A DNA stretch of 64,000 bases from assembly GCA_001600175.1 (NCBI GenBank), contig BCJC01000009.1:434001-498000 (forward strand), given 5' to 3'. This DNA comes from Erythrobasidium yunnanense. Its lineage: Eukaryota > Basidiomycota > Cystobasidiomycetes > Erythrobasidiales > Erythrobasidiaceae. The notes below the pieces were generated by a model. That model was given only the letters and a program-made list of their open reading frames with translations, was not told the DNA's origin and ran no database searches. Both the position numbers and the translations under genes were made by a program. Shown one piece after another: positions 1 to 64,000 of this stretch (the first letter of the stretch is position 1; every line of letters begins with the position of its first letter).

Positions 1-700
1 TGCTCGAATTCCTCGAGCACGAAAAGCGAGACTACAATGCCAGCTGTGATATCACGGTCGATAGCTTCAATGACCAGACCAAACTCACTTTGAAGACCTC
101 TATTCCCTACAAGAGCAACTGGGCAAATGCTGCTCTCAAAGCTCAGAGACGGAACAAATGGATCTGTGCTCTGAAGATCGCTCTAGCCCAGCTGTCGATC
201 TTTGGTCGTAAGTCTCAGTCCCGTATCATGGATACATCCGCTAATCGCATTGTTTTCAAGCCGCTGGCGCTGGCAACCCGTCACCTGCGCCTGCTGACCC
301 GACTATAATCAAGCTCGTCAATCCGGAAGCCGCTCCTTCGTACAGGTCTGGCGCCTCACCAACGCCTGGCCCATCTCCCACTTCTGCAGCTGCAACTGCA
401 CCACAGACTAGTCCCGCTTCAACAGGACCTCGACCCAGCTTGTCCGGGCAAGTGAACCGCCTTGATCTGACAGACCGAGGTGCAACGCTACGCAACGAGA
501 CGGCAGACGTCTTTGACTATCAAGGAGATGCAAATAGGGAGGATCACCTCGCTCCAAGCGAAGCAGCTCATGCTGCTGAAGTTCAGCTGCGACACCGCAA
601 TACCGCTCTAGACGATACGCCAAGCGCAGCAGGAGCTAATCTCAACAACTTTAGACAGCGAGATCTGGAGCTGGGTAACTTGCGACAGCCCAAACCGTAA
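1..700 (+). CDS. Msy-type mechanosensitive ion channel, C-terminal part
   Basis: The window opens inside this gene. Two exons are visible, 1-207 and 261-700, joined across a 53-nt GT-AG intron in phase 1. The first exon carries the segment RRNKWICALKIALAQ followed by IFGP, which is the end of the MscS-like region in fungal Msy1/Msy2 channels. These sit in the ER membrane and control calcium and cell volume under hypo-osmotic shock. The second exon is a Pro/Ala/Ser/Thr-rich linker followed by a polar tail of about 85 residues, as expected for the cytosolic C terminus. The EF-hand and the membrane part lie upstream of the window. The family call rests on the short conserved end only, so it is good but not certain. 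Confidence 0.72.
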
Positions 701-1312
701 TTCACATGCTAGATAAACCAACTGCTAGAACTTTTATTTCTTCTTTCGCGCACAGAAACTCTGGTAGTAAGCTGCTTTCTCTTATGTAAATCTAGAAGTT
801 CAGCATTACAGCATTCGTTCTACTTGCTTTCTTACATCTCGTTCATTCGTCTACAGCGGGGTTTACGCACGGCCTTCCGGCTATCTGTCTGGGACGTCAT
901 CCTTCTCTTTTGCCGATTCGACAATCTTCGTGATTCGTTCGCCGGCATGTTTATTGCTCTTATAAATTTAATCAAATCTGCCGGGGCTGCACCCTGTCGT
1001 TCCACCTTTGGAAGACACCCACAGCGCTGATGTTTCCGAGTTTTTGATGAAAGTCTAATAATCATATCGCTTTCTCTGTCCTTTCTCTTTCTCCTCTTTC
1101 CTTCTCCCTTGAGAGCTGCTTATACGCCTTTCAGCTCTTCAGATTTCTCTAAAGGCGCGGCGCTCTGTCACAAGGCAGGCATACCAGAGCTCAGCTTGGA
1201 CGATTACGTTATACCGGACCGCCTCGAGCCTAGAAAGCTGGAAGGTCCATCTACTTTGCAACAGCGACATTCATAGACACCGTTCTTTCTCCTTGGTGCA
1301 TCTCCTGCGCCA
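701..1312. other. intergenic, 3'UTR plus promoter
   Basis: No credible coding exon on either strand. The stretch is pyrimidine-rich near 1070-1140, as is common upstream of fungal start codons, and probably holds the 3' end of the channel transcript and the promoter of the peptidase gene. Confidence 0.5.
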
Positions 1313-2238
1313 ATGCCTCCCGCTGGCCAGCTTGTTCTGAACCAAAGACAAGGCAATACTCTCACAGCTGCGAATGGGTACAACGACGAGGGAGCTCGTG
1401 CGAACGCGCCCGCATTGGAAGAACCTCTCAAAGTCTTGATCACTGGATTCGGGCCATTTAGTGGAATCCTCGTAAATCCGTCATGGCAGGCTGCCAAAGG
1501 TTTGCACGGGCAAATCATGTCGAGGAGAGACGGGAGATTCGCACGGATATCGTGTGTTGAGGTGCCGGTTGTATACGAAGCCGTCCTCGACATCATCCCG
1601 AAAGCGCATGGGCTGGATCTACCTCATTCGCAATCGCAGTCGCAATACGACTGTTTCGTCCACGTTGGAGTAAGCCCTTCAAGGCCGTACGTCTCGCTGG
1701 AGAAGCGGGCCAGGCGGTTTCAGTACGATAAGCTGGACGCAGCAGGTCAAGCTTGCCGATCAGCGATAGACGAAACACAAGGACGGCTTGTATATGGCCT
1801 GGTCGGGCCAGAGTGGGATAGTACGGGAACAAAGGACGACCTAGGCTGCTCCCTTGATCTGGAAGAAATGGCAGCGCGATTGCGTACAGTGCAGCAAGTC
1901 GACACTCGGATATCGACAGACGCCGGTATGTAACGATGACAGCATTCCGATAACAAGTTCGAGGAACTGAATACTCATTGGCACAGGTCTCTTCCTCTGC
2001 GAGTTCACATACTATACCTCGCTGGCTTCAGCACAGCGAAAAGCCCTTGAAACCCAACAGCCAGCAAAACCCGTCCTGTTCGTGCACGTACCCAAGTGAG
2101 TGCTTACCTTATGCGCATAGATGTTTGCAACTGTATTCCTTATGTCCGATATTCTTCAGTGCAACGGAACCACAAAGCATAGCCCACTTAACGCAGATAA
2201 TCGCAAATATCATCAGTCAAATAGTAGAAAAGCTCTAG
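1313..2238 (+). CDS. pyroglutamyl-peptidase I (peptidase C15)
   Basis: Exons 1313-1925, 1987-2095 and 2160-2238 join in frame to give 266 residues. The product would be a cytosolic cysteine peptidase that removes N-terminal pyroglutamate. The N-terminal fold motif VLITGFGPFSG is clear at about residue 43. The catalytic cysteine sits in LFLCEFTYYTS directly after the first intron, and the catalytic histidine in VLFVHVP just before the second. The active-site glutamate is probably in the residue 80-130 region. Both key residues are present, so the enzyme looks intact. Compared with bacterial Pcp (about 215 residues) it has an N-terminal extension of about 40 residues and an insertion with a QSQSQ stretch. 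The start is the first ATG of the open frame. The junctions are supported by family motifs on both sides. Confidence 0.85.
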
Positions 2239-2393
2239 AATTTATATTCATTCATCGCATCCTTTTCCAAGATGTACTATATCAAAGCTGGCCCCGCTGG
2301 CCGATGAGACGGACACTCCAGGACCGAACTCATCAAGTGTAGCTATAGACATGCTTCAGTAGTACATTACACACAAGTGATTATCATAGGACA

Positions 2394-3656
2394 TCAAAGC
2401 TTAGCCTGTCGTCCGTTATCATTTTCAGATCTAATACGCAAAACAGCTTTTCCCCATGTCTCTCTGTTTCCAAGTGCTTTCAAACCCTTTGGCAGACTTT
2501 CCAAGCCTTGATAAATTTGTTCAAAGACGACAGGCCGTAGGCGGCCTTCTCGCACGAGCTGAAGAAGGGCTGCCCATACTTCCGGGATCCTGTCTTGCTC
2601 ATTCCTAGTATACGCCCCCCAGTGGATACCCACGATGCTGATGTTCTTCAGGAGAACAAGATTCATGGGTATCTGGAGTCATCGCATATGTCAGTCGCCG
2701 CCGCGTTTGATGCATGAGCTCTCCGTGCGTACCTTCTCAATAGTCCCTGCAGCGAAGCCGACGACGAGTGCTCGTCCATTCCAAGCAATGCACTTCAAGC
2801 TTGGTAGAATCATACCTACGGGGTCATAGATGACATTAACGCCTTTCCCTCCCGTAAGCTCTAGCACCTTCTTCTGCCACCCATCCTGTCTATAATCAAG
2901 CACGTAATCTGCACCTCCATACTTCTTTGCTACTTCGAGCTTTTCAGCAGATCCAGCTGTAGCAATGACTTTTGCTCCGATAGCTTTGGCGATCTGAACG
3001 GCACATAGGCCGACTCCACCTGCCGCGGCATGCACAAGACACCATTCGTCCTTCTTTAGCTGTGCACGGATGACGAGAGCTGCATAGGATGTCGGATACG
3101 TGACGAAGAGCGTGCTGGCTGCATCGTAGGACATTCCTTCCGGCACTACGAGCAGGTTTCGCCAATCAACCTTGATCCTAGATGTAGAGTATTAGATCAG
3201 GAGGGGCATGGTCCATTGGGCTTGCAAGCTTACTTCTCTGCAAATGCGCCTTGGGCAGCACCGAATACGCGTGTCTTGCCCGGTATGAATGGACAGCCTT
3301 TCGGGATAGGCGAAGAGGCAGATATGCAGCCAGAGAACTACGGTAGGCTAGTCAGTCAATAAATTGATAGATCCGGAGCATCGAGCATAACCGACCTCCG
3401 AGCCTGGTATCCATGGGAAGGGCGGTTGATTCTGATATTTCCCCTGAACTTGAAGTATATCTAGATAGATGAAGAGTATCAAGTAGGCTATAACTCAGCG
3501 GAGGGAACGATGCCAACCGAAGAAATTCAATGCCGAAGTAAAGACATCGACAAGAACCTCATTCTGACCAGGCTTAGGTTCCGGAGCGTTCTCAGAGTAC
3601 TTGGCAGGAAGCTCGTCGACGCTCTTGACATATGCGTCTATCACGTAGCCTTTCAT
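2394..3656 (-). CDS. NADPH:quinone oxidoreductase-like MDR protein
   Basis: Five exons on the minus strand: 3518-3656, 3396-3460, 3234-3337, 2733-3177 and 2394-2672. The product is a zinc-free medium-chain dehydrogenase/reductase of about 340 residues. Visible hallmarks are the GroES-like N-terminal half (LNFFDILQVQGKY), the nucleotide-binding glycines in HAAAGGVGLCAVQIAKA, and a C-terminal Rossmann half ending with the usual region for the last strand. This is the QOR/zeta-crystallin branch, which reduces quinones or alpha,beta-unsaturated carbonyls with NADPH. No zinc-ligand cysteine cluster is seen. It is convergent with the peptidase gene upstream (155 bp between stops), and its start lies 200 bp from the ThrRS start, so the two share a divergent promoter. 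The exact substrate cannot be read from sequence. Confidence 0.82.
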
Positions 3657-3856
3657 GGTGGATTACAGCTCTTCGGTTATGTGGATGCCGGGGCAGCCAG
3701 ATTTCGATAGAAGATCTTGCAAGGCGATGTAGATATCTTGTATCTAAAACTGTACTTGATGTATGAACTCGTTACGAACGCCGTCCCTGGGTTTAGTGAT
3801 TTGTTGCAATCGCTTTGCAGCCAAGCTTGAAATCTGGTTAACCGCGAAGTCAGTGC

Positions 3857-6800
3857 ATGATAGTTCGGCGCTGTACACGAGCTTCAAGACTTCTGTTTAG
3901 CATTTCAAGGTCCATTAACCCACAGCTTAACCCAAGATATACATCAATTCAAGACTCGAGGTACATCGCAACAACCGCGAAAACTATGAGTCAGGCGACG
4001 ACAGCAGCAGCAGAGTCGAGCGCGCCGCATCCTGTCAGCTCGACAGCAGCGCCAGCAGCTGTCCCTGCGATCCAAGGCAATGCCAGCGTCAATCAGCCTG
4101 CAGCAGGAAAGTCCAAAGGCGCAAAGTCAGAAAAGAAAGCTGCTGGACCTGCTGGAACCAAGAAAGGCGCAGATGATCTCGCAAGAAATATGCAGTCGCT
4201 GGAGGTATATCCTTGAAAGCTGGATGACGAGAACGGTGCTGAAAGTGTGTATTGTCGATAGCTGGATCCAAAGCCAGATTTCATGCAAGCAAGGCTCGAC
4301 ATGTTCGATAAGCTCAAGGCGCGGTACGATGAAGAATTGAGCCGTATGTCATTTGATCAAGACTGTCCATCGGCTCGCAAAGCTGAGATGCCCAAAATTA
4401 TCAGAGAAGGAGCGTGTCCCTATTCAGATTACACTGCCAGACGGCAGCGTCAAGGAAGGCACTTCATGGGAGACTACACCCATGTCAATTGCTGTGGGCA
4501 TCAGCAAAGGGTTAGCAGAGAAGACCGTGGTCGCAAAGGTATGCGAGCCGAAGTGTTGCATCAACAGCCCCAGCAGCTAAATTACTTGTCTATAGGTCGA
4601 CGAGACTCTTTGGGACCTCGATAGACCTTTCGAAGCCTCGTGCAAGCTGCAGCTGCTCGATTTCGAGAGCGACGAGGGCGAGTCCGAAGCTGTTGTGCAG
4701 CTGGGTAGCAAAAACTGATAGTCTAGCATCACAGGCAAAAGAGTATTCTGGCACTCTTCGGCACATGCTATGGGAGAAGCTTGTGAACGTCACTACGGCT
4801 GCCTGCTGGAACACGGCCCTCCGACAGACAACGGTTTCTTCTATGACATGGCTTTGCCCGACGGAAAGTAAGTGCGAAGATGTCGCATTCACATCAGCTA
4901 CTAATCTTGCGTCGCAGAGCTATCCTTCCTGGCGACTATGCACCCATTGATGCGGTCGCGAAAACGGTGGTGAAAGAGAAGCAGAAGTTCGAGAGGTTAG
5001 TCATGTCGAAAGAAGAGCTTTTGGAAATGTTCAAAGTCAGTCGACTCACCTGCCGCGTTCCTTCTCTTGCTGACTTGCCGCTACAGTACAACAAGTACAA
5101 GGTCACTTTCATCCAGCAAAAAGTGCCAGACGGCACGAAAACCACAGTATACCGCTGTGGCCCTCTTATCGATCTATGTCTCGGTCCTCACATCCCTCAC
5201 ACCGGCAAGATCAAGTCTCTAGCTATCCTGAAAAACTCCTCCTCCTATTTCCTCGGCGATAAAGATAACGATAGTTTGCAACGTCTCTATGGTATCTCTT
5301 TCCCTGATCCCAAACAAATGACGGAATATAAGCTCTTCCTTGAGGAAGCGGCGAAGCGAGACCACCGCAGGATAGGAAAAGTAGGTTGTGGGCGGCCATA
5401 TACAGGTCAGCCATGCTGATGGATGATTTGACAGGAACAAGAACTATTCTTCTTCCACGAATTGTCGCCAGGCAGCTGTTTCTGGTTGCCGCATGGAACA
5501 AGAATCTACAATACCCTTATTGATTTAATGAAGTCGGAGTATCGGAAACGTGGCTATGGCGAAGTCATTTCGCCGAATATGTACAACTCAGAATTGTGGA
5601 AAACGTCTGGGCACTGGCAAAAGTAGGCCTGATCTGCGTCCAAGTCCGATTATCACGGTGCTGATGTGAGACTGCATCCAGCTATTCGGAAGACATGTTT
5701 AAGCTTGATGTAGAAAAGGATACTTTTGCACTGAAGGTACGTGCTCATCCTGCGTACAGTCAATCATGAGCTCATCGGGGTCTGCTCGCAGCCGATGAAC
5801 TGTCCGGGACACTGTCTGATCTTCGGCTCTCGCGAACGAAGTTATCGCGAGCTTCCTATTAGAATGGCAGATTTCGGAGTGTTACATCGAAACGAAGCCA
5901 GTGGAGCACTATCGGGATTGACAAGAGTGCGCCGATTCCAGCAAGACGACGCACATGTTTTCTGCACGGTAGAGCAGATCGAACAAGAAGTTACGGCTAT
6001 TTTCGATTTCTTCCAGCATATCTATGGGCTCTTTGGATTTACTTTCCAATTAGAACTGTCCACGAGACCGGAGAAGAGGTTAGGTGATGATGCTATCTGG
6101 GACAAGGCAGAAAAGGTAGGTACTCTCACCATCTTAAGATTCGGTGGATCCGATGCTGAACATTTGATCAGATGCTTGAGGGTGCTCTGAACAAGTTTGT
6201 GCCAGGCAAATGGGAACTCAACCCGGGCGATGGTGCTTTCTATGGACCAAGTAAGCGATAACCTGCTTCGTGCTTCAGGCAGCCACGCTGATATATAATC
6301 TCGCAGAGATCGACATCACCATCACAGACGCCCTTAAGCGCAAATGGCAGTGTGCTACGATCCAACTGGACTTTAACCTTCCAATCCAATTCAAGTTGAG
6401 TTACCGAACAGGAGGCGGAGAATCTGCAGAGAACAAAGAGAGCAAGGAGGCGGAACAAGACAGAGCAAGACCTGTCATGATCCACCGAGCTATACTGGGA
6501 TCCGTCGAGCGATTCACTGCTATCATTACTGAGCACTTTGGCGGCAAATGGTGAGCCGACAAGAGACAGTGAGAGTATCACTAACACCATGTCATAGGCC
6601 ATTCTGGGTGTCACCGAGACAAGCTATCGTCGTGCCTATTGCTGCTGCACACAAGGGCTATGCGCAAGAAGTCATGCAGACGCTGTGGGATGCTGGCATC
6701 TACACAGAGGTCGATCTTTCAGATGTCACGTACAACAAGAAGATCGTGCGTCCTTCTCTCTAACTTACCTACGCTTCCGGGATCCAGCTGACTCGCAATC

Positions 6801-7049
6801 TGTAGCGAAACGCCGAGATTAGCCAGACGAACTTTATTCTCAGTAGGTACAGACATCTTGCGTATTGCTACTTCCTACTAACATGATATTGCAGCTGTTG
6901 GATCTTCCGAAATGGACACGCGCTCGGTCAATGTCCGCAACCGAGACGATGTAGGCACAAAAGCAAGAAGTGAAGCACTACCACTAGATGAAGTCGTCAA
7001 GCGCATGGTGGCACTGAAGAACGAGAGACGCATAGAGAACAAGCTGTAA
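3857..7049 (+). CDS. threonyl-tRNA synthetase, cytosolic with optional mitochondrial start
   Basis: About 15 exons encode a full class II synthetase that charges tRNA-Thr. In order: a Ala/Ser/Lys-rich extension, the TGS domain ([11 protein letters not shown]), the editing domain with the zinc-type HSSAH motif, the catalytic core with PMNCPGH, motif 2 ([17 protein letters not shown] and [10 protein letters not shown]), and the anticodon-binding C terminus ending at [10 protein letters not shown]. Well-supported exons include 4262-4343, 4405-4538, 5087-5380, 5435-5622, 5792-6115, 6307-6550 and 6895-7049. There are two in-frame starts. ATG 3857 adds a 43-residue Arg/Ser-rich, acid-free leader that looks like a mitochondrial presequence, and ATG 3986 would give the cytosolic form. 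The junction near 4682-4734 is unresolved: the candidate introns there are only 30-45 nt. The family assignment is secure. Confidence 0.93.
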
Positions 7050-7316
7050 TCGCTTTAGACAGGTCTCATTCGCTTGATCTTCATCAGTACATTAAGGGGC
7101 CAGCAGGATACCTAGAGGACCAAGAAGGCTAATGTATCAACATCACGAGAACACTGATGCACATCACTTCATTTCGGTCGTGGATGCTGCCTGTAGCTCA
7201 CGGGTGCACAGCCGGGAGCGCAAATTCTTCAGAGAGTCTGACGTCCACCTCCTGCTAGTACTTCAACTCTTTGACCAGTACTGATCCTATACTGACGCAG
7301 GATTAGTAAACCAAGC

Positions 7317-8388
7317 ATGGCTGGACGAGGAGGAGTTGGGGCGGCTCCATTGACGGAAGCCGTCCCTATCACCGAGACATCGGCAGAGGCGCTCAGACTT
7401 ACTTCACGAAGAACACCTACAGGTAAGCTGGCTCATAAGCCCGCCACAGACCCGTCAGCGTACTGACCTATCTTCATCCCCCAGATGCCCGGTATATCGG
7501 AGACGCGAGACGGGGAGCACGCTCTCTTGGATCCATATCAATACTTGTTAGCATCGCTGGAATTGCTGCGGAGATAGCCTCTATCTTGCAAGCTGTCTCG
7601 GGATCGCAGCAAGCTAAGCGTCTAAACTGGCCAATTGCGAAAGGTGTCTGGCACTGGGACAAGTGCGAGTTCTTACCGAACAGCGATGCGCCTGCTACAA
7701 CGTATGGAGCGGGAGTCAGCCTATTCTATCATGCTTTGAATAGTGAGTGCCGCTTCTACACCGGAATTGAGCAGGCCTGCTGATATGTATGGCATACGCT
7801 AGTTGTGGTGCTAATCGCTACTCTGTCATACTTGATCCGATTTACTCTGCGACCGAAGGCCAATTATGGTGGGTGCTAAGAAGCCTCGAATCCCGATTCC
7901 TCAGGCTGATGAGGATGTGCCAGGTATCGGAGCTGTCGGTCTTCTCTTCTGGTGGCTAGGCCTGGGACTCATGAGTAGATGGCTAGGGACTATCCAACTT
8001 GGCGTTGGTGCAGTAATGCTCTTCATGGGTAAGCCCCTCCAGGCTTTATGTTCGAGACAGCTCAAGTCGCTGATTATTGCACGTATCACGTATCCTCAGG
8101 TTTCTTGAACTTCTGGTTCGGCTACGATAAGCTTATGGAAGCCTTCAGAAAAGCATACGGTGTTGAGAAAGCCAAGCCGAAGAAAGAAGCTCCGAAAAGA
8201 AGTCAAGAACAGATTGATAATGAGAAGAATCGTCAAACTGCTCAGGATATTACTCGTCTACTGTCTGCGTACGTTCCGCTCAACCCGATTGCTGGAGGAG
8301 GCGGTTTCGTGAGTATCTCTCTTTGTCGAGGCTAGATGGGCTTAGCTGATGCACATGACTCTAATAGCGTGGCGGTGGAGGCTTCTGA
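7317..8388 (+). CDS. unknown integral membrane protein with Gly-rich C terminus
   Basis: Six exons (7317-7422, 7485-7742, 7803-7868, 7924-8028, 8100-8308, 8368-8388) join in phase to 254 residues, which supports the model. I do not recognise the family. Hydrophobic segments are seen at about residues 48-67 (ISILVSIAGIAAEIASIL), after residue 115 (VVLIATLSYLIRFTL) and twice in the next exon (GLLFWWLGLGLMSRWLG and GVGAVMLFMGFLNFWFG). A polar loop with HWDKCEFLPNSD lies between the first two. The C-terminal third is charged (Lys/Glu-rich, possibly a short coiled coil) and ends with GGGGFRGGGGF, the second half of which is a separate 21-nt last exon. The gene is convergent with the dienelactone hydrolase gene, 127 bp away. 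An organelle or plasma-membrane location is inferred only from the helices. Confidence 0.6.
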
Positions 8389-8515
8389 TAAAGCGGAGAC
8401 ATCTCAGGAATCGGGACTCATTCTTTGCCTTTTACTCGTCAATTCGATCATGCTTTGTAATGCGCTACTGTCATTTTCCAAACATTCTTTTCTTTCCTTG
8501 ACAAGCTCATAAGCT

Positions 8516-9787
8516 CTAAGCGAGGTGCTTGTGCAAGAATTTGAGGGCGTCTTCGGTGGCTTTGACCTTCTGGTCCTTCTCGCTCTCCTTGTTCTGATCG
8601 CCTCTGACAGTGACTGTTGATTGATCAAAGACTGTTTTAGCTTGCGATGGCCACTAGATTAAGTGAACACGCTTACATCCGTGAACAGCATCTGGAAAGA
8701 CGGAGACTTCGCAGTTTGTCTTGCCGGACAGAATCTCCCGGGACTGCTTGACTTGATCCATTGACATCATAGCGTCCTTGTAGTACGGTCTTTAGTCAGC
8801 AGAGGTTATAGAATGCAAGGTAGTCGGCACTTACCGAGTCTCCAACCTGGATCAAGACAGGCTTGTTGATAGCCTTGATCTCGTCTGGGACTGACTATAG
8901 TGTCAAGCGCGAATTTGAGCATACCATAAAACGCCTCTTGGCAAGCTGACTCACGAGGAAAGAAGGGTGATTGGCAACAGCCGCATCGAGGGATGGGTAG
9001 TCGTTGTCGGAGGCGAGGAGGATACTGTATCTTCCACCCCAGCAGAATCCGACTGTACCGATCTTGCCGGTCGCAGAATCAGCTTGGATAGCCTTGACGA
9101 ACTTCTCGATGATTGGGCGAGAGACGGCTGCAATCGCGTTCACTGATCAGCTTACATGAGGGATTGTAATGGGCGGCGCAACGCACCCTCTCTGTGCTTG
9201 GCTACCCATGGACCGAGGCTGGCGCCTACTTTAGCGGTCTGTACACCTTTCTCGACGAGACCTGGCTCAGGATCGGATTTTTCTGGGCAAGCCTCTCAGC
9301 TGACGCCGTATGGTTACTGTAAGAATATGACTAACGAGGTACGATGGCCTTGAGCAGGTCGTGGGGGACGTAGTCGCCTGTCGAGATGTTACGTCAGCAA
9401 CGTGCCGGGTATGACTGAGCCCTGGAGGCTCCAACCTTCAAGGACGTCGGGAACGTAGACGTAGAAGCCATTGCTGGCATACTCATCCGCGAGCAGGCGA
9501 ACGTTGGGGAGCTCAAAGCCAAAAATATCTGTGATGAAGATGACGCTCTTGGACTTGCTGTTGCCCTCGGGTTTGGCGACGTAGGCTGGCGCACAAGCAG
9601 CATGTTAACTTATGCTTCAGCGTTGGTAATGCGTAGCGCACTTGACAAGCCAGCGATGGTCTCGACTGTGCCTTTTGGCGTTCCCTGACGGCTTATGTTA
9701 GCCGGGATTCTTTGCACCAAATGATCTATGTATTACGCTGTGTAGATGTCCAGAGACGCAGCATTCGGAGAGCTGTTGTTGGACCAT
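8516..9787 (-). CDS. dienelactone hydrolase family protein
   Basis: The minus-strand gene starts at ATG 9787 and has about eight exons. The alpha/beta-hydrolase nucleophile elbow is GFCWGGRYS (catalytic Cys). The catalytic Asp lies after the segment KPVLIQVGDSDAMM, and the catalytic His is in FPDAVHGFTVRG, so the Cys-Asp-His triad of dienelactone hydrolases is complete. Other family landmarks are VIFITDIFGFELPNVRLLAD and LGPWVAKHREGVN. Length is about 250 residues, normal for the family. In fungi these cytosolic enzymes (Aim2-like) are often of unknown substrate, and a role in lactone or ester hydrolysis is a family-level statement. Intron borders were chosen so that known motifs stay in frame. 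The junction near 8790 uses the acceptor ACAAG rather than the nearer AAAG, which would shift the frame. Confidence 0.82.
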
Positions 9788-10969
9788 CTTGAAATCGGTG
9801 TTGTACTTTAGTAGCTTTCGCGAGCGGACAAGAGGCTTCGTCTGGATCAACTTGCTCTTTTAGGGATTCCAGATAACTAACAATTCTACACGGTATTGCA
9901 AATATAGCTGATTACAGCTGCAGGTTCATGGCCTGCTCCTAGCCCATTCGCGACTGGAGAGCTCGAGACGAGGTGCTTCCGGTGCCATATTCACTAAGCA
10001 AATGCAAAACGAGCGAGTGTCGTATGCCGCCAACCTTGAACACTGTCATCGCTCAATCCTTATGAACAAGAACAAGCTCGCAACCCCCCTGTCGGAGAAG
10101 CGTAATCATGAAAGGCCTGAGGTCGTGCGGAACTGGCCTGTCCAAATCACGCGAGCGACAAACAGCAAATACCGTAAACCTGTTACGCTTGACTTTGATC
10201 CTTGAATGGATCTGAATCTGTCCCATTCCCACATGGCTATACCCTATTTGACTTAGCTGACCCAAATCTACCGAGAAACCCAAGCAAGACGGATCTTCGC
10301 CCATCTTCCTGAGTGCATCGGAACGCATACCAGACATCCTTATGGTCCACTCATCCATCTTCGAACGACCAAAGAATGTCGACAGAAAGGGACCCCTTTT
10401 ACCTGGCATACCTTTGGCCAGCTAGAACGATACCGCTATCGCCTTTCAGAAGGAAATGTGATAGCCCAGCAGACCTGCTGCAACAATCTGTGTTGGGATC
10501 CAGCTCTGGTTGCCTTCCTTCGGTCTCTTTCCCTCCTTCGCTCTCGCACTCGCTCACCAAGCTACAGCCAGACATCAAGCAGCAAGCATTAGATTGAAGT
10601 AAAAGCTACATCAGAGCACTCGACGCATCTCTTCGTACCTTACCACTCTACACGTCCTACGTACACGCGTCCGGCTCGGGTGTAGCACGGACTGGCCTTG
10701 CTGTGCTCTCAGGCCTTCTAGCGTCCCTCCGGTGCAGAAGCGGGAAAAGCACGCTTACAAGCGAACTTCTCGCGATCACCTGCAACGTACGCACAACAAA
10801 CGAAGGTCCTCGAAAAACAAGGTCGACTCATACCCTCGCTGCTCTCCTCCTCTCTGCTTCGTAGCAAGCCCGACGGAAGTGACCCTGCTCTTGACAGTCG
10901 CATCAAGGAGTGCTTGATACAAGGAGCAGTCGAGCGTCATCATCTTCTTGGTATCTCAGCTTTACCAGC
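9788..10969. other. long intergenic/leader region upstream of the Zn2Cys6 gene
   Basis: Nearly 1.2 kb without a recognisable gene. Open frames present are short, uneven in composition and match nothing I know. The part from about 10500 to 10960 is CT-rich with several ATGs before the predicted start at 10970, so it may be a long 5' leader with upstream ORFs, a common arrangement for fungal regulators. That reading is inference. Confidence 0.4.
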
Positions 10970-12502
10970 ATGAACGGTCTACACAACAACGGCGGCACCA
11001 TGATGATGGACGACGGACATGGTCATCTGATGATCAGCCATGAAGAAGCTCTGCGATCCATCTCAGCCTCTCCTCAGCCTCCTGCATCTCCAGGATCGTA
11101 TATCCAGGAGGATCAAAACTACGAAGGCGAGGAAAGCAACTTTGGCAAAGCTAAGAAGAGCAAGCGCAAAGCTGCTCCTAGAACATCAAGAGCATGTCGT
11201 GGGTCGTGTCTTGATATATTAGAAGTGTAGAGGCTGACATACTGCTCTCACAGTCGCTTGTAGACGTCAAAAGATGCGCTGCGAGGGCGCCGACGATCCA
11301 CCTTGCAAGCGCTGCATCACCAATGGTGCGTTCGCAGACCTCCATATCCTTTTAGATGCATGCTGACCTTGCTTTTGACCACGCAGAGGTCGATTGCGTG
11401 AGCTGTCTCTGCCTTCGTTGCCCTCTCTGCTGGCACTGACTAATGCCTGAATCCGATGCCGCAGATGTTTGAAAGACGCAGCGACTACCTGCTCAAGTAA
11501 GTATACCGACACTCATCTACTATGTGTCTCGCTAAGCCCAGGCATCTGAACAGCCCTGAAGATCGAGCATGGCAGAACGGTGTCGAGAAGCGGCTCGAGC
11601 ACCTAGGCAAGGCCATCGATCAGATCTTGGCCCACTTGTGAGTGTTTCAGACTTATCTATGGAAGTCGAGCTCATGTTCCTCATGTTGCAGGAGTGGAGC
11701 TCCTCCAGCTATCATGCAGCCACCCGCTACCGCTGCACCCGCTTTCCAAGAGATGCCTCAGACAGCTTTCTACGACCATCACTACGATCGAGGCATGGTC
11801 CCTCAGACTGCTCCTATCTCTTCGGACGTCGCTGGAAGAGTCAACTATGTCGTCCCTTCGCCCGCTGAGACGGCTGCTATCGCTGCTCAGTCTCGTTTCA
11901 AGCGACCTCGAGGAAACACTGTACCCAGGTACGCTGAGTCATTGGCGGTTGAGGCTATTATTGCTGAGACATGTCGAATTAGCAACTTGGCTACTGGAAG
12001 CTACACACCAGACACAGGCTTCCAGCTCTTCTCGCCTCGCACTGCAGCTCTAGAGTCTGCCAACTCGAGCGTACCTTCGAGTGTACCGACCCCTTATCAG
12101 ATGCACGGGCAACAGATGGTGCAGCAGCAGCACATGGAGCACGCTCAGATGCATCAACAACAGCAAGCTCAACAGCATCAATTGCAGCAACAGCAATCCC
12201 AGCAGACTCCTCAGATGTCACAGCAGCAACAACAGCATGCCCAGCAAGCCCCCTATTCCCATTCCCACTCCTACAGTCTCGAGGCTTATTCTTCGAATGG
12301 AACCAGTGCACACGAGTTCTCCGGAGGCGCAGCCGTACCTAGGAGCATGGCTTCTCCGACCGTCAGATACGCACACTCGCCTGCCGTGCCTATTCTCCAG
12401 GCTCCTCCCGTCCCAGCTTCCTCTGTCAGTCCTGCTGCCCAGCATACCCCGATGCCATCCGAGCAGATGCTGCCCGAGACAGAGCAGCAACAAGTTCAAT
12501 GA
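10970..12502 (+). CDS. Zn2Cys6 transcription factor with Gln-rich C terminus
   Basis: Exons 10970-11198, 11254-11325, 11387-11397, 11465-11496, 11542-11637 and 11692-12502 give 416 residues in frame. The binuclear zinc cluster is split over three exons and reads C-x2-C-x6-C-x7-C-x2-C-x6-C, starting at RACLACRRQKMRC, with a Lys/Arg-rich segment just before it. A short linker and a heptad-like stretch (VEKRLEHLGKAIDQILAHL) follow, as in Gal4-type dimerisation. The C-terminal half is Pro/Ser/Gln-rich with Gln runs near residues 300-345 and has no recognisable fungal-specific middle homology domain. The protein is therefore short for its class. The last exon contains a 54-nt stopless stretch (11929-11982) with intron-like borders, so a 398-residue form is possible. 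Target genes are unknown. Confidence 0.85.
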
Positions 12503-12974
12503 TCTCTATCTTAACATACTATATCGTCTGCAGTGCTGTCCCCTAGATGTTTCGTTTTCCGTTAGTCAGTTCATAGTCGGTTCTCTCGGTCTTGTAGTCT
12601 CTGTCGTGGATGTATTTCTTGCTTTCTATGTCTTCTAATCCGTGTAACTTCAGCTGGTCTGTATCTAGAATGTACCGCTTTCTCAAATACAAGCTCGATT
12701 GGACTTTCGCATCTTTGCTCTCCACATTTTGCTCGGTGTCAAGTCTCGACAGTCTTCCTTCGAAAGGGAACGCATATTCTTCATCACGCAACCGATAGCT
12801 ACCACCATTCTGAGAGGGGCGAGCCAGTAACACGTTTCTACCTTCCCGCTCGGACAACGCCTGCATTCGCCGATCTAAAGCCAGAGGCGCCGAGCGAGCT
12901 TTCTACTATATCAACAGCAAGATCTTCATCTTTCCTATCACTCTGCATCTTCATTTACTGCAAAGTTTACTGTC
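12503..12974. other. intergenic, 3'UTR and promoter
   Basis: T-rich sequence right after the factor gene (12535-12650) looks like 3'UTR. The rest precedes the next predicted start at 12975. No gene seen on either strand. Confidence 0.45.
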
Positions 12975-14179
12975 ATGACCGAGTCCGGCACACGGGAGGA
13001 GACAGCTCCGAAAGACTCGCAAAATCGCAAGGGAGCTAGAACGCGGGCCAATTGTCCTGATTCTCCTGTCGCTGAGGCGACGCCTCCGCATGACAGTCAA
13101 CAACCTTCTGAGCGGTCTTGTGAACCAAGGAAGACCAACTTCCTCTCCTCATGGCTGAAAGTGAGTTCGTCTGAGACCCCTTGGACCTCAAGCGTGTTTG
13201 ACGAGAAGCCCCCAGGATGAATGCGCCTTGCTGTGCCGTTACCTAATGCGTCGCAAAAATGCATCTTCCCCCCTTCCATCAAATCCGACAGCGCAAGAAG
13301 TTAAGGAGCTAGAGCGCGTGATCATGGGAGAATGTTCTCAGTTGTCGAAGCCGGACGAAGGCCCCTTGATTGAACTTCACTGGATATGGCGTAAGATTAC
13401 CTTAGAAGCTCTTCAGGATGCAGGCATGGTACGATTCGCTTACGACTTCGGGCGTCCTATCGGTATGCCCTACAACCGAAAACATATCAATCTTGTGGTA
13501 ACAATCTTACGAAGATTCGCAACCTACAACGGTATCCTTTTGCCCTTCGTCAGACGAGAGATAGAAGAACTGGAAAGCCAAGGTATAGCGGAGTGCTCCA
13601 TCTTTAACATGGTCACTTAACATATACAGAGGCTTTATCGTCTCTACGACAAGCGGGCCGAAATGCCAAGGGAGCCGATAAAGTTGAACGGGCTTTCTGA
13701 CAATGCTCAGCCTTTAGAGGTACGCCCAACGCATCGAACAGCACTCAATGACGGCAAGCTGAGTCTAAGCTGAGCAGAAGAAATCCTACTTGCGCCGTGA
13801 GGCTTGCCGGCGTCTCGGCTTGGACGAATCCGTAGAAAGCCTCTTTGAAAACCCTGAAGTAAATTCAGACGAAGAGACGCATCAACTCAGCACCGGTGTT
13901 TCTATACGCTTAAAGAAGACGCCCGACTGGAGGAGTCCCCTGTTTACCGCTTTTATCCGGTTTCTTGAAAGCGAGGGCCAGCAGGCTGGTGAAGCTGACT
14001 CCGAGCAAGTCGTTACGCATATGCGCTGCATAATGCCGCCAGGACTTCCGAAGGAGTGCTACTCTACCGAAGAACAGAAACAGTGGGCAAGAAGGCACAG
14101 GAAGAAGATCTATCTCAAGACGGATCAGCCCCTTCTACCTCTGGACGGCGATTTCGCGAGTCTGCTGCCGGCAGCATAA
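12975..14179 (+). CDS. hypothetical protein, gene model unresolved
   Basis: Exon 12975-13160 (polar, Ser/Pro-rich) joins in phase 0 to 13216-13582. The latter encodes a compact segment with LHWIWRKITLEALQDAG and a helical stretch ending FVRREIEELESQ. After a 47-nt intron-like gap the natural acceptor at 13630 shifts the frame and ends the protein at 13697. The alternative frame (RLYRLYDKRAEMP onwards, then 13781-14179) looks more like coding sequence and ends at a stop at 14179. Either the protein is about 207 residues and a second small gene or relic follows, or the locus carries a frame break, or an intron border was missed. I do not recognise the family. It lies between the Zn2Cys6 gene and DAP1, same strand. 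Confidence 0.35.
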
Positions 14180-14780
14180 CCAACATCGGTCAGCTCATGT
14201 TTTCGGAAACCCTGAAATTCTTCGGGATCTACGCTTCTGCGCTGGAGTGTCTCGACGCCAAGCAGAGTAGTGAAGCTAGATCCGGTGCCAATGGATGTAT
14301 CAGGCCCTTCCACTACAGCTTCCTAGACCTAGAGAAGACGGGCGATGAGGCCGACCCTCGATGTATGTAACTTTCGGCAATGTCAGGGGAACTGGTACTG
14401 ACGGAGCTGCAGGGTCTGCAGAGCAAGCAAAGCTTTGCACAGCTCGTAATGCGAAGGCCTGATCCTCATCGTTTTGCTGCCTCTAGGGGCCTTGCGAAGC
14501 ACAGGGAGGGAGGGTCAGGCTCCCGTATGGTGGTTAGCAAGCGGATCCCGCGATCCTGCAGTCATATGAGGGTCGCACCTGCAAAGTCTCAGCTGTCGAA
14601 AGCAAGCTTGTCTGCATCCTGCACTACTCGCTCGGCGATCGATAGCTTTAATGAGGAACTCATGCTGACATGTACGCAAGCGTCCGGCCGTGTGTATCTC
14701 CAATTCTGTCAATCTTCTATGATTGTAGCGACTTGGGTCGTGCTAGCTTTTCAAAGCTTGAAGGTTGCCTTCGCACCTTG
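14180..14780. other. region between hypothetical gene and DAP1
   Basis: Open frames such as 14200-14370 exist but cannot be joined cleanly to the gene before or after. They may be further exons of the unresolved hypothetical gene, its 3'UTR, or the promoter of DAP1. Nothing else recognised. Confidence 0.3.
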
Positions 14781-15490
14781 ATGGGCTTCTTCGAGGGCTT
14801 ACTTGACTACGGTAAGACGGCACATTGCATATCACATTCGACATAATTCTGAAGACTGTGTCGCGTCAGCCCAAGAGCACAAGTTTGTGGTCTTCTGTCA
14901 GCTCTCCATACTCATCGTACTCGGGGTCTACGGCGTTACTTCACTTGCGCCAGCCTATACAGCCCAGCACGCTCATCGCACAGCAGCAGCTTCATCCTCC
15001 TCCAAAGCAGCTCCTTCCATCATGTCTGGCTTTGCTCCCAAAACCGACGTCCAGCTGGACCCGCCGAAAGACGATGTGATCCCGCTAGACGAGCTTGCGA
15101 AATGCGATGGGAAGACTGAAGGAAAGCCTATTTATGTGGCTATCAAAGGTGCGCCAATTCGGAAGGCGCAGAAGCTGGGAAAGCAGACTGACGGAACTCC
15201 AACCTAGGTACGGTCTTCGATGTTTCCGCCAAGAAGGACATGTACGGACCAGGCGCAGGCTACAATGTGATCTCTATAACCTACAGCCCTGTGTATACCA
15301 CGCTAACGTCGACGTCCAGATCTTTGCGGGGAAGGACGCTTCGCGAGGCTTAGGCAAATCATCGTTGAATCCCGAAGATGCAGTCTCAGACTACTCTACC
15401 CTTAATCCGGACGAGATGAAAGTGCTGGACGACTGGTATACCTACTTCAGCAAGCGGTACAACGTGATGGGCAAGGTCGCACAGGAATGA
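14781..15490 (+). CDS. DAP1: Dap1/MAPR family cytochrome b5-like haem protein
   Basis: Exons 14781-14811, 14870-15148, 15208-15266 and 15320-15490 give 179 residues. The start is ATG 14781. The first intron splits a Gly codon-type junction and leads into a single transmembrane helix (VVFCQLSILIVLGVYGV) near residue 20, followed by an Ala/Ser-rich linker. The MAPR fold follows: KPIYVAIKGTVFDVS, then KDMYGPGAGYN, then FAGKDASRGLGKSS, with the tyrosine of YGPG being the expected haem ligand of this family. The C terminus contains LDDWYTYFSKRYNVMGKV, also typical. Family members bind haem and support P450 enzymes such as Erg11 in ergosterol synthesis at the ER. That role is known for yeast Dap1 and human PGRMC1 and is inferred here. 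Confidence 0.9.
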
Positions 15491-15650
15491 AACCATTAGG
15501 GGAAGATTTGTTCATATTTGTACAAGCAGAAGCGTCCGAATAACTAGATACATCTTCTTTATGGATCATTGGAATGCTAGTGATGACTTATGACTGAATC
15601 GCTACAACAACGGAGAGAACGATGTGCTACTGACCACGCGAACGACTTGC

Positions 15651-17457
15651 TTACAACATCTCGAAGGACGACTCAGACGATGCGTCTTCCGCTATCTGGT
15701 CTCTAACGTCTGTCTCGCTTGGTATCGGCTTGACTTCTGCTTGAAATGCTTTCGAGATATCCTGGAATACCGCAGCCTCTGCCTCTTCATCATCATCTTC
15801 ATCATCTGTGACAGTGACGGACAGTGGATATGGTTGTGAAGAATCAACAGATGGTGAATGTGGTGCTTCTGCCGACACGTCGCTGGTCGACATGTTCTCC
15901 TCCGGAATCTCTGGCTCTTCCGCTACCTCGATATGCTCCGTCGGTTCTTCCTGCTCGATGGTTCGGAAATGTGACGATGGAGAAAGAGTAGAGTCTGGAG
16001 TATCGGCAGCAGCTGGAGAAGTGGTAGGTTGAGCTGAATCGGCGATTCCAATGGCGGATAAGGACTCGATTGGCACATCTTGCTGGTCTAATCCATCTTG
16101 CGTTACCAGCTCCTCTGCCTTGTCCTCCTGCTTCTCTAGCTCTGCGGAAGGTAGAGGCTTACTGACTGGGTTCGCTGCTTGCTCCGATAAAGGTGCCTCT
16201 GGCTCAATAATTGTGACTGTCTGCTCCTCATTATGTGTCTCCTGCACTTTTTCACTATCGATACTCGTTACCGAGGGCGCCTCTTGAGTATACGTAGGCA
16301 GTACTGCTTCCTCGGCCAATTTCTCCGCGGACGCAACTGCCTGAGCGGCCTCTCCTGTCTCTGTGGCTTCCACCTCATCTACGACCTTGGATTCCTGTTC
16401 AATGGCGTTCTGCCTGCTCCAGATGGCGGACTTGATGGATTCCAGCTTCGTCAATTCCTCCTCAATAGCTACGGCCAGCTGCTTTCTAGCCGTCTTGACC
16501 TGCTGATGTCCGTCCGAGGTGATAGTATCAAGGTCAATGAGGAGCTTGGTAAGTGTCTCTTCAATTACTTGGACTGGTCGGCTGAGAGGGGAATAGGCGA
16601 GCTTGGGTGAGGATGAAGTAGCGGATGCATCGAAGACGAGCCTATGAAGAGTGCAACGTCAGTTGTGGATTCAGCATCTGTGGAGACTATCAAGTGTGGA
16701 CTTACGTCTCGGGCTCTACGAAGGCTTTGCGAGCATCATCGAGTCGCGCTTGGATAGCCTGAACTTGCTGGAGTCGCTGGCGAACAGCAGTCTCCTCCGT
16801 CGACTGTGCTGGGATGATATGAACATAGCTCGTGAAAGTCGTCTTGGGCTTGGATTCTTCCTGTCGAGCCGGAGCGGGAGCAGCTGAGACAGCAGGAAGC
16901 GTCTGAGTAGGATTAGGTGTATCGGGAGTGCTGGCGGCAGCTACGACGGAGCGGATGATGTGATCCATGATCTGTCGTCGGAGTGCTTGTTCTTGCTGAT
17001 GTTGTTGCTGCTTCTTTGCCTCGATGGCCCTGGCATGCTCCCGAGCTTGATATTCGGCGATTGCGCGGGCTCTAGCTTGTGCGATAGCCTGAGCTTTCGC
17101 TTGAGCTACAGCTTGTGCCCTCGCCTCAGCCACAGCCTGCGCTCGCAAGCGTTCCTGGTGCTGTTGCTGCAGGTACTGCTGATATTCGATATAGGCGGCT
17201 CGCCTAGCTTCTTGCTCTTGCACTCGTGCAGCTTCTTGTCTTGCCCATCTTTCAGCTTGGACTTGCTCTAGTTCTGGTCGTTCTCGCTGTCTGCAAACGG
17301 CATCGAGGTATTCATAGTACTGCTCTTCCTCATCGGAGGCCAGGTACGATGCTGGGCTGCAGCGGTATGGAGAAGAGCTTGTGTATCTAGAAGGTCGAGG
17401 AGAGCTAGAGAAGGCATGGGCTGGGAAGTGCGAAGTCGGGATAGCGTAGCAGAGCAT
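15651..17457 (-). CDS. BAG-domain co-chaperone with coiled coil and acidic tail
   Basis: Two exons, 16706-17457 and 15651-16641. The N-terminal half is a long Gln/Ala/Arg/Glu-rich coiled coil (about residues 55-165, with many ARAQAVAQ-like steps). The second exon opens with a BAG domain: PVQVIEETLTKLLIDLDTI, then KTARKQLAVAIEEELTKLES. This three-helix bundle binds the ATPase domain of Hsp70 and acts as a nucleotide-exchange factor. After it comes about 190 residues rich in Glu, Ser, Pro and Thr with no fold that I recognise, ending in SSESSFEML. Fungal BAG proteins with long coiled coils are known but poorly studied. Start ATG 17457 is the only one in the open frame that keeps the whole coiled coil. 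Hsp70 binding is inferred from the domain. Confidence 0.8.
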
Positions 17458-17810
17458 GATCGCTGAAGAGCTTTGATGTTTCTGAGTGATGAAGAGAAAG
17501 GAGAGGAGTGAAACAGGAAGATGTAACGATTCTTGTACTGTGGAAAGTGTACAGTAAGCCCCTGCTTCCGCGTCAGCTCAGCCTCTTTAGTAAGCTCTCG
17601 CTCTTTCGACGGCCTCCTCGAACTTTCCAGCGCTTTCGAGGTAGAGTCAGCAGTCGGCGGTAGCGGGAAGCCGCATCAGCAATGCGATGCATGTGTATTG
17701 GCAGGTTTGTAGCTTGTCTGCACTGCAAAGTTGCTGAGCTTGCGATATGCTCGATGCGGTAGGAAGCCGACCTGCGAAAGCCGCCTGACAGATTCATCTG
17801 AACTACCAAG
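17458..17810. other. intergenic, promoter of the BAG gene
   Basis: Upstream of the minus-strand BAG gene and downstream of the SDR stop. No coding exon that I can support. Confidence 0.4.
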
Positions 17811-19072
17811 CTACAGCTGGAAAGTATCTAGAATATCTGCTATACACGACTCGAATGATTGGAAAGCTTCATTTGACCCCTTCGCCTCTCTCAGTATCTG
17901 CTCGGCTCTCGCACAGTCAGCTGTACTTAGATCTTCCGGTGGATCGTCAACCAAGGCAGGTAGTCTATGTGCACTTTCGGGTCTCACTCTACGTAGCGCC
18001 TCAATGAACTTGTTGCTGTTGAAAGGCTCAGAGAAAGCCATGATGCGCTCGCCCGAAATGTCTTGTCGGATACATAGCTCTTGCAGTAACAAGGCTGTGT
18101 CCTTGACCGGTGTGAATCGCTCTGTCATGTTCCCAGTCAGCTGATGTAGCTCAAAGGCGATGTTAACCTACGAGGCGCAATGAGCGTGTCGAGAACAGAA
18201 GTATCGCCTGACAGAAGGCCCGCAAAGAAGCGTTGTATGATGGAAACAGGTGTGCCTGGATGCTGTACTTGATGCGGGTGCACAACTCCTCCCAGATTGA
18301 AGTTTGCAACCAGTGAGTTGATGGTGAATGAAGGGTTCTCCTCTTCCAGGTAGCGGAAGACTTCCTTCTCTGCCAAGGCTTTGGCAGCTGCATAGACAGT
18401 AATGCCTCTTCCTGTGTATATCGAGCCATCGTTGGCGGTCCCTTCAGGTTTGCTTTGGAATGCTTCTACCGCCGCAATAGCATCTTCGTTCCAGGAAGCC
18501 GACGTGATGTGCATTGGAGTTTTGTTCTTTCGCGTACGAGCGGCATGCGAGGAAGAGAGGTAGACGAAGCGCTTGAAGACTGCATTTGGCTGATGCGCGG
18601 CCCTTTGGCAGGCGTCCAGGGCATTTCGAATGGCGGAGAGAGTAGGTGGAATGGCTAGTTCGGGCTCTGGGCGGAACTTAACATCTCCAGCAATGTGTAT
18701 AAAGCCCGCACATCCTAGATACAGTTCAGCTTGGCTTGGTCTTCAACCTGAGGTCGCGGCCCACCTGATAGAGGCTCGACGAAAGCATCTTTCACGGTCA
18801 AATCTTCCAACTGAACCAACTCAAAGACACCTTCGCCATAGATACTCTTGAAATGTTCTTGGAGCCAGGCATCTCGCTTGATATCTCTGGAAGTTCCGCG
18901 TACGCGATAGCCCGACTTAAGGAGGGTGCCGCAGACATGAGCTGCGATGTATCCGTTGGCTCCAGATACCAGAATCTGTTCGTTCGGACCAATCAGTGCT
19001 GGACATTCAGGTGGTTCGTGTCGAGCTTACCTGAAAACCTGGAGGAAGCAGCAGGTTGGAGGGCGTCGACAT
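17811..19072 (-). CDS. extended short-chain dehydrogenase (aldehyde/ketone reductase type)
   Basis: Minus-strand gene from ATG 19072 to the stop at 17811, four exons. The first exon codes for MSTPSNLLLPPGFQ only. The Rossmann motif follows at once: ILVSGANGYIAAHV (GxxGxxA), then the NADP-type segment GYRVRGTSRD. Family landmarks further on are FIHIAGDVKF, RFVYLSSSHAA and the catalytic YAAAK (Tyr-x3-Lys). This is the branch of dihydroflavonol-4-reductase, Gre2 and D-lactaldehyde dehydrogenase-like proteins, which reduce aldehydes or ketones with NADPH. The last exon (17811-18121) is joined by the intron 18122-18171 in phase 1. All catalytic residues are present. The substrate cannot be told from the sequence. 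Confidence 0.82.
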
Positions 19073-19515
19073 CGTAGTGAGCTTCCTTGATAGGTCTAGA
19101 GACGAGTAGGGAAGAGATAGAGATGAAGGAAACTGCAGCTCGGGCGAGCGAGCCTCATTACGGCATGCTAAGCGGTATCACCGAATCCACGGCCAAAAGT
19201 CCAGGTAGGTCTGCAGCAGACCCGTTGGAAGACGTGTGACATAGTATATAGATGTGGATGTATTCACAAATGCTTGCTTTCAGGAAAGATCTATCAGTTC
19301 GCATGACAAATAGAGCGTCATTGGCTCGAGCAATTTAGGCCGGCGCGTTTGTTGTCTGTCCAGGGCGCGCTTCATCTCGTATCGATAACGAGCGCTTCTT
19401 GAATCTCACTCTATCGACTCTCTCCCACACTGTACTGACATCACACAAACAACAACCCAACGAGGGACGCACCTTCTGGCCAGATCAACGTGACAACCTC
19501 TATACGGCACCGACA
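19073..19515. promoter_or_regulatory. divergent promoter region, SDR and glycine-rich protein
   Basis: 443 bp between two divergent starts. It contains the AT-rich segment GACATAGTATATAGATG near 19237-19253 and pyrimidine-rich tracts before ATG 19516. No defined operator recognised. Confidence 0.4.
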
Positions 19516-20573
19516 ATGAGGCACATCTACCTCACACTCTCAACTGGGCTGCTCTATTCCGTATTCACAGCAAACGCTCAGGCAACGCCTCCGATTCAAT
19601 GCACTCCAACGAATGCTGCCACAGACTGCGTGTTCGGTCCGTCTGATGGCATCCAGTGGTCCACCGTGGACCGTATGTATACATCCTTCAACATCGAGTG
19701 TGCAGGAGCTAGCGGGGGAAGCGGTCCCGCTACCACAGGGGGTTCTGGCGCTGTCGTCAATCTACATTTCAGCGGCTCAGATTTCGAAAACACCTTCCTC
19801 GTCTTTGTCGGAGAAGCTGGAGGTGCTGTCGCTCCTGGCCTCGTTGGAGGAAAGGGAGGGAATGGGGGAGCTGGTGCCTCGCCTGGTGGACAAGGAGGGT
19901 CGGGAAGAGCATTTTCAGGCGGAGGGGGTGGAGGGGACACGAACCTTCTAAGTGCTCCACGCCAGAGAACAACATGGCTCCTTGGAGGCGGAGGAGGGGC
20001 CAGTTTCGACAGCAATGGCGGAAATGCTGGGCTTCCCACCCTTGCAGCAGCGCAGTCAGGCAATAGAGACGAAGTTTATGGGCAGCCTGGCGGTGGTGGA
20101 GCGTTGAGAGGAAGCCGTAAGCAACAGCCACTCATATTCTCCCAGATTGCCTGATTGATTCTCGACGGAATCGCAGCCAATCGCGGAGACGGCTCTGCAG
20201 GAGGCAATGGGGCAAACGGCGGTCAGATTGGAGCAGGAGGAGGCGGCGCCATATATGGAGGTGATTTGAGCCATTGCATACCCAAATCTCAAGAGATGAC
20301 ATTTCGCGTTTTCCAGGTGGTGGGCAGACCGACGGTTTCTCCGCGGCAGGCGGAGGTGCTGGAGGTAACACAGACTATAGCATTGATACTGGTGTAACCG
20401 TCACCTCGCTCGGCTATAACAGCGGAGGCGATGGCTACTGCAGAGTTACTTTCCCGCCGACACCGTCGTCAAGAGCGAGAGCGCGCAAGCGCAGCTCTGA
20501 CCCGATATTAGCAGCGAGACAGGCTACTGCGGATGGGATCAGACATGCTGCTGCCTTGCAGAGGCCAAGATGA
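19516..20573 (+). CDS. secreted glycine-rich protein, ALK/LTK-type glycine-rich domain
   Basis: Exons 19516-20116, 20177-20260 and 20317-20573 give 313 residues. A signal peptide is seen (IYLTLSTGLLYSVFTANAQA). The mature part starts with four-cysteine-type spacing and then a beta-rich, poly-glycine fold. Strand-like elements FNIECAGASGGSG, VVNLHFSG and FLVFVGEAGG alternate with GG-x repeats (GGKGGNGGAGAS, then FSGGGGGGDT), the block WLLGGGGGAS, and finally GDGYCRVTF. This order, including GGGGGGDT followed by an R/LL-GGGGG strand, matches the glycine-rich domain of ALK/LTK receptors and related bacterial secreted proteins. That domain packs poly-Gly II helices. The tail is Arg/Ala-rich. No membrane anchor or kinase is present. 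The domain match is pattern recognition, not a search result. Function is unknown, with surface or matrix binding plausible. Confidence 0.7.
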
Positions 20574-21187
20574 AGCAGTTCCATCCCCGATTGCGCGTCG
20601 AGTGCGTATGTGCTGGCAGGATTCGGGGCTTTATGTAGAGTGTATATCCGTTCTCTTCGTAGTTCGCCGGCCCTTTCCGTGGCAGGACGAGGCTGCGCTT
20701 TGTGTACATAGTGACGAGGGCGTGGTTTGTCTCCTTATATCTTGAGGTGTGTGCCTCTTCAGGATCCTCCTCTTTCGTACACTTGCTACTTGGGTACGCT
20801 TGCTCTGCTCTTCTGCATTGCACGACTTTCGGCGCCGAAATTGTCAAGATTTCAGGCAGTGAGATCTCATGATAGGGATTCAGGCGGGTATAGGCAGAGG
20901 AATAAGAAGGAGAGAAGGAGAATAATAGACCTCGGCCGCAAGAGTCTTCATCACCGCACGCAGAGCGGTCTCATCGATTCCACGAGTCCAAGTCCAGATA
21001 GATTCGTAGCAACCTCGTTCGCAGACAGCATCGTAGATCTGGATGTATGATAGTGTAGGCCTAAATCCTCGCTTTCACGAAAAGACCGTCAGTTGGCGTA
21101 ACAAATAAGGGCGTCATGCGTCGACCGCTTGACTACAGCTCACCTTTCTGACAATTCCCAACTACGACGAATACCACAAATTCCATC
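20574..21187. other. intergenic
   Basis: 3' flank of the glycine-rich gene and promoter of Het-C copy 1. Short open frames on the minus strand have no recognisable features. A purine-rich stretch AGAGAAGGAGAATAATAG lies near 20908-20930. Confidence 0.4.
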
Positions 21188-24100
21188 ATGCCGAATACGA
21201 GATTCCTACTGACGCTGCTCGTCGTGCTCTGCGTCGCGCAATCAGCCTATGCTTTCGGTGCTGGCGAGGTGACCTGAGCTGGCCCATGTTCGACGCCTGA
21301 ATCCTCGCTGATACATCCACAAACCAGATCCCAGCCTCATCAGCAGTCAGCAAATATGGTGTGTCTGCTGCGACCTGCTTCAAATCATGACAATTCCCTT
21401 GGCCCGTGCCTGACCCGTCGTACCTGATTTCTTGGATACAGCATACAGACATGGAACAATCGAGCAAGTCCTCGATAAGCTCGCAAAAGTCGCATCCTCT
21501 GGCGGATTCGATGTCGGAAGCCTGGTCAAGGGCGTCGCTGGCGCTTTCCTGAGCGGTGGAGGCGTAGGCGCCCTGGCTTCGTCTGTCAAGAACTCGAAGG
21601 GAAATACGTTTACTGGTTTGGACATCAAGTCAGTGTGCAAGCCAGCTGCAATACACTTTTGGCTGATGTGCAGCGAACAGACGCGTCTACTTCGGTAAAT
21701 GCCTTGTCGTGAAGAGACACACAGACAGACTTGCTGATACAATGTGCTAGGCAACTGGCTCCGCGACTACAGCCAAGCTATGGACGTTGCTGGCTTGAGC
21801 AAGCTCTCAGACGATAGCATCCTCATCCTAATCATGTGCCTTGGCTTCCTTTCCTTCGGATATGCGACAGAAGAGTTTGAAGTCACGAAAGAGCGACTCG
21901 GTGTGTATCTCACCGTAGAGCACATTGTGAGTCCGCCTAACTGGCATTTCGAGAGGTCTTAGCTGACCAGTTTTTTAGGATGTGAGTAAAGCATGCTTGG
22001 CTGTAATATCACAAGCGCCAACGCACCTGACACAACTCACAGAACCCCAAAGGCTACCCTTCGAATGCTCAACAGTATGACTCCCGTCTTCGTGGACCCG
22101 TCAATGACCGCGAGCTCGAGATTGACCCTAATAACGGCATGAAGCGCTACATCGCAAGCTCAGGAGATTTGTTTGATACCTCTGCAGACTGTATCAGAAG
22201 ACATCTGCGAAGAGCTATCGAGATGCGAAGATGTAGGTCCGCTCAACTAACAAGAGGTGTGCTGGCTTATAAGATGTAATACAGCGGGTGACGAGCATGG
22301 ATCTTACCGAGAGCTGGGAACAGCACTGCATACTCTCGAAGGTACAATCAACGTCTAAATTAAGAGAGTGTCCAGCTAAGATGCGGTTACATAGACTTCC
22401 TGGCTCATAGCAATTATGTCGAGATCGCCTTGCAGAAGCTAGGATATGACGATATCTATGCTCATGTCGGAGACAATGTCAAAGTACGAGCTCCGAGCGG
22501 CGAGTCCGTACCACCTATGTAAGTCCGGCTTTCGTACCTTCTTTTCAGTCTTGCCGACTGTCTTGTTCCCGTACAGTGTGACAGGTACTTTCGGAAGCTT
22601 GGACTTCTTCTCTTCTGTGCTCGGAGAAGTAGGGGACAAGCTCTCTTCCGCGACTGTAGACGATCTGGACGCCAAATTCGCCGATGCCCGCAAGCAAGCT
22701 CAGAATGAGGGCAATTCAGCCAAATTGAGAAATCTATTGAGCAAGATACCCTCTGGAAACAATAACGATGTCAATGCCCAGATTGACGACGTGGAACGAA
22801 TCAAGCAGCAGGCCGTAAACATCGATCCGTAAATATAAGAACGCTACAACCGCTAATGTACGGATACGCTGAGACATGTTGATTCCTCTTAGCACCAAGC
22901 TCGCTAGCAAAGAAGCGCAAAAGATGTTCATCGACATCTTCAAGACCCACGACAACATCTTCAAAAGTAAGGCTGCATGGCCTGTTATAAGTCCTAACGT
23001 TGACCCCAAACTGCAGGTATCGAGAACACCCTGGAGGAAGTCGGACTACAAGACATGATTGACGAGCTCTCAAACGCTTTGACAGTCTTCATCCTGACTG
23101 CTATCGATCCATGGATCTCACCTATCGTCAAGCAAGTAAAAGATGGTATCACAACTGGAATGGAAGCTATTGCTGGCACTGAGGATCAGACTATCGTCTT
23201 CACTGATCCAAATGCATCCGAGTGCGTATACTCGCGGCTTACATCTGCCACAGATCGGAGGCTGATAAGGAGCTCTGATGCAGCCCAACGCACTCTGTCC
23301 TATCTAAAGACCACTATGACAACCTGCTCAACGCTCCGTGAGTGGTCTGTCGGGCCAGAATCAAGACGAGACTGACTTCTTTGATGGCTACACAGAGCTG
23401 GACTGGGTGAGTGCTGAACTAACTCTTTGAGGATCAGAACCTCATCTCTATTTCTAGTCGCTGTGGCTGTGGTCACCCACTCGGTAACAGTCACTGTCGA
23501 TGCATGGACTAATCACCACGTAGACATCGATCAAGCTATCAACAAGGTAGCATGGCTGCTCATACTTCAGGGGCTCGACAACTGATGTTTTCGATGCAGA
23601 TCCTGGAGGCCATTCACCATCCTTATTTCGCCCGAGGTGATTCAGCAGTGCAGAATGATATGATCGACGTGTAAGTCGGCATTCTCATGTGCACACACAT
23701 GACCTGAATAGTGGAATAGCGTGCGTCAATGGATCGAGAGCCAGTCTGGACAAGAAAAGACAGCTATTCTTCGAGGTCTTACCAAAGGTACGCACGCTCG
23801 TTATCTTGTGCAGGCACGTGCTGATAGATCCGTTATAGAATCGGTCAAGGCCGGTCGCAATAAGCGAGATGATGCTGAAAGCTTCGGTACTCTGGGTCAT
23901 CGATGCGGCAAAGGACATGCTCACGGTGCCGGAGGTGCTGAAGGCCGTCCTTATGGGACTCATCAAACGAGCTATGAGAATACTCCTGCTGTTTCTGGCT
24001 ACGGTCAAGAGAACGTGTCTTCTTACGCAGGTCGTCAGAGCAATGCCCACGGCCAGAGTAACGATGATAACTCGTACGGAAGGACCAGCGAGAGCCGTCC

Positions 24101-24911
24101 ATATGGCGGAGGCAACCAAGAGCAGTCCTACGGAAGCTCGTACGCTCAGCAGCAGCAGACTTTCGGCAGTGATTCTCGCAGGGACCACGAGTCTTCGGGA
24201 AGACATGGCGGTCAAAGCCAGTACGGAAGACATGAGCAGTCTGATCAACGCTATGGCCAGTCGAATGCTGGTTACAGCGCCCAAGAGTCTTCCTATGGCC
24301 AATCGCAGAACAGCTATGGACAAGGTCGCTCAGATGAGAATCGCTACGGTACTGGCGAGTATGGCGAGAAGCGATTCGGTCACTCGGACGATAACACAGG
24401 TAGATATGGTCAGAACGATGATAATGACAGAAGATTTGGCTCAGGCAGACAAGAGGGCTACGGAGGTGGATCATCGGCCTACAGCAACGAGACTAACCCG
24501 TATGGACGTCGACAAGATGACACACCTTCCTACGGTCGAAGAGACGAAAACGAGAACCGCTATGGTCAGTCGTCTGGACGCTATGGCAATGACGATGTAG
24601 AGCAGAGCATTGGCCGCATGAACCTACGAGACAATGACGAAGGCTCATCGAGATATGGTCAAGGAAGACAGGAAAACCAATACTCCGGTCGCAATAATGA
24701 GTCGTATGGACATCACGGTCGTCGAAATGAAGACGACACCGAGTCTGGAGAGCGAGGCGGCTATGGCAGACGACACGAGAACGAGGAGCAGAGGGGAGGC
24801 TATGGTCGAAGCAACGATGATGATGATGATGGAGAGCGTCGACATCATGGAGGAAGCAGAAGACGTGATGACGATGAGGATGGGAATGGCTATGGTAGAC
24901 GCGGCTATTAG
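21188..24911 (+). CDS. Het-C-like secreted protein, copy 1, with YG/RGG low-complexity tail
   Basis: A multi-exon gene. The signal peptide (TRFLLTLLVVLCVAQSAYA) is followed by FGAGEIPASS, the usual mature start of Het-C. Core motifs are GLDIKRVYFG, then GNWLRDYSQAMDVAGLSKLS, VEHIDNPKGY, LHTLEDFLAHSNYVE, PPIVTGTFGSLDFF and AIHHPYFARGDSA. These belong to the fungal heterokaryon-incompatibility C family (HET-C, Neurospora). The exon structure includes very small exons: 21681-21694 (14 nt), 21979-21981 (3 nt) and 23396-23406 (11 nt). The last exon, from about 23838, encodes a tail of over 340 residues built of YGQS, YGR, RGG and acidic/Arg steps. It resembles FUS-type low-complexity sequence and is very hydrophilic. 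No frame break seen. A role in cell recognition or death is known only for some alleles in other fungi. Confidence 0.88.
21979..21981 (+). other. predicted 3-nt microexon (GAT) of Het-C copy 1
   Basis: The trinucleotide GAT is preceded by TTTTTTAG and followed by GTGAGT, with a branch-like GCTGAC at 21962. The flanking introns would be 54 and 61 nt. It supplies the Asp of the conserved HIDNP motif, which the paralogue copy 2 encodes without interruption. Skipping it would delete that Asp in frame. Confidence 0.65.
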
Positions 24912-25054
24912 ATCTGGGATCAGAAGCTGAGCTACGATGAAGTGCAGTAGAAGTCCCTTTGCAGTATAGACAGCAGACCCTGCCAATAAATTACAATATA
25001 CACGACTCGCAGAGCCACGGCCTTCGCTTTGTTCGCTTTGCACCGCAGGAAGCC

Positions 25055-27313
25055 ATGGACTTGCGCTACTTCCTGGAACAGCTGCCAGCAGCGTTGCCTG
25101 CTCTTCTTGCAGCTGTCTTCATCGCCTGGCTCGTCAAAACACGTCTGAACGGTCAACGCGAAGAAGCACGAGACTTCGTATGGACAAAGCCAGCGGAGGC
25201 CGAGTGAGCTGCGAACCAGGATCTTCCAGAGCGTCAAATATGAACCATCTATCTGCTTCAGTCCCAGCTGGAAAGGCGATGTTCTCGAAAAGCCAAGCCT
25301 GCATCCTGATTCTGACAGTGCAAGAATCACCTGCTATGACCCATCGACTGGCTACAGGCTTGCTGTGACACCTTCTCCTACGTCTCAAGATATGTATGAC
25401 CTCGTAACGCGAGTAGAAGCCGCTTCGAAGACCTGGCGCAACTCGACGTTCGCGCAAAGAAGACAGGTCTTGCGGAGTCTTCTGGCCTTCTGTATACGCG
25501 AGAAACAATCTATAGCAGAGATATGCTGTCGCGATACAGGGAAGACCAGTAAGCGTGTCTCACGTTAAGCCGTAAAGGTTGTTTTCCCTGAGTCTAGATA
25601 CAATCTGGCAGTGCTGGACGCAGCTCTGGGAGAGATTCTTACTACATGCGAGAAGCTCAGATGGCTTATCAACTATGGCGAAGCGTATCTGAAGCCAGAC
25701 TTCCGGCCGTGAGCCTAGAACTACAACTGTGAATCATTCGCTGATGCTTATATTCTAGCACCTCTTGGCTACTGGCACACAAGACTTCATATGTCCACTA
25801 TGAGCCACTTGGGGTAGTCGGCGCGATCGTTAGCTGGAACTACCGTAAGCTGCCAGTAACAAGAGCATGCGGATCGAGCTGACCCATCGTTACAGCCTTC
25901 CACAATCTCCTATCTCCTGTGGTAGCTGCCATTATGAGCGGCAACGCTATTGTCGTGAAGACATCAGAGAACGTAGCCTGGTCGAGCAAGCATTTTGCAG
26001 ATGCCATCCGATCCTGTCTACAAGCATGCGGCCAAGATCCTAATATTGTCCAAGTTGCAATCGGATGCGAGGCAGAAGCTGCTGCTGCTTTCACACGCGA
26101 CGAACGGCTCGCACATCTTACGTTCATCGGATCGGACGCAGTCGGGAAACAAGTTGCACTGGGTGCAGCGGAAGCTCTTACGCCTGTGACACTAGAGCTT
26201 GGAGGCAAGGTGCGTCTAAGCGACCTTCCCTTGGCGCAATAGGCTAACATTGCCTGCCAGGATGCCTGTGTCGTTCTGGCATCAGCCGATGTCAGTTTCT
26301 TCCAGGATATATATCTCAGAGGCGCATTGTAAGCTGCTGCCACCCTGAGGAGTATCGTATGGCTGATAAGCTCTGGCAGTACCGGCGCTGGTCAAGGCTG
26401 TATCGCTACGGAGCGCTTCATTGTGGATGCCGCAGTATATGATACCTTCATATCCATAATGACAAAGCGAGTGGAAGAGCTACGAGCCGGCATCGATGTC
26501 GGCGCAATGATTAATGGCAATCGCCTTCAGCACCTGCAAAGTCTAGTAGAAGAAGCTGTTAGTCAAGGCGCACGGCTGCTTGTGGGAGGCAAGAATTATG
26601 AACATCCCAAATATCCGCAAGCGCACTACTTCAGCCCGACCCTCTTGTGCGATGTCACAAACGAGATGAGGGTTGCGCAAGAGGAGTGTTTTGCGCCCAT
26701 TATGCTCGTCATGAAGGGAAATGTGGGCGATATAATCAACCCGAGCCTTATAATCGAGGCTGACTCTTCACGGGCTCAACAGGATATTGATGACTGCGTT
26801 CGGATAGCCAATGGGACGAAATACGTAGGCAGACCTCGTTACGACGCAATCGTAAGCTGACAGCTGTGAGATAGGCTCTAGGAGCATCTGTCTTTGGCCG
26901 TAACAAAGCAGACTGCCGGTATGTGACCAAGCGCCTGCAATGCGGCATGGTCAGCGTGAACGACTTTGGCGTCTTCTACCTGAAGTGAGTCAGTCCCATG
27001 GCGTGGGAGATCTTAAGCTAATGTAAGTCACAGTCAAGGAACACCCTTCGGAGGCGCGAAAGCATCTGGCTACCATCGCTTCGGTGGACCAGAAGGTCTG
27101 CGTTCGCTGTGCAACCTCAAGACAGTGACGGAGGACAAGCTGCACGGCTGGGTTCAGACATCGATACCGCCGCCTTTGAGATATCCAGTTGTGGATGGAA
27201 AGATGGCATGGCGGTTCGTGAGTGGACTCATAGAGTTGATCTACCATCCTCAGTGGTTAGGGAAAGCTGGCGGGCTGTACGGCTTGGTAACGCCTAGAAG
27301 CTACAAGAAGTAA
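25055..27313 (+). CDS. membrane-anchored aldehyde dehydrogenase, Msc7-like
   Basis: About ten exons. The N terminus has one hydrophobic segment (LPALLAAVFIAWLV, residues 12-25), as in Msc7-type ALDHs that sit in the ER membrane. The catalytic domain is complete. It contains GVVGAIVSWNYPFHN, the NAD-binding TFIGSDAVGKQV, the general-base Glu in TLELGGKDACVV, the nucleophile Cys in TGAGQGCIATER, and late motifs QEECFAPIM and GGAKASGYHRFGGPEGL. It oxidises aldehydes to acids with NAD(P), and the physiological substrate is not known for this branch. Exon ends 25203/25262, 25548/25612, 25708/25759 and 25844/25896 were set by motif continuity. The tail after the catalytic domain (HGWVQTSIPPPLRYP and then IYHPQWLGK) is characteristic of the membrane-anchored subgroup. 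Its stop lies 26 bp from that of the convergent glyoxalase gene. Confidence 0.87.
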
Positions 27314-27339
27314 TATAAAGCTCGAGTCCGGCGGTATGT

Positions 27340-28624
27340 TTAGCCTTTGAAGTTGTTCTTGAGTTCACGAAGACCAGCCATGGCCTCGACTGGGTTCTTG
27401 GCTTTTGTCGCGTTCACGACGGCTTCGCTCGTCAAGCGCATGAAGACGTTCATCTGTCTGTTATCCTCGATCGTGTATTTGCCAGTCGTTTCGCCAGTCG
27501 CGTCGATGTCCTTCTTCCACTTCTTGATAGCTTCATTGTTCGGGTCGATCGACAAGGCGAAATCCACATTCCCTTTGCTGTAGTTGTGTCCGTCGTAGAC
27601 CTTGGTGTCTGCTGGAAGGGAGCCTAGGGTGAGGTTGAGGGCCTTGTCCATCTCTTCAGCTGTGCCTTCGAAGAAACGACCGCATCCGCCGTTGAAGCTA
27701 CAGGACGGTCAGTGAAGATCGTGGGCCTTGTACGGCACCTTACAGTGTGTCACTATGATGCGAGACATTAGTATCGATGCCTCCTAGATACGCGCTTTTC
27801 AGCTTACCCGGTAAAAACTACTCTCTGGTCTTTTGAGGTATCTTCGGCGAAGAAGCATGTCGAGTCTTGCGTATGGCAAGGAGTGTGGTATCCTGTTACT
27901 TTGATATTCTTGCCAATCGTGAAAGACTCTTTATGGCTGATCTGCGGTATTCATTAGATCAGCTGGTTGTCTTGCCATATCCCTCTCTTAATCCACGTAC
28001 CTTCTTTGTGAGACCTTGAACCTGCTCTGAACCACCGTACACCGTGACCTTGGGGAAAGACTTCTTGAACTCGTTGTTCCCGCCAGCATGATCGCTTGAA
28101 GGCTGCTTCAGCCGGAGCGCATCAACAGTTCTGTAGAGCAGGCCTACTCATGGTGGTGGGTCGTGATGAGATGCTCGCCTGAGAATGCGTCAGGCATGAG
28201 CGTGCATGATGACATCCGGCTAGAGCGTACCTATCTTTACGCCTTCTTTCTCGGCTGCTTCTTTGACTGTAGTAGAGCATTAGGACCTAGATAATGACAG
28301 TTTTAGACGACGCCTTGCCTTTCTTGACATCGTAGGGATCAACCGAAGCAGCTATGCCTGTCTCTTCGTCGATCAGGAGGTCTTGTGAGCTGGCTTCAGC
28401 TTGCGCATTCATCAATATGACATTCATGGATGCTCACATGCGTAGTTGTCGCTTCGGACGGGAACTGGAACGACTCTCATCTTGGAGCTTCGGGTAGGCG
28501 ATGATGATGTCGGCTTTTTGTGGAAAGCAAGGGCAGCTATGAGGACAAGGACGCACAAGGCTGTAGTAGAGAAAGCTCTGCGTGAAGGTAGAAGACTGCT
28601 GATTCGTGAGCTGTTGCGAAGCAT
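27340..28624 (-). CDS. hydroxyacylglutathione hydrolase (glyoxalase II), dual start
   Basis: The minus-strand gene encodes a metallo-beta-lactamase-fold enzyme that hydrolyses S-D-lactoylglutathione to D-lactate and glutathione. The metal motif is TTHHHDDHAGGN. Later ligands lie in GYHTPCHTQDS and VFTGDTLFNGGCGRFF, and the substrate-binding part is KVYDGHNYSKGNVDFAL. ATG 28624 gives a presequence (MLRNSSRISSLLPSRRAFST...) with a mitochondrial-type cleavage site. The internal ATG 28480 starts right at the enzyme (MRVVPVPVRSDNYAY). Two isoforms, mitochondrial and cytosolic, are therefore likely, where S. cerevisiae uses two genes (GLO4, GLO2). Exons include 28438-28624, 28319-28381 and 28231-28266. 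The second intron (28267-28318) has a GC donor. All metal ligands are present. Confidence 0.9.
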
Positions 28625-28802
28625 GCAATGATCAGGAGAGTAAACTACATTGACCTCGCAGAGGCATAAGCGGACTGCGCTGATACTAAGTAGAATGGGA
28701 TATATAGTATAGATACAGCGAAGATTGACTGAACTTGTCTTATCAAGACTTATTGATGGCTATTTCGCCAGTCTATAGCAGAAGAAACGATCGGCAGCCT
28801 CT

Positions 28803-31720
28803 TTACCACCTTCCTGGAGGAGGAGGTTGATTTCCGCCCCATCTGTGCGCATTCAACATCAGCTAGGCAGCTAGATTGCGAGTTTAGCCCTACTTACCCT
28901 TGCCCGCCATAAGGACCGCCTGGAGGACCACCTTGTTGCTGGTGATGTTGCTGATAAGCCTGACCAGGATATCCGCCTCCGTCATGGAGAGGCGGAGGAG
29001 GACCTCCGAACTGAGGCTGCTGATAGCCGCCGTACTGATCAGGCTGCTGGTAGCCTCCTCCAGGAGGACCGTACTGATTTCCGCCATACTGGCCTTGAGG
29101 AGGACCATAGTCTGCCGGAGGCGGAGGCGGGTGGTTCTGGTGCTGATATCCTGCATTGTCGCCGTACTGCTGGACATAGCTCTGGTTGCCTCCATACTGC
29201 TCCTGTCCTCCATAAGAGGGCTGCTGATGTCCGCTTGGTCCGCCATACGAGTCCTGCGCAAGCGGTGGTGCACCTCCGTCATATCCAGGTCCACCCATCT
29301 CCCTGCCAGGGAAAGTCTGATGGAATTGCTGATAGCCAGGTATCTGGTGCAACTGCTGCTGAATGAAGCCAGAAGCTTGTCCTTGCAGCTTCTGAGGTGT
29401 AGGCAAGAAGGATGTATAGCCGCCTGGACCTACGCTTGGCTCCTCTGTAGCGTGCCCCTTCCTGTGGTTCTTGTGGTCGCGTACAGCATCTCTCGTTAGA
29501 GCATTCAAGGTGTAATTCTTGTCCTCGCTGTCGATCCACTTGCGAACGGTATCTTCCATTTCACGCTGAGTAGGGTGATTGCCGCCGAAGAATGGATGAT
29601 ACAGGATATTAAGGAGTTCTTCCACCGTACGGCGGGCATCGACACTATTGCCTGCATCAGCTAGAGTGCTCCCTTGGAAAGAGTTTTGCAAGCCAGCTTA
29701 CCTCGTATCATCCCAAGCCTTGACGACATCTTTCACAATATGCCTAACAATGACTACAGCAACTTGTCCAGCTGGCTCGTTCAGGATACCTGGCGATAGA
29801 GGTCAGCGTAATGTCTCCGCGTTATTGCCCGTCCTAAGCGTACCGTTGAAGTGATCTTTAGCCAATACTATTTGTTGATCCATACATCGATCAGTGGAAG
29901 TGGAATGAACGTTAAGCGAAAAACGTACGGGAATGCGTAGGATGAGCGTAATTCGGATCATTGAATACCCTGAACTGATCCTGCGAGTTCACAACCTGTG
30001 TAGATCCCTGCGACAACACGCCAGTAGCTTGTTGCACTTCATGCACGATGCCAAAGTTAACACAAGATCTCTGCCGCTAAGGCTTAAGTGAAAGCTTACT
30101 GATAGGCTTAAGGTATGGCTCGAGCGTTACGAATACGAAAGTCGCGATAGAATTGCCGATCTTCTCCGTCAAGGCATTCAAGCCGGGAATCTGCAGATAG
30201 TCTATGGATCAGCATACCTATCGTGCAGCGTGAGTACCATGATTTGGTTGATCACCTTCTCCATAGTCCTCTCGATATATTTAGCCACATTGTCTCTGAA
30301 GCTGAGGACTTGCCAGAGGACAGCATGTAGCTCTTGCGGACTCATGTCCATCGGGTCTTTGCCCATACCACCTGCTCTAAGATTGTTCACACCTTCCATC
30401 TCTCTAGACAGGTTCTGGCCGTCTCCTCCTGGGATCTGGAAGAGCATGTCTCGAATAGAGTCGATACCTCGATCTTGTGGCGCGTTGCGGGCTTTCTCCA
30501 TTTCTTTGTTGAGATCGGAAACGGAAGCGGATGAAATGTGGTCGTTGGCTTCGCCGAGCTGTCATAATGTATCAGCAGGCAGTTGCATTGATCGACAACA
30601 CTTCCGACATACAAGCGAGTGAATGAAGTCGCTTCCGCCTGTTTATTAAGCCTCAGATTAAGATGACCTTTCGAGATCGCAAAACCTTACTCACCGAAGG
30701 TTCCCGTCACGATAGGTGGGACGTTATGACCACTAGGGGAGCGGACGGTGACATTCGATCCTACATGGCAGAATACCTGCTGGTAACCCAATTTGAGAAG
30801 TACCAATTCGACGTAATTCGAGTGCGCAGGGAAATCCTCCATAGTATGCAGAGCTTGTCCCAGTAGTCTGTAAGCTTCATACAGAGCATCATGACCACCG
30901 CCTCCTCGTGCGCGTCTTCCGATATCGATACAGCGAAGTAATGTGTCTCGGACAATGCCTTTCGAAGTTGACCAATGGCCGTTCTCGTTAGCGATATAGT
31001 TCTGCCAATCTCGTCAGCCCTGGTATAATAAACACCGAAGGAAGTAGGCTCACTAGCATGCCTGTCCTGGGGTCCACTTCGAGTTCTTGTGGGTCGACGG
31101 GTGGTCGCAGACCAGGGTGTACAGAGCGTGCATCCTTGTTCTCGTTATAGTCTTTCGGGTTGTCAATATGCTCGGTAGGCTGCGACGATAGCAACTAAGT
31201 AATACCACAGGCTGACGGGCTGAAGTCGCTTTACCAGATACACGCCCAATCTGGCTTCTGTCACTTCGAATTCGCCGGTCGCATATCCGTGCGCGAGGAA
31301 GCCTAGAACCATAACGAGGTTGAGGATAGCCTGTCTGCTGAGCTTGCTCAGTCCAGCTACATCCATGGCTTGGCTGTAATCGCGTAGCCAGTTGCCTGGA
31401 AGCAAACGCTTAAGCTCAGCACTGCATAGAGCAGCAGATGCTCGTAGCTCACCAAAGTAGATGCGCTTGATGTCTAGACCTCCGAACTTCTTCGCGAGAA
31501 GGCCTCCAGTGACAGCGCCTAGCAGGCCAGCAGCACCTCCGTTTCCTTTGGCGATTTCTCCCAGAGTGTCGCACAGATCGCCATGTCTGAAGGCTTTCCC
31601 TTCAAGGTACGAGTATGCAGGGATGTTTCCAGCTCCAAAGCACAGCGCAGGGGTAGCAGTGTTCAGAATGATGACGAGGACCAGCAAAGGCACGAGCATG
31701 GACGTTGTTCGAGGAGCCAT
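28803..31720 (-). CDS. Het-C-like secreted protein, copy 2, with G/P/Q/Y prion-like tail
   Basis: Minus-strand paralogue of the gene at 21188. The signal peptide (MLVPLLVLVIILNTATPALC) is followed by FGAGNIPAYSYLEGKAFRHG, then GLDIKRIYFG, NWLRDYSQAMDVAGLSKLS, TEHIDNPKDY, QALHTMEDFPAHSNYVEL, VPPIVTGTFGGSDF and THSLLAKDHFNGILNEPAG. It stays closer to the classical HET-C wording than copy 1 and has fewer introns. For example, KRIYFG and HIDNP are uninterrupted. The 57-nt intron 31396-31452 has no stop and a length divisible by three. The C-terminal tail (about 150 residues) is rich in Gly, Pro, Gln and Tyr (YGGNQ, GGPPPPLHDGGG, QQHHQQQGGPPGG) and finishes in a small last exon coding for WGGNQPPPPGRW. 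The protein looks intact. It is divergent from RCE1 with 292 bp between starts. Confidence 0.9.
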
Positions 31721-32012
31721 GGTGCTCTCGAATTCTGATCAATTAGTAGAGAAGCAAGAGTCGTCGTTTCTTGCTTCGAATTGTCGCACTTCAAATCGGC
31801 GAAACGCGAAGGCACAGCCCGAAACAGCCAAGCAAGCATTGCGGTGTTACACGATGGCAATACAATCATGCAAACAGCGTATCTACAGAGTCTAGCGATG
31901 ATACTGCTACTTTTCCAGGAGCATACAGTACGCCCTTTTGTCCAGCAACAAAGGGCGTGAAAATGATGATGATTTCGAAGTCGAAGAAGCTTGCATCCAT
32001 ACTGACATCTGA

Positions 32013-33157
32013 ATGACCATGGACATCCTCTACAACACGCTCTATACAGCCAGCTACGTCGGGTCCCTGTTTGTCCTCCCATCTGCAAGAACTGGCGGAG
32101 GCCGCCTTGATCCAGCGACAGGAAGACCGCTTACTCGGGACACACCTCATGTCCTACGTGCTCGCTTGACGGGCGTAGGATTGAGCTCTCTAGCTTCATT
32201 GGCTATCGTCGCTGGAATCGCTCTCAAACGCCAGAATGGAGTGGCCGACCCAAAGAGGATAGCGGAACTGCTAGGGCTCTGGAAACCTGGCATCTCGCTC
32301 TCTCAACTTGCAAAGCTCGTTACTCTGCCGCTAGCATGTACGGCCAGCCTGTTTGCGGGACCACTTTTCACGCTCGGCCTCGACCGAAGACTGCCTGGGA
32401 TGAGCCTCTTCAGCTGGAAGCTTGATGTAGTAGCAACTCTCAAGCGTCTGACTGGTCTTAGGAACTATGTTGTCGTATGTCTTGACGATTGCTTTGTCTG
32501 CAGTCTATACTAATCTGATCTTCTCATATAGGGCCCTCTGACCGAAGAAATTGTCTTCCGTAGCTGCATTATTGCGACTTCATTCATGGCTAGCAGGAGC
32601 AGAAGGCATCTTATCTTTGTTGCGCCTCTATACTTCGGAATAGGTGAGGGCGATAAACCGCTTCATCAAGCAATAGCTGACGAGAGTTTACGCCAGCGCA
32701 TGTCCATCATGCATACGAAGTGTTCGTCAACGGAGGACGTACGAAGGAAGCTCTGCATCGAGGGGTTTTCGGTTCTCGTAAATTCAGGCTTGTCTTGGCT
32801 CTGTATCGCAGCTAACGTACGCTCGTTTCACAGTCTTTCAATTCCTATACACATCGATCTTCGGCTTCCATGCTTCTTTCCTTTTCTTGCGAACGGGGAG
32901 CCTACTCCCTCCAGTGCTGTCGCACATGTTCTGCAATATCATGGGTTTCCCCGATCTCGGCGAAGCTCTGCAGCGGCATCCCAGCAAGAAAGCTGGTAAG
33001 CTTCACTCATGTAAACTGTCTATAGCAATGAGCTGATAAACAAGCCTGCCTTCAAGCTATCATCGCGGTATATGTGCTAGGTATCCTCGGGTACGCAAAG
33101 ACACTATGGCCGCTGACGAAGCCCATTCTATTCGGAGGCAGTCTGCATTGGAGGTAG
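32013..33157 (+). CDS. RCE1: CAAX prenyl endopeptidase Rce1
   Basis: Five exons, with ATG 32013 chosen as the first in frame (a second Met lies two codons later). The product is a polytopic ER membrane glutamyl protease that removes the last three residues of prenylated CAAX proteins such as Ras and a-factor-type pheromones. The three ABI/CPBP motifs are present: [11 protein letters not shown] (catalytic EExxxR), [11 protein letters not shown] (FxxxH) and [10 protein letters not shown] (HxxxN). Hydrophobic segments surround them, and the N-terminal helices are seen at [11 protein letters not shown] and [20 protein letters not shown]. The junctions at 32471, 32650, 32778 and 32996 keep these motifs in one frame. 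Length is about 300 residues, normal for fungi. No oddity seen. Confidence 0.9.
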
Positions 33158-33840
33158 CGAATACGTTGTATTTATAGTCTTGCTGGAAATGCGCGTTATC
33201 CGCGAAAATCGTACGTGCCTGGCCTGCCATCCAGATTTGTATCTTGACTGCGCTCCTCTGCCGCAGCTGCATTTCAGACTGGCAATGATTCTATATCAAA
33301 CGATACTCTCCTCCTCCCTCGTCTTTGCTTCGTTCGTTCATTCATACATTCTCTTACAAAGTATGTTTACACGCGCGTGTCTGGCAAGTCGAGCCTGAAA
33401 ATCAAAACAAACACCCACTGGAGCTGCAAAGTCTTCACGAACAGTATCAGATACGAACAACTGCTAGTCCACACCTACCAAACGTTCACCCTTTCAAACG
33501 TTCTCGTCTGTCGCACACAATTGTCCGCGTGCACGCTCGAGCTCGTCACTCTCCCGTCACCTCTGCCTTTCGATCTGCGGACCTCTGACATGTCCCATCC
33601 TATCCCTCGCATAACACACTCGCTCTGTTCACTTTTCATTAGCGGACACCCAAGGCCTGCCTGATTGGGACGCGAGAGATGGGTCGACTGCACTTTAGTG
33701 TGGCGATCGTCCCGGCTACTCGGCTTCAGCACTGTAAAGTCGCAACAAGTAAACTAAGGACATGTGACAAATGCATCATAACAGTCCTCGTTCGAGAGGA
33801 TGCGCCCCGTCTAATTGGCCAAGGGCACTCAGCAGAAGAA
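33158..33840. other. intergenic, downstream of RCE1
   Basis: Nothing recognised. Short open frames between 33180 and 33730 on both strands lack motifs and are not conserved in any visible paralogue. Confidence 0.4.
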
Positions 33841-34133
33841 GAACGAACGACTCCCCTTGCCGTATTGGGCTGACCATACGGGTACCGAGTGCTGCTAATG
33901 CACTCTGATCAGCTTGGTATTTGCACCGAGGGTAGACTGTCAGCACGGCAAGATCGAATGTACCAAGGAAATCCAATGCCAATCGAATCACTCTTCCCGT
34001 AAAGTGGGACCACAGACTAATTGGCCTTGCGGGTATAAATACGGTCCATATTCCTCTGGCTCTCTTCTTTCCTTTCCTCATCCCAAGCTCCCTCTCCTCC
34101 TTCAACGACTAACAATCCAAGCAACCAATAAAC
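33841..34133 (+). promoter_or_regulatory. TATA promoter of ferritin-like gene A, duplicated in gene B
   Basis: A TATAAATA box lies at 34034-34041, 100 bp before the ATG. Upstream blocks recur in the promoter of gene B: GAACGAACGACT at 33841, TGGGCTGACCATACG near 33866, and a 22-bp block at 33991-34012 whose core is TTCCCGTAAAGTGGGACCA. That block contains TCCC and GGGA as an inverted repeat spaced by seven bases, a candidate factor site. A CCCCT element (stress-response-like) occurs at 33853 only in this copy. Confidence 0.7.
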
Positions 34134-35171
34134 ATGCACTTCCTTCAGAAAGCCGCTGCAGCCCTTGCGCTCGTATCCCTCACATCTGCTGCTCCTGCAG
34201 TCAAGCGTGACAATGGATCAGGTTCTTCAGGACCTTCGGACGCCGTCATCCTGAACTACGCACTCACCTTGGAACACCTCGAGGCTGCCTTCTACCGTGA
34301 AGGTCTGCAGATGTACAACGCTGGTGCCTTCGAAGGTGCTGGATTGTAAGTCCTTCCTTCACCCCATGCGGAGCGATTCTTGGGGCACCTTCCTAACCTG
34401 GATCTCGTCTCTCTTGTAGCCCAGAATGGGTTCGTCTCCGCTTCAGCGAGATTGCCAACCAGGAAGCCACACACGTATCCTTCCTCACCTCGGCTCTCCA
34501 AGCTGCTGGTGCCACCCCAGTCAAGGAATGCACATACGACTTCGGCATCGACTCCCCAGCAACCTACCTCGCTCTTTCCCAAGTCCTTGAGGGTGTCGGT
34601 GTAGCTGCCTGTAAGCTGTCTACGTCTTGTCACCTACTCGAGCTTCGCTGATTTCGTTTGAATAGACCTCGGAGCTGCTCCCTTCATCCAGAACAAGGAT
34701 TACCTCGCCGTTGCCGGCTCCATCCTCATCGTCGAGGCTGAGCACGAGACATGGGTCCGCTCCGCCGCCGACAACATGGACGGCTTCCCCCGTGCCTTCG
34801 CTGCTCCTTTGCAGTTCAACCAGGTCTACACCTTGGCTGCACCCTTCATCAAGAGCTGCCCATCTTCCAACCCAGCTCTGCCAGTCAAGGCCTTCCCCTC
34901 ATTCAAAGTCAACACTGAGGGACCATATTCATCCGGCCAGAAGATCTCCATCAACGTGCCATCTGGTGCCAAATATGCAGCCTTCGTCGCCGCTGCTGGT
35001 ACCACCTTCCAGCCAGTCTCTGAGGGTACTGCCACCATTGAGATCCCCTCATACGCAACCGGCCAGAGCTATCTCATCCTTACCAACTCCAAGGCCATTG
35101 GTGACTCAGCAACCGTTGCTGGACCTGCGATCGTTTACGTTCCCCAAGAGGCTACCCTCTTTGACTACTAA
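34134..35171 (+). CDS. secreted ferritin-like (Rds1/desiccation-type) protein A
   Basis: Exons 34134-34345, 34420-34610 and 34666-35171 give 302 residues. The N-terminal signal peptide (FLQKAAAALALVSLTSAAPA) is followed by a VKR site fitting Kex2-type processing. The ferritin-like four-helix domain begins at DAVILNYALTLEHLEAAFYREGL, with the paired EHLE helix and a second one at VEAEHETWVRSAA. A beta-rich C-terminal part includes the SGAKYAAFVAAAGTTF region. This is the family of fungal Rds1 and plant/bacterial desiccation-related proteins. S. pombe rds1 responds to nutrients and stress. Metal binding is not certain, because only some Glu/His ligands of true ferritins are visible. Codon use is strongly biased (many GCC, CTC, AAG), unlike the neighbours, and with the TATA box this suggests high expression. 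Confidence 0.87.
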
Positions 35172-35660
35172 ACGAACAGTCAAGCTGCAAACATAGCAGG
35201 ATATTGTAGTCGAGGTCAGGGGAACCACCTTGTTGATTACGCAGTAGCAAAATAATTGAGTTACATGTAACATAGATCAGATACTTGATGAAAGCTCGTA
35301 ATCGTATCCACATATCATATCTCAAATGATCATATCTCAAATGGATTTCTTGGTCTTCCTCTGTTCCGATCAATCTTTACGGCTGACTTTCCCACTTCCT
35401 TCTCTCCGACCAATCTATTTGACATGCGAGCGCAATCCTGAATCGGCGACAATCTCGCAGCCGGATTCCTTTCATCCCTCCTCGCTTGGAGTACCGGGAT
35501 TGCGTATGGACTAGCTGATGACACAGAGCACTCGACCTACTGCAGGTCCACCTACGAGTCCACCTACATAAACAATCGTCATTCGATGTGCTGCGCTCGA
35601 CATGCTGCGGTGCGGCGTAAATTTGGCTCAGCGGCCAAACGGCAAGAGCAAGAAAGAAGA
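35172..35660. other. intergenic between ferritin-like genes
   Basis: 3'UTR of gene A and upstream part of the gene B promoter. Near-direct repeats TCATATCTCAAATG (35317 and 35331) are seen. No gene. Confidence 0.45.
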
Positions 35661-35956
35661 GAACGAACGACTTCTCCTGCCGTTTTGGGCTGACCATACG
35701 AGTATCGAGTAGTGCTAACGCGTTCACTTGACCGAGGCTGACAGCCCGGATAGATCTGTTGGAGGACAAGTGTCCCAAAGTAATCTACGCGCAATCGGAT
35801 GACTCTTCCCGTAAAGTGGGACCATTGACTAACTTGACTGCGAGAGCACAGTATAAATACCGTCCTGATCCTGTCCACTCCCTCTCTCCTCCCTCCCATC
35901 CCATACTCCAGCTTTACTTTCTTTACCCAAAGTCCTGCCAAATCTAACCAACCATC
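35661..35956 (+). promoter_or_regulatory. TATA promoter of ferritin-like gene B
   Basis: A TATAAATA box at 35852-35859 lies 105 bp before the ATG. The blocks shared with gene A are in the same order: GAACGAACGACT at 35661, TGGGCTGACCATACG near 35686, and the 22-bp block with core TTCCCGTAAAGTGGGACCA at 35803-35824. Sequence between the blocks has diverged, so the blocks are probably under selection. Confidence 0.7.
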
Positions 35957-36978
35957 ATGCATTTCGTAAAGACCGCCGCTGCAGCCCTAGCCCTCTCATC
36001 TTTCACATGCGCTGCTCCTACAATGGTCAAGCGACAGGCTTACAATGAAAGCAACATCTCCGATGCCGATATCCTCAACTATGCTCTTACCTTGGAGCAT
36101 CTCGAGGCTACCTTTTACGCCGAAGGTCTGAAGATGTACAATTCTGGTGCCTTCGACAAGGCTGGATTGTAAGCTTGTTCCTCTGTGGTTTCGGGGCCAG
36201 CCCTGACTTGGTCTCTCCGCACCGCAGCCCAGACTGGGTCCGGCTCCGGCTCAGCGAGATCGCCAACGAAGAAGCTACCCACGTCTCCTTCTTGACATCC
36301 GCTCTTCAAGCCGCTGGTGCCACTCCCGTTGCTCAGTGCACCTACGACTTCGGCATTGACTCGCCAGAAACCTTCCTGGCTCTGTCTCAGATTTTCGAAG
36401 GTGTCGGAGTTTCCGCCTGTTGGTCTCCTATACACTGTAATCGTTGACCTTTGTAGCTGACAACTTCCTCAGACCTAGGAGCCGCTCCCTTCATCCAGAA
36501 CAAGGACTACCTAGCGGTTGCCGGAGCCATTCTTGTCGTCGAAGCACAGCACGAGACATGGGTGCGTGCCAGTGCAGACAATCAGGATCCCTTCCCTCGT
36601 CCATTCCAGGCTCCTCTCTACTTCAGCCAAGTTTACTCTCTAGTCGCACCATTCATCAAGAGCTGCCCCTCTTCCAACCCGGCTCTGCCAGTCAAGGCTT
36701 TCCCTAGCTTCCAGGTCTACACTACAGGAACATACTCGACTGGCCAGAACATCGAGATCGAGGTACCCTCAGGTGCTATGTATGCTGCCTTCGTCAGCGC
36801 TGCTGGCACCACTTTTCAGCCAGTCTCTCAAGGCAAGGCTTCCGTCACAATCCCCACATACGCAACCGGACAAACCTTCCTTATCCTCACTAGCAGTAAG
36901 GCCGTCACCGACGCTGCTACCGTTGCTGGACCAGCCATGCTCTACGTGCCCGTCCAGGCTACCCTCTTCAACTATTGA
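35957..36978 (+). CDS. secreted ferritin-like (Rds1/desiccation-type) protein B
   Basis: A tandem paralogue of the gene at 34134. Exons 35957-36168, 36228-36418 and 36473-36978 have exactly the same coding lengths as in copy A (212, 191 and 506 nt), and introns sit at the same codons. The signal peptide is FVKTAAAALALSSFTCAAP, followed by VKRQ. The ferritin-like helix DADILNYALTLEHLEATFYAEGL and the second helix VEAQHETWVRASADN are conserved, as is the C-terminal FKSF/FPSFQVY region. Two potential N-glycosylation sites (NES, NIS) follow the processing site, where copy A has a Gly/Ser stretch. The second intron donor is GTTGGT, weaker than the GTAAGC of copy A. Same family, function and codon bias as copy A. 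Confidence 0.87.
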
Positions 36979-37145
36979 TCAGCGAACGAGCGGCGAACGC
37001 TACTTCCTAGCATGGAGATTGTAGGCAAATAACTGGCGCAGCACATTGAGCAATAGCAAATTAATCCTTAAATCGATGTAACATAGTCTCGATACCGATA
37101 ACCTGCAATTGTATTCGTTCTTGGTTGGATTGGCACAGACTCCAT

Positions 37146-37400
37146 CCTTGCAGGGACATTTGCTCGCATCTGATGAAGATCCATCACATACAAAGATACC
37201 TGCGGGGAGATCTTTCTCGCATCTGATGCCATCACGATGGATGGTAACGAAGATTCCTGCGGGGAGAGTTTGCTCGCATCTGATTATCTCCATCATGATA
37301 GGTCTCTTATGATACCAAAGATCCTTGCTAGGGAACTTGTTTCCATCTGATGATCCATGCATCATTGATAGCAAAGGTCCTTGTAAGGAAAGTGTCTGCG
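37146..37400. repeat. degenerate tandem repeat, about 4.5 units of 53-67 bp
   Basis: Units start near 37146, 37199, 37256, 37323 and 37379. Each opens with CCTTGC/CCTGCGGGGA, passes TCGCATCTGATG and ends with an ACAAAGAT/ACGAAGAT-like stretch. The units are imperfect, so the array is old. It lies between the 3' end of ferritin-like gene B and the 3' end of the mitochondrial uS5 gene, so it is not obviously a promoter element. Confidence 0.7.
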
Positions 37401-37411
37401 CTAATACAAGT

Positions 37412-38567
37412 CTATTGCAATTCTACAGCCTGTCTACCTAGATCCAGTCCGATTTCTTGCGCAGACCGCATGCCAACGCCCTTGAACCGTCTTGCTAATT
37501 TCGCATGTCCAGACAAATCTCCCATTGCTGTCAGGCAGGAGATAGTCAGCTTATGTTCGTCGAACGTAGGAAGCCATGCTTACCGACTGGCGCTGCTCCT
37601 CCATGTAGCAAGTTAATGGTCGCTTTGACGGTGTTCATACCATTCCGCGACCCTCGAATCTTGGCAGACAGATCAGAGATCCCAGCTGCCTTTGCTATTT
37701 GATGGATGATAGGTGATGTGCGAAGCCCGAAGCCTGCGTTGAACGATAAAATCAGCGTTCTTCAGTGAAATTAAGAACGGGTCGCAACACACCCGGCGGC
37801 CTGCTTCTCAGCTCGACGGTTGTCGATCCCCATTTGCCAATCATTTCGCTTGCCCATGTTGTCCTGTCATCTTTCCGCTGTACCCAGTCCATATTCTTCA
37901 CCGCTTGGACAAATGCTTTGTCTGATGCTGCAGGGGCAGTATCATCTTTGCCCTCCCCAACACCGACTAGTCCTTTTCCATTGCCTACTACGACCAGCGC
38001 ATAGATAGAAGGCATCTTGCCTTTGGAGGTCATGTTGACGACTCTATGCACGACCAGAGGATACCGATGCAGTTGCCTAAGATCTTTGACACCAAAGCGA
38101 AGTGATGCATCTGCTGCGAGTGCTGCGAGAGGGTCCGAGTTTGCACTGCTGTCTTGCGACGAAGCTTTCATGAATGCGATAGTCTCGGGAGAAGGACGAG
38201 GAAAAGTAGGGTTGACCATAACGATGCGGGTGGATTCGTTGGCCGTGATATAGTTCTCAGGGTGGATATCGAGATAGGGATGGAATGCAGCGAGGTCGAA
38301 AGGCTTCTCAGGATCTACCTTGACGGTCTTTAGATATTTCGCTGGATCCACGGGCTTGATGTTGGGTAAGCGCTGGCCAGATACGGTATCGAGGAATGTA
38401 CTGTTCTCATCGTTTCGCGCTGCTTGTCGTGCTCGCTTCCAGCTCTTTTGCCTCGTCGAAGCTGACGATAAAACAGCCGCGACGGCTCTCCCGCTGCTGC
38501 TGCTGGTGTTGGCGCTGCTACATGCCAGCGTACTTGCTACGAAGCATCGCACAGAGCTTGCTTGCAT
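37412..38567 (-). CDS. MRPS5: mitochondrial ribosomal protein uS5m (MRPS5)
   Basis: Minus-strand gene, three exons, from ATG 38567. The N terminus is Ser/Ala-rich with few acidic residues, fitting import into mitochondria. The S5 RNA-binding domain is RVVNMTSKGKMPSIYALV followed by VVGNGKGLVGVGEGK. The C-terminal S5 part, after the introns near 37797 and 37590, reads FGLRTSPIIHQIAKAAGI then LSAKIRGSRNGMNTVKATI and ends with MRSAQEIGLDLGR. The protein belongs to the small mitoribosomal subunit. Family and orientation are secure, and the final residues after DLGR are a short tail. It is divergent from the RRM gene, sharing a 396-bp upstream region. Confidence 0.9.
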
Positions 38568-38963
38568 TTTGAATCTTCAGGAATTGGTGCTGATCCAGGG
38601 AGCTCTTTCGACTTAGCCGATTTCTTTGCGGTTTCTCCTCAGGTTGATTTGTGATCTGTTTCAAGGGGGGCTAATAGCGGGACTTCCGAGGCTTATACAA
38701 GGGCTTATATCACAGTCAATCAGCACATAGAACCGACAATCAAGATCGGGCTAGGGCGTGCTTTCAGGAGGGTTCAGAGGGTTTAAGGCAGACAAGACAC
38801 GTCAAATCGCTTCAAGACACCTCCAATCAGCATCTGTCACACTTCTACATCAAGCTCGCATTATCCTCCAGGTTTCCGTACGCTCGGACGGCTCGTTCAG
38901 GAGTCTCGGGCGAGCTATATCTTTCTGGCATCGGACTTTATCTAGCAAGAGGGACCTTGTAGC
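38568..38963. promoter_or_regulatory. divergent promoter region, MRPS5 and RRM gene
   Basis: 396 bp between divergent starts. No strong element recognised. A repeat of the type TCAAGACAC/TCAAATCGC is seen near 38800-38822. Confidence 0.4.
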
Positions 38964-41900
38964 ATGTCACACTCTCAACCGACATCAAGTCATTCGACGC
39001 CGTCGCCTGGCGTGCTCGCTTCGGCAGGCATAGCGCTGACTGGCCGCGCATCGACACCAAACACCAGATTATCGCCAACCCTAGGAGCAGCTATTGCGAA
39101 CGCAGGCTTCCACAGCAAATACAATTATTGGCCGAATGTCAGCAGCGCCAACGGAGGTGCCCAAGGTTCAGGAAGCGATCTGCAGTATCTACATCCAGGA
39201 CCTGGAGGATTGGGAGCGCATAGATCAGTCTCTTCCTCCTCTAGACTTGCAAGCCCCAATCATATGCATGCTATGATGCCACACCTGAGTGCCGGAGGAG
39301 GCGATCTTGCTATACCAAGGCCACTGAGTCGCAATCTTTCCACCGGATCTGGACACGGCCTATACAGCAGAGGAGACGATATCTTGTCACATAGGCAAGG
39401 GAACGATAGCAGAACACAGCTTTTCGTCGGGAATGTAGGTTTTTCGGTGTCTGTCAGACAAGGATGCTTAGCTAATCTAGCAACACATAGCTGCCCTTCC
39501 GAGTCCGCTGGCAGGATCTCAAGGACCTCTTTCGCAAATGTGGATCTGTGCTTCGCAGTGATGTGGCTCTAACGCCAGACAAGTGAGGGTCTAGTCAATA
39601 TTCTTGCTCGCTTCGTAGCTGACATTTGGCAATCTGCAGTCGCAGTAAAGGCTTCGGGACGGTCTTATTCTCGAACGAAGGAGATGCTATGCGGGCGATC
39701 GAGATGTACAACGGGTACACATGGCAGTCTCGCGTCCTGGACGTTCGGTTAGACCAGCAAGACCCGACCGGTTCGATATCCATGGCGACTGCAGCAGCTC
39801 AGGCAGCTCAACAAGCAGCACATCAGAATCATCAAGCTGCTATGCAGAGCATGGCGAATATGATGCAGACTTCGATGCCCTTACATGGGCAACACCCTTC
39901 CCTAATGAGCCACTTCACGCCTCTGTCGCAAGGAGGCCATTCTACACCGCCAAATGCAAATCCATGGATGGTAGCTGCTGTTGCGAATGCAAATCTGGCT
40001 GCCGCACAAGCGCAGGCACAAGCTGCTGCTGCAGGTCTGGCAGCGGCAGGGTATCCTGCTCAACCGCCTCTGGGACAAGGCTATTCTCCTGCACTGTCTG
40101 GTGCAGTCAGTGGTCGATCACAATCGCCTTTGCCGCAAGCTTTGTCAGCAGGCATGGGTAACATGTCTTTGCTGAGGCGAGCATCTTCAGATGTGTCTAC
40201 GCATGGAGGATCTGGTCGCATGCCGCACTCTGCACAAAGTCACCTATCAAGCGAGCATACGAGTTCCCCACTCGCGCCAGCCTCAGCTTCGTCTCAGACT
40301 GCTACCTCGAGTACATCGATGCCTGGCAGCGGCGCAACATCACCTACTACAGTAGCCTCGCCTGGTACCGGCGTTCCCTCAAGCGTATCTCCGACATCAG
40401 CACGACGCGCTCCGCCAGGATCTTTGGGGCCTATGCCTCCTTCAATTTTCGCAAACATGTCTTCGAATGCTCAACTACCGAATCCACCAGCTGCCGCAGC
40501 GGCAGCAGTAGCTGCAGGATATTCTATTGATGGAGAGGCAAAAGATGGATTGTCACCGAACCAATCTGTTCCGGGCGAGGCGTACGGATCAGATTCTGCT
40601 GGATCAGCGGGAGGAGGCCTGGCTTCAAGAAGGACTTCGACTGCTGTCCAGCCTGATGCTCACGCAAAGACTCAGCTTGCCTTGCAGCAGTATGCTATGC
40701 AACATCAACACCAGAACCCAGCTGGCATGCGACCTCAGCAGTATTCAGGACTAATGGCACCCAAACCCCTGCCTGGCGGACTTGTCAACTTCTACCAGCA
40801 CGGCAATGGCTCTGGAATCGGCAGTCCTGGAAATATGGTTGCGCCAGGATACAGAAATACTCCCTCGCCTGCTTATGCGAATCGTCATCTATTCGTCGGT
40901 AATCTGCCTTTCAACTGTCAATGGCAAGACCTTAAAGATCTCTTCAGAGCTGCTGGGCAGATCTTGAGAGCCGATGTCAGTCTTGGTCCTGATGGCCGAA
41001 GCAGAGGATTCGGAACAGTCCTTTTCGCAACACCTGAAGATGCAGTCAATGCTGTACATATGTTTAATGGCTTTGAGTTTCAAGGTCGAGCTCTGAAGGT
41101 CCACTTCGACAAGTTCGCAACTGCTCAAGGCGGTCAGGCGGGAATGCTGTACCAGCCTGGGCGAGGGGCTTCACCGAGCATGCAATACCAGCCTATGCCC
41201 TCGATGGGCATGAATAATGGGCACCCAAACTTCACTCCACCACCGCCTCTCCAGTATTTGCCGCAGCATTTCGACGACAATGCCTCGATTCCTGGAACAC
41301 CTATCTACGAAGGGACTCTACAAGCCGCTATGGGATTCCCTTCGCCTGGCTTTAACTCGCCGGGTCCACTTCAGATGGCAAGACCCCCATTAGACCAAGC
41401 AAGAAGAGATGGCATGCCGGTCGCCGCGATCGGATCGGAACATCAAGCTCATATGCAGCAACATCCGCCGCCGCTTTCGCCGCTCACTATACCTACACGC
41501 AATACCATGCAAATGCCTAGTCCAGTAGGCATGTTTTCTCCTCCTCTTCACGGCGGTGGAGGGCCGCTTAGCCCTCAGCAAGGCCTGCCATTGATGACGC
41601 CGTCTAGTAAGTCCATCATCGAGATTACAGTAACAAAGCTAAACGACTTACAATTGATAGTGCCCGGCTTCTCCTTCCATCCTTTCCCTCAAACGCCTCC
41701 ATTACTCCCTCACTTCCTCTCACCTGGTCTGGGACCTTTCTCACCGCCTCTGGCTGGCACAATGACGAGCTTCTTCGGTCATGCTGGGCCTTCCGGCTTA
41801 CGCAACGCCGCGACTGAAGCTGGGCCAGCTGACGATAGCACGCATGTCCCGACGCCCGGTCCGCAGGATCATCAAACAGAGTACTTCCCAGATGTGACAT

Positions 41901-42337
41901 CGAATGGAAATGAACCTTCGTCCTTAGAGCAACCTGCCGCACCTCCCCAAAACGTAAATGAAGTAGAAGAGGCTCGCGACCAGGCTGGAACGCCGACTCC
42001 AGTGACCGCCGTCTCTACGATCACCACACCGGAGGAAGAAGATGAAGTCGCTACGCCTGACAATAACATACCGATAAGGCGGAGCTCGTTCGCGGACGTC
42101 ACGAAGCCGGGTGAGACACTGGGTGTTCCAGCCACAAGTGTATTGAACCGTGGAGCATCAATGGACGTACCTCGACCGAACCTGGCAGAGCTGAGACGGG
42201 ATAGTCATACTCGAGGCACGAGAAACGAATCAGCCATCGCGGATTCTTCGAGTCCAGGAGCTCTAAGTCCACAGGAGGAGCCAGATGTAAAGAGTACCAA
42301 GAAGAGCGCCTGGAACTTGGCGTGGTTGAAGAAGTAG
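38964..42337 (+). CDS. two-RRM RNA-binding protein, Gbp2/hnRNP M-like RRMs
   Basis: Exons 38964-39434, 39491-39582, 39640-41606 and 41661-42337 give 1068 residues. RRM1 spans the first three exons: RNP2 is [14 protein letters not shown] and RNP1 is [17 protein letters not shown]2 lies in the third exon: RNP2 is [19 protein letters not shown] and RNP1 is [15 protein letters not shown]. The wording of both ([14 protein letters not shown]) is that of the Gbp2/Hrb1/hnRNP M group of mRNA-binding proteins. Everything else is low complexity: Ser/Pro/Gly/Ala-rich, a [16 protein letters not shown] stretch after RRM1, and a Pro-rich then acidic C terminus. The third intron (41607-41660, 54 nt) has no stop and would read through in frame. 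It has GTAAGT and AGCTAAAC, so I treat it as a true intron. Confidence 0.85.
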
Positions 42338-42663
42338 TAAGATACGTAAAAAAGAAGAAGATCAAGAAGGAGAAGAACTATTTTAGCATGTCCGTAGGGC
42401 AGTAATCGCTTGGGTTGATGATCGATCTTGAGGGACCTGGTATAGCATGGGTGCGGTAAGGGACAGGACAGGCAGCTTACAAGAGGGGGTAAGAAAGCCA
42501 CAATCGGTATTTGTGAGAGGGGAAATGTTTGGCTTGTACAGATCAGAATGTGTCTATGAAGTTTAGAAAGCTTGCACTGCATTGTATGAATAATGAAACG
42601 GACAATCATCTGCCAGAATATCGTGCTCTGGCACCGACATCCCATCGTACCTCGTCATCCAAC
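42338..42663. other. intergenic
   Basis: A/G-rich 3'UTR of the RRM gene followed by a short promoter for the DUF1769 gene. No gene seen. Confidence 0.4.
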
Positions 42664-43924
42664 ATGGGTCCGAAACTGAAAGTCTCAGCAGGGCCTTCGC
42701 GTTCTCAACTTCAGGTCGTAGCTACAAATTATGATGAATCTGCACCTCTGAAGATCTCTTCCGATGAATTCGAAGGCTATCTGACCGTTCGGATCCGAGA
42801 CTTCCATGGCGAACTTGCAGAAGGCAAGCGGGTTAGAGAGAGTACCGAGAGTGATTACTTTCAGAAACATACGGGCTTGACGTGGAGTATGGCTATCCAA
42901 GGTGAGTTGATAAAGAGAAGCCAGAATAAGATCGTCATGGCTTAACGCGCTTGCAACCTCAGGGAGATTCAAGCATGATATCAACGGGGATGATATCGTG
43001 TATGGAAAGTGAGCTAACACTGAAGCTTTCCCGTCTTCGCATCCTTACTCTCTTTTCTTTCAGCCAGTTCGAGAAGCCGATACGAGACCATCTTCCTTAC
43101 GGCACCTCTGGTACGTGTCTTCTACCAATAACAAAAAGCTTAGCTAATCCATAAACCACCTGAAGCTGCCCTTAAGTTCGTAAGCTATGTAGATCCAGCA
43201 TTAGAGCAGGACATCTACTCCGACAAACCGTGGGCTTTCTCACCTCTTCTCGCGAGTGCGTGGGACTACTTTATGTCCCTATACCACCTAGCTGATTCTG
43301 CTCTTTACCCGCCAAGCCATGAACCATCTTTCCGTGCAACGACTAGATAGTGCAGATGTTAAAGCACCAGCATGGGATTCAGCACAACCAGAAGATGATA
43401 TCACACCTCTCTACTCCGATACGTCCGATGTTGAACATCTAAAAGGAAATGCGAATGCTCGTCGGAGCTGGTATGCCAATAAAGCGAAACGGCAAGATGT
43501 GACGATCACGAATCGTGACTATGTGGGCATGGACTTCTGTAATGGATATCTGGACTTCAACACGTTCTCGTTGAAGGTGAAGGCATTCCGGACGCGTTTG
43601 CCCTGCATATAAGCTAACTTTAAGCGTAGATTCCTGGAGGCTTATCGTTCTCCTTGCTCAAGTACTGGGATGGCCAGGTATGTGCTGCCATGGAAGCCTT
43701 ATGCTGACATTCTCGCTAAGCGCTTGTTTCGACAGCCGGTCACTTACGTCTGTAAGAGCCGCGATTCGAAGCGCGAGTTCTTTTACATCGTTTTCGACAT
43801 AGTGGACGAGCATGCTATAGCACACAAAGGCTCCGGTGGCCAGGTCAAAGACAGAGAGGCTGAAAGTGCGCAACATAAGGAGGCTCTTTCAGCACAGCAG
43901 GAAGATGACCTGGGAGTAGACTAG
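42664..43924 (+). CDS. DUF1769 family protein, copy A
   Basis: Seven exons. The protein (about 300 residues) begins MGPKLKVSAGPSRSQLQVV. Motifs shared with copy B at 57549 are an N-terminal beta segment for a cytosolic lipid-binding-like fold (VRIRDFHGELAEGKRV), a middle part ending FSPLLA, and the signature YVGMDFCNGYLDFNTFSLKIPGG then LLKYWDGQPVTYVCKS and FFYIVFDI. I assign the family from this signature (fungal domain of unknown function 1769). The tail is Gln/Glu-rich. Introns at 42900, 43010, 43110, 43259, 43577 and 43678 were set by keeping these motifs in frame. No enzymatic motif is visible, and the role is unknown. Confidence 0.78.
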
Positions 43925-44176
43925 AATCATTGAAAATTGTGTGATGAAAATCATGTCAGAAAGTAGAACAGGTAGAACAGTCATCGATTGTATAAGCGTG
44001 AAAGAGCATCAGTGGGTAATCCGCTTTCTAGAGCTATCGGCGGTGCCGTAATTAAGTTCAATGTCTTTGTGTTATATCTTCCTTATGCTCTCGCTAAGTT
44101 ACATGATAGCTGTTCGCTCTGGGTATGTAAGCATGCGCGTATTTAGTCGAGGTTCTTGGAGGCTGCGGTACCAAAG

Positions 44177-44623
44177 TCAGTCAGCTACCTCGTTGTAGCG
44201 GCTTATTGCCTTCGACTCACACTCAAGCTTGTCGAGTCTCTCCTGAGCGTCCTTCTTTGCCTCCTCGGAGTTGTTATCGTTGGACAGGGTAGCCTTTAGG
44301 CCTCCACTACATGACAAACCAGTTATCAGCTGCCAGTGCCCTCCTTATGGATGCTTAGCGTACATGACGTTTCCAGTGTTCTGTGACGGGAATGGAGTCA
44401 GTGGACAGGTTTATGACAACGAAAAAGGGTAGAGCTTACCTTTCCCTCCTCCTGAGTCTCGAGGCTGGGCAAGCCCTTATCGGGGTCGTATCTGAAGCGC
44501 ACACAAAGCATCAGAAACCGTGACTAATAAGACAAGCCAAGCCAGCCAGCGAGCTTCTCCGCAAAGAGCAGATGCATAGCCTGTCAATGCTTACTCGTCG
44601 TTGAGCTTGTTTCCTGAGGACAT
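44177..44623 (-). CDS. Con-6 family small protein
   Basis: A small minus-strand gene with four exons and about 75 residues, from ATG 44623 (MSSGNKLNDE) to TGA 44177. The last exon gives NVIGGLKATLSNDNNSEEAK followed by KDAQERLDKLE. This is the Con-6 motif (N-x-GG-K-A-x-x-x-N-P-x-V-S-E-E-A-K) of the Neurospora conidiation protein family. Here the motif reads SNDNNSEEAK where HNPNVSEEAK is usual. Family members are small, hydrophilic, expressed in spores or under stress, and of unknown mechanism. There is normally one or two motif copies, and here one. The exon join AT|T at 44311/44352 recreates the expected Ile of NVIGG. Confidence 0.85.
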
Positions 44624-44993
44624 GTTTGATATTTGTTTATGGGTGGATGGAAGTGGTAGGAGCAGAAGAAAGAGACGAAAGAAGCCAAGTTTGAGGAAAC
44701 AAGGCGAGCTCGGAGCAGGCTGATTGCCGGATAGGGGTATCCATAAGTGCTGTCACGATCACGTGCCCGATCGGGGCTGTCAACATCGGCGCGTCATCGA
44801 TGACAGGTGAGTCCAAGCTGAGACAAGACCAGGCAAGGCAAGGCACAAGAGTACGAAATAGTTATACGCGTTCGCATCGACTGCCATCGTTATCATCGTA
44901 TTCCCATTACAACCTCATGAGTGATTTCGGGCATCTAGCTCGATCCAGAGACAGCCAGTCTGGTTTTACGAAAGGCAAAGTCAGCGAGCTTCC
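44624..44993. other. promoter of Con-6 gene and 3' end of SEC23
   Basis: Upstream of the minus-strand Con-6 gene and downstream of the SEC23 stop. Contains the repeated motif AGCCAAGCCAGCC-like run just inside the Con-6 intron and AAGGCAAGGCAC near 44835. No further gene. Confidence 0.4.
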
Positions 44994-47934
<2,941 letters not shown>

Positions 47935-48392
47935 GGCTGGGCCTTTCTTTGGATGGGCGAGAAGCAGAAGCAAGGGAGCGATGAATTGAATGTTCGAAGC
48001 TACAGAGAGTGCTCTTTCCAATCGACAAGATACAAATGCAGACATGGTAGCAATATACAAAGCTCGAGCCTGTTTCCTGCTTCATGCAGTCTGCTTCCAA
48101 TCGATCAAGATGCATCCTCAGGCACAGGCCGACAACACGCGATGGCTCGTCGAAACGTAGCATTGCATATATTGACTGGTCGACACTCTCAACATCTTAT
48201 CGTAAGATGCTTGTAAAAGAGCAGGCTGCCTGCCTCCGACTCGCTCTTACCCATCACCTCCCAACCATCCCTGACGACCTGCTGCTTCCATTGCTTGGCT
48301 GAGCATTCTCAAAGCTGACGGATGGCTTCTTCTTCTTCACTCAATTGACTAATCTCGTTCACTCCTGTATTCACCACACGCTCCTGCTGGCC
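47935..48392. promoter_or_regulatory. divergent promoter region, SEC23 and GPI protein gene
   Basis: 458 bp between divergent starts. CT-rich tracts before 48393. The true start exon of the GPI protein could also lie here, because its predicted signal peptide is weak. Confidence 0.35.
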
Positions 48393-49223
48393 ATGAGCGC
48401 TGTCGGCATCATTCTGCAACCCACACTCCCTCAAGCACCGTCTGCGGGTGCATACACAATCACAAGATCCATCTGATAGTTGATTGATCTGAGACACGCA
48501 GGCCAGACGTTCACTGTCACTTTCGACCAAGGACCAGCATGGACGAGCCAAGATATTAGTACAAAACCACTCTTCTACGCTGTCCAGTTCCGTATCACAG
48601 AAATTACTGGCAAACCTCTATCGTCATCTACTCTCCTACCCGGCATAGCGAATCTAGGTGCGCCCCCATCTCCCGATCTTATTACCTTTCGAAAGCTGAT
48701 GAGTTTGTGCATACAGGCAACAATAATATCCTGCCATGGGACAACGCTGGTGAATTCATACTTCCAACGAACGACACGCTCTGTTCCTCCACTTCTCCAT
48801 CGTCCATAGAGCCAGGCTCATTCAGCTATACATGGGACAGCTCAACCTGGAAAGCTAGCCAATACCGATTAGCTGTGAAGCAAGCTACTTATCGTAGTGA
48901 GAGCATGTTTACGGGATCAGCAGCACCTGCGGAGGGTGCTGGACAGGATGGAAGTGAAGGCCAGATCCTATGCGCAAATGCACCGTTTGCAAGTAAGGTC
49001 TTCGATTTCGAGGGATTGGAGTATTGACTGAGTACTTGGCGACGCAGTGACGACGGTGGAGAATAGCTATCCATTTACACTAACAGCGCAAAATGTAAGC
49101 TTTGTGGCAGGAGCACAAGGCAATGGCTCAAATGCTTCAAGCGGAGTTCGCGTAACGACTTCGTTACTGCCTTTGTGTGCGCTATGCTTTTTCTCTGCTA
49201 CAGTGGCTCTTTATCTGCTGTAG
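48393..49223 (+). CDS. GPI-anchored secreted protein of unknown function
   Basis: Four exons: 48393-48450 or so (donor at GCGG|GTGCAT), then the exon from AGGCCAGACGTTC at 48502, then GGCAACAATAAT at 48720, and the last after 49047. The product has Ser/Thr-rich stretches, beta-type sequence (QTFTVTFDQGPAWTSQD, FYAVQFRITE, SFSYTWDSSTWKASQYR), N-glycosylation sites (NDT, NVS, NAS) and a classical GPI signal: GSNASSG followed by hydrophobic LLPLCALCFFSATVALYLL at the very end. The first residues (MSAVGIILQPTLPQAPSA) are a poor signal peptide, so the true start may be upstream. I do not recognise the family. A cell-wall or surface location is inferred from the anchor. It is convergent with the nitrilase gene (117 bp between stops). 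Confidence 0.62.
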
Positions 49224-49340
49224 ACTTTACCCTATACCTGCAATGCCGCCACCACAGTGTAATCATATACAGCTCTTCGGCTAATACTACTCGCACTCAC
49301 CTCTTACCTCCATCCCGTCTGGCTAATCGATATTATACGC

Positions 49341-50776
49341 TCACGCTTCAGGCTGCTTCACAAGAAGCTTGAAGATATCATCTCTTGCATAATGGCCCAC
49401 TACGTCCAAATCGAATTTACCAGCGATGATGTCGTCCAGATTAAGTTCAGCCGTCAGCACTCTGCATCACGGCCATACCATCAATCAGGCAATCGATATA
49501 GATGGATTTGGGCGTGGTGCATATGTTCGCCCAACTCACCCTTCTTCGCCTCGTAACGGTCCAGCCAGGATATCTCCCAATGGACTAATGATGACTGATC
49601 CGCCAGCTATCATGACCCCTTCTGGGTCCGCATCACCTTCAATAGCATGGTTTTCAGGGAAGTCTTTCTGTTGCGCGAAGTGAACATCACAAAGAATCAT
49701 GTCAGCGATTTTTATTGCACTATAACTTCGTGGAGGAAGGAAGACTCATCTGACATGCGCTGAGAACGAAACATCGCCCTTCTAGAGCTATGGTACGCAT
49801 TACGGATAACCAATTCTCGCGTGCATCGACAGTCGGCACACAGTGGATCTGAGTGCCTTGCTGATAGTAGTGTGCCCGCAGGAGCGGCTGCAGAACCATC
49901 GTAGATGCCATAGTCAGCATTCTTGTGAACCGGCAAGGCAAGATAAGACAGCTAGACTCACCATCATGTTCTCCCAGCATACCGCAGATGATAACGTCAG
50001 CGAGCGCTTCTCTGCCTCTGCAGTCTTCGCTGAGTCGGCCGTCTCGAATTCCATCTTGACGGTCGATATGGACTTAGCATCGCCGCACCTGCGGACCGAT
50101 CACCAAGGATATCGCGAAAGTCAGTTTTGGTATACAAATACTAGATCGGTAGGGACTGACCCCCAAATTAGGCGTTCAGTCGCGGTCGGCATGAGCTGCC
50201 GGAACACAAAGTCAGTATAACTCTTCGCTTTGCAAGAGACAACAGAAAGCGTACCTTCCTGCGCTTGTACACCAGTCCTTTCTCCGGGCTGAAGAACCCA
50301 ACTGAGCAATACAGCGTTCCTCCATCTTTCTCAATAAAGCCCGCAACGATAGCGATCTTGCATTCCTGTGACAGGTTTGCTATATAGTCGATTTCTGAAC
50401 CAGATGCAGAGATAGCAGCGTTATAGTAGCGGACGAATTCTTGGCGGCCTTCAAGTGAGCGTGCCCCAACTGTCGCTCCGAACGTCGAGAATTTGGGATA
50501 TCCTGTTCACCGACATATCGCATAATCAGGCAAAGAGCAGAGAGAGAAGGAGGAGGAGGGAATGAGCGGACCGCCGATAAAAGCTTCAGGAAACACCACG
50601 AGTTGGGAATCATCGCGTTCTTTTGCAAGCTTGACGAGACGCCGCATTTTCTCGAGCGTTGCAGGTGTGTCATAGGAGGAGGTGCAGCATTGTGCGATTG
50701 AGGCGCGTATCTTGCCCATTTTTGTGAAAATGTCGGTATTTGTCAGAGCCCGCTTCTTCCGGTTGTGACGATACAT
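49341..50776 (-). CDS. nitrilase (carbon-nitrogen hydrolase superfamily)
   Basis: Minus-strand gene with six or seven exons. The start is either ATG 50776 or, better matching family length, ATG 50719 ([12 protein letters not shown]). The three catalytic residues are present: Glu in [11 protein letters not shown], Lys in [17 protein letters not shown] and Cys in AVCWENMM. Other family marks are [36 protein letters not shown] and [18 protein letters not shown]. The wording AVCWENMM and IWGCGD puts it in the true nitrilase branch (nitrile or cyanide to acid plus ammonia, or amide). Between WGCGD and the active Cys it carries a polar insert, roughly [14 protein letters not shown], at a place where most relatives are short. 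A decayed copy of its first exon lies at 52117-52311. Confidence 0.85.
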
Positions 50777-51359
50777 GCTCTTCTCACTAGAAGTTATGGC
50801 AAAAGAGTTGCTATGGGAGCATCCACAATGCTGATATGATCACCACTCTGGCCGTTCTCCCGCAAACGGCAAACAGTCGCTTACTCTGGCCTGACAAGAA
50901 TCCATTTCGTCTTCTTCATGACTGCTGCATGATGAGGCCGACCTCTCCACTGGCGCTCTTCTGAAAGCCTGCTCTGTCTCGATCTTCAGCCTCCAGGTCT
51001 GCTGCTCCGCTCAGTCCTTTCTCCACTAGCCTAACAAAGGCGACCTACTCAAAGGCCGATCTGTTCCGCCAGCTTCAGTCCTCCTGCTCCTGTCAAGGAC
51101 GCTGGACGCTTACAGGGCCCATCGCATCAGCAATAACTATTGGCTAATCAAGTACATGGGTGGACCCTACAGAAACATTAGCTTCCACCGAGTCCAGACA
51201 TTGCAAGCCCTCGTACAGTCAAGCTTCAGCTAATCTTGAGCAAATCAATATGACCTCCGGAGGACCAAGTGCGTAATTACTGTCACAGCGACCCAGTACC
51301 ATGTCTGACAAGGAGCTCCAGCCGAGAAGCGATATACAGCTGCTAATGGCACTCTCCGT
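50777..51359. other. intergenic, nitrilase promoter
   Basis: No gene recognised. Divergent from the hypothetical gene at 51360, so it probably holds both promoters. Confidence 0.4.
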
Positions 51360-51902
51360 ATGGGTCGTATGAATCCATGGGAGGCGGACTCGCTCGCAAA
51401 CTTCACGATAGTGCTTGGCGATGGGACTCCGCTTCCCCGCAGACTAAACGCCCCAGGTAGAAACGCCCCTCAGTCTATACAGCTTGCAAACGAACGCAAC
51501 TGGGCCAATAGAAAAGCATGCTCACGTCCTCTCAGCAGGATTGAGCAACCTGAACAGCCATGGAAGATCTGGGAACTGGCATTCCGCAACCTTGATAACG
51601 TACAGATAAATGCTGCCCCTGATGGCTCAGGCCAATGGACGTTAGAGCTCATTCTTGAGAAGGTGCTTGACGAAAGACGCCGACAGCAATGGGAACGCGA
51701 AGACAAAGAATTGGAAGCTTTCAGAGCCCAGCTTGCAAAGCGCAAGCGCTATGCCAAAGACCTGCGAGAGCAAGAAGCAGACACGCGTAAGATATCCATC
51801 AATGCCGATACACAGCTGTCAAAAGCGCCTGTCATGGCTCTGTGTCCGCCTGCGAGAGGATGCGACCCGAGAGGCTCTTCTATAGCCAGCGCGGCTTCAT
51901 AG
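51360..51902 (+). CDS. hypothetical 180-residue protein with basic coiled coil
   Basis: A single open exon from ATG 51360. The family is not recognised. The N-terminal half contains NPWEADSLANFTIVLGDG and a WELAFRNLDNVQ region. The second half is a long charged helix (DERRRQQWEREDKELEAFR then LAKRKRYAKDLREQEAD) likely to form a coiled coil. No signal peptide or membrane segment. It lies between the nitrilase gene and the nitrilase relic. The steady amino-acid make-up and the length argue for a real gene, but no motif confirms it, and an upstream exon is possible. Confidence 0.45.
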   Translation: MGRMNPWEADSLANFTIVLGDGTPLPRRLNAPGRNAPQSIQLANERNWANRKACSRPLSRIEQPEQPWKIWELAFRNLDNVQINAAPDGSGQWTLELILEKVLDERRRQQWEREDKELEAFRAQLAKRKRYAKDLREQEADTRKISINADTQLSKAPVMALCPPARGCDPRGSSIASAAS

Positions 51903-52116
51903 TCCTCCAAGCCAGTCATGCTGTCTCATCGCACTTCTTCAGCCGCCATCAGTCGCAGAATTAGCAACACAGATGAGAATGCTAAGTCGGTACATTCGAG
52001 AAGGGGCAGTGTCGCAAGCTCTGACAAGAGCCTTCTGTAGTGCTTGTACACATACAGAATCAGGCGACTAGCTCTCTTATGTGATAACACCGTCTATGCG
52101 TAATTCGAACGTCAAG

Positions 52117-52311
52117 CTACAAACTATGCCGTCCTTTCGCGACCTTAACTAGACGATGCATCTTTTCGAGCTTTGCGGAGGTAACATAGGTAGAGGCATA
52201 TGTTGCTACAGAAGCGCGAAGCTTGCTGTTGTAGAGTTGTAAAGAACGTCGGCGTTTTCGAGAGCCCGCTGCTTCTGGTAGTGACGATTCTTGCCATTCA
52301 TGATTCTGCAA
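52117..52311 (-). pseudogene. relic of nitrilase exon 1 and leader
   Basis: The stretch is similar, base by base, to 50620-50776 on the same strand. The translated pieces KLRASVATYASTYVTSAKLE and EKMHRLVKVAKG match [21 protein letters not shown] and [12 protein letters not shown] of the intact gene. The leader sequence around TTCTGGTAGTGACGATTC is also shared. The copy stops before the catalytic Glu, and no further nitrilase exons follow, so it cannot encode an enzyme. It probably came from a segmental duplication that included the 5' leader. Confidence 0.72.
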
Positions 52312-52357
52312 ACTTGCAAAGATACCTAAAGCTGAATGACATCTGGCTCAACAAGCG

Positions 52358-53367
52358 ATGCTGAGGATTCTCGCTGTGCTCCCTCGCTTTGCTGCTCGCG
52401 CTAGGCCAACTCTGGTCTATAGGTCTCTGAGCCAAAGCAGCCAATCCTCATTCTGCAACTCTCCGTACGCTCAGAAGCCAGATGCAGAGGATCAAATATC
52501 TACGGAGCTCCAAATGGAGGAGCCTCCATCTATACTTTGGGAGCAGACCGCCCGTGAGGACGCAGAAAGCGACAGCCTGAATGAACCCATTCCTTCGAAC
52601 GTAACTCGTTCGGAATTGTTTACAAGAGTTGAGAGACTCAAGCAGGAATGTATTGAGCTGAGAAAAGACTCACTCAAGATGCAGCATCAGGTGCGTTCCC
52701 CAAATCTTGCATCAAGCATCTTTGCAACAGTTTCGATGGCTAACGACGTACGCTGCAGCTCGAATACGTTACTGAAGGCTATCTGCGATATGCTTTCCGA
52801 TACAATAAGCGCGGACTGTTGGGTGCGCTTCGCGAAGAACGCAAAGCTCAAAGTGTGACTGACGGAGTGTTGTGGTCATCTCCAGAGCACGGTCTATCTA
52901 TGTACGCGAGATACATCATGGACTGGCCCCGAGATCGAGGTTCACAGAGACCGCGTTCTGGGCAAGCGATTCTTGATCACATCTCATCTCAAGCGGAATT
53001 TCTGCAGATGATCGATAACATATCTGCAGAAAGAGACGATGTCAGCGTTGAAGACATCAAGCAGGCAATTTCTTCTCTCTATTCTACTATCACGTCGGAA
53101 CGCTATCTAGGCAATTATAGGGAGCAGCCAATCATCCGCACGGGCTCAAAGGAATCAGGGCACCTGACTCCGGCTACAGCATACGCTCTTGTATCCTTAT
53201 TTACATACTTACAAGAACGAAACGTCTTTCCCATTCGCTGGACTAGGCAGGTTTACGAGAATGACTGGGAAGAGCGCATTGATGCAGACAGGAAACGCAG
53301 AGATAGTGAAAAATGGGCTGATCCAGACGCACGAGATGCAGAGCGAGACTATTACGACAATTATTAA
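52358..53367 (+). CDS. predicted mitochondrial protein of unknown function
   Basis: Exons 52358-52690 and 52759-53367 join in phase 0 to 313 residues. The start MLRILAVLPRFAARARPTLV is Arg-rich and acid-free, a typical mitochondrial presequence. A predicted coiled coil covers RSELFTRVERLKQECIELRK before the intron. The second exon has the motif EGYLRYAFRYNKRGLLGALR followed by MYARYIMDWPRDRG, and ends in a highly charged DARDAERDYYDNY. I do not recognise the family with certainty. It may be a fungal assembly or mitoribosome-associated factor, but that is a guess from the location signal only. Confidence 0.6.
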
Positions 53368-53910
53368 TGAGCAACCGTTTGCCGGCCTTTCGTTGTGGTG
53401 ACCCTGATCATGATGTTGTAGTCAAATGCGCACTGTACACTGCAGTCTTTTTCGATTCCATCCTAGTCTCGCTTACTGTATAGAGCCTTCATTTGTACAT
53501 TCCTCTCTTTACAGCACTCAACTCTACTCGGCTATCCCTAAGCCCGACTTGTGGATAACAACGCAGCTGTTAGCAAGATCACAATAGATCTGCATCACAG
53601 TGAAGAGCTTCTCTTACTGACATTGATAGCAAATGCACAGGCACGAAGGCCAGCGGCCAGATCTCCTTATGCGGCTCGCCAAAGCGACTTCAGCCCTTGC
53701 TGCGCCCAGAAAGCCATCCTGACTCCGCTTGCCCTCCAATCCACTCTTGCGATACGTACTGCGACTCTGCGCTGCTCATCGCTGTAGGTATAGCACCTTC
53801 GACATGCGACCGTACCTCCGGCGTCTGATTAGGGCCTCTTCAATAAGCTGGCACTGCTGTAACGACGATATCCAGTGACATTTCCTTTGGAACACCTACT
53901 CTCGTCCTGA
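53368..53910. other. intergenic
   Basis: 3'UTR and upstream region of the RNase H-like gene A. No gene seen. Confidence 0.4.
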
Positions 53911-54735
53911 ATGGCGTGCATCAACGGCCACGGATCCATCTTTAACCACATTGACAAGTATGGCGAGTTCCACTTTGGCGAGGCAGTCTGCGACGGGTTC
54001 CCCGCGGTGCGGGAAAGAGTTGGCTTCTGTTCAGACTGCAAATTGTCGGCTGCCATGTGCTGCCTTCATAATCGCGGAAGATCCCTAGACACCGCCTGTC
54101 ACGCAACGTCAATCGCTTGTTTTGCTATTTCCTGCAAGCACAACGGGACTCCCTCTGCAGTCGCAGGGTTCGGTATAGCAACCGGATTTGACAAGCATGC
54201 TCAAGAGTGGGCCGTGGCAGTCGACAGACGCTTGGATGAGCGGAGTTGTACGAACAATCGCACCGATCTACTGGCTGCTCTTGAGTGCATTCGGCAATTA
54301 GCACGGAATCACAGACAGCCATTCTTCCCTTGCAACGCTCGTCCACAAGCTTGGGTAGTGGCCAGCGCTCCCGACTATTTAGTCAAGAATTATACTCGCA
54401 ACTTCGCCAAGTGGGAAGCAAAGGGCTGCAAGAAGTGGCGCGGAGGAGAACCTGCCAATCTCGACCTCTGGATTCGCTTGAAGAGCATGATAGTCAAGTA
54501 TGAAGACGAGTGTGGCATCAGAATCGGCTTCTACAAGGTCAAGAAGGAGGACGTGCTGGCTCGCGTCTCCAGACTAGCCAAGACCGCTGTAGAGTCGGCC
54601 GAAAGCCACCTTACACCTCTTACCGCGATCACTTACTACGTTGGGGCTCTCTCTCTCGTGAGCGGCGATGACACGTACCCGGCAAACAAATCCAAGCTTG
54701 CGGATAAGCTCAGCAAAGCAGTACATTGCATATAG
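53911..54735 (+). CDS. RNase H-fold protein, catalytic acids lost, copy A
   Basis: An intronless frame of 274 residues. After an N-terminal part with a CSDC zinc-type pair and HNRGR comes an RNase H1-like fold: FAISCKHNGTPSAVAGFGIA (strands 1 and 2), CTNNRTDLLAALECIRQL (helix A), WVVASAPDYLVKNYTRNF (strand 4 and helix B) and GEPANLDLWIRLKSMI (helix D region). In active RNase H1 these places read DGACxxNG, TNNRAEL, xTDSxYV and a final His/Asp loop. Here the first Asp is Ala, the Glu is Asp, the third Asp is Ala, and the C-terminal GHxG loop is missing. The fold is therefore kept but the two-metal active site is not. This suggests a nucleic-acid-binding or structural role. The C-terminal 60 residues are not recognised. 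Confidence 0.7.
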   Translation: MACINGHGSIFNHIDKYGEFHFGEAVCDGFPAVRERVGFCSDCKLSAAMCCLHNRGRSLDTACHATSIACFAISCKHNGTPSAVAGFGIATGFDKHAQEWAVAVDRRLDERSCTNNRTDLLAALECIRQLARNHRQPFFPCNARPQAWVVASAPDYLVKNYTRNFAKWEAKGCKKWRGGEPANLDLWIRLKSMIVKYEDECGIRIGFYKVKKEDVLARVSRLAKTAVESAESHLTPLTAITYYVGALSLVSGDDTYPANKSKLADKLSKAVHCI

Positions 54736-55715
54736 TCGATCAAAGATCCTCCGCCTCGTCAGAGCCGGTGCAACTTCCAGAGATCTTACCGAATGACAAC
54801 GCAGCAAACACTGTTAGTCTCCTCTCCTGCTCCCTCTCCGCGAATCCGTACATGCGCACAATATTTGTCAGGTCGACATCTGTACGGAAGCTGAGCTGTC
54901 CGGCCGGACTGTGGCTGCTATGGCGCTGCCTTCACCAAGACATACGGCAAGGCCAAAGTGCCCAAACCTTCGTATACACGACTGTCCGCTTTCGAGCCGT
55001 GGCATAGAACAGTCACGAGGCCTTGGAGAAGGGGTGTCGGTGCTGGCATGCATGAATAAGATAAGCTTTGGAAGAAAAGAAAAGCAACGAGATTCATCAA
55101 GCATGGAGATAGTGAGAAGAGTGCGAAGAGACTATGACGCAGTATGGACGTTATCGTCCGTGATAAGTTTGACCTCTTATGTAAAGATTAAATTATGAGC
55201 TAGCTTTTCATAACGATGAGACTGTTGAGCTTTCGTGTACTCATTGGAATCCCTAGTCGTGCTTTCTCTGGTCTTAGGAACCTCTTGGAAATACCAGCAA
55301 CCAATTCTTTACTTATTGGTCAATTCGGCTGCTCGGGTTGATCTTCTGCTTACCGAAGTCGGCCAGGCTTGTTACGGTCTGAGTCTCGCAGCAAGCTGAA
55401 GGTATGCATACAGTTTACAATTGACATTCAAGCTCACGATGGATGGTCGCTCTTACCAGGAACGCGAACGCGAAGGAAACGGTCGGACCTCCGCTAGCAA
55501 GCGCTTCTCTTCCTCTCTTGTATTGGCCTTCCTCCTCTCCTCTTTCCTTCCTCATCGTCTGGCGTTCTTCATCACTGCTACCCCGCCTCTGTGGGTATAT
55601 ACACCGTCAATATGCAAGCATCGCTTCAATCCTCTGACTCGGTCGGACCTCTTGGAGAAGGCCTGGCGTTCATTTCTACGTATTAGCATCAGATCTATCA
55701 TCTACACACATCTAT
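54736..55715. other. intergenic between the RNase H-like genes
   Basis: Nearly 1 kb without a supportable gene. The segment 55600-55715 leads into gene B. Open frames at 54911-55198 and 55421-55774 have no recognisable features. Confidence 0.4.
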
Positions 55716-56411
55716 ATGAGCTGCGTCAGAGGCCACGGAGCCACTCTGAACAACCATGTCGACGACGATCATGAGTTCTGCTTCGTCGGTACCATCCTTC
55801 GCGACTTTCAAGGCGAAGACAAGTTCAGGATGTGCACAGGGTGCAGGGTTCTGCTCGCAGCGCGCGCCATTCACAATCGCGGTCGAAACAAACATCTTGC
55901 CTGCCACGCAACACAAGTTGCCTACTTTGCAACTTCTTGCAGGTACAACGGCAGCCCTTCTGCTATCGCAGGCTTTGGAATAGCTATGGGAGATAATGAA
56001 AATCAGAAGTGGGCCGTTCCGGTGACCTCGCGAGTGGACAAGCAGGATCGCACAAATAATCGAACAGATCTGTTGGCTGCGATGGAGTGCATCCGCAAGA
56101 TGGTCTTCGCCTATACACATCTCTATCGTTCATGCGAAGCACGACCGTCCACATGGATCGTAGCCAGCTCTTCCGACTACGTAGTCAAGAACTATATACA
56201 ACATTTCGACAACTGGCGAGCAAGAGGATGGAGAAAGAGCAACGGAGAACAGCTTGCCAACGCTGACTTGTGGTATAGATTGGATAGCATGGTGGAGAAA
56301 TACCAGGACAAGTACGGAATTAAGATCGGCTTCTACAGAGCGTACGGCGAAGGCAAAGGTGACAGTGCTACCACGCTAGCCCGAGCTGCCGTAGACGCTC
56401 TAGATCGCTAG
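55716..56411 (+). CDS. RNase H-fold protein, catalytic acids lost, copy B
   Basis: An intronless paralogue (231 residues) of the gene at 53911, same strand, 1 kb downstream. Shared wording includes ACHATQVAYFATSCRYNG, PSAIAGFGIA, RTNNRTDLLAAMECIRK, STWIVASSSDYVVKNY and LANADLWYRLDSMVEKY. Copy A has Ala where the RNase H third catalytic Asp is expected and copy B has Ser. Both have Asp in place of the Glu. The zinc-type pair is CTGC. The C terminus is shorter than in copy A. Identity by eye is roughly half, so the duplication is old, yet the same altered positions are kept in both copies. This argues for a selected non-catalytic role rather than decay. Confidence 0.7.
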   Translation: MSCVRGHGATLNNHVDDDHEFCFVGTILRDFQGEDKFRMCTGCRVLLAARAIHNRGRNKHLACHATQVAYFATSCRYNGSPSAIAGFGIAMGDNENQKWAVPVTSRVDKQDRTNNRTDLLAAMECIRKMVFAYTHLYRSCEARPSTWIVASSSDYVVKNYIQHFDNWRARGWRKSNGEQLANADLWYRLDSMVEKYQDKYGIKIGFYRAYGEGKGDSATTLARAAVDALDR

Positions 56412-57548
56412 GCTCGACCTGCTTCTCGTGATCTGGAGAACGCTTCTGGCAGAAAAGAAGGACGGAATCAGACTTTCGGCAAGCTAGCTATACCACTCTC
56501 AATCAGATAGCCAACTCTACATCTTTGCTACTCCACATACTTTACTACAACTCCGCTACGGATCTATCCACTCGCTTGGCCAATAATGCCTTTCCTCGTC
56601 TGCATTCCTTTGTCCAATCTCCACAAAAGGGGACTCTGACGCAAAGGCGGCACTCTATTTGAAGGCCAAGGTCAATCACCTCTCGACCACTTCAACCTTG
56701 GCGATTCATCGTCGGACAATACTTGTGCTAGTCCAATCAAAGCGTCTCCAACTTGACCTCAGGTGAGTGTCCCGTGTTCGCCTCTACAGCATAGCTGAAC
56801 TTGCTGCGACTATAAGAAACGTAGTCTTCACAGTAGCAGATAAATCTCTAACATCGAAGCCAATCAACAGGGACACGTTGACCGGTGGGACAAAGATACC
56901 TTCCAATGCCGACATCCACCACAAGTTCATAACTATAACGCTTAGCAATGAAGAGAAGATTACTCGGACGCTGATCTCTTCCCAGTCTGAGTCCGACGGC
57001 AAGTAGATCCTTGTGAAGGTACACAGCTATCATATCCATGGAGCAGAAAAAAGCAGGCCGTCCATCCTTGGGAGATTTGGCAGCTATCGCTTCACAGTAT
57101 CAAGAATTTCAGGGTCATAGCTTCAGCGGATGGCTCTGGACCAGGGATGCTGGATCTCCTCCTCGACGAGAAATCATGAGCGCCTTAAGGGCATACTTGA
57201 AGGGTCGTAGGGCTTCTGCTACGACAGGTCCTACGTCGACACACTCATCTTCAGCTCACGCTAAGCCAATCAATCCATCTGCATCGACGCGACTCACTCC
57301 GTCTGGGAGCGTAGCATTCACATCTGGCTATGAGAGCAGAGCCCGTATTCGGCCACACATGTGCGTGCGTTCGAGACGCACAATCTTAGCAGAGTCTCGC
57401 AAGTAGGCATTTGTAACGCTGCACATTCCAATGCCATTCTCCGAAGATATCTCGATTCACAGGGATTTCGCTTATTACGTCTGAGGAACATAGCGAGGAA
57501 AGCGCTGCATTGGTCGCAGTATTCGAGTGCGTAAACAACATGCTGCAT
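56412..57548. other. intergenic with a possible short gene at 57038-57405
   Basis: An ATG frame at 57038-57405 (start MEQKKAGRPSLGDLA, Ser/Thr-rich middle) could be a small gene or an exon, but nothing supports it beyond length. Upstream, 56820-57005 has a short open stretch without an ATG. I leave both uncalled. Confidence 0.3.
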
Positions 57549-58692
57549 TCACGGCGGTCCAACAACAGCGTCCTCCTCCCTCTCTCCCTTCATTCTCTTC
57601 TGATCATCCTCCATCGCCATTCTCAGATCTTCTCCCGCTAGGAGCGTACACATAACTACGAAATACACCTCTCCGCTCTCCACATCTTTCAGCACAAATC
57701 TGACTTTATGCGACTTCCCTCCTTTTCCAATATGTTTTAGGATGTTGAAATTGAATCCTGGAAGTTTGAGAGCGCATTCTTTCCAGTCGATATACCCGTG
57801 TCCATGATCGAAGGAATACGTCCTCCCCGCTTCTAGCACGAAGCCGTCTCCTTTTCCTTTCTTGGAGAAATACTTGCGCCGCTTCGAAGCGTCGTCTGCT
57901 GGGATACCTAGTGAATCACGAAGTTCCAAACCATTCTCCGTACCGCCTTCTTCCATGTCTATGCCTGGTGCGTCCCAAGAATCGCTAGCGTTCTCTGGGG
58001 AGACGACATCGCCGACGGAGAAGAGCGTCTGCGTGCCGGTGAGAAGAGGACCCATCACTGATGGCTGATCGGAAGAAGAATCACAGACAAGGCTGCCATC
58101 GACGAAATAGGTGACGGCGTGAATTGCGGTGTTGACGAGTGAAGAGGGGAGTCCGAACTTGCGGATCGGGTTTTCGCCTGATATTTCCAAGTAAGTAAGT
58201 AAAGCGTACATGGACTGGCTAAGGATAGATGTAGGGAATAGCTCGCTCACCAGTGTCCAAGCCGAAATACAGATGCTCCGTTTTTATATCTTCTCTAGGC
58301 GTGATCGCGAACGCGATACTGAATGTATCTTTTGCATGTACTCCATTGCTCTCGAAGCATGTACTAGTCGATGGGCTACCTTCCGGGAACCCAGAATAGT
58401 CCTTGATCCGTACAGCAAGCTTGACTTCATCGCTGACTGTTATCGATGGGCCATTCACTTTTACGAGTCTCTGCGTGCTCTTGTCATAGTCTGGCCCGGC
58501 GGTGATGCGTAGCCTGAACTGAGGAGCTTCACCCATGTCGACACTATTGCCGTCATTGCTCGACTGAGTCGCGGTTGGCTCGCCGCCATTTACAGCGTCT
58601 TGGAAGTCATCGTCGTCGCTGCTTGTACCATTATCACCTGACCCTGTACTATGTGTCACTTTCTCCTTCAGCTTCTTCAATGGACCTGTCAT
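57549..58692 (-). CDS. DUF1769 family protein, copy B
   Basis: Two exons, 58251-58692 and 57549-58177, give 356 residues. The N terminus is acidic and Ser-rich (SGDNGTSSDDDDFQDAV). The conserved domain starts at FRLRITAGPDYDKSTQRLV and contains VRIKDYSGFPEG, HLYFGLDTGENPIRKFGLP and the signature SFDHGHGYIDWKECALKLPG then FNFNILKHIG and SGEVYFVVM. Copy A at 42664 has the same signature (FCNGYLDFNTFSLKIPGG). The two copies have different intron numbers and lie 14 kb apart in opposite orientation. The gene is divergent from GFA1, sharing a 423-bp upstream region. Function unknown. Confidence 0.78.
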
Positions 58693-59115
58693 GGCTGTCC
58701 GAATCGCACGTAAACAGAAATCGACTTTGAGAATTTGCGCAGAATCTAGCTACAGGATTGCATAACAATCACAGAGCTGATACTGTGAGATTAAGAACCA
58801 TCTTTGCCTAGCTTCTGCCGGCTAGCTTGGCCCTCCGTTATCTCTGTGTTTTTTGCACCGCGTTTTCGAAGCCCGACAAGGCGCTGCACTGAGCATGGGA
58901 TTCATCAACATCTCATCTCATCTCGTTGTTGCTCTGTATCATCTCTTTGCTGTGTTGTGTTTGTTCCGCTACTTTGGGCTCAGCGCTGAAGTACGAAAGA
59001 GACCCTTGCTCAAGGCCTTGGTCTGCTCTGCTCTGCTCCCATCGTTTCAGGCTGGTTATTTCAGCTGTCAAGACTTCGATACCTTTACCTTTATACGCAC
59101 ATCTGAGCAGCATCA
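58693..59115. promoter_or_regulatory. divergent promoter region, DUF1769 copy B and GFA1
   Basis: 423 bp between divergent starts, T-rich towards GFA1. No defined element recognised. Confidence 0.4.
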
Positions 59116-61832
<2,717 letters not shown>

Positions 61833-62140
61833 ACTTGGCTCTCAAGCAGGATGTTCCGATTTAGACAAGAGAACACGTCATACTTAGACTCAGTGAAGCA
61901 GTCCGTTCTGCCACTTCATCCTTCCTATCAGATTTTATACCTTGCGAAGTACCCGTTTTTCGTGCTTGTACTACTCAATGCTTTTGAACAAGGAGATCGC
62001 ATGCAACTTCGTTCTGGAGGACGGATGACTTCTCAGATCTCGTGTACAAGGCTGCAACTAACAACAGTGCGATAAGGTACAATTGGCCGGCTCGTGTATT
62101 TCGTGAAGTGCAGATATTGAAGTGTACTGCTTTTGCGATG
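61833..62140. other. intergenic between convergent GFA1 and MCU
   Basis: 308 bp holding two 3' ends. Nothing else seen. Confidence 0.45.
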
Positions 62141-63783
62141 CTAATGAGGCGTCGTCCTGTCCTGGTCCGTCTCATCCTTATCTTCCTCCTTCGAATTTTT
62201 GCCTGCACCACCTCCGTGTTTCTTTTGCGCATGCTTCTTGATCTCCTCCACTGCTTTATCGTCAGCTATCTCTCTGTCCATACTCCAGTCCGTCGAGTAG
62301 TCTTGCGCGATCTTCTTTATTGCTCGACGGAGCTCTGTACCCTCATCGACGAGGTCCTTCCACCGTTGCCGGTCAAAGCCTTTCACATCGTATAGCTGTT
62401 CGCGCCGTTTCGAAGATGACATCTCGAAGACGCTCCGGTATGATATCTCTTTCTGATGGTCTGCAGTGCGGCTGTATGTCAATCTTGGTATCTGTCGTCA
62501 GCAAAAGAGAGTGACCGCACAGAGGAACCATCTGTGGCCGAGTTCGTATTGATCAGCTTGGTATCATGCATTGAATATCTTGAATCACTGACAGGTAACC
62601 AGCCATAATGCCAGTCAGACCTGGATACGGAACAGATCAGCCTTTACAGATTGTAAGTGGACTTAGCCTTCGTCTCGCCTGTAAGGTATGTGACCTGTCT
62701 CCAATGTCAGCTCTGTTGATCTGAGAAGCTTTGGCGTGTACTTACGGGTTCCATAACATCCCATCCTGCGAAACACAACCCCTTCAGCTACTTCCCCGCA
62801 CTCCGGGCGATTCGCATCTTACCATATAGATAGAAAGTCAAGTAGTATACTACTCCCCAATATGCAGCGAGGCCACCAAAACCTGCAACAGCTGCCCTCT
62901 TTGCGCCTTGCAGCGCAAGTTCATCGCATTCCGTCTTCACATCTAACAGCGATTGCATTTCTTTTGTAACTGTTTGCAGTCGATTCCTCAGGAACTGCGT
63001 CCTTTCTTTGAATGTCGGCACGCGGACTGCTGTTACTTGCTTATCTTGCCCTTCTTCGTGTAGTACCACAATGAACTTCGAATCTTTCGCAGCTTCTTGG
63101 ATGAAGTCGCCCAGTTCGCTGGCCCTGGAACCAAAGATCTTGGATTATCTAGGTTGTGAACACAAACGGGTCTGACGTACTGCGACCATGTAGGCGTTGT
63201 CGGGCCCATATCTTTCGCCTCGCGTGTACTTTGGTCTGCTCCGTGAAAAGTGACATCTACTGGCTTGCCGCTCTTTGGCGATACTTCTGTAGATATCAAG
63301 GACTGTTTATGCATGTCGCTTAGCTCTTCAACCATCTTCCTGACAGGAAAGACATGGTCTGCTTACAGCTATTATGGATAGCGGCTGTCGCGGATGAAGG
63401 AGAAACATGACAGAGCTATCTTCCGCTGGAGAGAGTCGTTTTGCAGTACTAGCATTAGACAATCCAGGTAGCGGTAAAAGAAGCTTGAAGAGCCCAGATT
63501 GAGTCGCCATGATCGATCCTTCGCCTTTCGTTCTGCGCGCTGAATCGACGTGTTCATCTTCAGATATCCTTGTAGGTTCACCTCCAGCGTGCCGCCGTTG
63601 CAAGCCAGCAATCCTGTTGCAGTCCAGATATGCATGTCAGAAGGTCTTGGCTTTTCGAAGCAAGCTCGCCAACTCGCAGCGAACATACAGCGTATGCCTG
63701 GGTATCCGCAAAGCAGGAGAAGATAGTTGAGGTATCGGCCGTGTACGCGAAGCAGCCAGCAGCGAAGGAGGTAGAGAAATCAT
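62141..63783 (-). CDS. MCU: mitochondrial calcium uniporter pore subunit MCU
   Basis: Nine exons (63689-63783, 63367-63613, 63181-63302, 62823-63124, 62746-62765, 62679-62694, 62593-62620, 62521-62531, 62141-62460) sum to 1161 nt, exactly 386 codons plus stop. ATG 63783 gives a mitochondrial presequence (MISLPPSLLAASRTRPIPQ). The matrix N-domain has SGLFKLLLPLPG and VMFLLHPRQPLS. A coiled coil (TFKERTQFLRNRLQTV) precedes TM1 (AAVAGFGGLAAYWGVVYYLTF). The selectivity motif GWDVMEPVTYLTG, with Asp and Glu in DxxE, follows, then TM2 (LTGIMAGYLWFLY) and the C-terminal helix FDRQRWKDLVDE. The motif and TM2 are cut into four tiny exons (20, 16, 28 and 11 nt). The intron 62621-62678 uses a GC donor. 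The channel carries calcium into the matrix. Confidence 0.9.
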
Positions 63784-64000
63784 CGAAAGCCTCGAGCCGG
63801 CAGCTCTTCAGGACGCGGTCTCGTCCAGTAGCAATCCGGATGTAAGGGAAGTAGCGAGATACGTAGAGGTTCCGCGACGCAAGGCAAGGCACGCGATAGA
63901 GCTTTGACACGATATGACGTTATGAACTGAAGGACTGCCAAGTCGTTTTCGTATTTGTCATTTCCGTTAACTTGTACTTCTCTATCATCTCACGCTCATA

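Follow-up and report, generated by a model that had tools for sequence, protein, structure and literature searches.

Two tandem genes on the forward strand, here called P1 and P2, encode candidate pseudo-RNases H (paralogues 1 and 2, respectively). They lie in the window, i.e., the whole analyzed stretch of 64,000 nucleotides, which is situated mid-contig (C9:434001-498000 of 879,682) in a fungal genome (G000) of 20,915,242 bases (20.9 Mb) assembled in 10 contigs. Het-C and Duc1 are among the genes by which the genome is judged to be fungal. P1 (positions 53911–54735) is a single open frame of 274 amino acids, and P2 (55716–56411) is a single open frame of 231 amino acids. The coordinates and frames given for the two genes in the earlier note proved correct, each frame running uninterrupted from ATG to the stop codon; the description of the genes as intronless is a reading of the open frames alone. 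Both proteins start with a Cys/His segment, kept in common by the two copies (residues 1–62, encoded by 53911–54096 in P1 and 55716–55901 in P2), which is followed by an RNase H-like core (residues 63–227, 54097–54591, in P1, and residues 63–226, 55902–56393, in P2). P1 additionally has a C-terminal tail (residues 232–274, 54604–54732), without a counterpart in P2. The proteins are identical at 107 of 232 aligned positions (46%, E 3e-75), with three gap positions.

No further copies were found: protein searches of the genome with P1 and with P2 (the latter allowing E values as high as 10) yielded only P1 and P2, and a search with residues 1–79 of P2 led to the same two places alone. A genome-wide search with the Pfam RNase_H profile (E up to 1) listed P2 and two further places, P1 being absent from the list; hence, a profile search can miss members that have diverged as P1 has. 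Comparison of the regions 53368–54900 and 54901–57037 by blastn gave one match with E < 1e-5, located inside the two genes, and this confinement of similarity to the genes, with none in the flanks, fits an old duplication. Three upstream open frames (51360–53367) have no Pfam match, and a 122-amino acid frame at 57038–57406 has no Pfam match over the cut-off. Past the latter frame are a gene with the Duc1 domain, on the minus strand, and a frame with the glutamine amidotransferase domain.

Judging from sequence comparison, P1 and P2 share common descent with RNase HI. P2 matches the Pfam RNase_H profile with 35.6 bits (E 1.2e-8), over the curated cut-off of 25.8, and P1 scores 15.4 bits (E 0.022), below it; P1 is counted as RNase H-homologous because it is 46% identical to P2, which passes the cut-off. 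The NCBIfam ribonuclease HI model (NF001236) is matched by P2 with E 1.9e-13 (50.2 bits) and by P1 with E 8e-6 (25.5 bits), both far under its curated cut-off of 160, and the PHROG RNase H family is matched with E 1.6e-13 and 3e-11, respectively. In the PDB sequence search, the match of P2 to E. coli-type RNase HI has E 9.8e-10 and that to human RNase H1 no better than 0.32, and P1 finds RNase HI at best with E 0.096. The joint profile of P1 and P2, compared by hhalign with six phage and plasmid RNases HI, gives a probability of 98.8 and E 1.4e-16, the latter being the value of a one-profile search. Two other matches, an AlkZ-like one of P1 (E 0.038, below the cut-off) and a PHROG holin one (E 0.026), were taken as chance.

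P2 scores 30–44 bits with seven bacterial and phage RNases HI and 18 bits with the fungus's own RNase H1, as represented by an incomplete assembly; for P1, the corresponding scores are 10–18 bits and, with the same incomplete assembly, 3 bits. A tblastn search with P2 in collections that hold no fungi produced matches in 113 phage and 126 plasmid records, all with less than 60% identity, and among the 20 matches listed per collection, 18 from phages and 19 from plasmids bear a ribonuclease H or HI annotation. The remaining three listed matches are a hypothetical protein, a protein annotated as both "ribonuclease" and "exonuclease," and a record without annotation. Scans of viral contigs and of bacterial and archaeal genomes, likewise fungus-free and performed with few, idiosyncratic peptide patterns, confirmed no relatives of P1 and P2. 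The RNase H1 wording noted earlier for both proteins is mostly borne out, as TNNRTDLLAA(L/M)ECIR is present in both, and NADLW is exact in P2, whereas P1 has NLDLW.

The two AlphaFold models, each built from a two-row alignment of P1 and P2, have mean pLDDT of 39.2 (P1) and 43.8 (P2), which is too low to confirm the fold or to place the Cys/His residues. In both low-confidence models, a helix occupies residues 59–77, where the first RNase H strand is expected, and the first two strands are unbuilt; from residue 99 of P1 onward, the order strand–helix–strand–helix–helix–strand–helix agrees with that of RNase H, starting at the third strand of the enzyme, again at low confidence. In Foldseek, the top-ranking match of P2 is human RNase H1 (E 0.014) and that of P1 is E. 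coli RNase HI (E 0.065); the score also uses sequence, and the TM-scores of the top matches are low (0.25–0.40). Foldseek gave no match at E 0.001 or better for either protein, and RNase H1 holds only ranks 1–2 for P2, followed by foamy-virus reverse transcriptase and then adenylate kinase. The RNase H fold of P1 and P2 is supported by their sequences, the structure models being too weak to decide.

In order to compare the active sites, we aligned both proteins, in the numbering of E. coli RNase HI, with eight presumed RNases H, picked for comparison because their motifs are intact: E. coli rnhA (L019), five enzymes of plasmids or phages with an RNase HI annotation (L006, L007, L008, L009, and L011), a plasmid frame that has no annotation (L010), and the RNase H1 of the fungus itself from contig C7, an incomplete exon assembly. 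All five residues D10, E48, D70, H124, and D134 are present in each of the eight comparison enzymes, and none of the five is present in P1 or in P2. D10 is replaced by Ala, E48 by Asp, and H124 by Phe in both copies, D70 by Ala in P1 and Ser in P2, and D134 by Ser in P1 and Thr in P2. The replacements of the first Asp by Ala, of Glu by Asp, and of the third Asp by Ala or Ser, as well as the missing last His/Asp loop, had been claimed in the earlier note and are all seen in this alignment. A recount, including one without the fungus's own RNase H1, left the catalytic and contact columns unchanged.

At other conserved columns, i.e., those shared by at least six of the eight comparison enzymes with the start Met omitted, P1 keeps 23 of 49 residues and P2 keeps 26. 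The difference between the catalytic and the other columns is suggestive only (two-sided Fisher test, p 0.064 for P1 and 0.052 for P2); when the fungus's own RNase H1 is dropped, P1 retains 21 and P2 23 of 42 such residues (p 0.056 and 0.0496, respectively), so that three out of four tests miss 0.05.

The active-site set of RNase H is given as DEDD (PMC9719913). According to Majorek et al., every RNase H-like enzyme conserves the first Asp, which lies in strand 1, and proteins with an incomplete active site are often inactive (PMC3985635). Given the loss of the carboxylates and of His in P1 and P2, with Ala in the place of the first Asp, catalysis by the usual metal-ion mechanism seems very unlikely, and since the DEDD set is absent, we do not file these proteins as RNases H.

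The genes nevertheless appear to be maintained by selection. The Nei–Gojobori comparison of P1 and P2 over 230 codons gives dN 0.42 and dS 1.90 (dN/dS ~0.22) for the whole proteins, dN 0.32 and dS 2.23 (dN/dS ~0.14) for the core (P1 residues 63–210), dN 0.60 and dS 1.41 for the N-terminal segment (1–62), and dN 0.79 and dS 1.99 for the C-terminal piece (211–235). Synonymous sites are almost saturated, 28 of 500 bootstraps giving an infinite dS, so that dN/dS is only rough; the bootstrap range of pN/pS is 0.39–0.56. In 1000 simple neutral simulations starting from P2, with changes applied uniformly and without selection until the observed nucleotide divergence was reached, amino acid identity was 30% on average and 37% at most, vs. 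47% observed, and one run out of 1000 remained free of stop codons. A dN/dS ratio near one had been named beforehand as the sign of decay, and the values obtained, both overall and in the core, are well below one. The low dN/dS, the identity above that of all neutral runs, and the open frames together disfavor decay. The same altered sites in both copies had also been interpreted as parallel retention indicating selection; selective maintenance agrees with the dN/dS values, while the parallelism does not stand, the simplest explanation being one inherited state. Since a loss of the active site before the duplication accounts for both copies, independent parallel loss, or convergence, is superfluous.

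A different pattern is seen at positions contacting the substrate. Both proteins keep C13, N16, T43, N44, N45, and N100, of which we take C13, T43, and N100 to be RNA-contact and phosphate-pocket residues. In human RNase H1, the hybrid-binding residues are reported to be N151, N182, and Q183, with the Drosophila equivalents also given (PMC7657459); placed via the Drosophila catalytic numbering of the same paper, they correspond to N16, N44, and N45 of E. coli. P1 and P2 have Asn at all three positions, the third one being Gln in human and Asn in Drosophila (PMC7657459). Several other residues have changed: Q72 is replaced by Asp in both proteins, neither of which has kept G11 or N130, and W90 is replaced by Cys in P1. 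W81, present in eight out of eight comparison enzymes, is Asn in P1 and His in P2; human W221 was placed at this position by counting from human D210, presumably the third Asp of the active site. This tryptophan of the basic protrusion is described as stacking on deoxyribose and as DNA-selective (PMC8960830).

With N16, N44, N45, and the other listed residues kept and W81, W90, and Q72 changed, the RNA-side contacts look better preserved than the DNA-side ones. The cores are basic, with pI of 9.2 and 9.0. From the kept residues we infer that P1 and P2 may bind RNA:DNA hybrids or double-stranded RNA (dsRNA); the retention of these residues could also stem from the fold or inheritance alone.

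The N-terminal Cys pair reported previously is indeed present in both copies, as CSDC and CTGC. More generally, C3, H7, C40, C43, H53, C63, and H64 (P1 numbering) are the same in P1 and P2, the first five of them within the N-terminal segment, which is covered by no Pfam match in either protein. C3 and H7 together with C40 and C43 could form a putative zinc site.

P1 and P2 are not the only RNase H-type genes of this fungus. Contig C7 carries an RNase H1 gene with several introns, three of which were seen to run from GT to AG, and with the motifs YADGAC, QCAEL, CTDSQY, PGHSG, and EIADQLA; upstream, a region resembling the hybrid-binding domain was read by eye, and this region is absent from the list of the Pfam PF01693 search. 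An RNase H1-type gene on contig C2 has the motifs YIDGS, NNKAEL, SDSQY, AHAG, and MADKLA and a PF01693 match about 1 kb upstream. The PF01693 matches listed for the genome are three, on C2 and C4, and there is no match to this domain in P1 or P2 (Pfam, E up to 1). RNase HII is listed at one place. With intact motifs in the genes on C7 and C2, and with RNase HII, the fungus appears to be equipped with ordinary RNases H apart from P1 and P2.

Taking these data into account, the reading we favor, with middling confidence, is that P1 and P2 are tandem pseudo-RNases H, which would dock on an RNA-containing duplex and not cut it. An RNase HI-type gene may have lost its metal-binding active site and then duplicated, both copies having presumably been retained since under purifying selection. 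The RNA-contact residues (13, 16, 44, and 45), the phosphate pocket (43 and 100), and the basic core (pI ~9) would allow docking without cutting. With W81 lost, hybrid may be preferred to dsRNA less strictly, and the N-terminal Cys/His segment, possibly a zinc module, may contribute to binding or bring in partners. The cellular targets of such proteins would be R-loops or dsRNA, which they could mark or shield or for which they could compete. A more specific version seems rather doubtful to us: here, P1 and P2 would be natural fungal readers of hybrids or A-form duplexes, combining the kept RNA contacts and phosphate pocket with a new Cys/His zinc module and marking or protecting R-loops or dsRNA, with the loss of W81 widening the specificity from DNA:RNA to RNA-containing duplexes in general. 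If docking without cutting is true, a natural, free-standing, duplicated, and selected version of inactive RNase H would suggest that reading hybrids or dsRNA without cutting them is also a task of such proteins in cells. As P1 and P2 are small, the prediction is open to a direct test of binding and cleavage.

One alternative concerns only the origin of the pair and is compatible with docking on RNA-containing duplexes. P1 and P2 may be a degenerate offshoot, divergent and possibly lineage-specific, of a larger fungal family of RNase H-like proteins whose other members cut; the candidate family, we assume, is RNase_H_Dikarya_like (CDD cd13934), a name for which nothing was found in our literature search. 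That P2 is closer to the seven bacterial and phage RNases HI than to the fungus's own, incompletely assembled RNase H1 (30–44 vs. 18 bits) agrees with such an origin, and the presence of only two copies in the genome, with no active member of this type found there, argues against it; we consider the matter evenly balanced.

The main rival to nucleic acid binding is that the RNase H fold has been kept solely as a protein-binding surface, nucleic acid being no longer a ligand. The loss of both the catalytic site and W81 is expected in this case, and stretches away from the old active site (HNRGR and CHAT) are identical in P1 and P2. Pseudoenzymes with scaffold roles have been described, Prp8 being listed among them for its pseudodeubiquitinase domain and not for its RNase H domain (PMC10211241). 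Against a pure scaffold stand the six RNA-contact or phosphate-pocket residues and the basic core kept in both copies, and we regard it as somewhat unlikely.

Nuclease activity at a relocated site is clearly less probable than that. The Maelstrom domain cuts RNA with a relocated, non-canonical site, and P1 and P2 could similarly have formed an RNA-cutting site from conserved Cys and His residues and remaining acids (D119 and D155 of P1). In our literature search, no paper on the activity of Maelstrom was found. C3, H7, C40, C43, H53, C63, H64, C75, D119, E125, and D155 (P1 numbering) are the same in both proteins, and Maelstrom has been placed in the RNase H-like superfamily by Majorek et al. 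(PMC3985635). On the other hand, the first-strand Asp, said there to be present throughout the RNase H-like enzymes (PMC3985635), is Ala in P1 and P2, and of the canonical catalytic positions, only that of E48 still has an acid, namely Asp.

Finally, it is hardly tenable that P1 and P2 are pseudogenes in decay, derived either from an RNase H gene duplicated long ago or from the RNase H of a retroelement, despite the weak Pfam score of P1 (15.4 bits) and at least five matches to the reverse transcriptase family PF00078 in the genome, given that both frames are open at dS ~1.9 with dN/dS ~0.22, that one neutral run out of 1000 stayed open, and that none of the five listed matches to PF00078, the sole reverse transcriptase family searched, is on C9, the contig of the pair, which disfavors a retroelement origin as well. 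In one publication, "ribonuclease H-like" genes are placed in a table of transposable elements (PMC4502367).

Several known systems resemble the proposed docking on RNA-containing duplexes. P1 and P2 are similar to bacterial-type RNase HI (E. coli rnhA; PF00075, NF001236) in the wording of the core, the TNNR turn, Y73, W85, N100-x-D-L-W, and L136-A137, and their weak models have the same order of helices and strands from the third strand on. Unlike these enzymes, they have the four carboxylates and His124 replaced and W81 lost, carry an extra N-terminal Cys/His segment of approximately 62 amino acids, and are longer by approximately 12 residues in the stretch connecting the first helix with the fourth strand. 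With eukaryotic RNase H1, they share the RNase H-type core and the kept hybrid-contact residues, but lack PF01693 and DEDD, and, in contrast to the RNase H1 gene on C7 with its several introns, each is a single open frame.

RNase H folds without activity, as proposed here for P1 and P2, are known from Prp8, whose RNase H domain is reported to be inactive with RNA binding kept, and from retroviral reverse transcriptases, whose connection domains are inactive RNase H duplicates (PMC5603734). These domains are parts of large proteins and fall into other families within the superfamily, whereas P1 and P2 would be set apart from them as small, free-standing, duplicated proteins in tandem, still matching RNase HI profiles and joined to a Cys/His segment. 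The statement in the earlier note that no system of this kind has been described therefore needs narrowing: inactive RNase H folds are known, while neither a free-standing tandem fungal pair nor any fungal protein of the P1/P2 type was found in a literature search of titles and abstract openings.

Catalytically inactive RNase H has also been used as a laboratory probe for R-loops. The RNases H used in this way are usually point mutants. Such a probe would work as suggested for P1 and P2, with binding kept and cutting lost; the difference is that the probe is engineered, and P1 and P2 are natural, with the whole site replaced.

The fungus's own RNase H1 gene (L004), on the minus strand of contig C7 of the same genome (1070899-1073973), is interrupted by several short introns and carries the complete set of catalytic motifs, none of them disrupted. 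Another gene of the RNase H1 type (L005), whose motifs are likewise intact, lies at C2:1508350-1511427, and a match to the hybrid-binding domain of eukaryotic RNase H1 (PF01693) is found approximately 1 kb upstream of it. The same domain occurs at C4:2064723-2064932 inside a 158-aa frame; no C4 locus is among the matches listed in the genome search with PF00075 (RNase_H).

Piwi-domain matches are present at C2:2964178-2965158 and C2:2877600-2878225, some containing internal stops, which would reflect either introns or broken Argonaute copies; contig C1 carries further, stop-free matches.

In the window itself, a minus-strand gene with the Duc1 domain (PF08588; 57549-58692) lies downstream of the tandem RNase H-like pair P1/P2; it spans two overlapping frames and is probably divided by an intron. 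Elsewhere in the window, one minus-strand frame (31163-31720) matches a portion of Het-C (PF07217, heterokaryon incompatibility).
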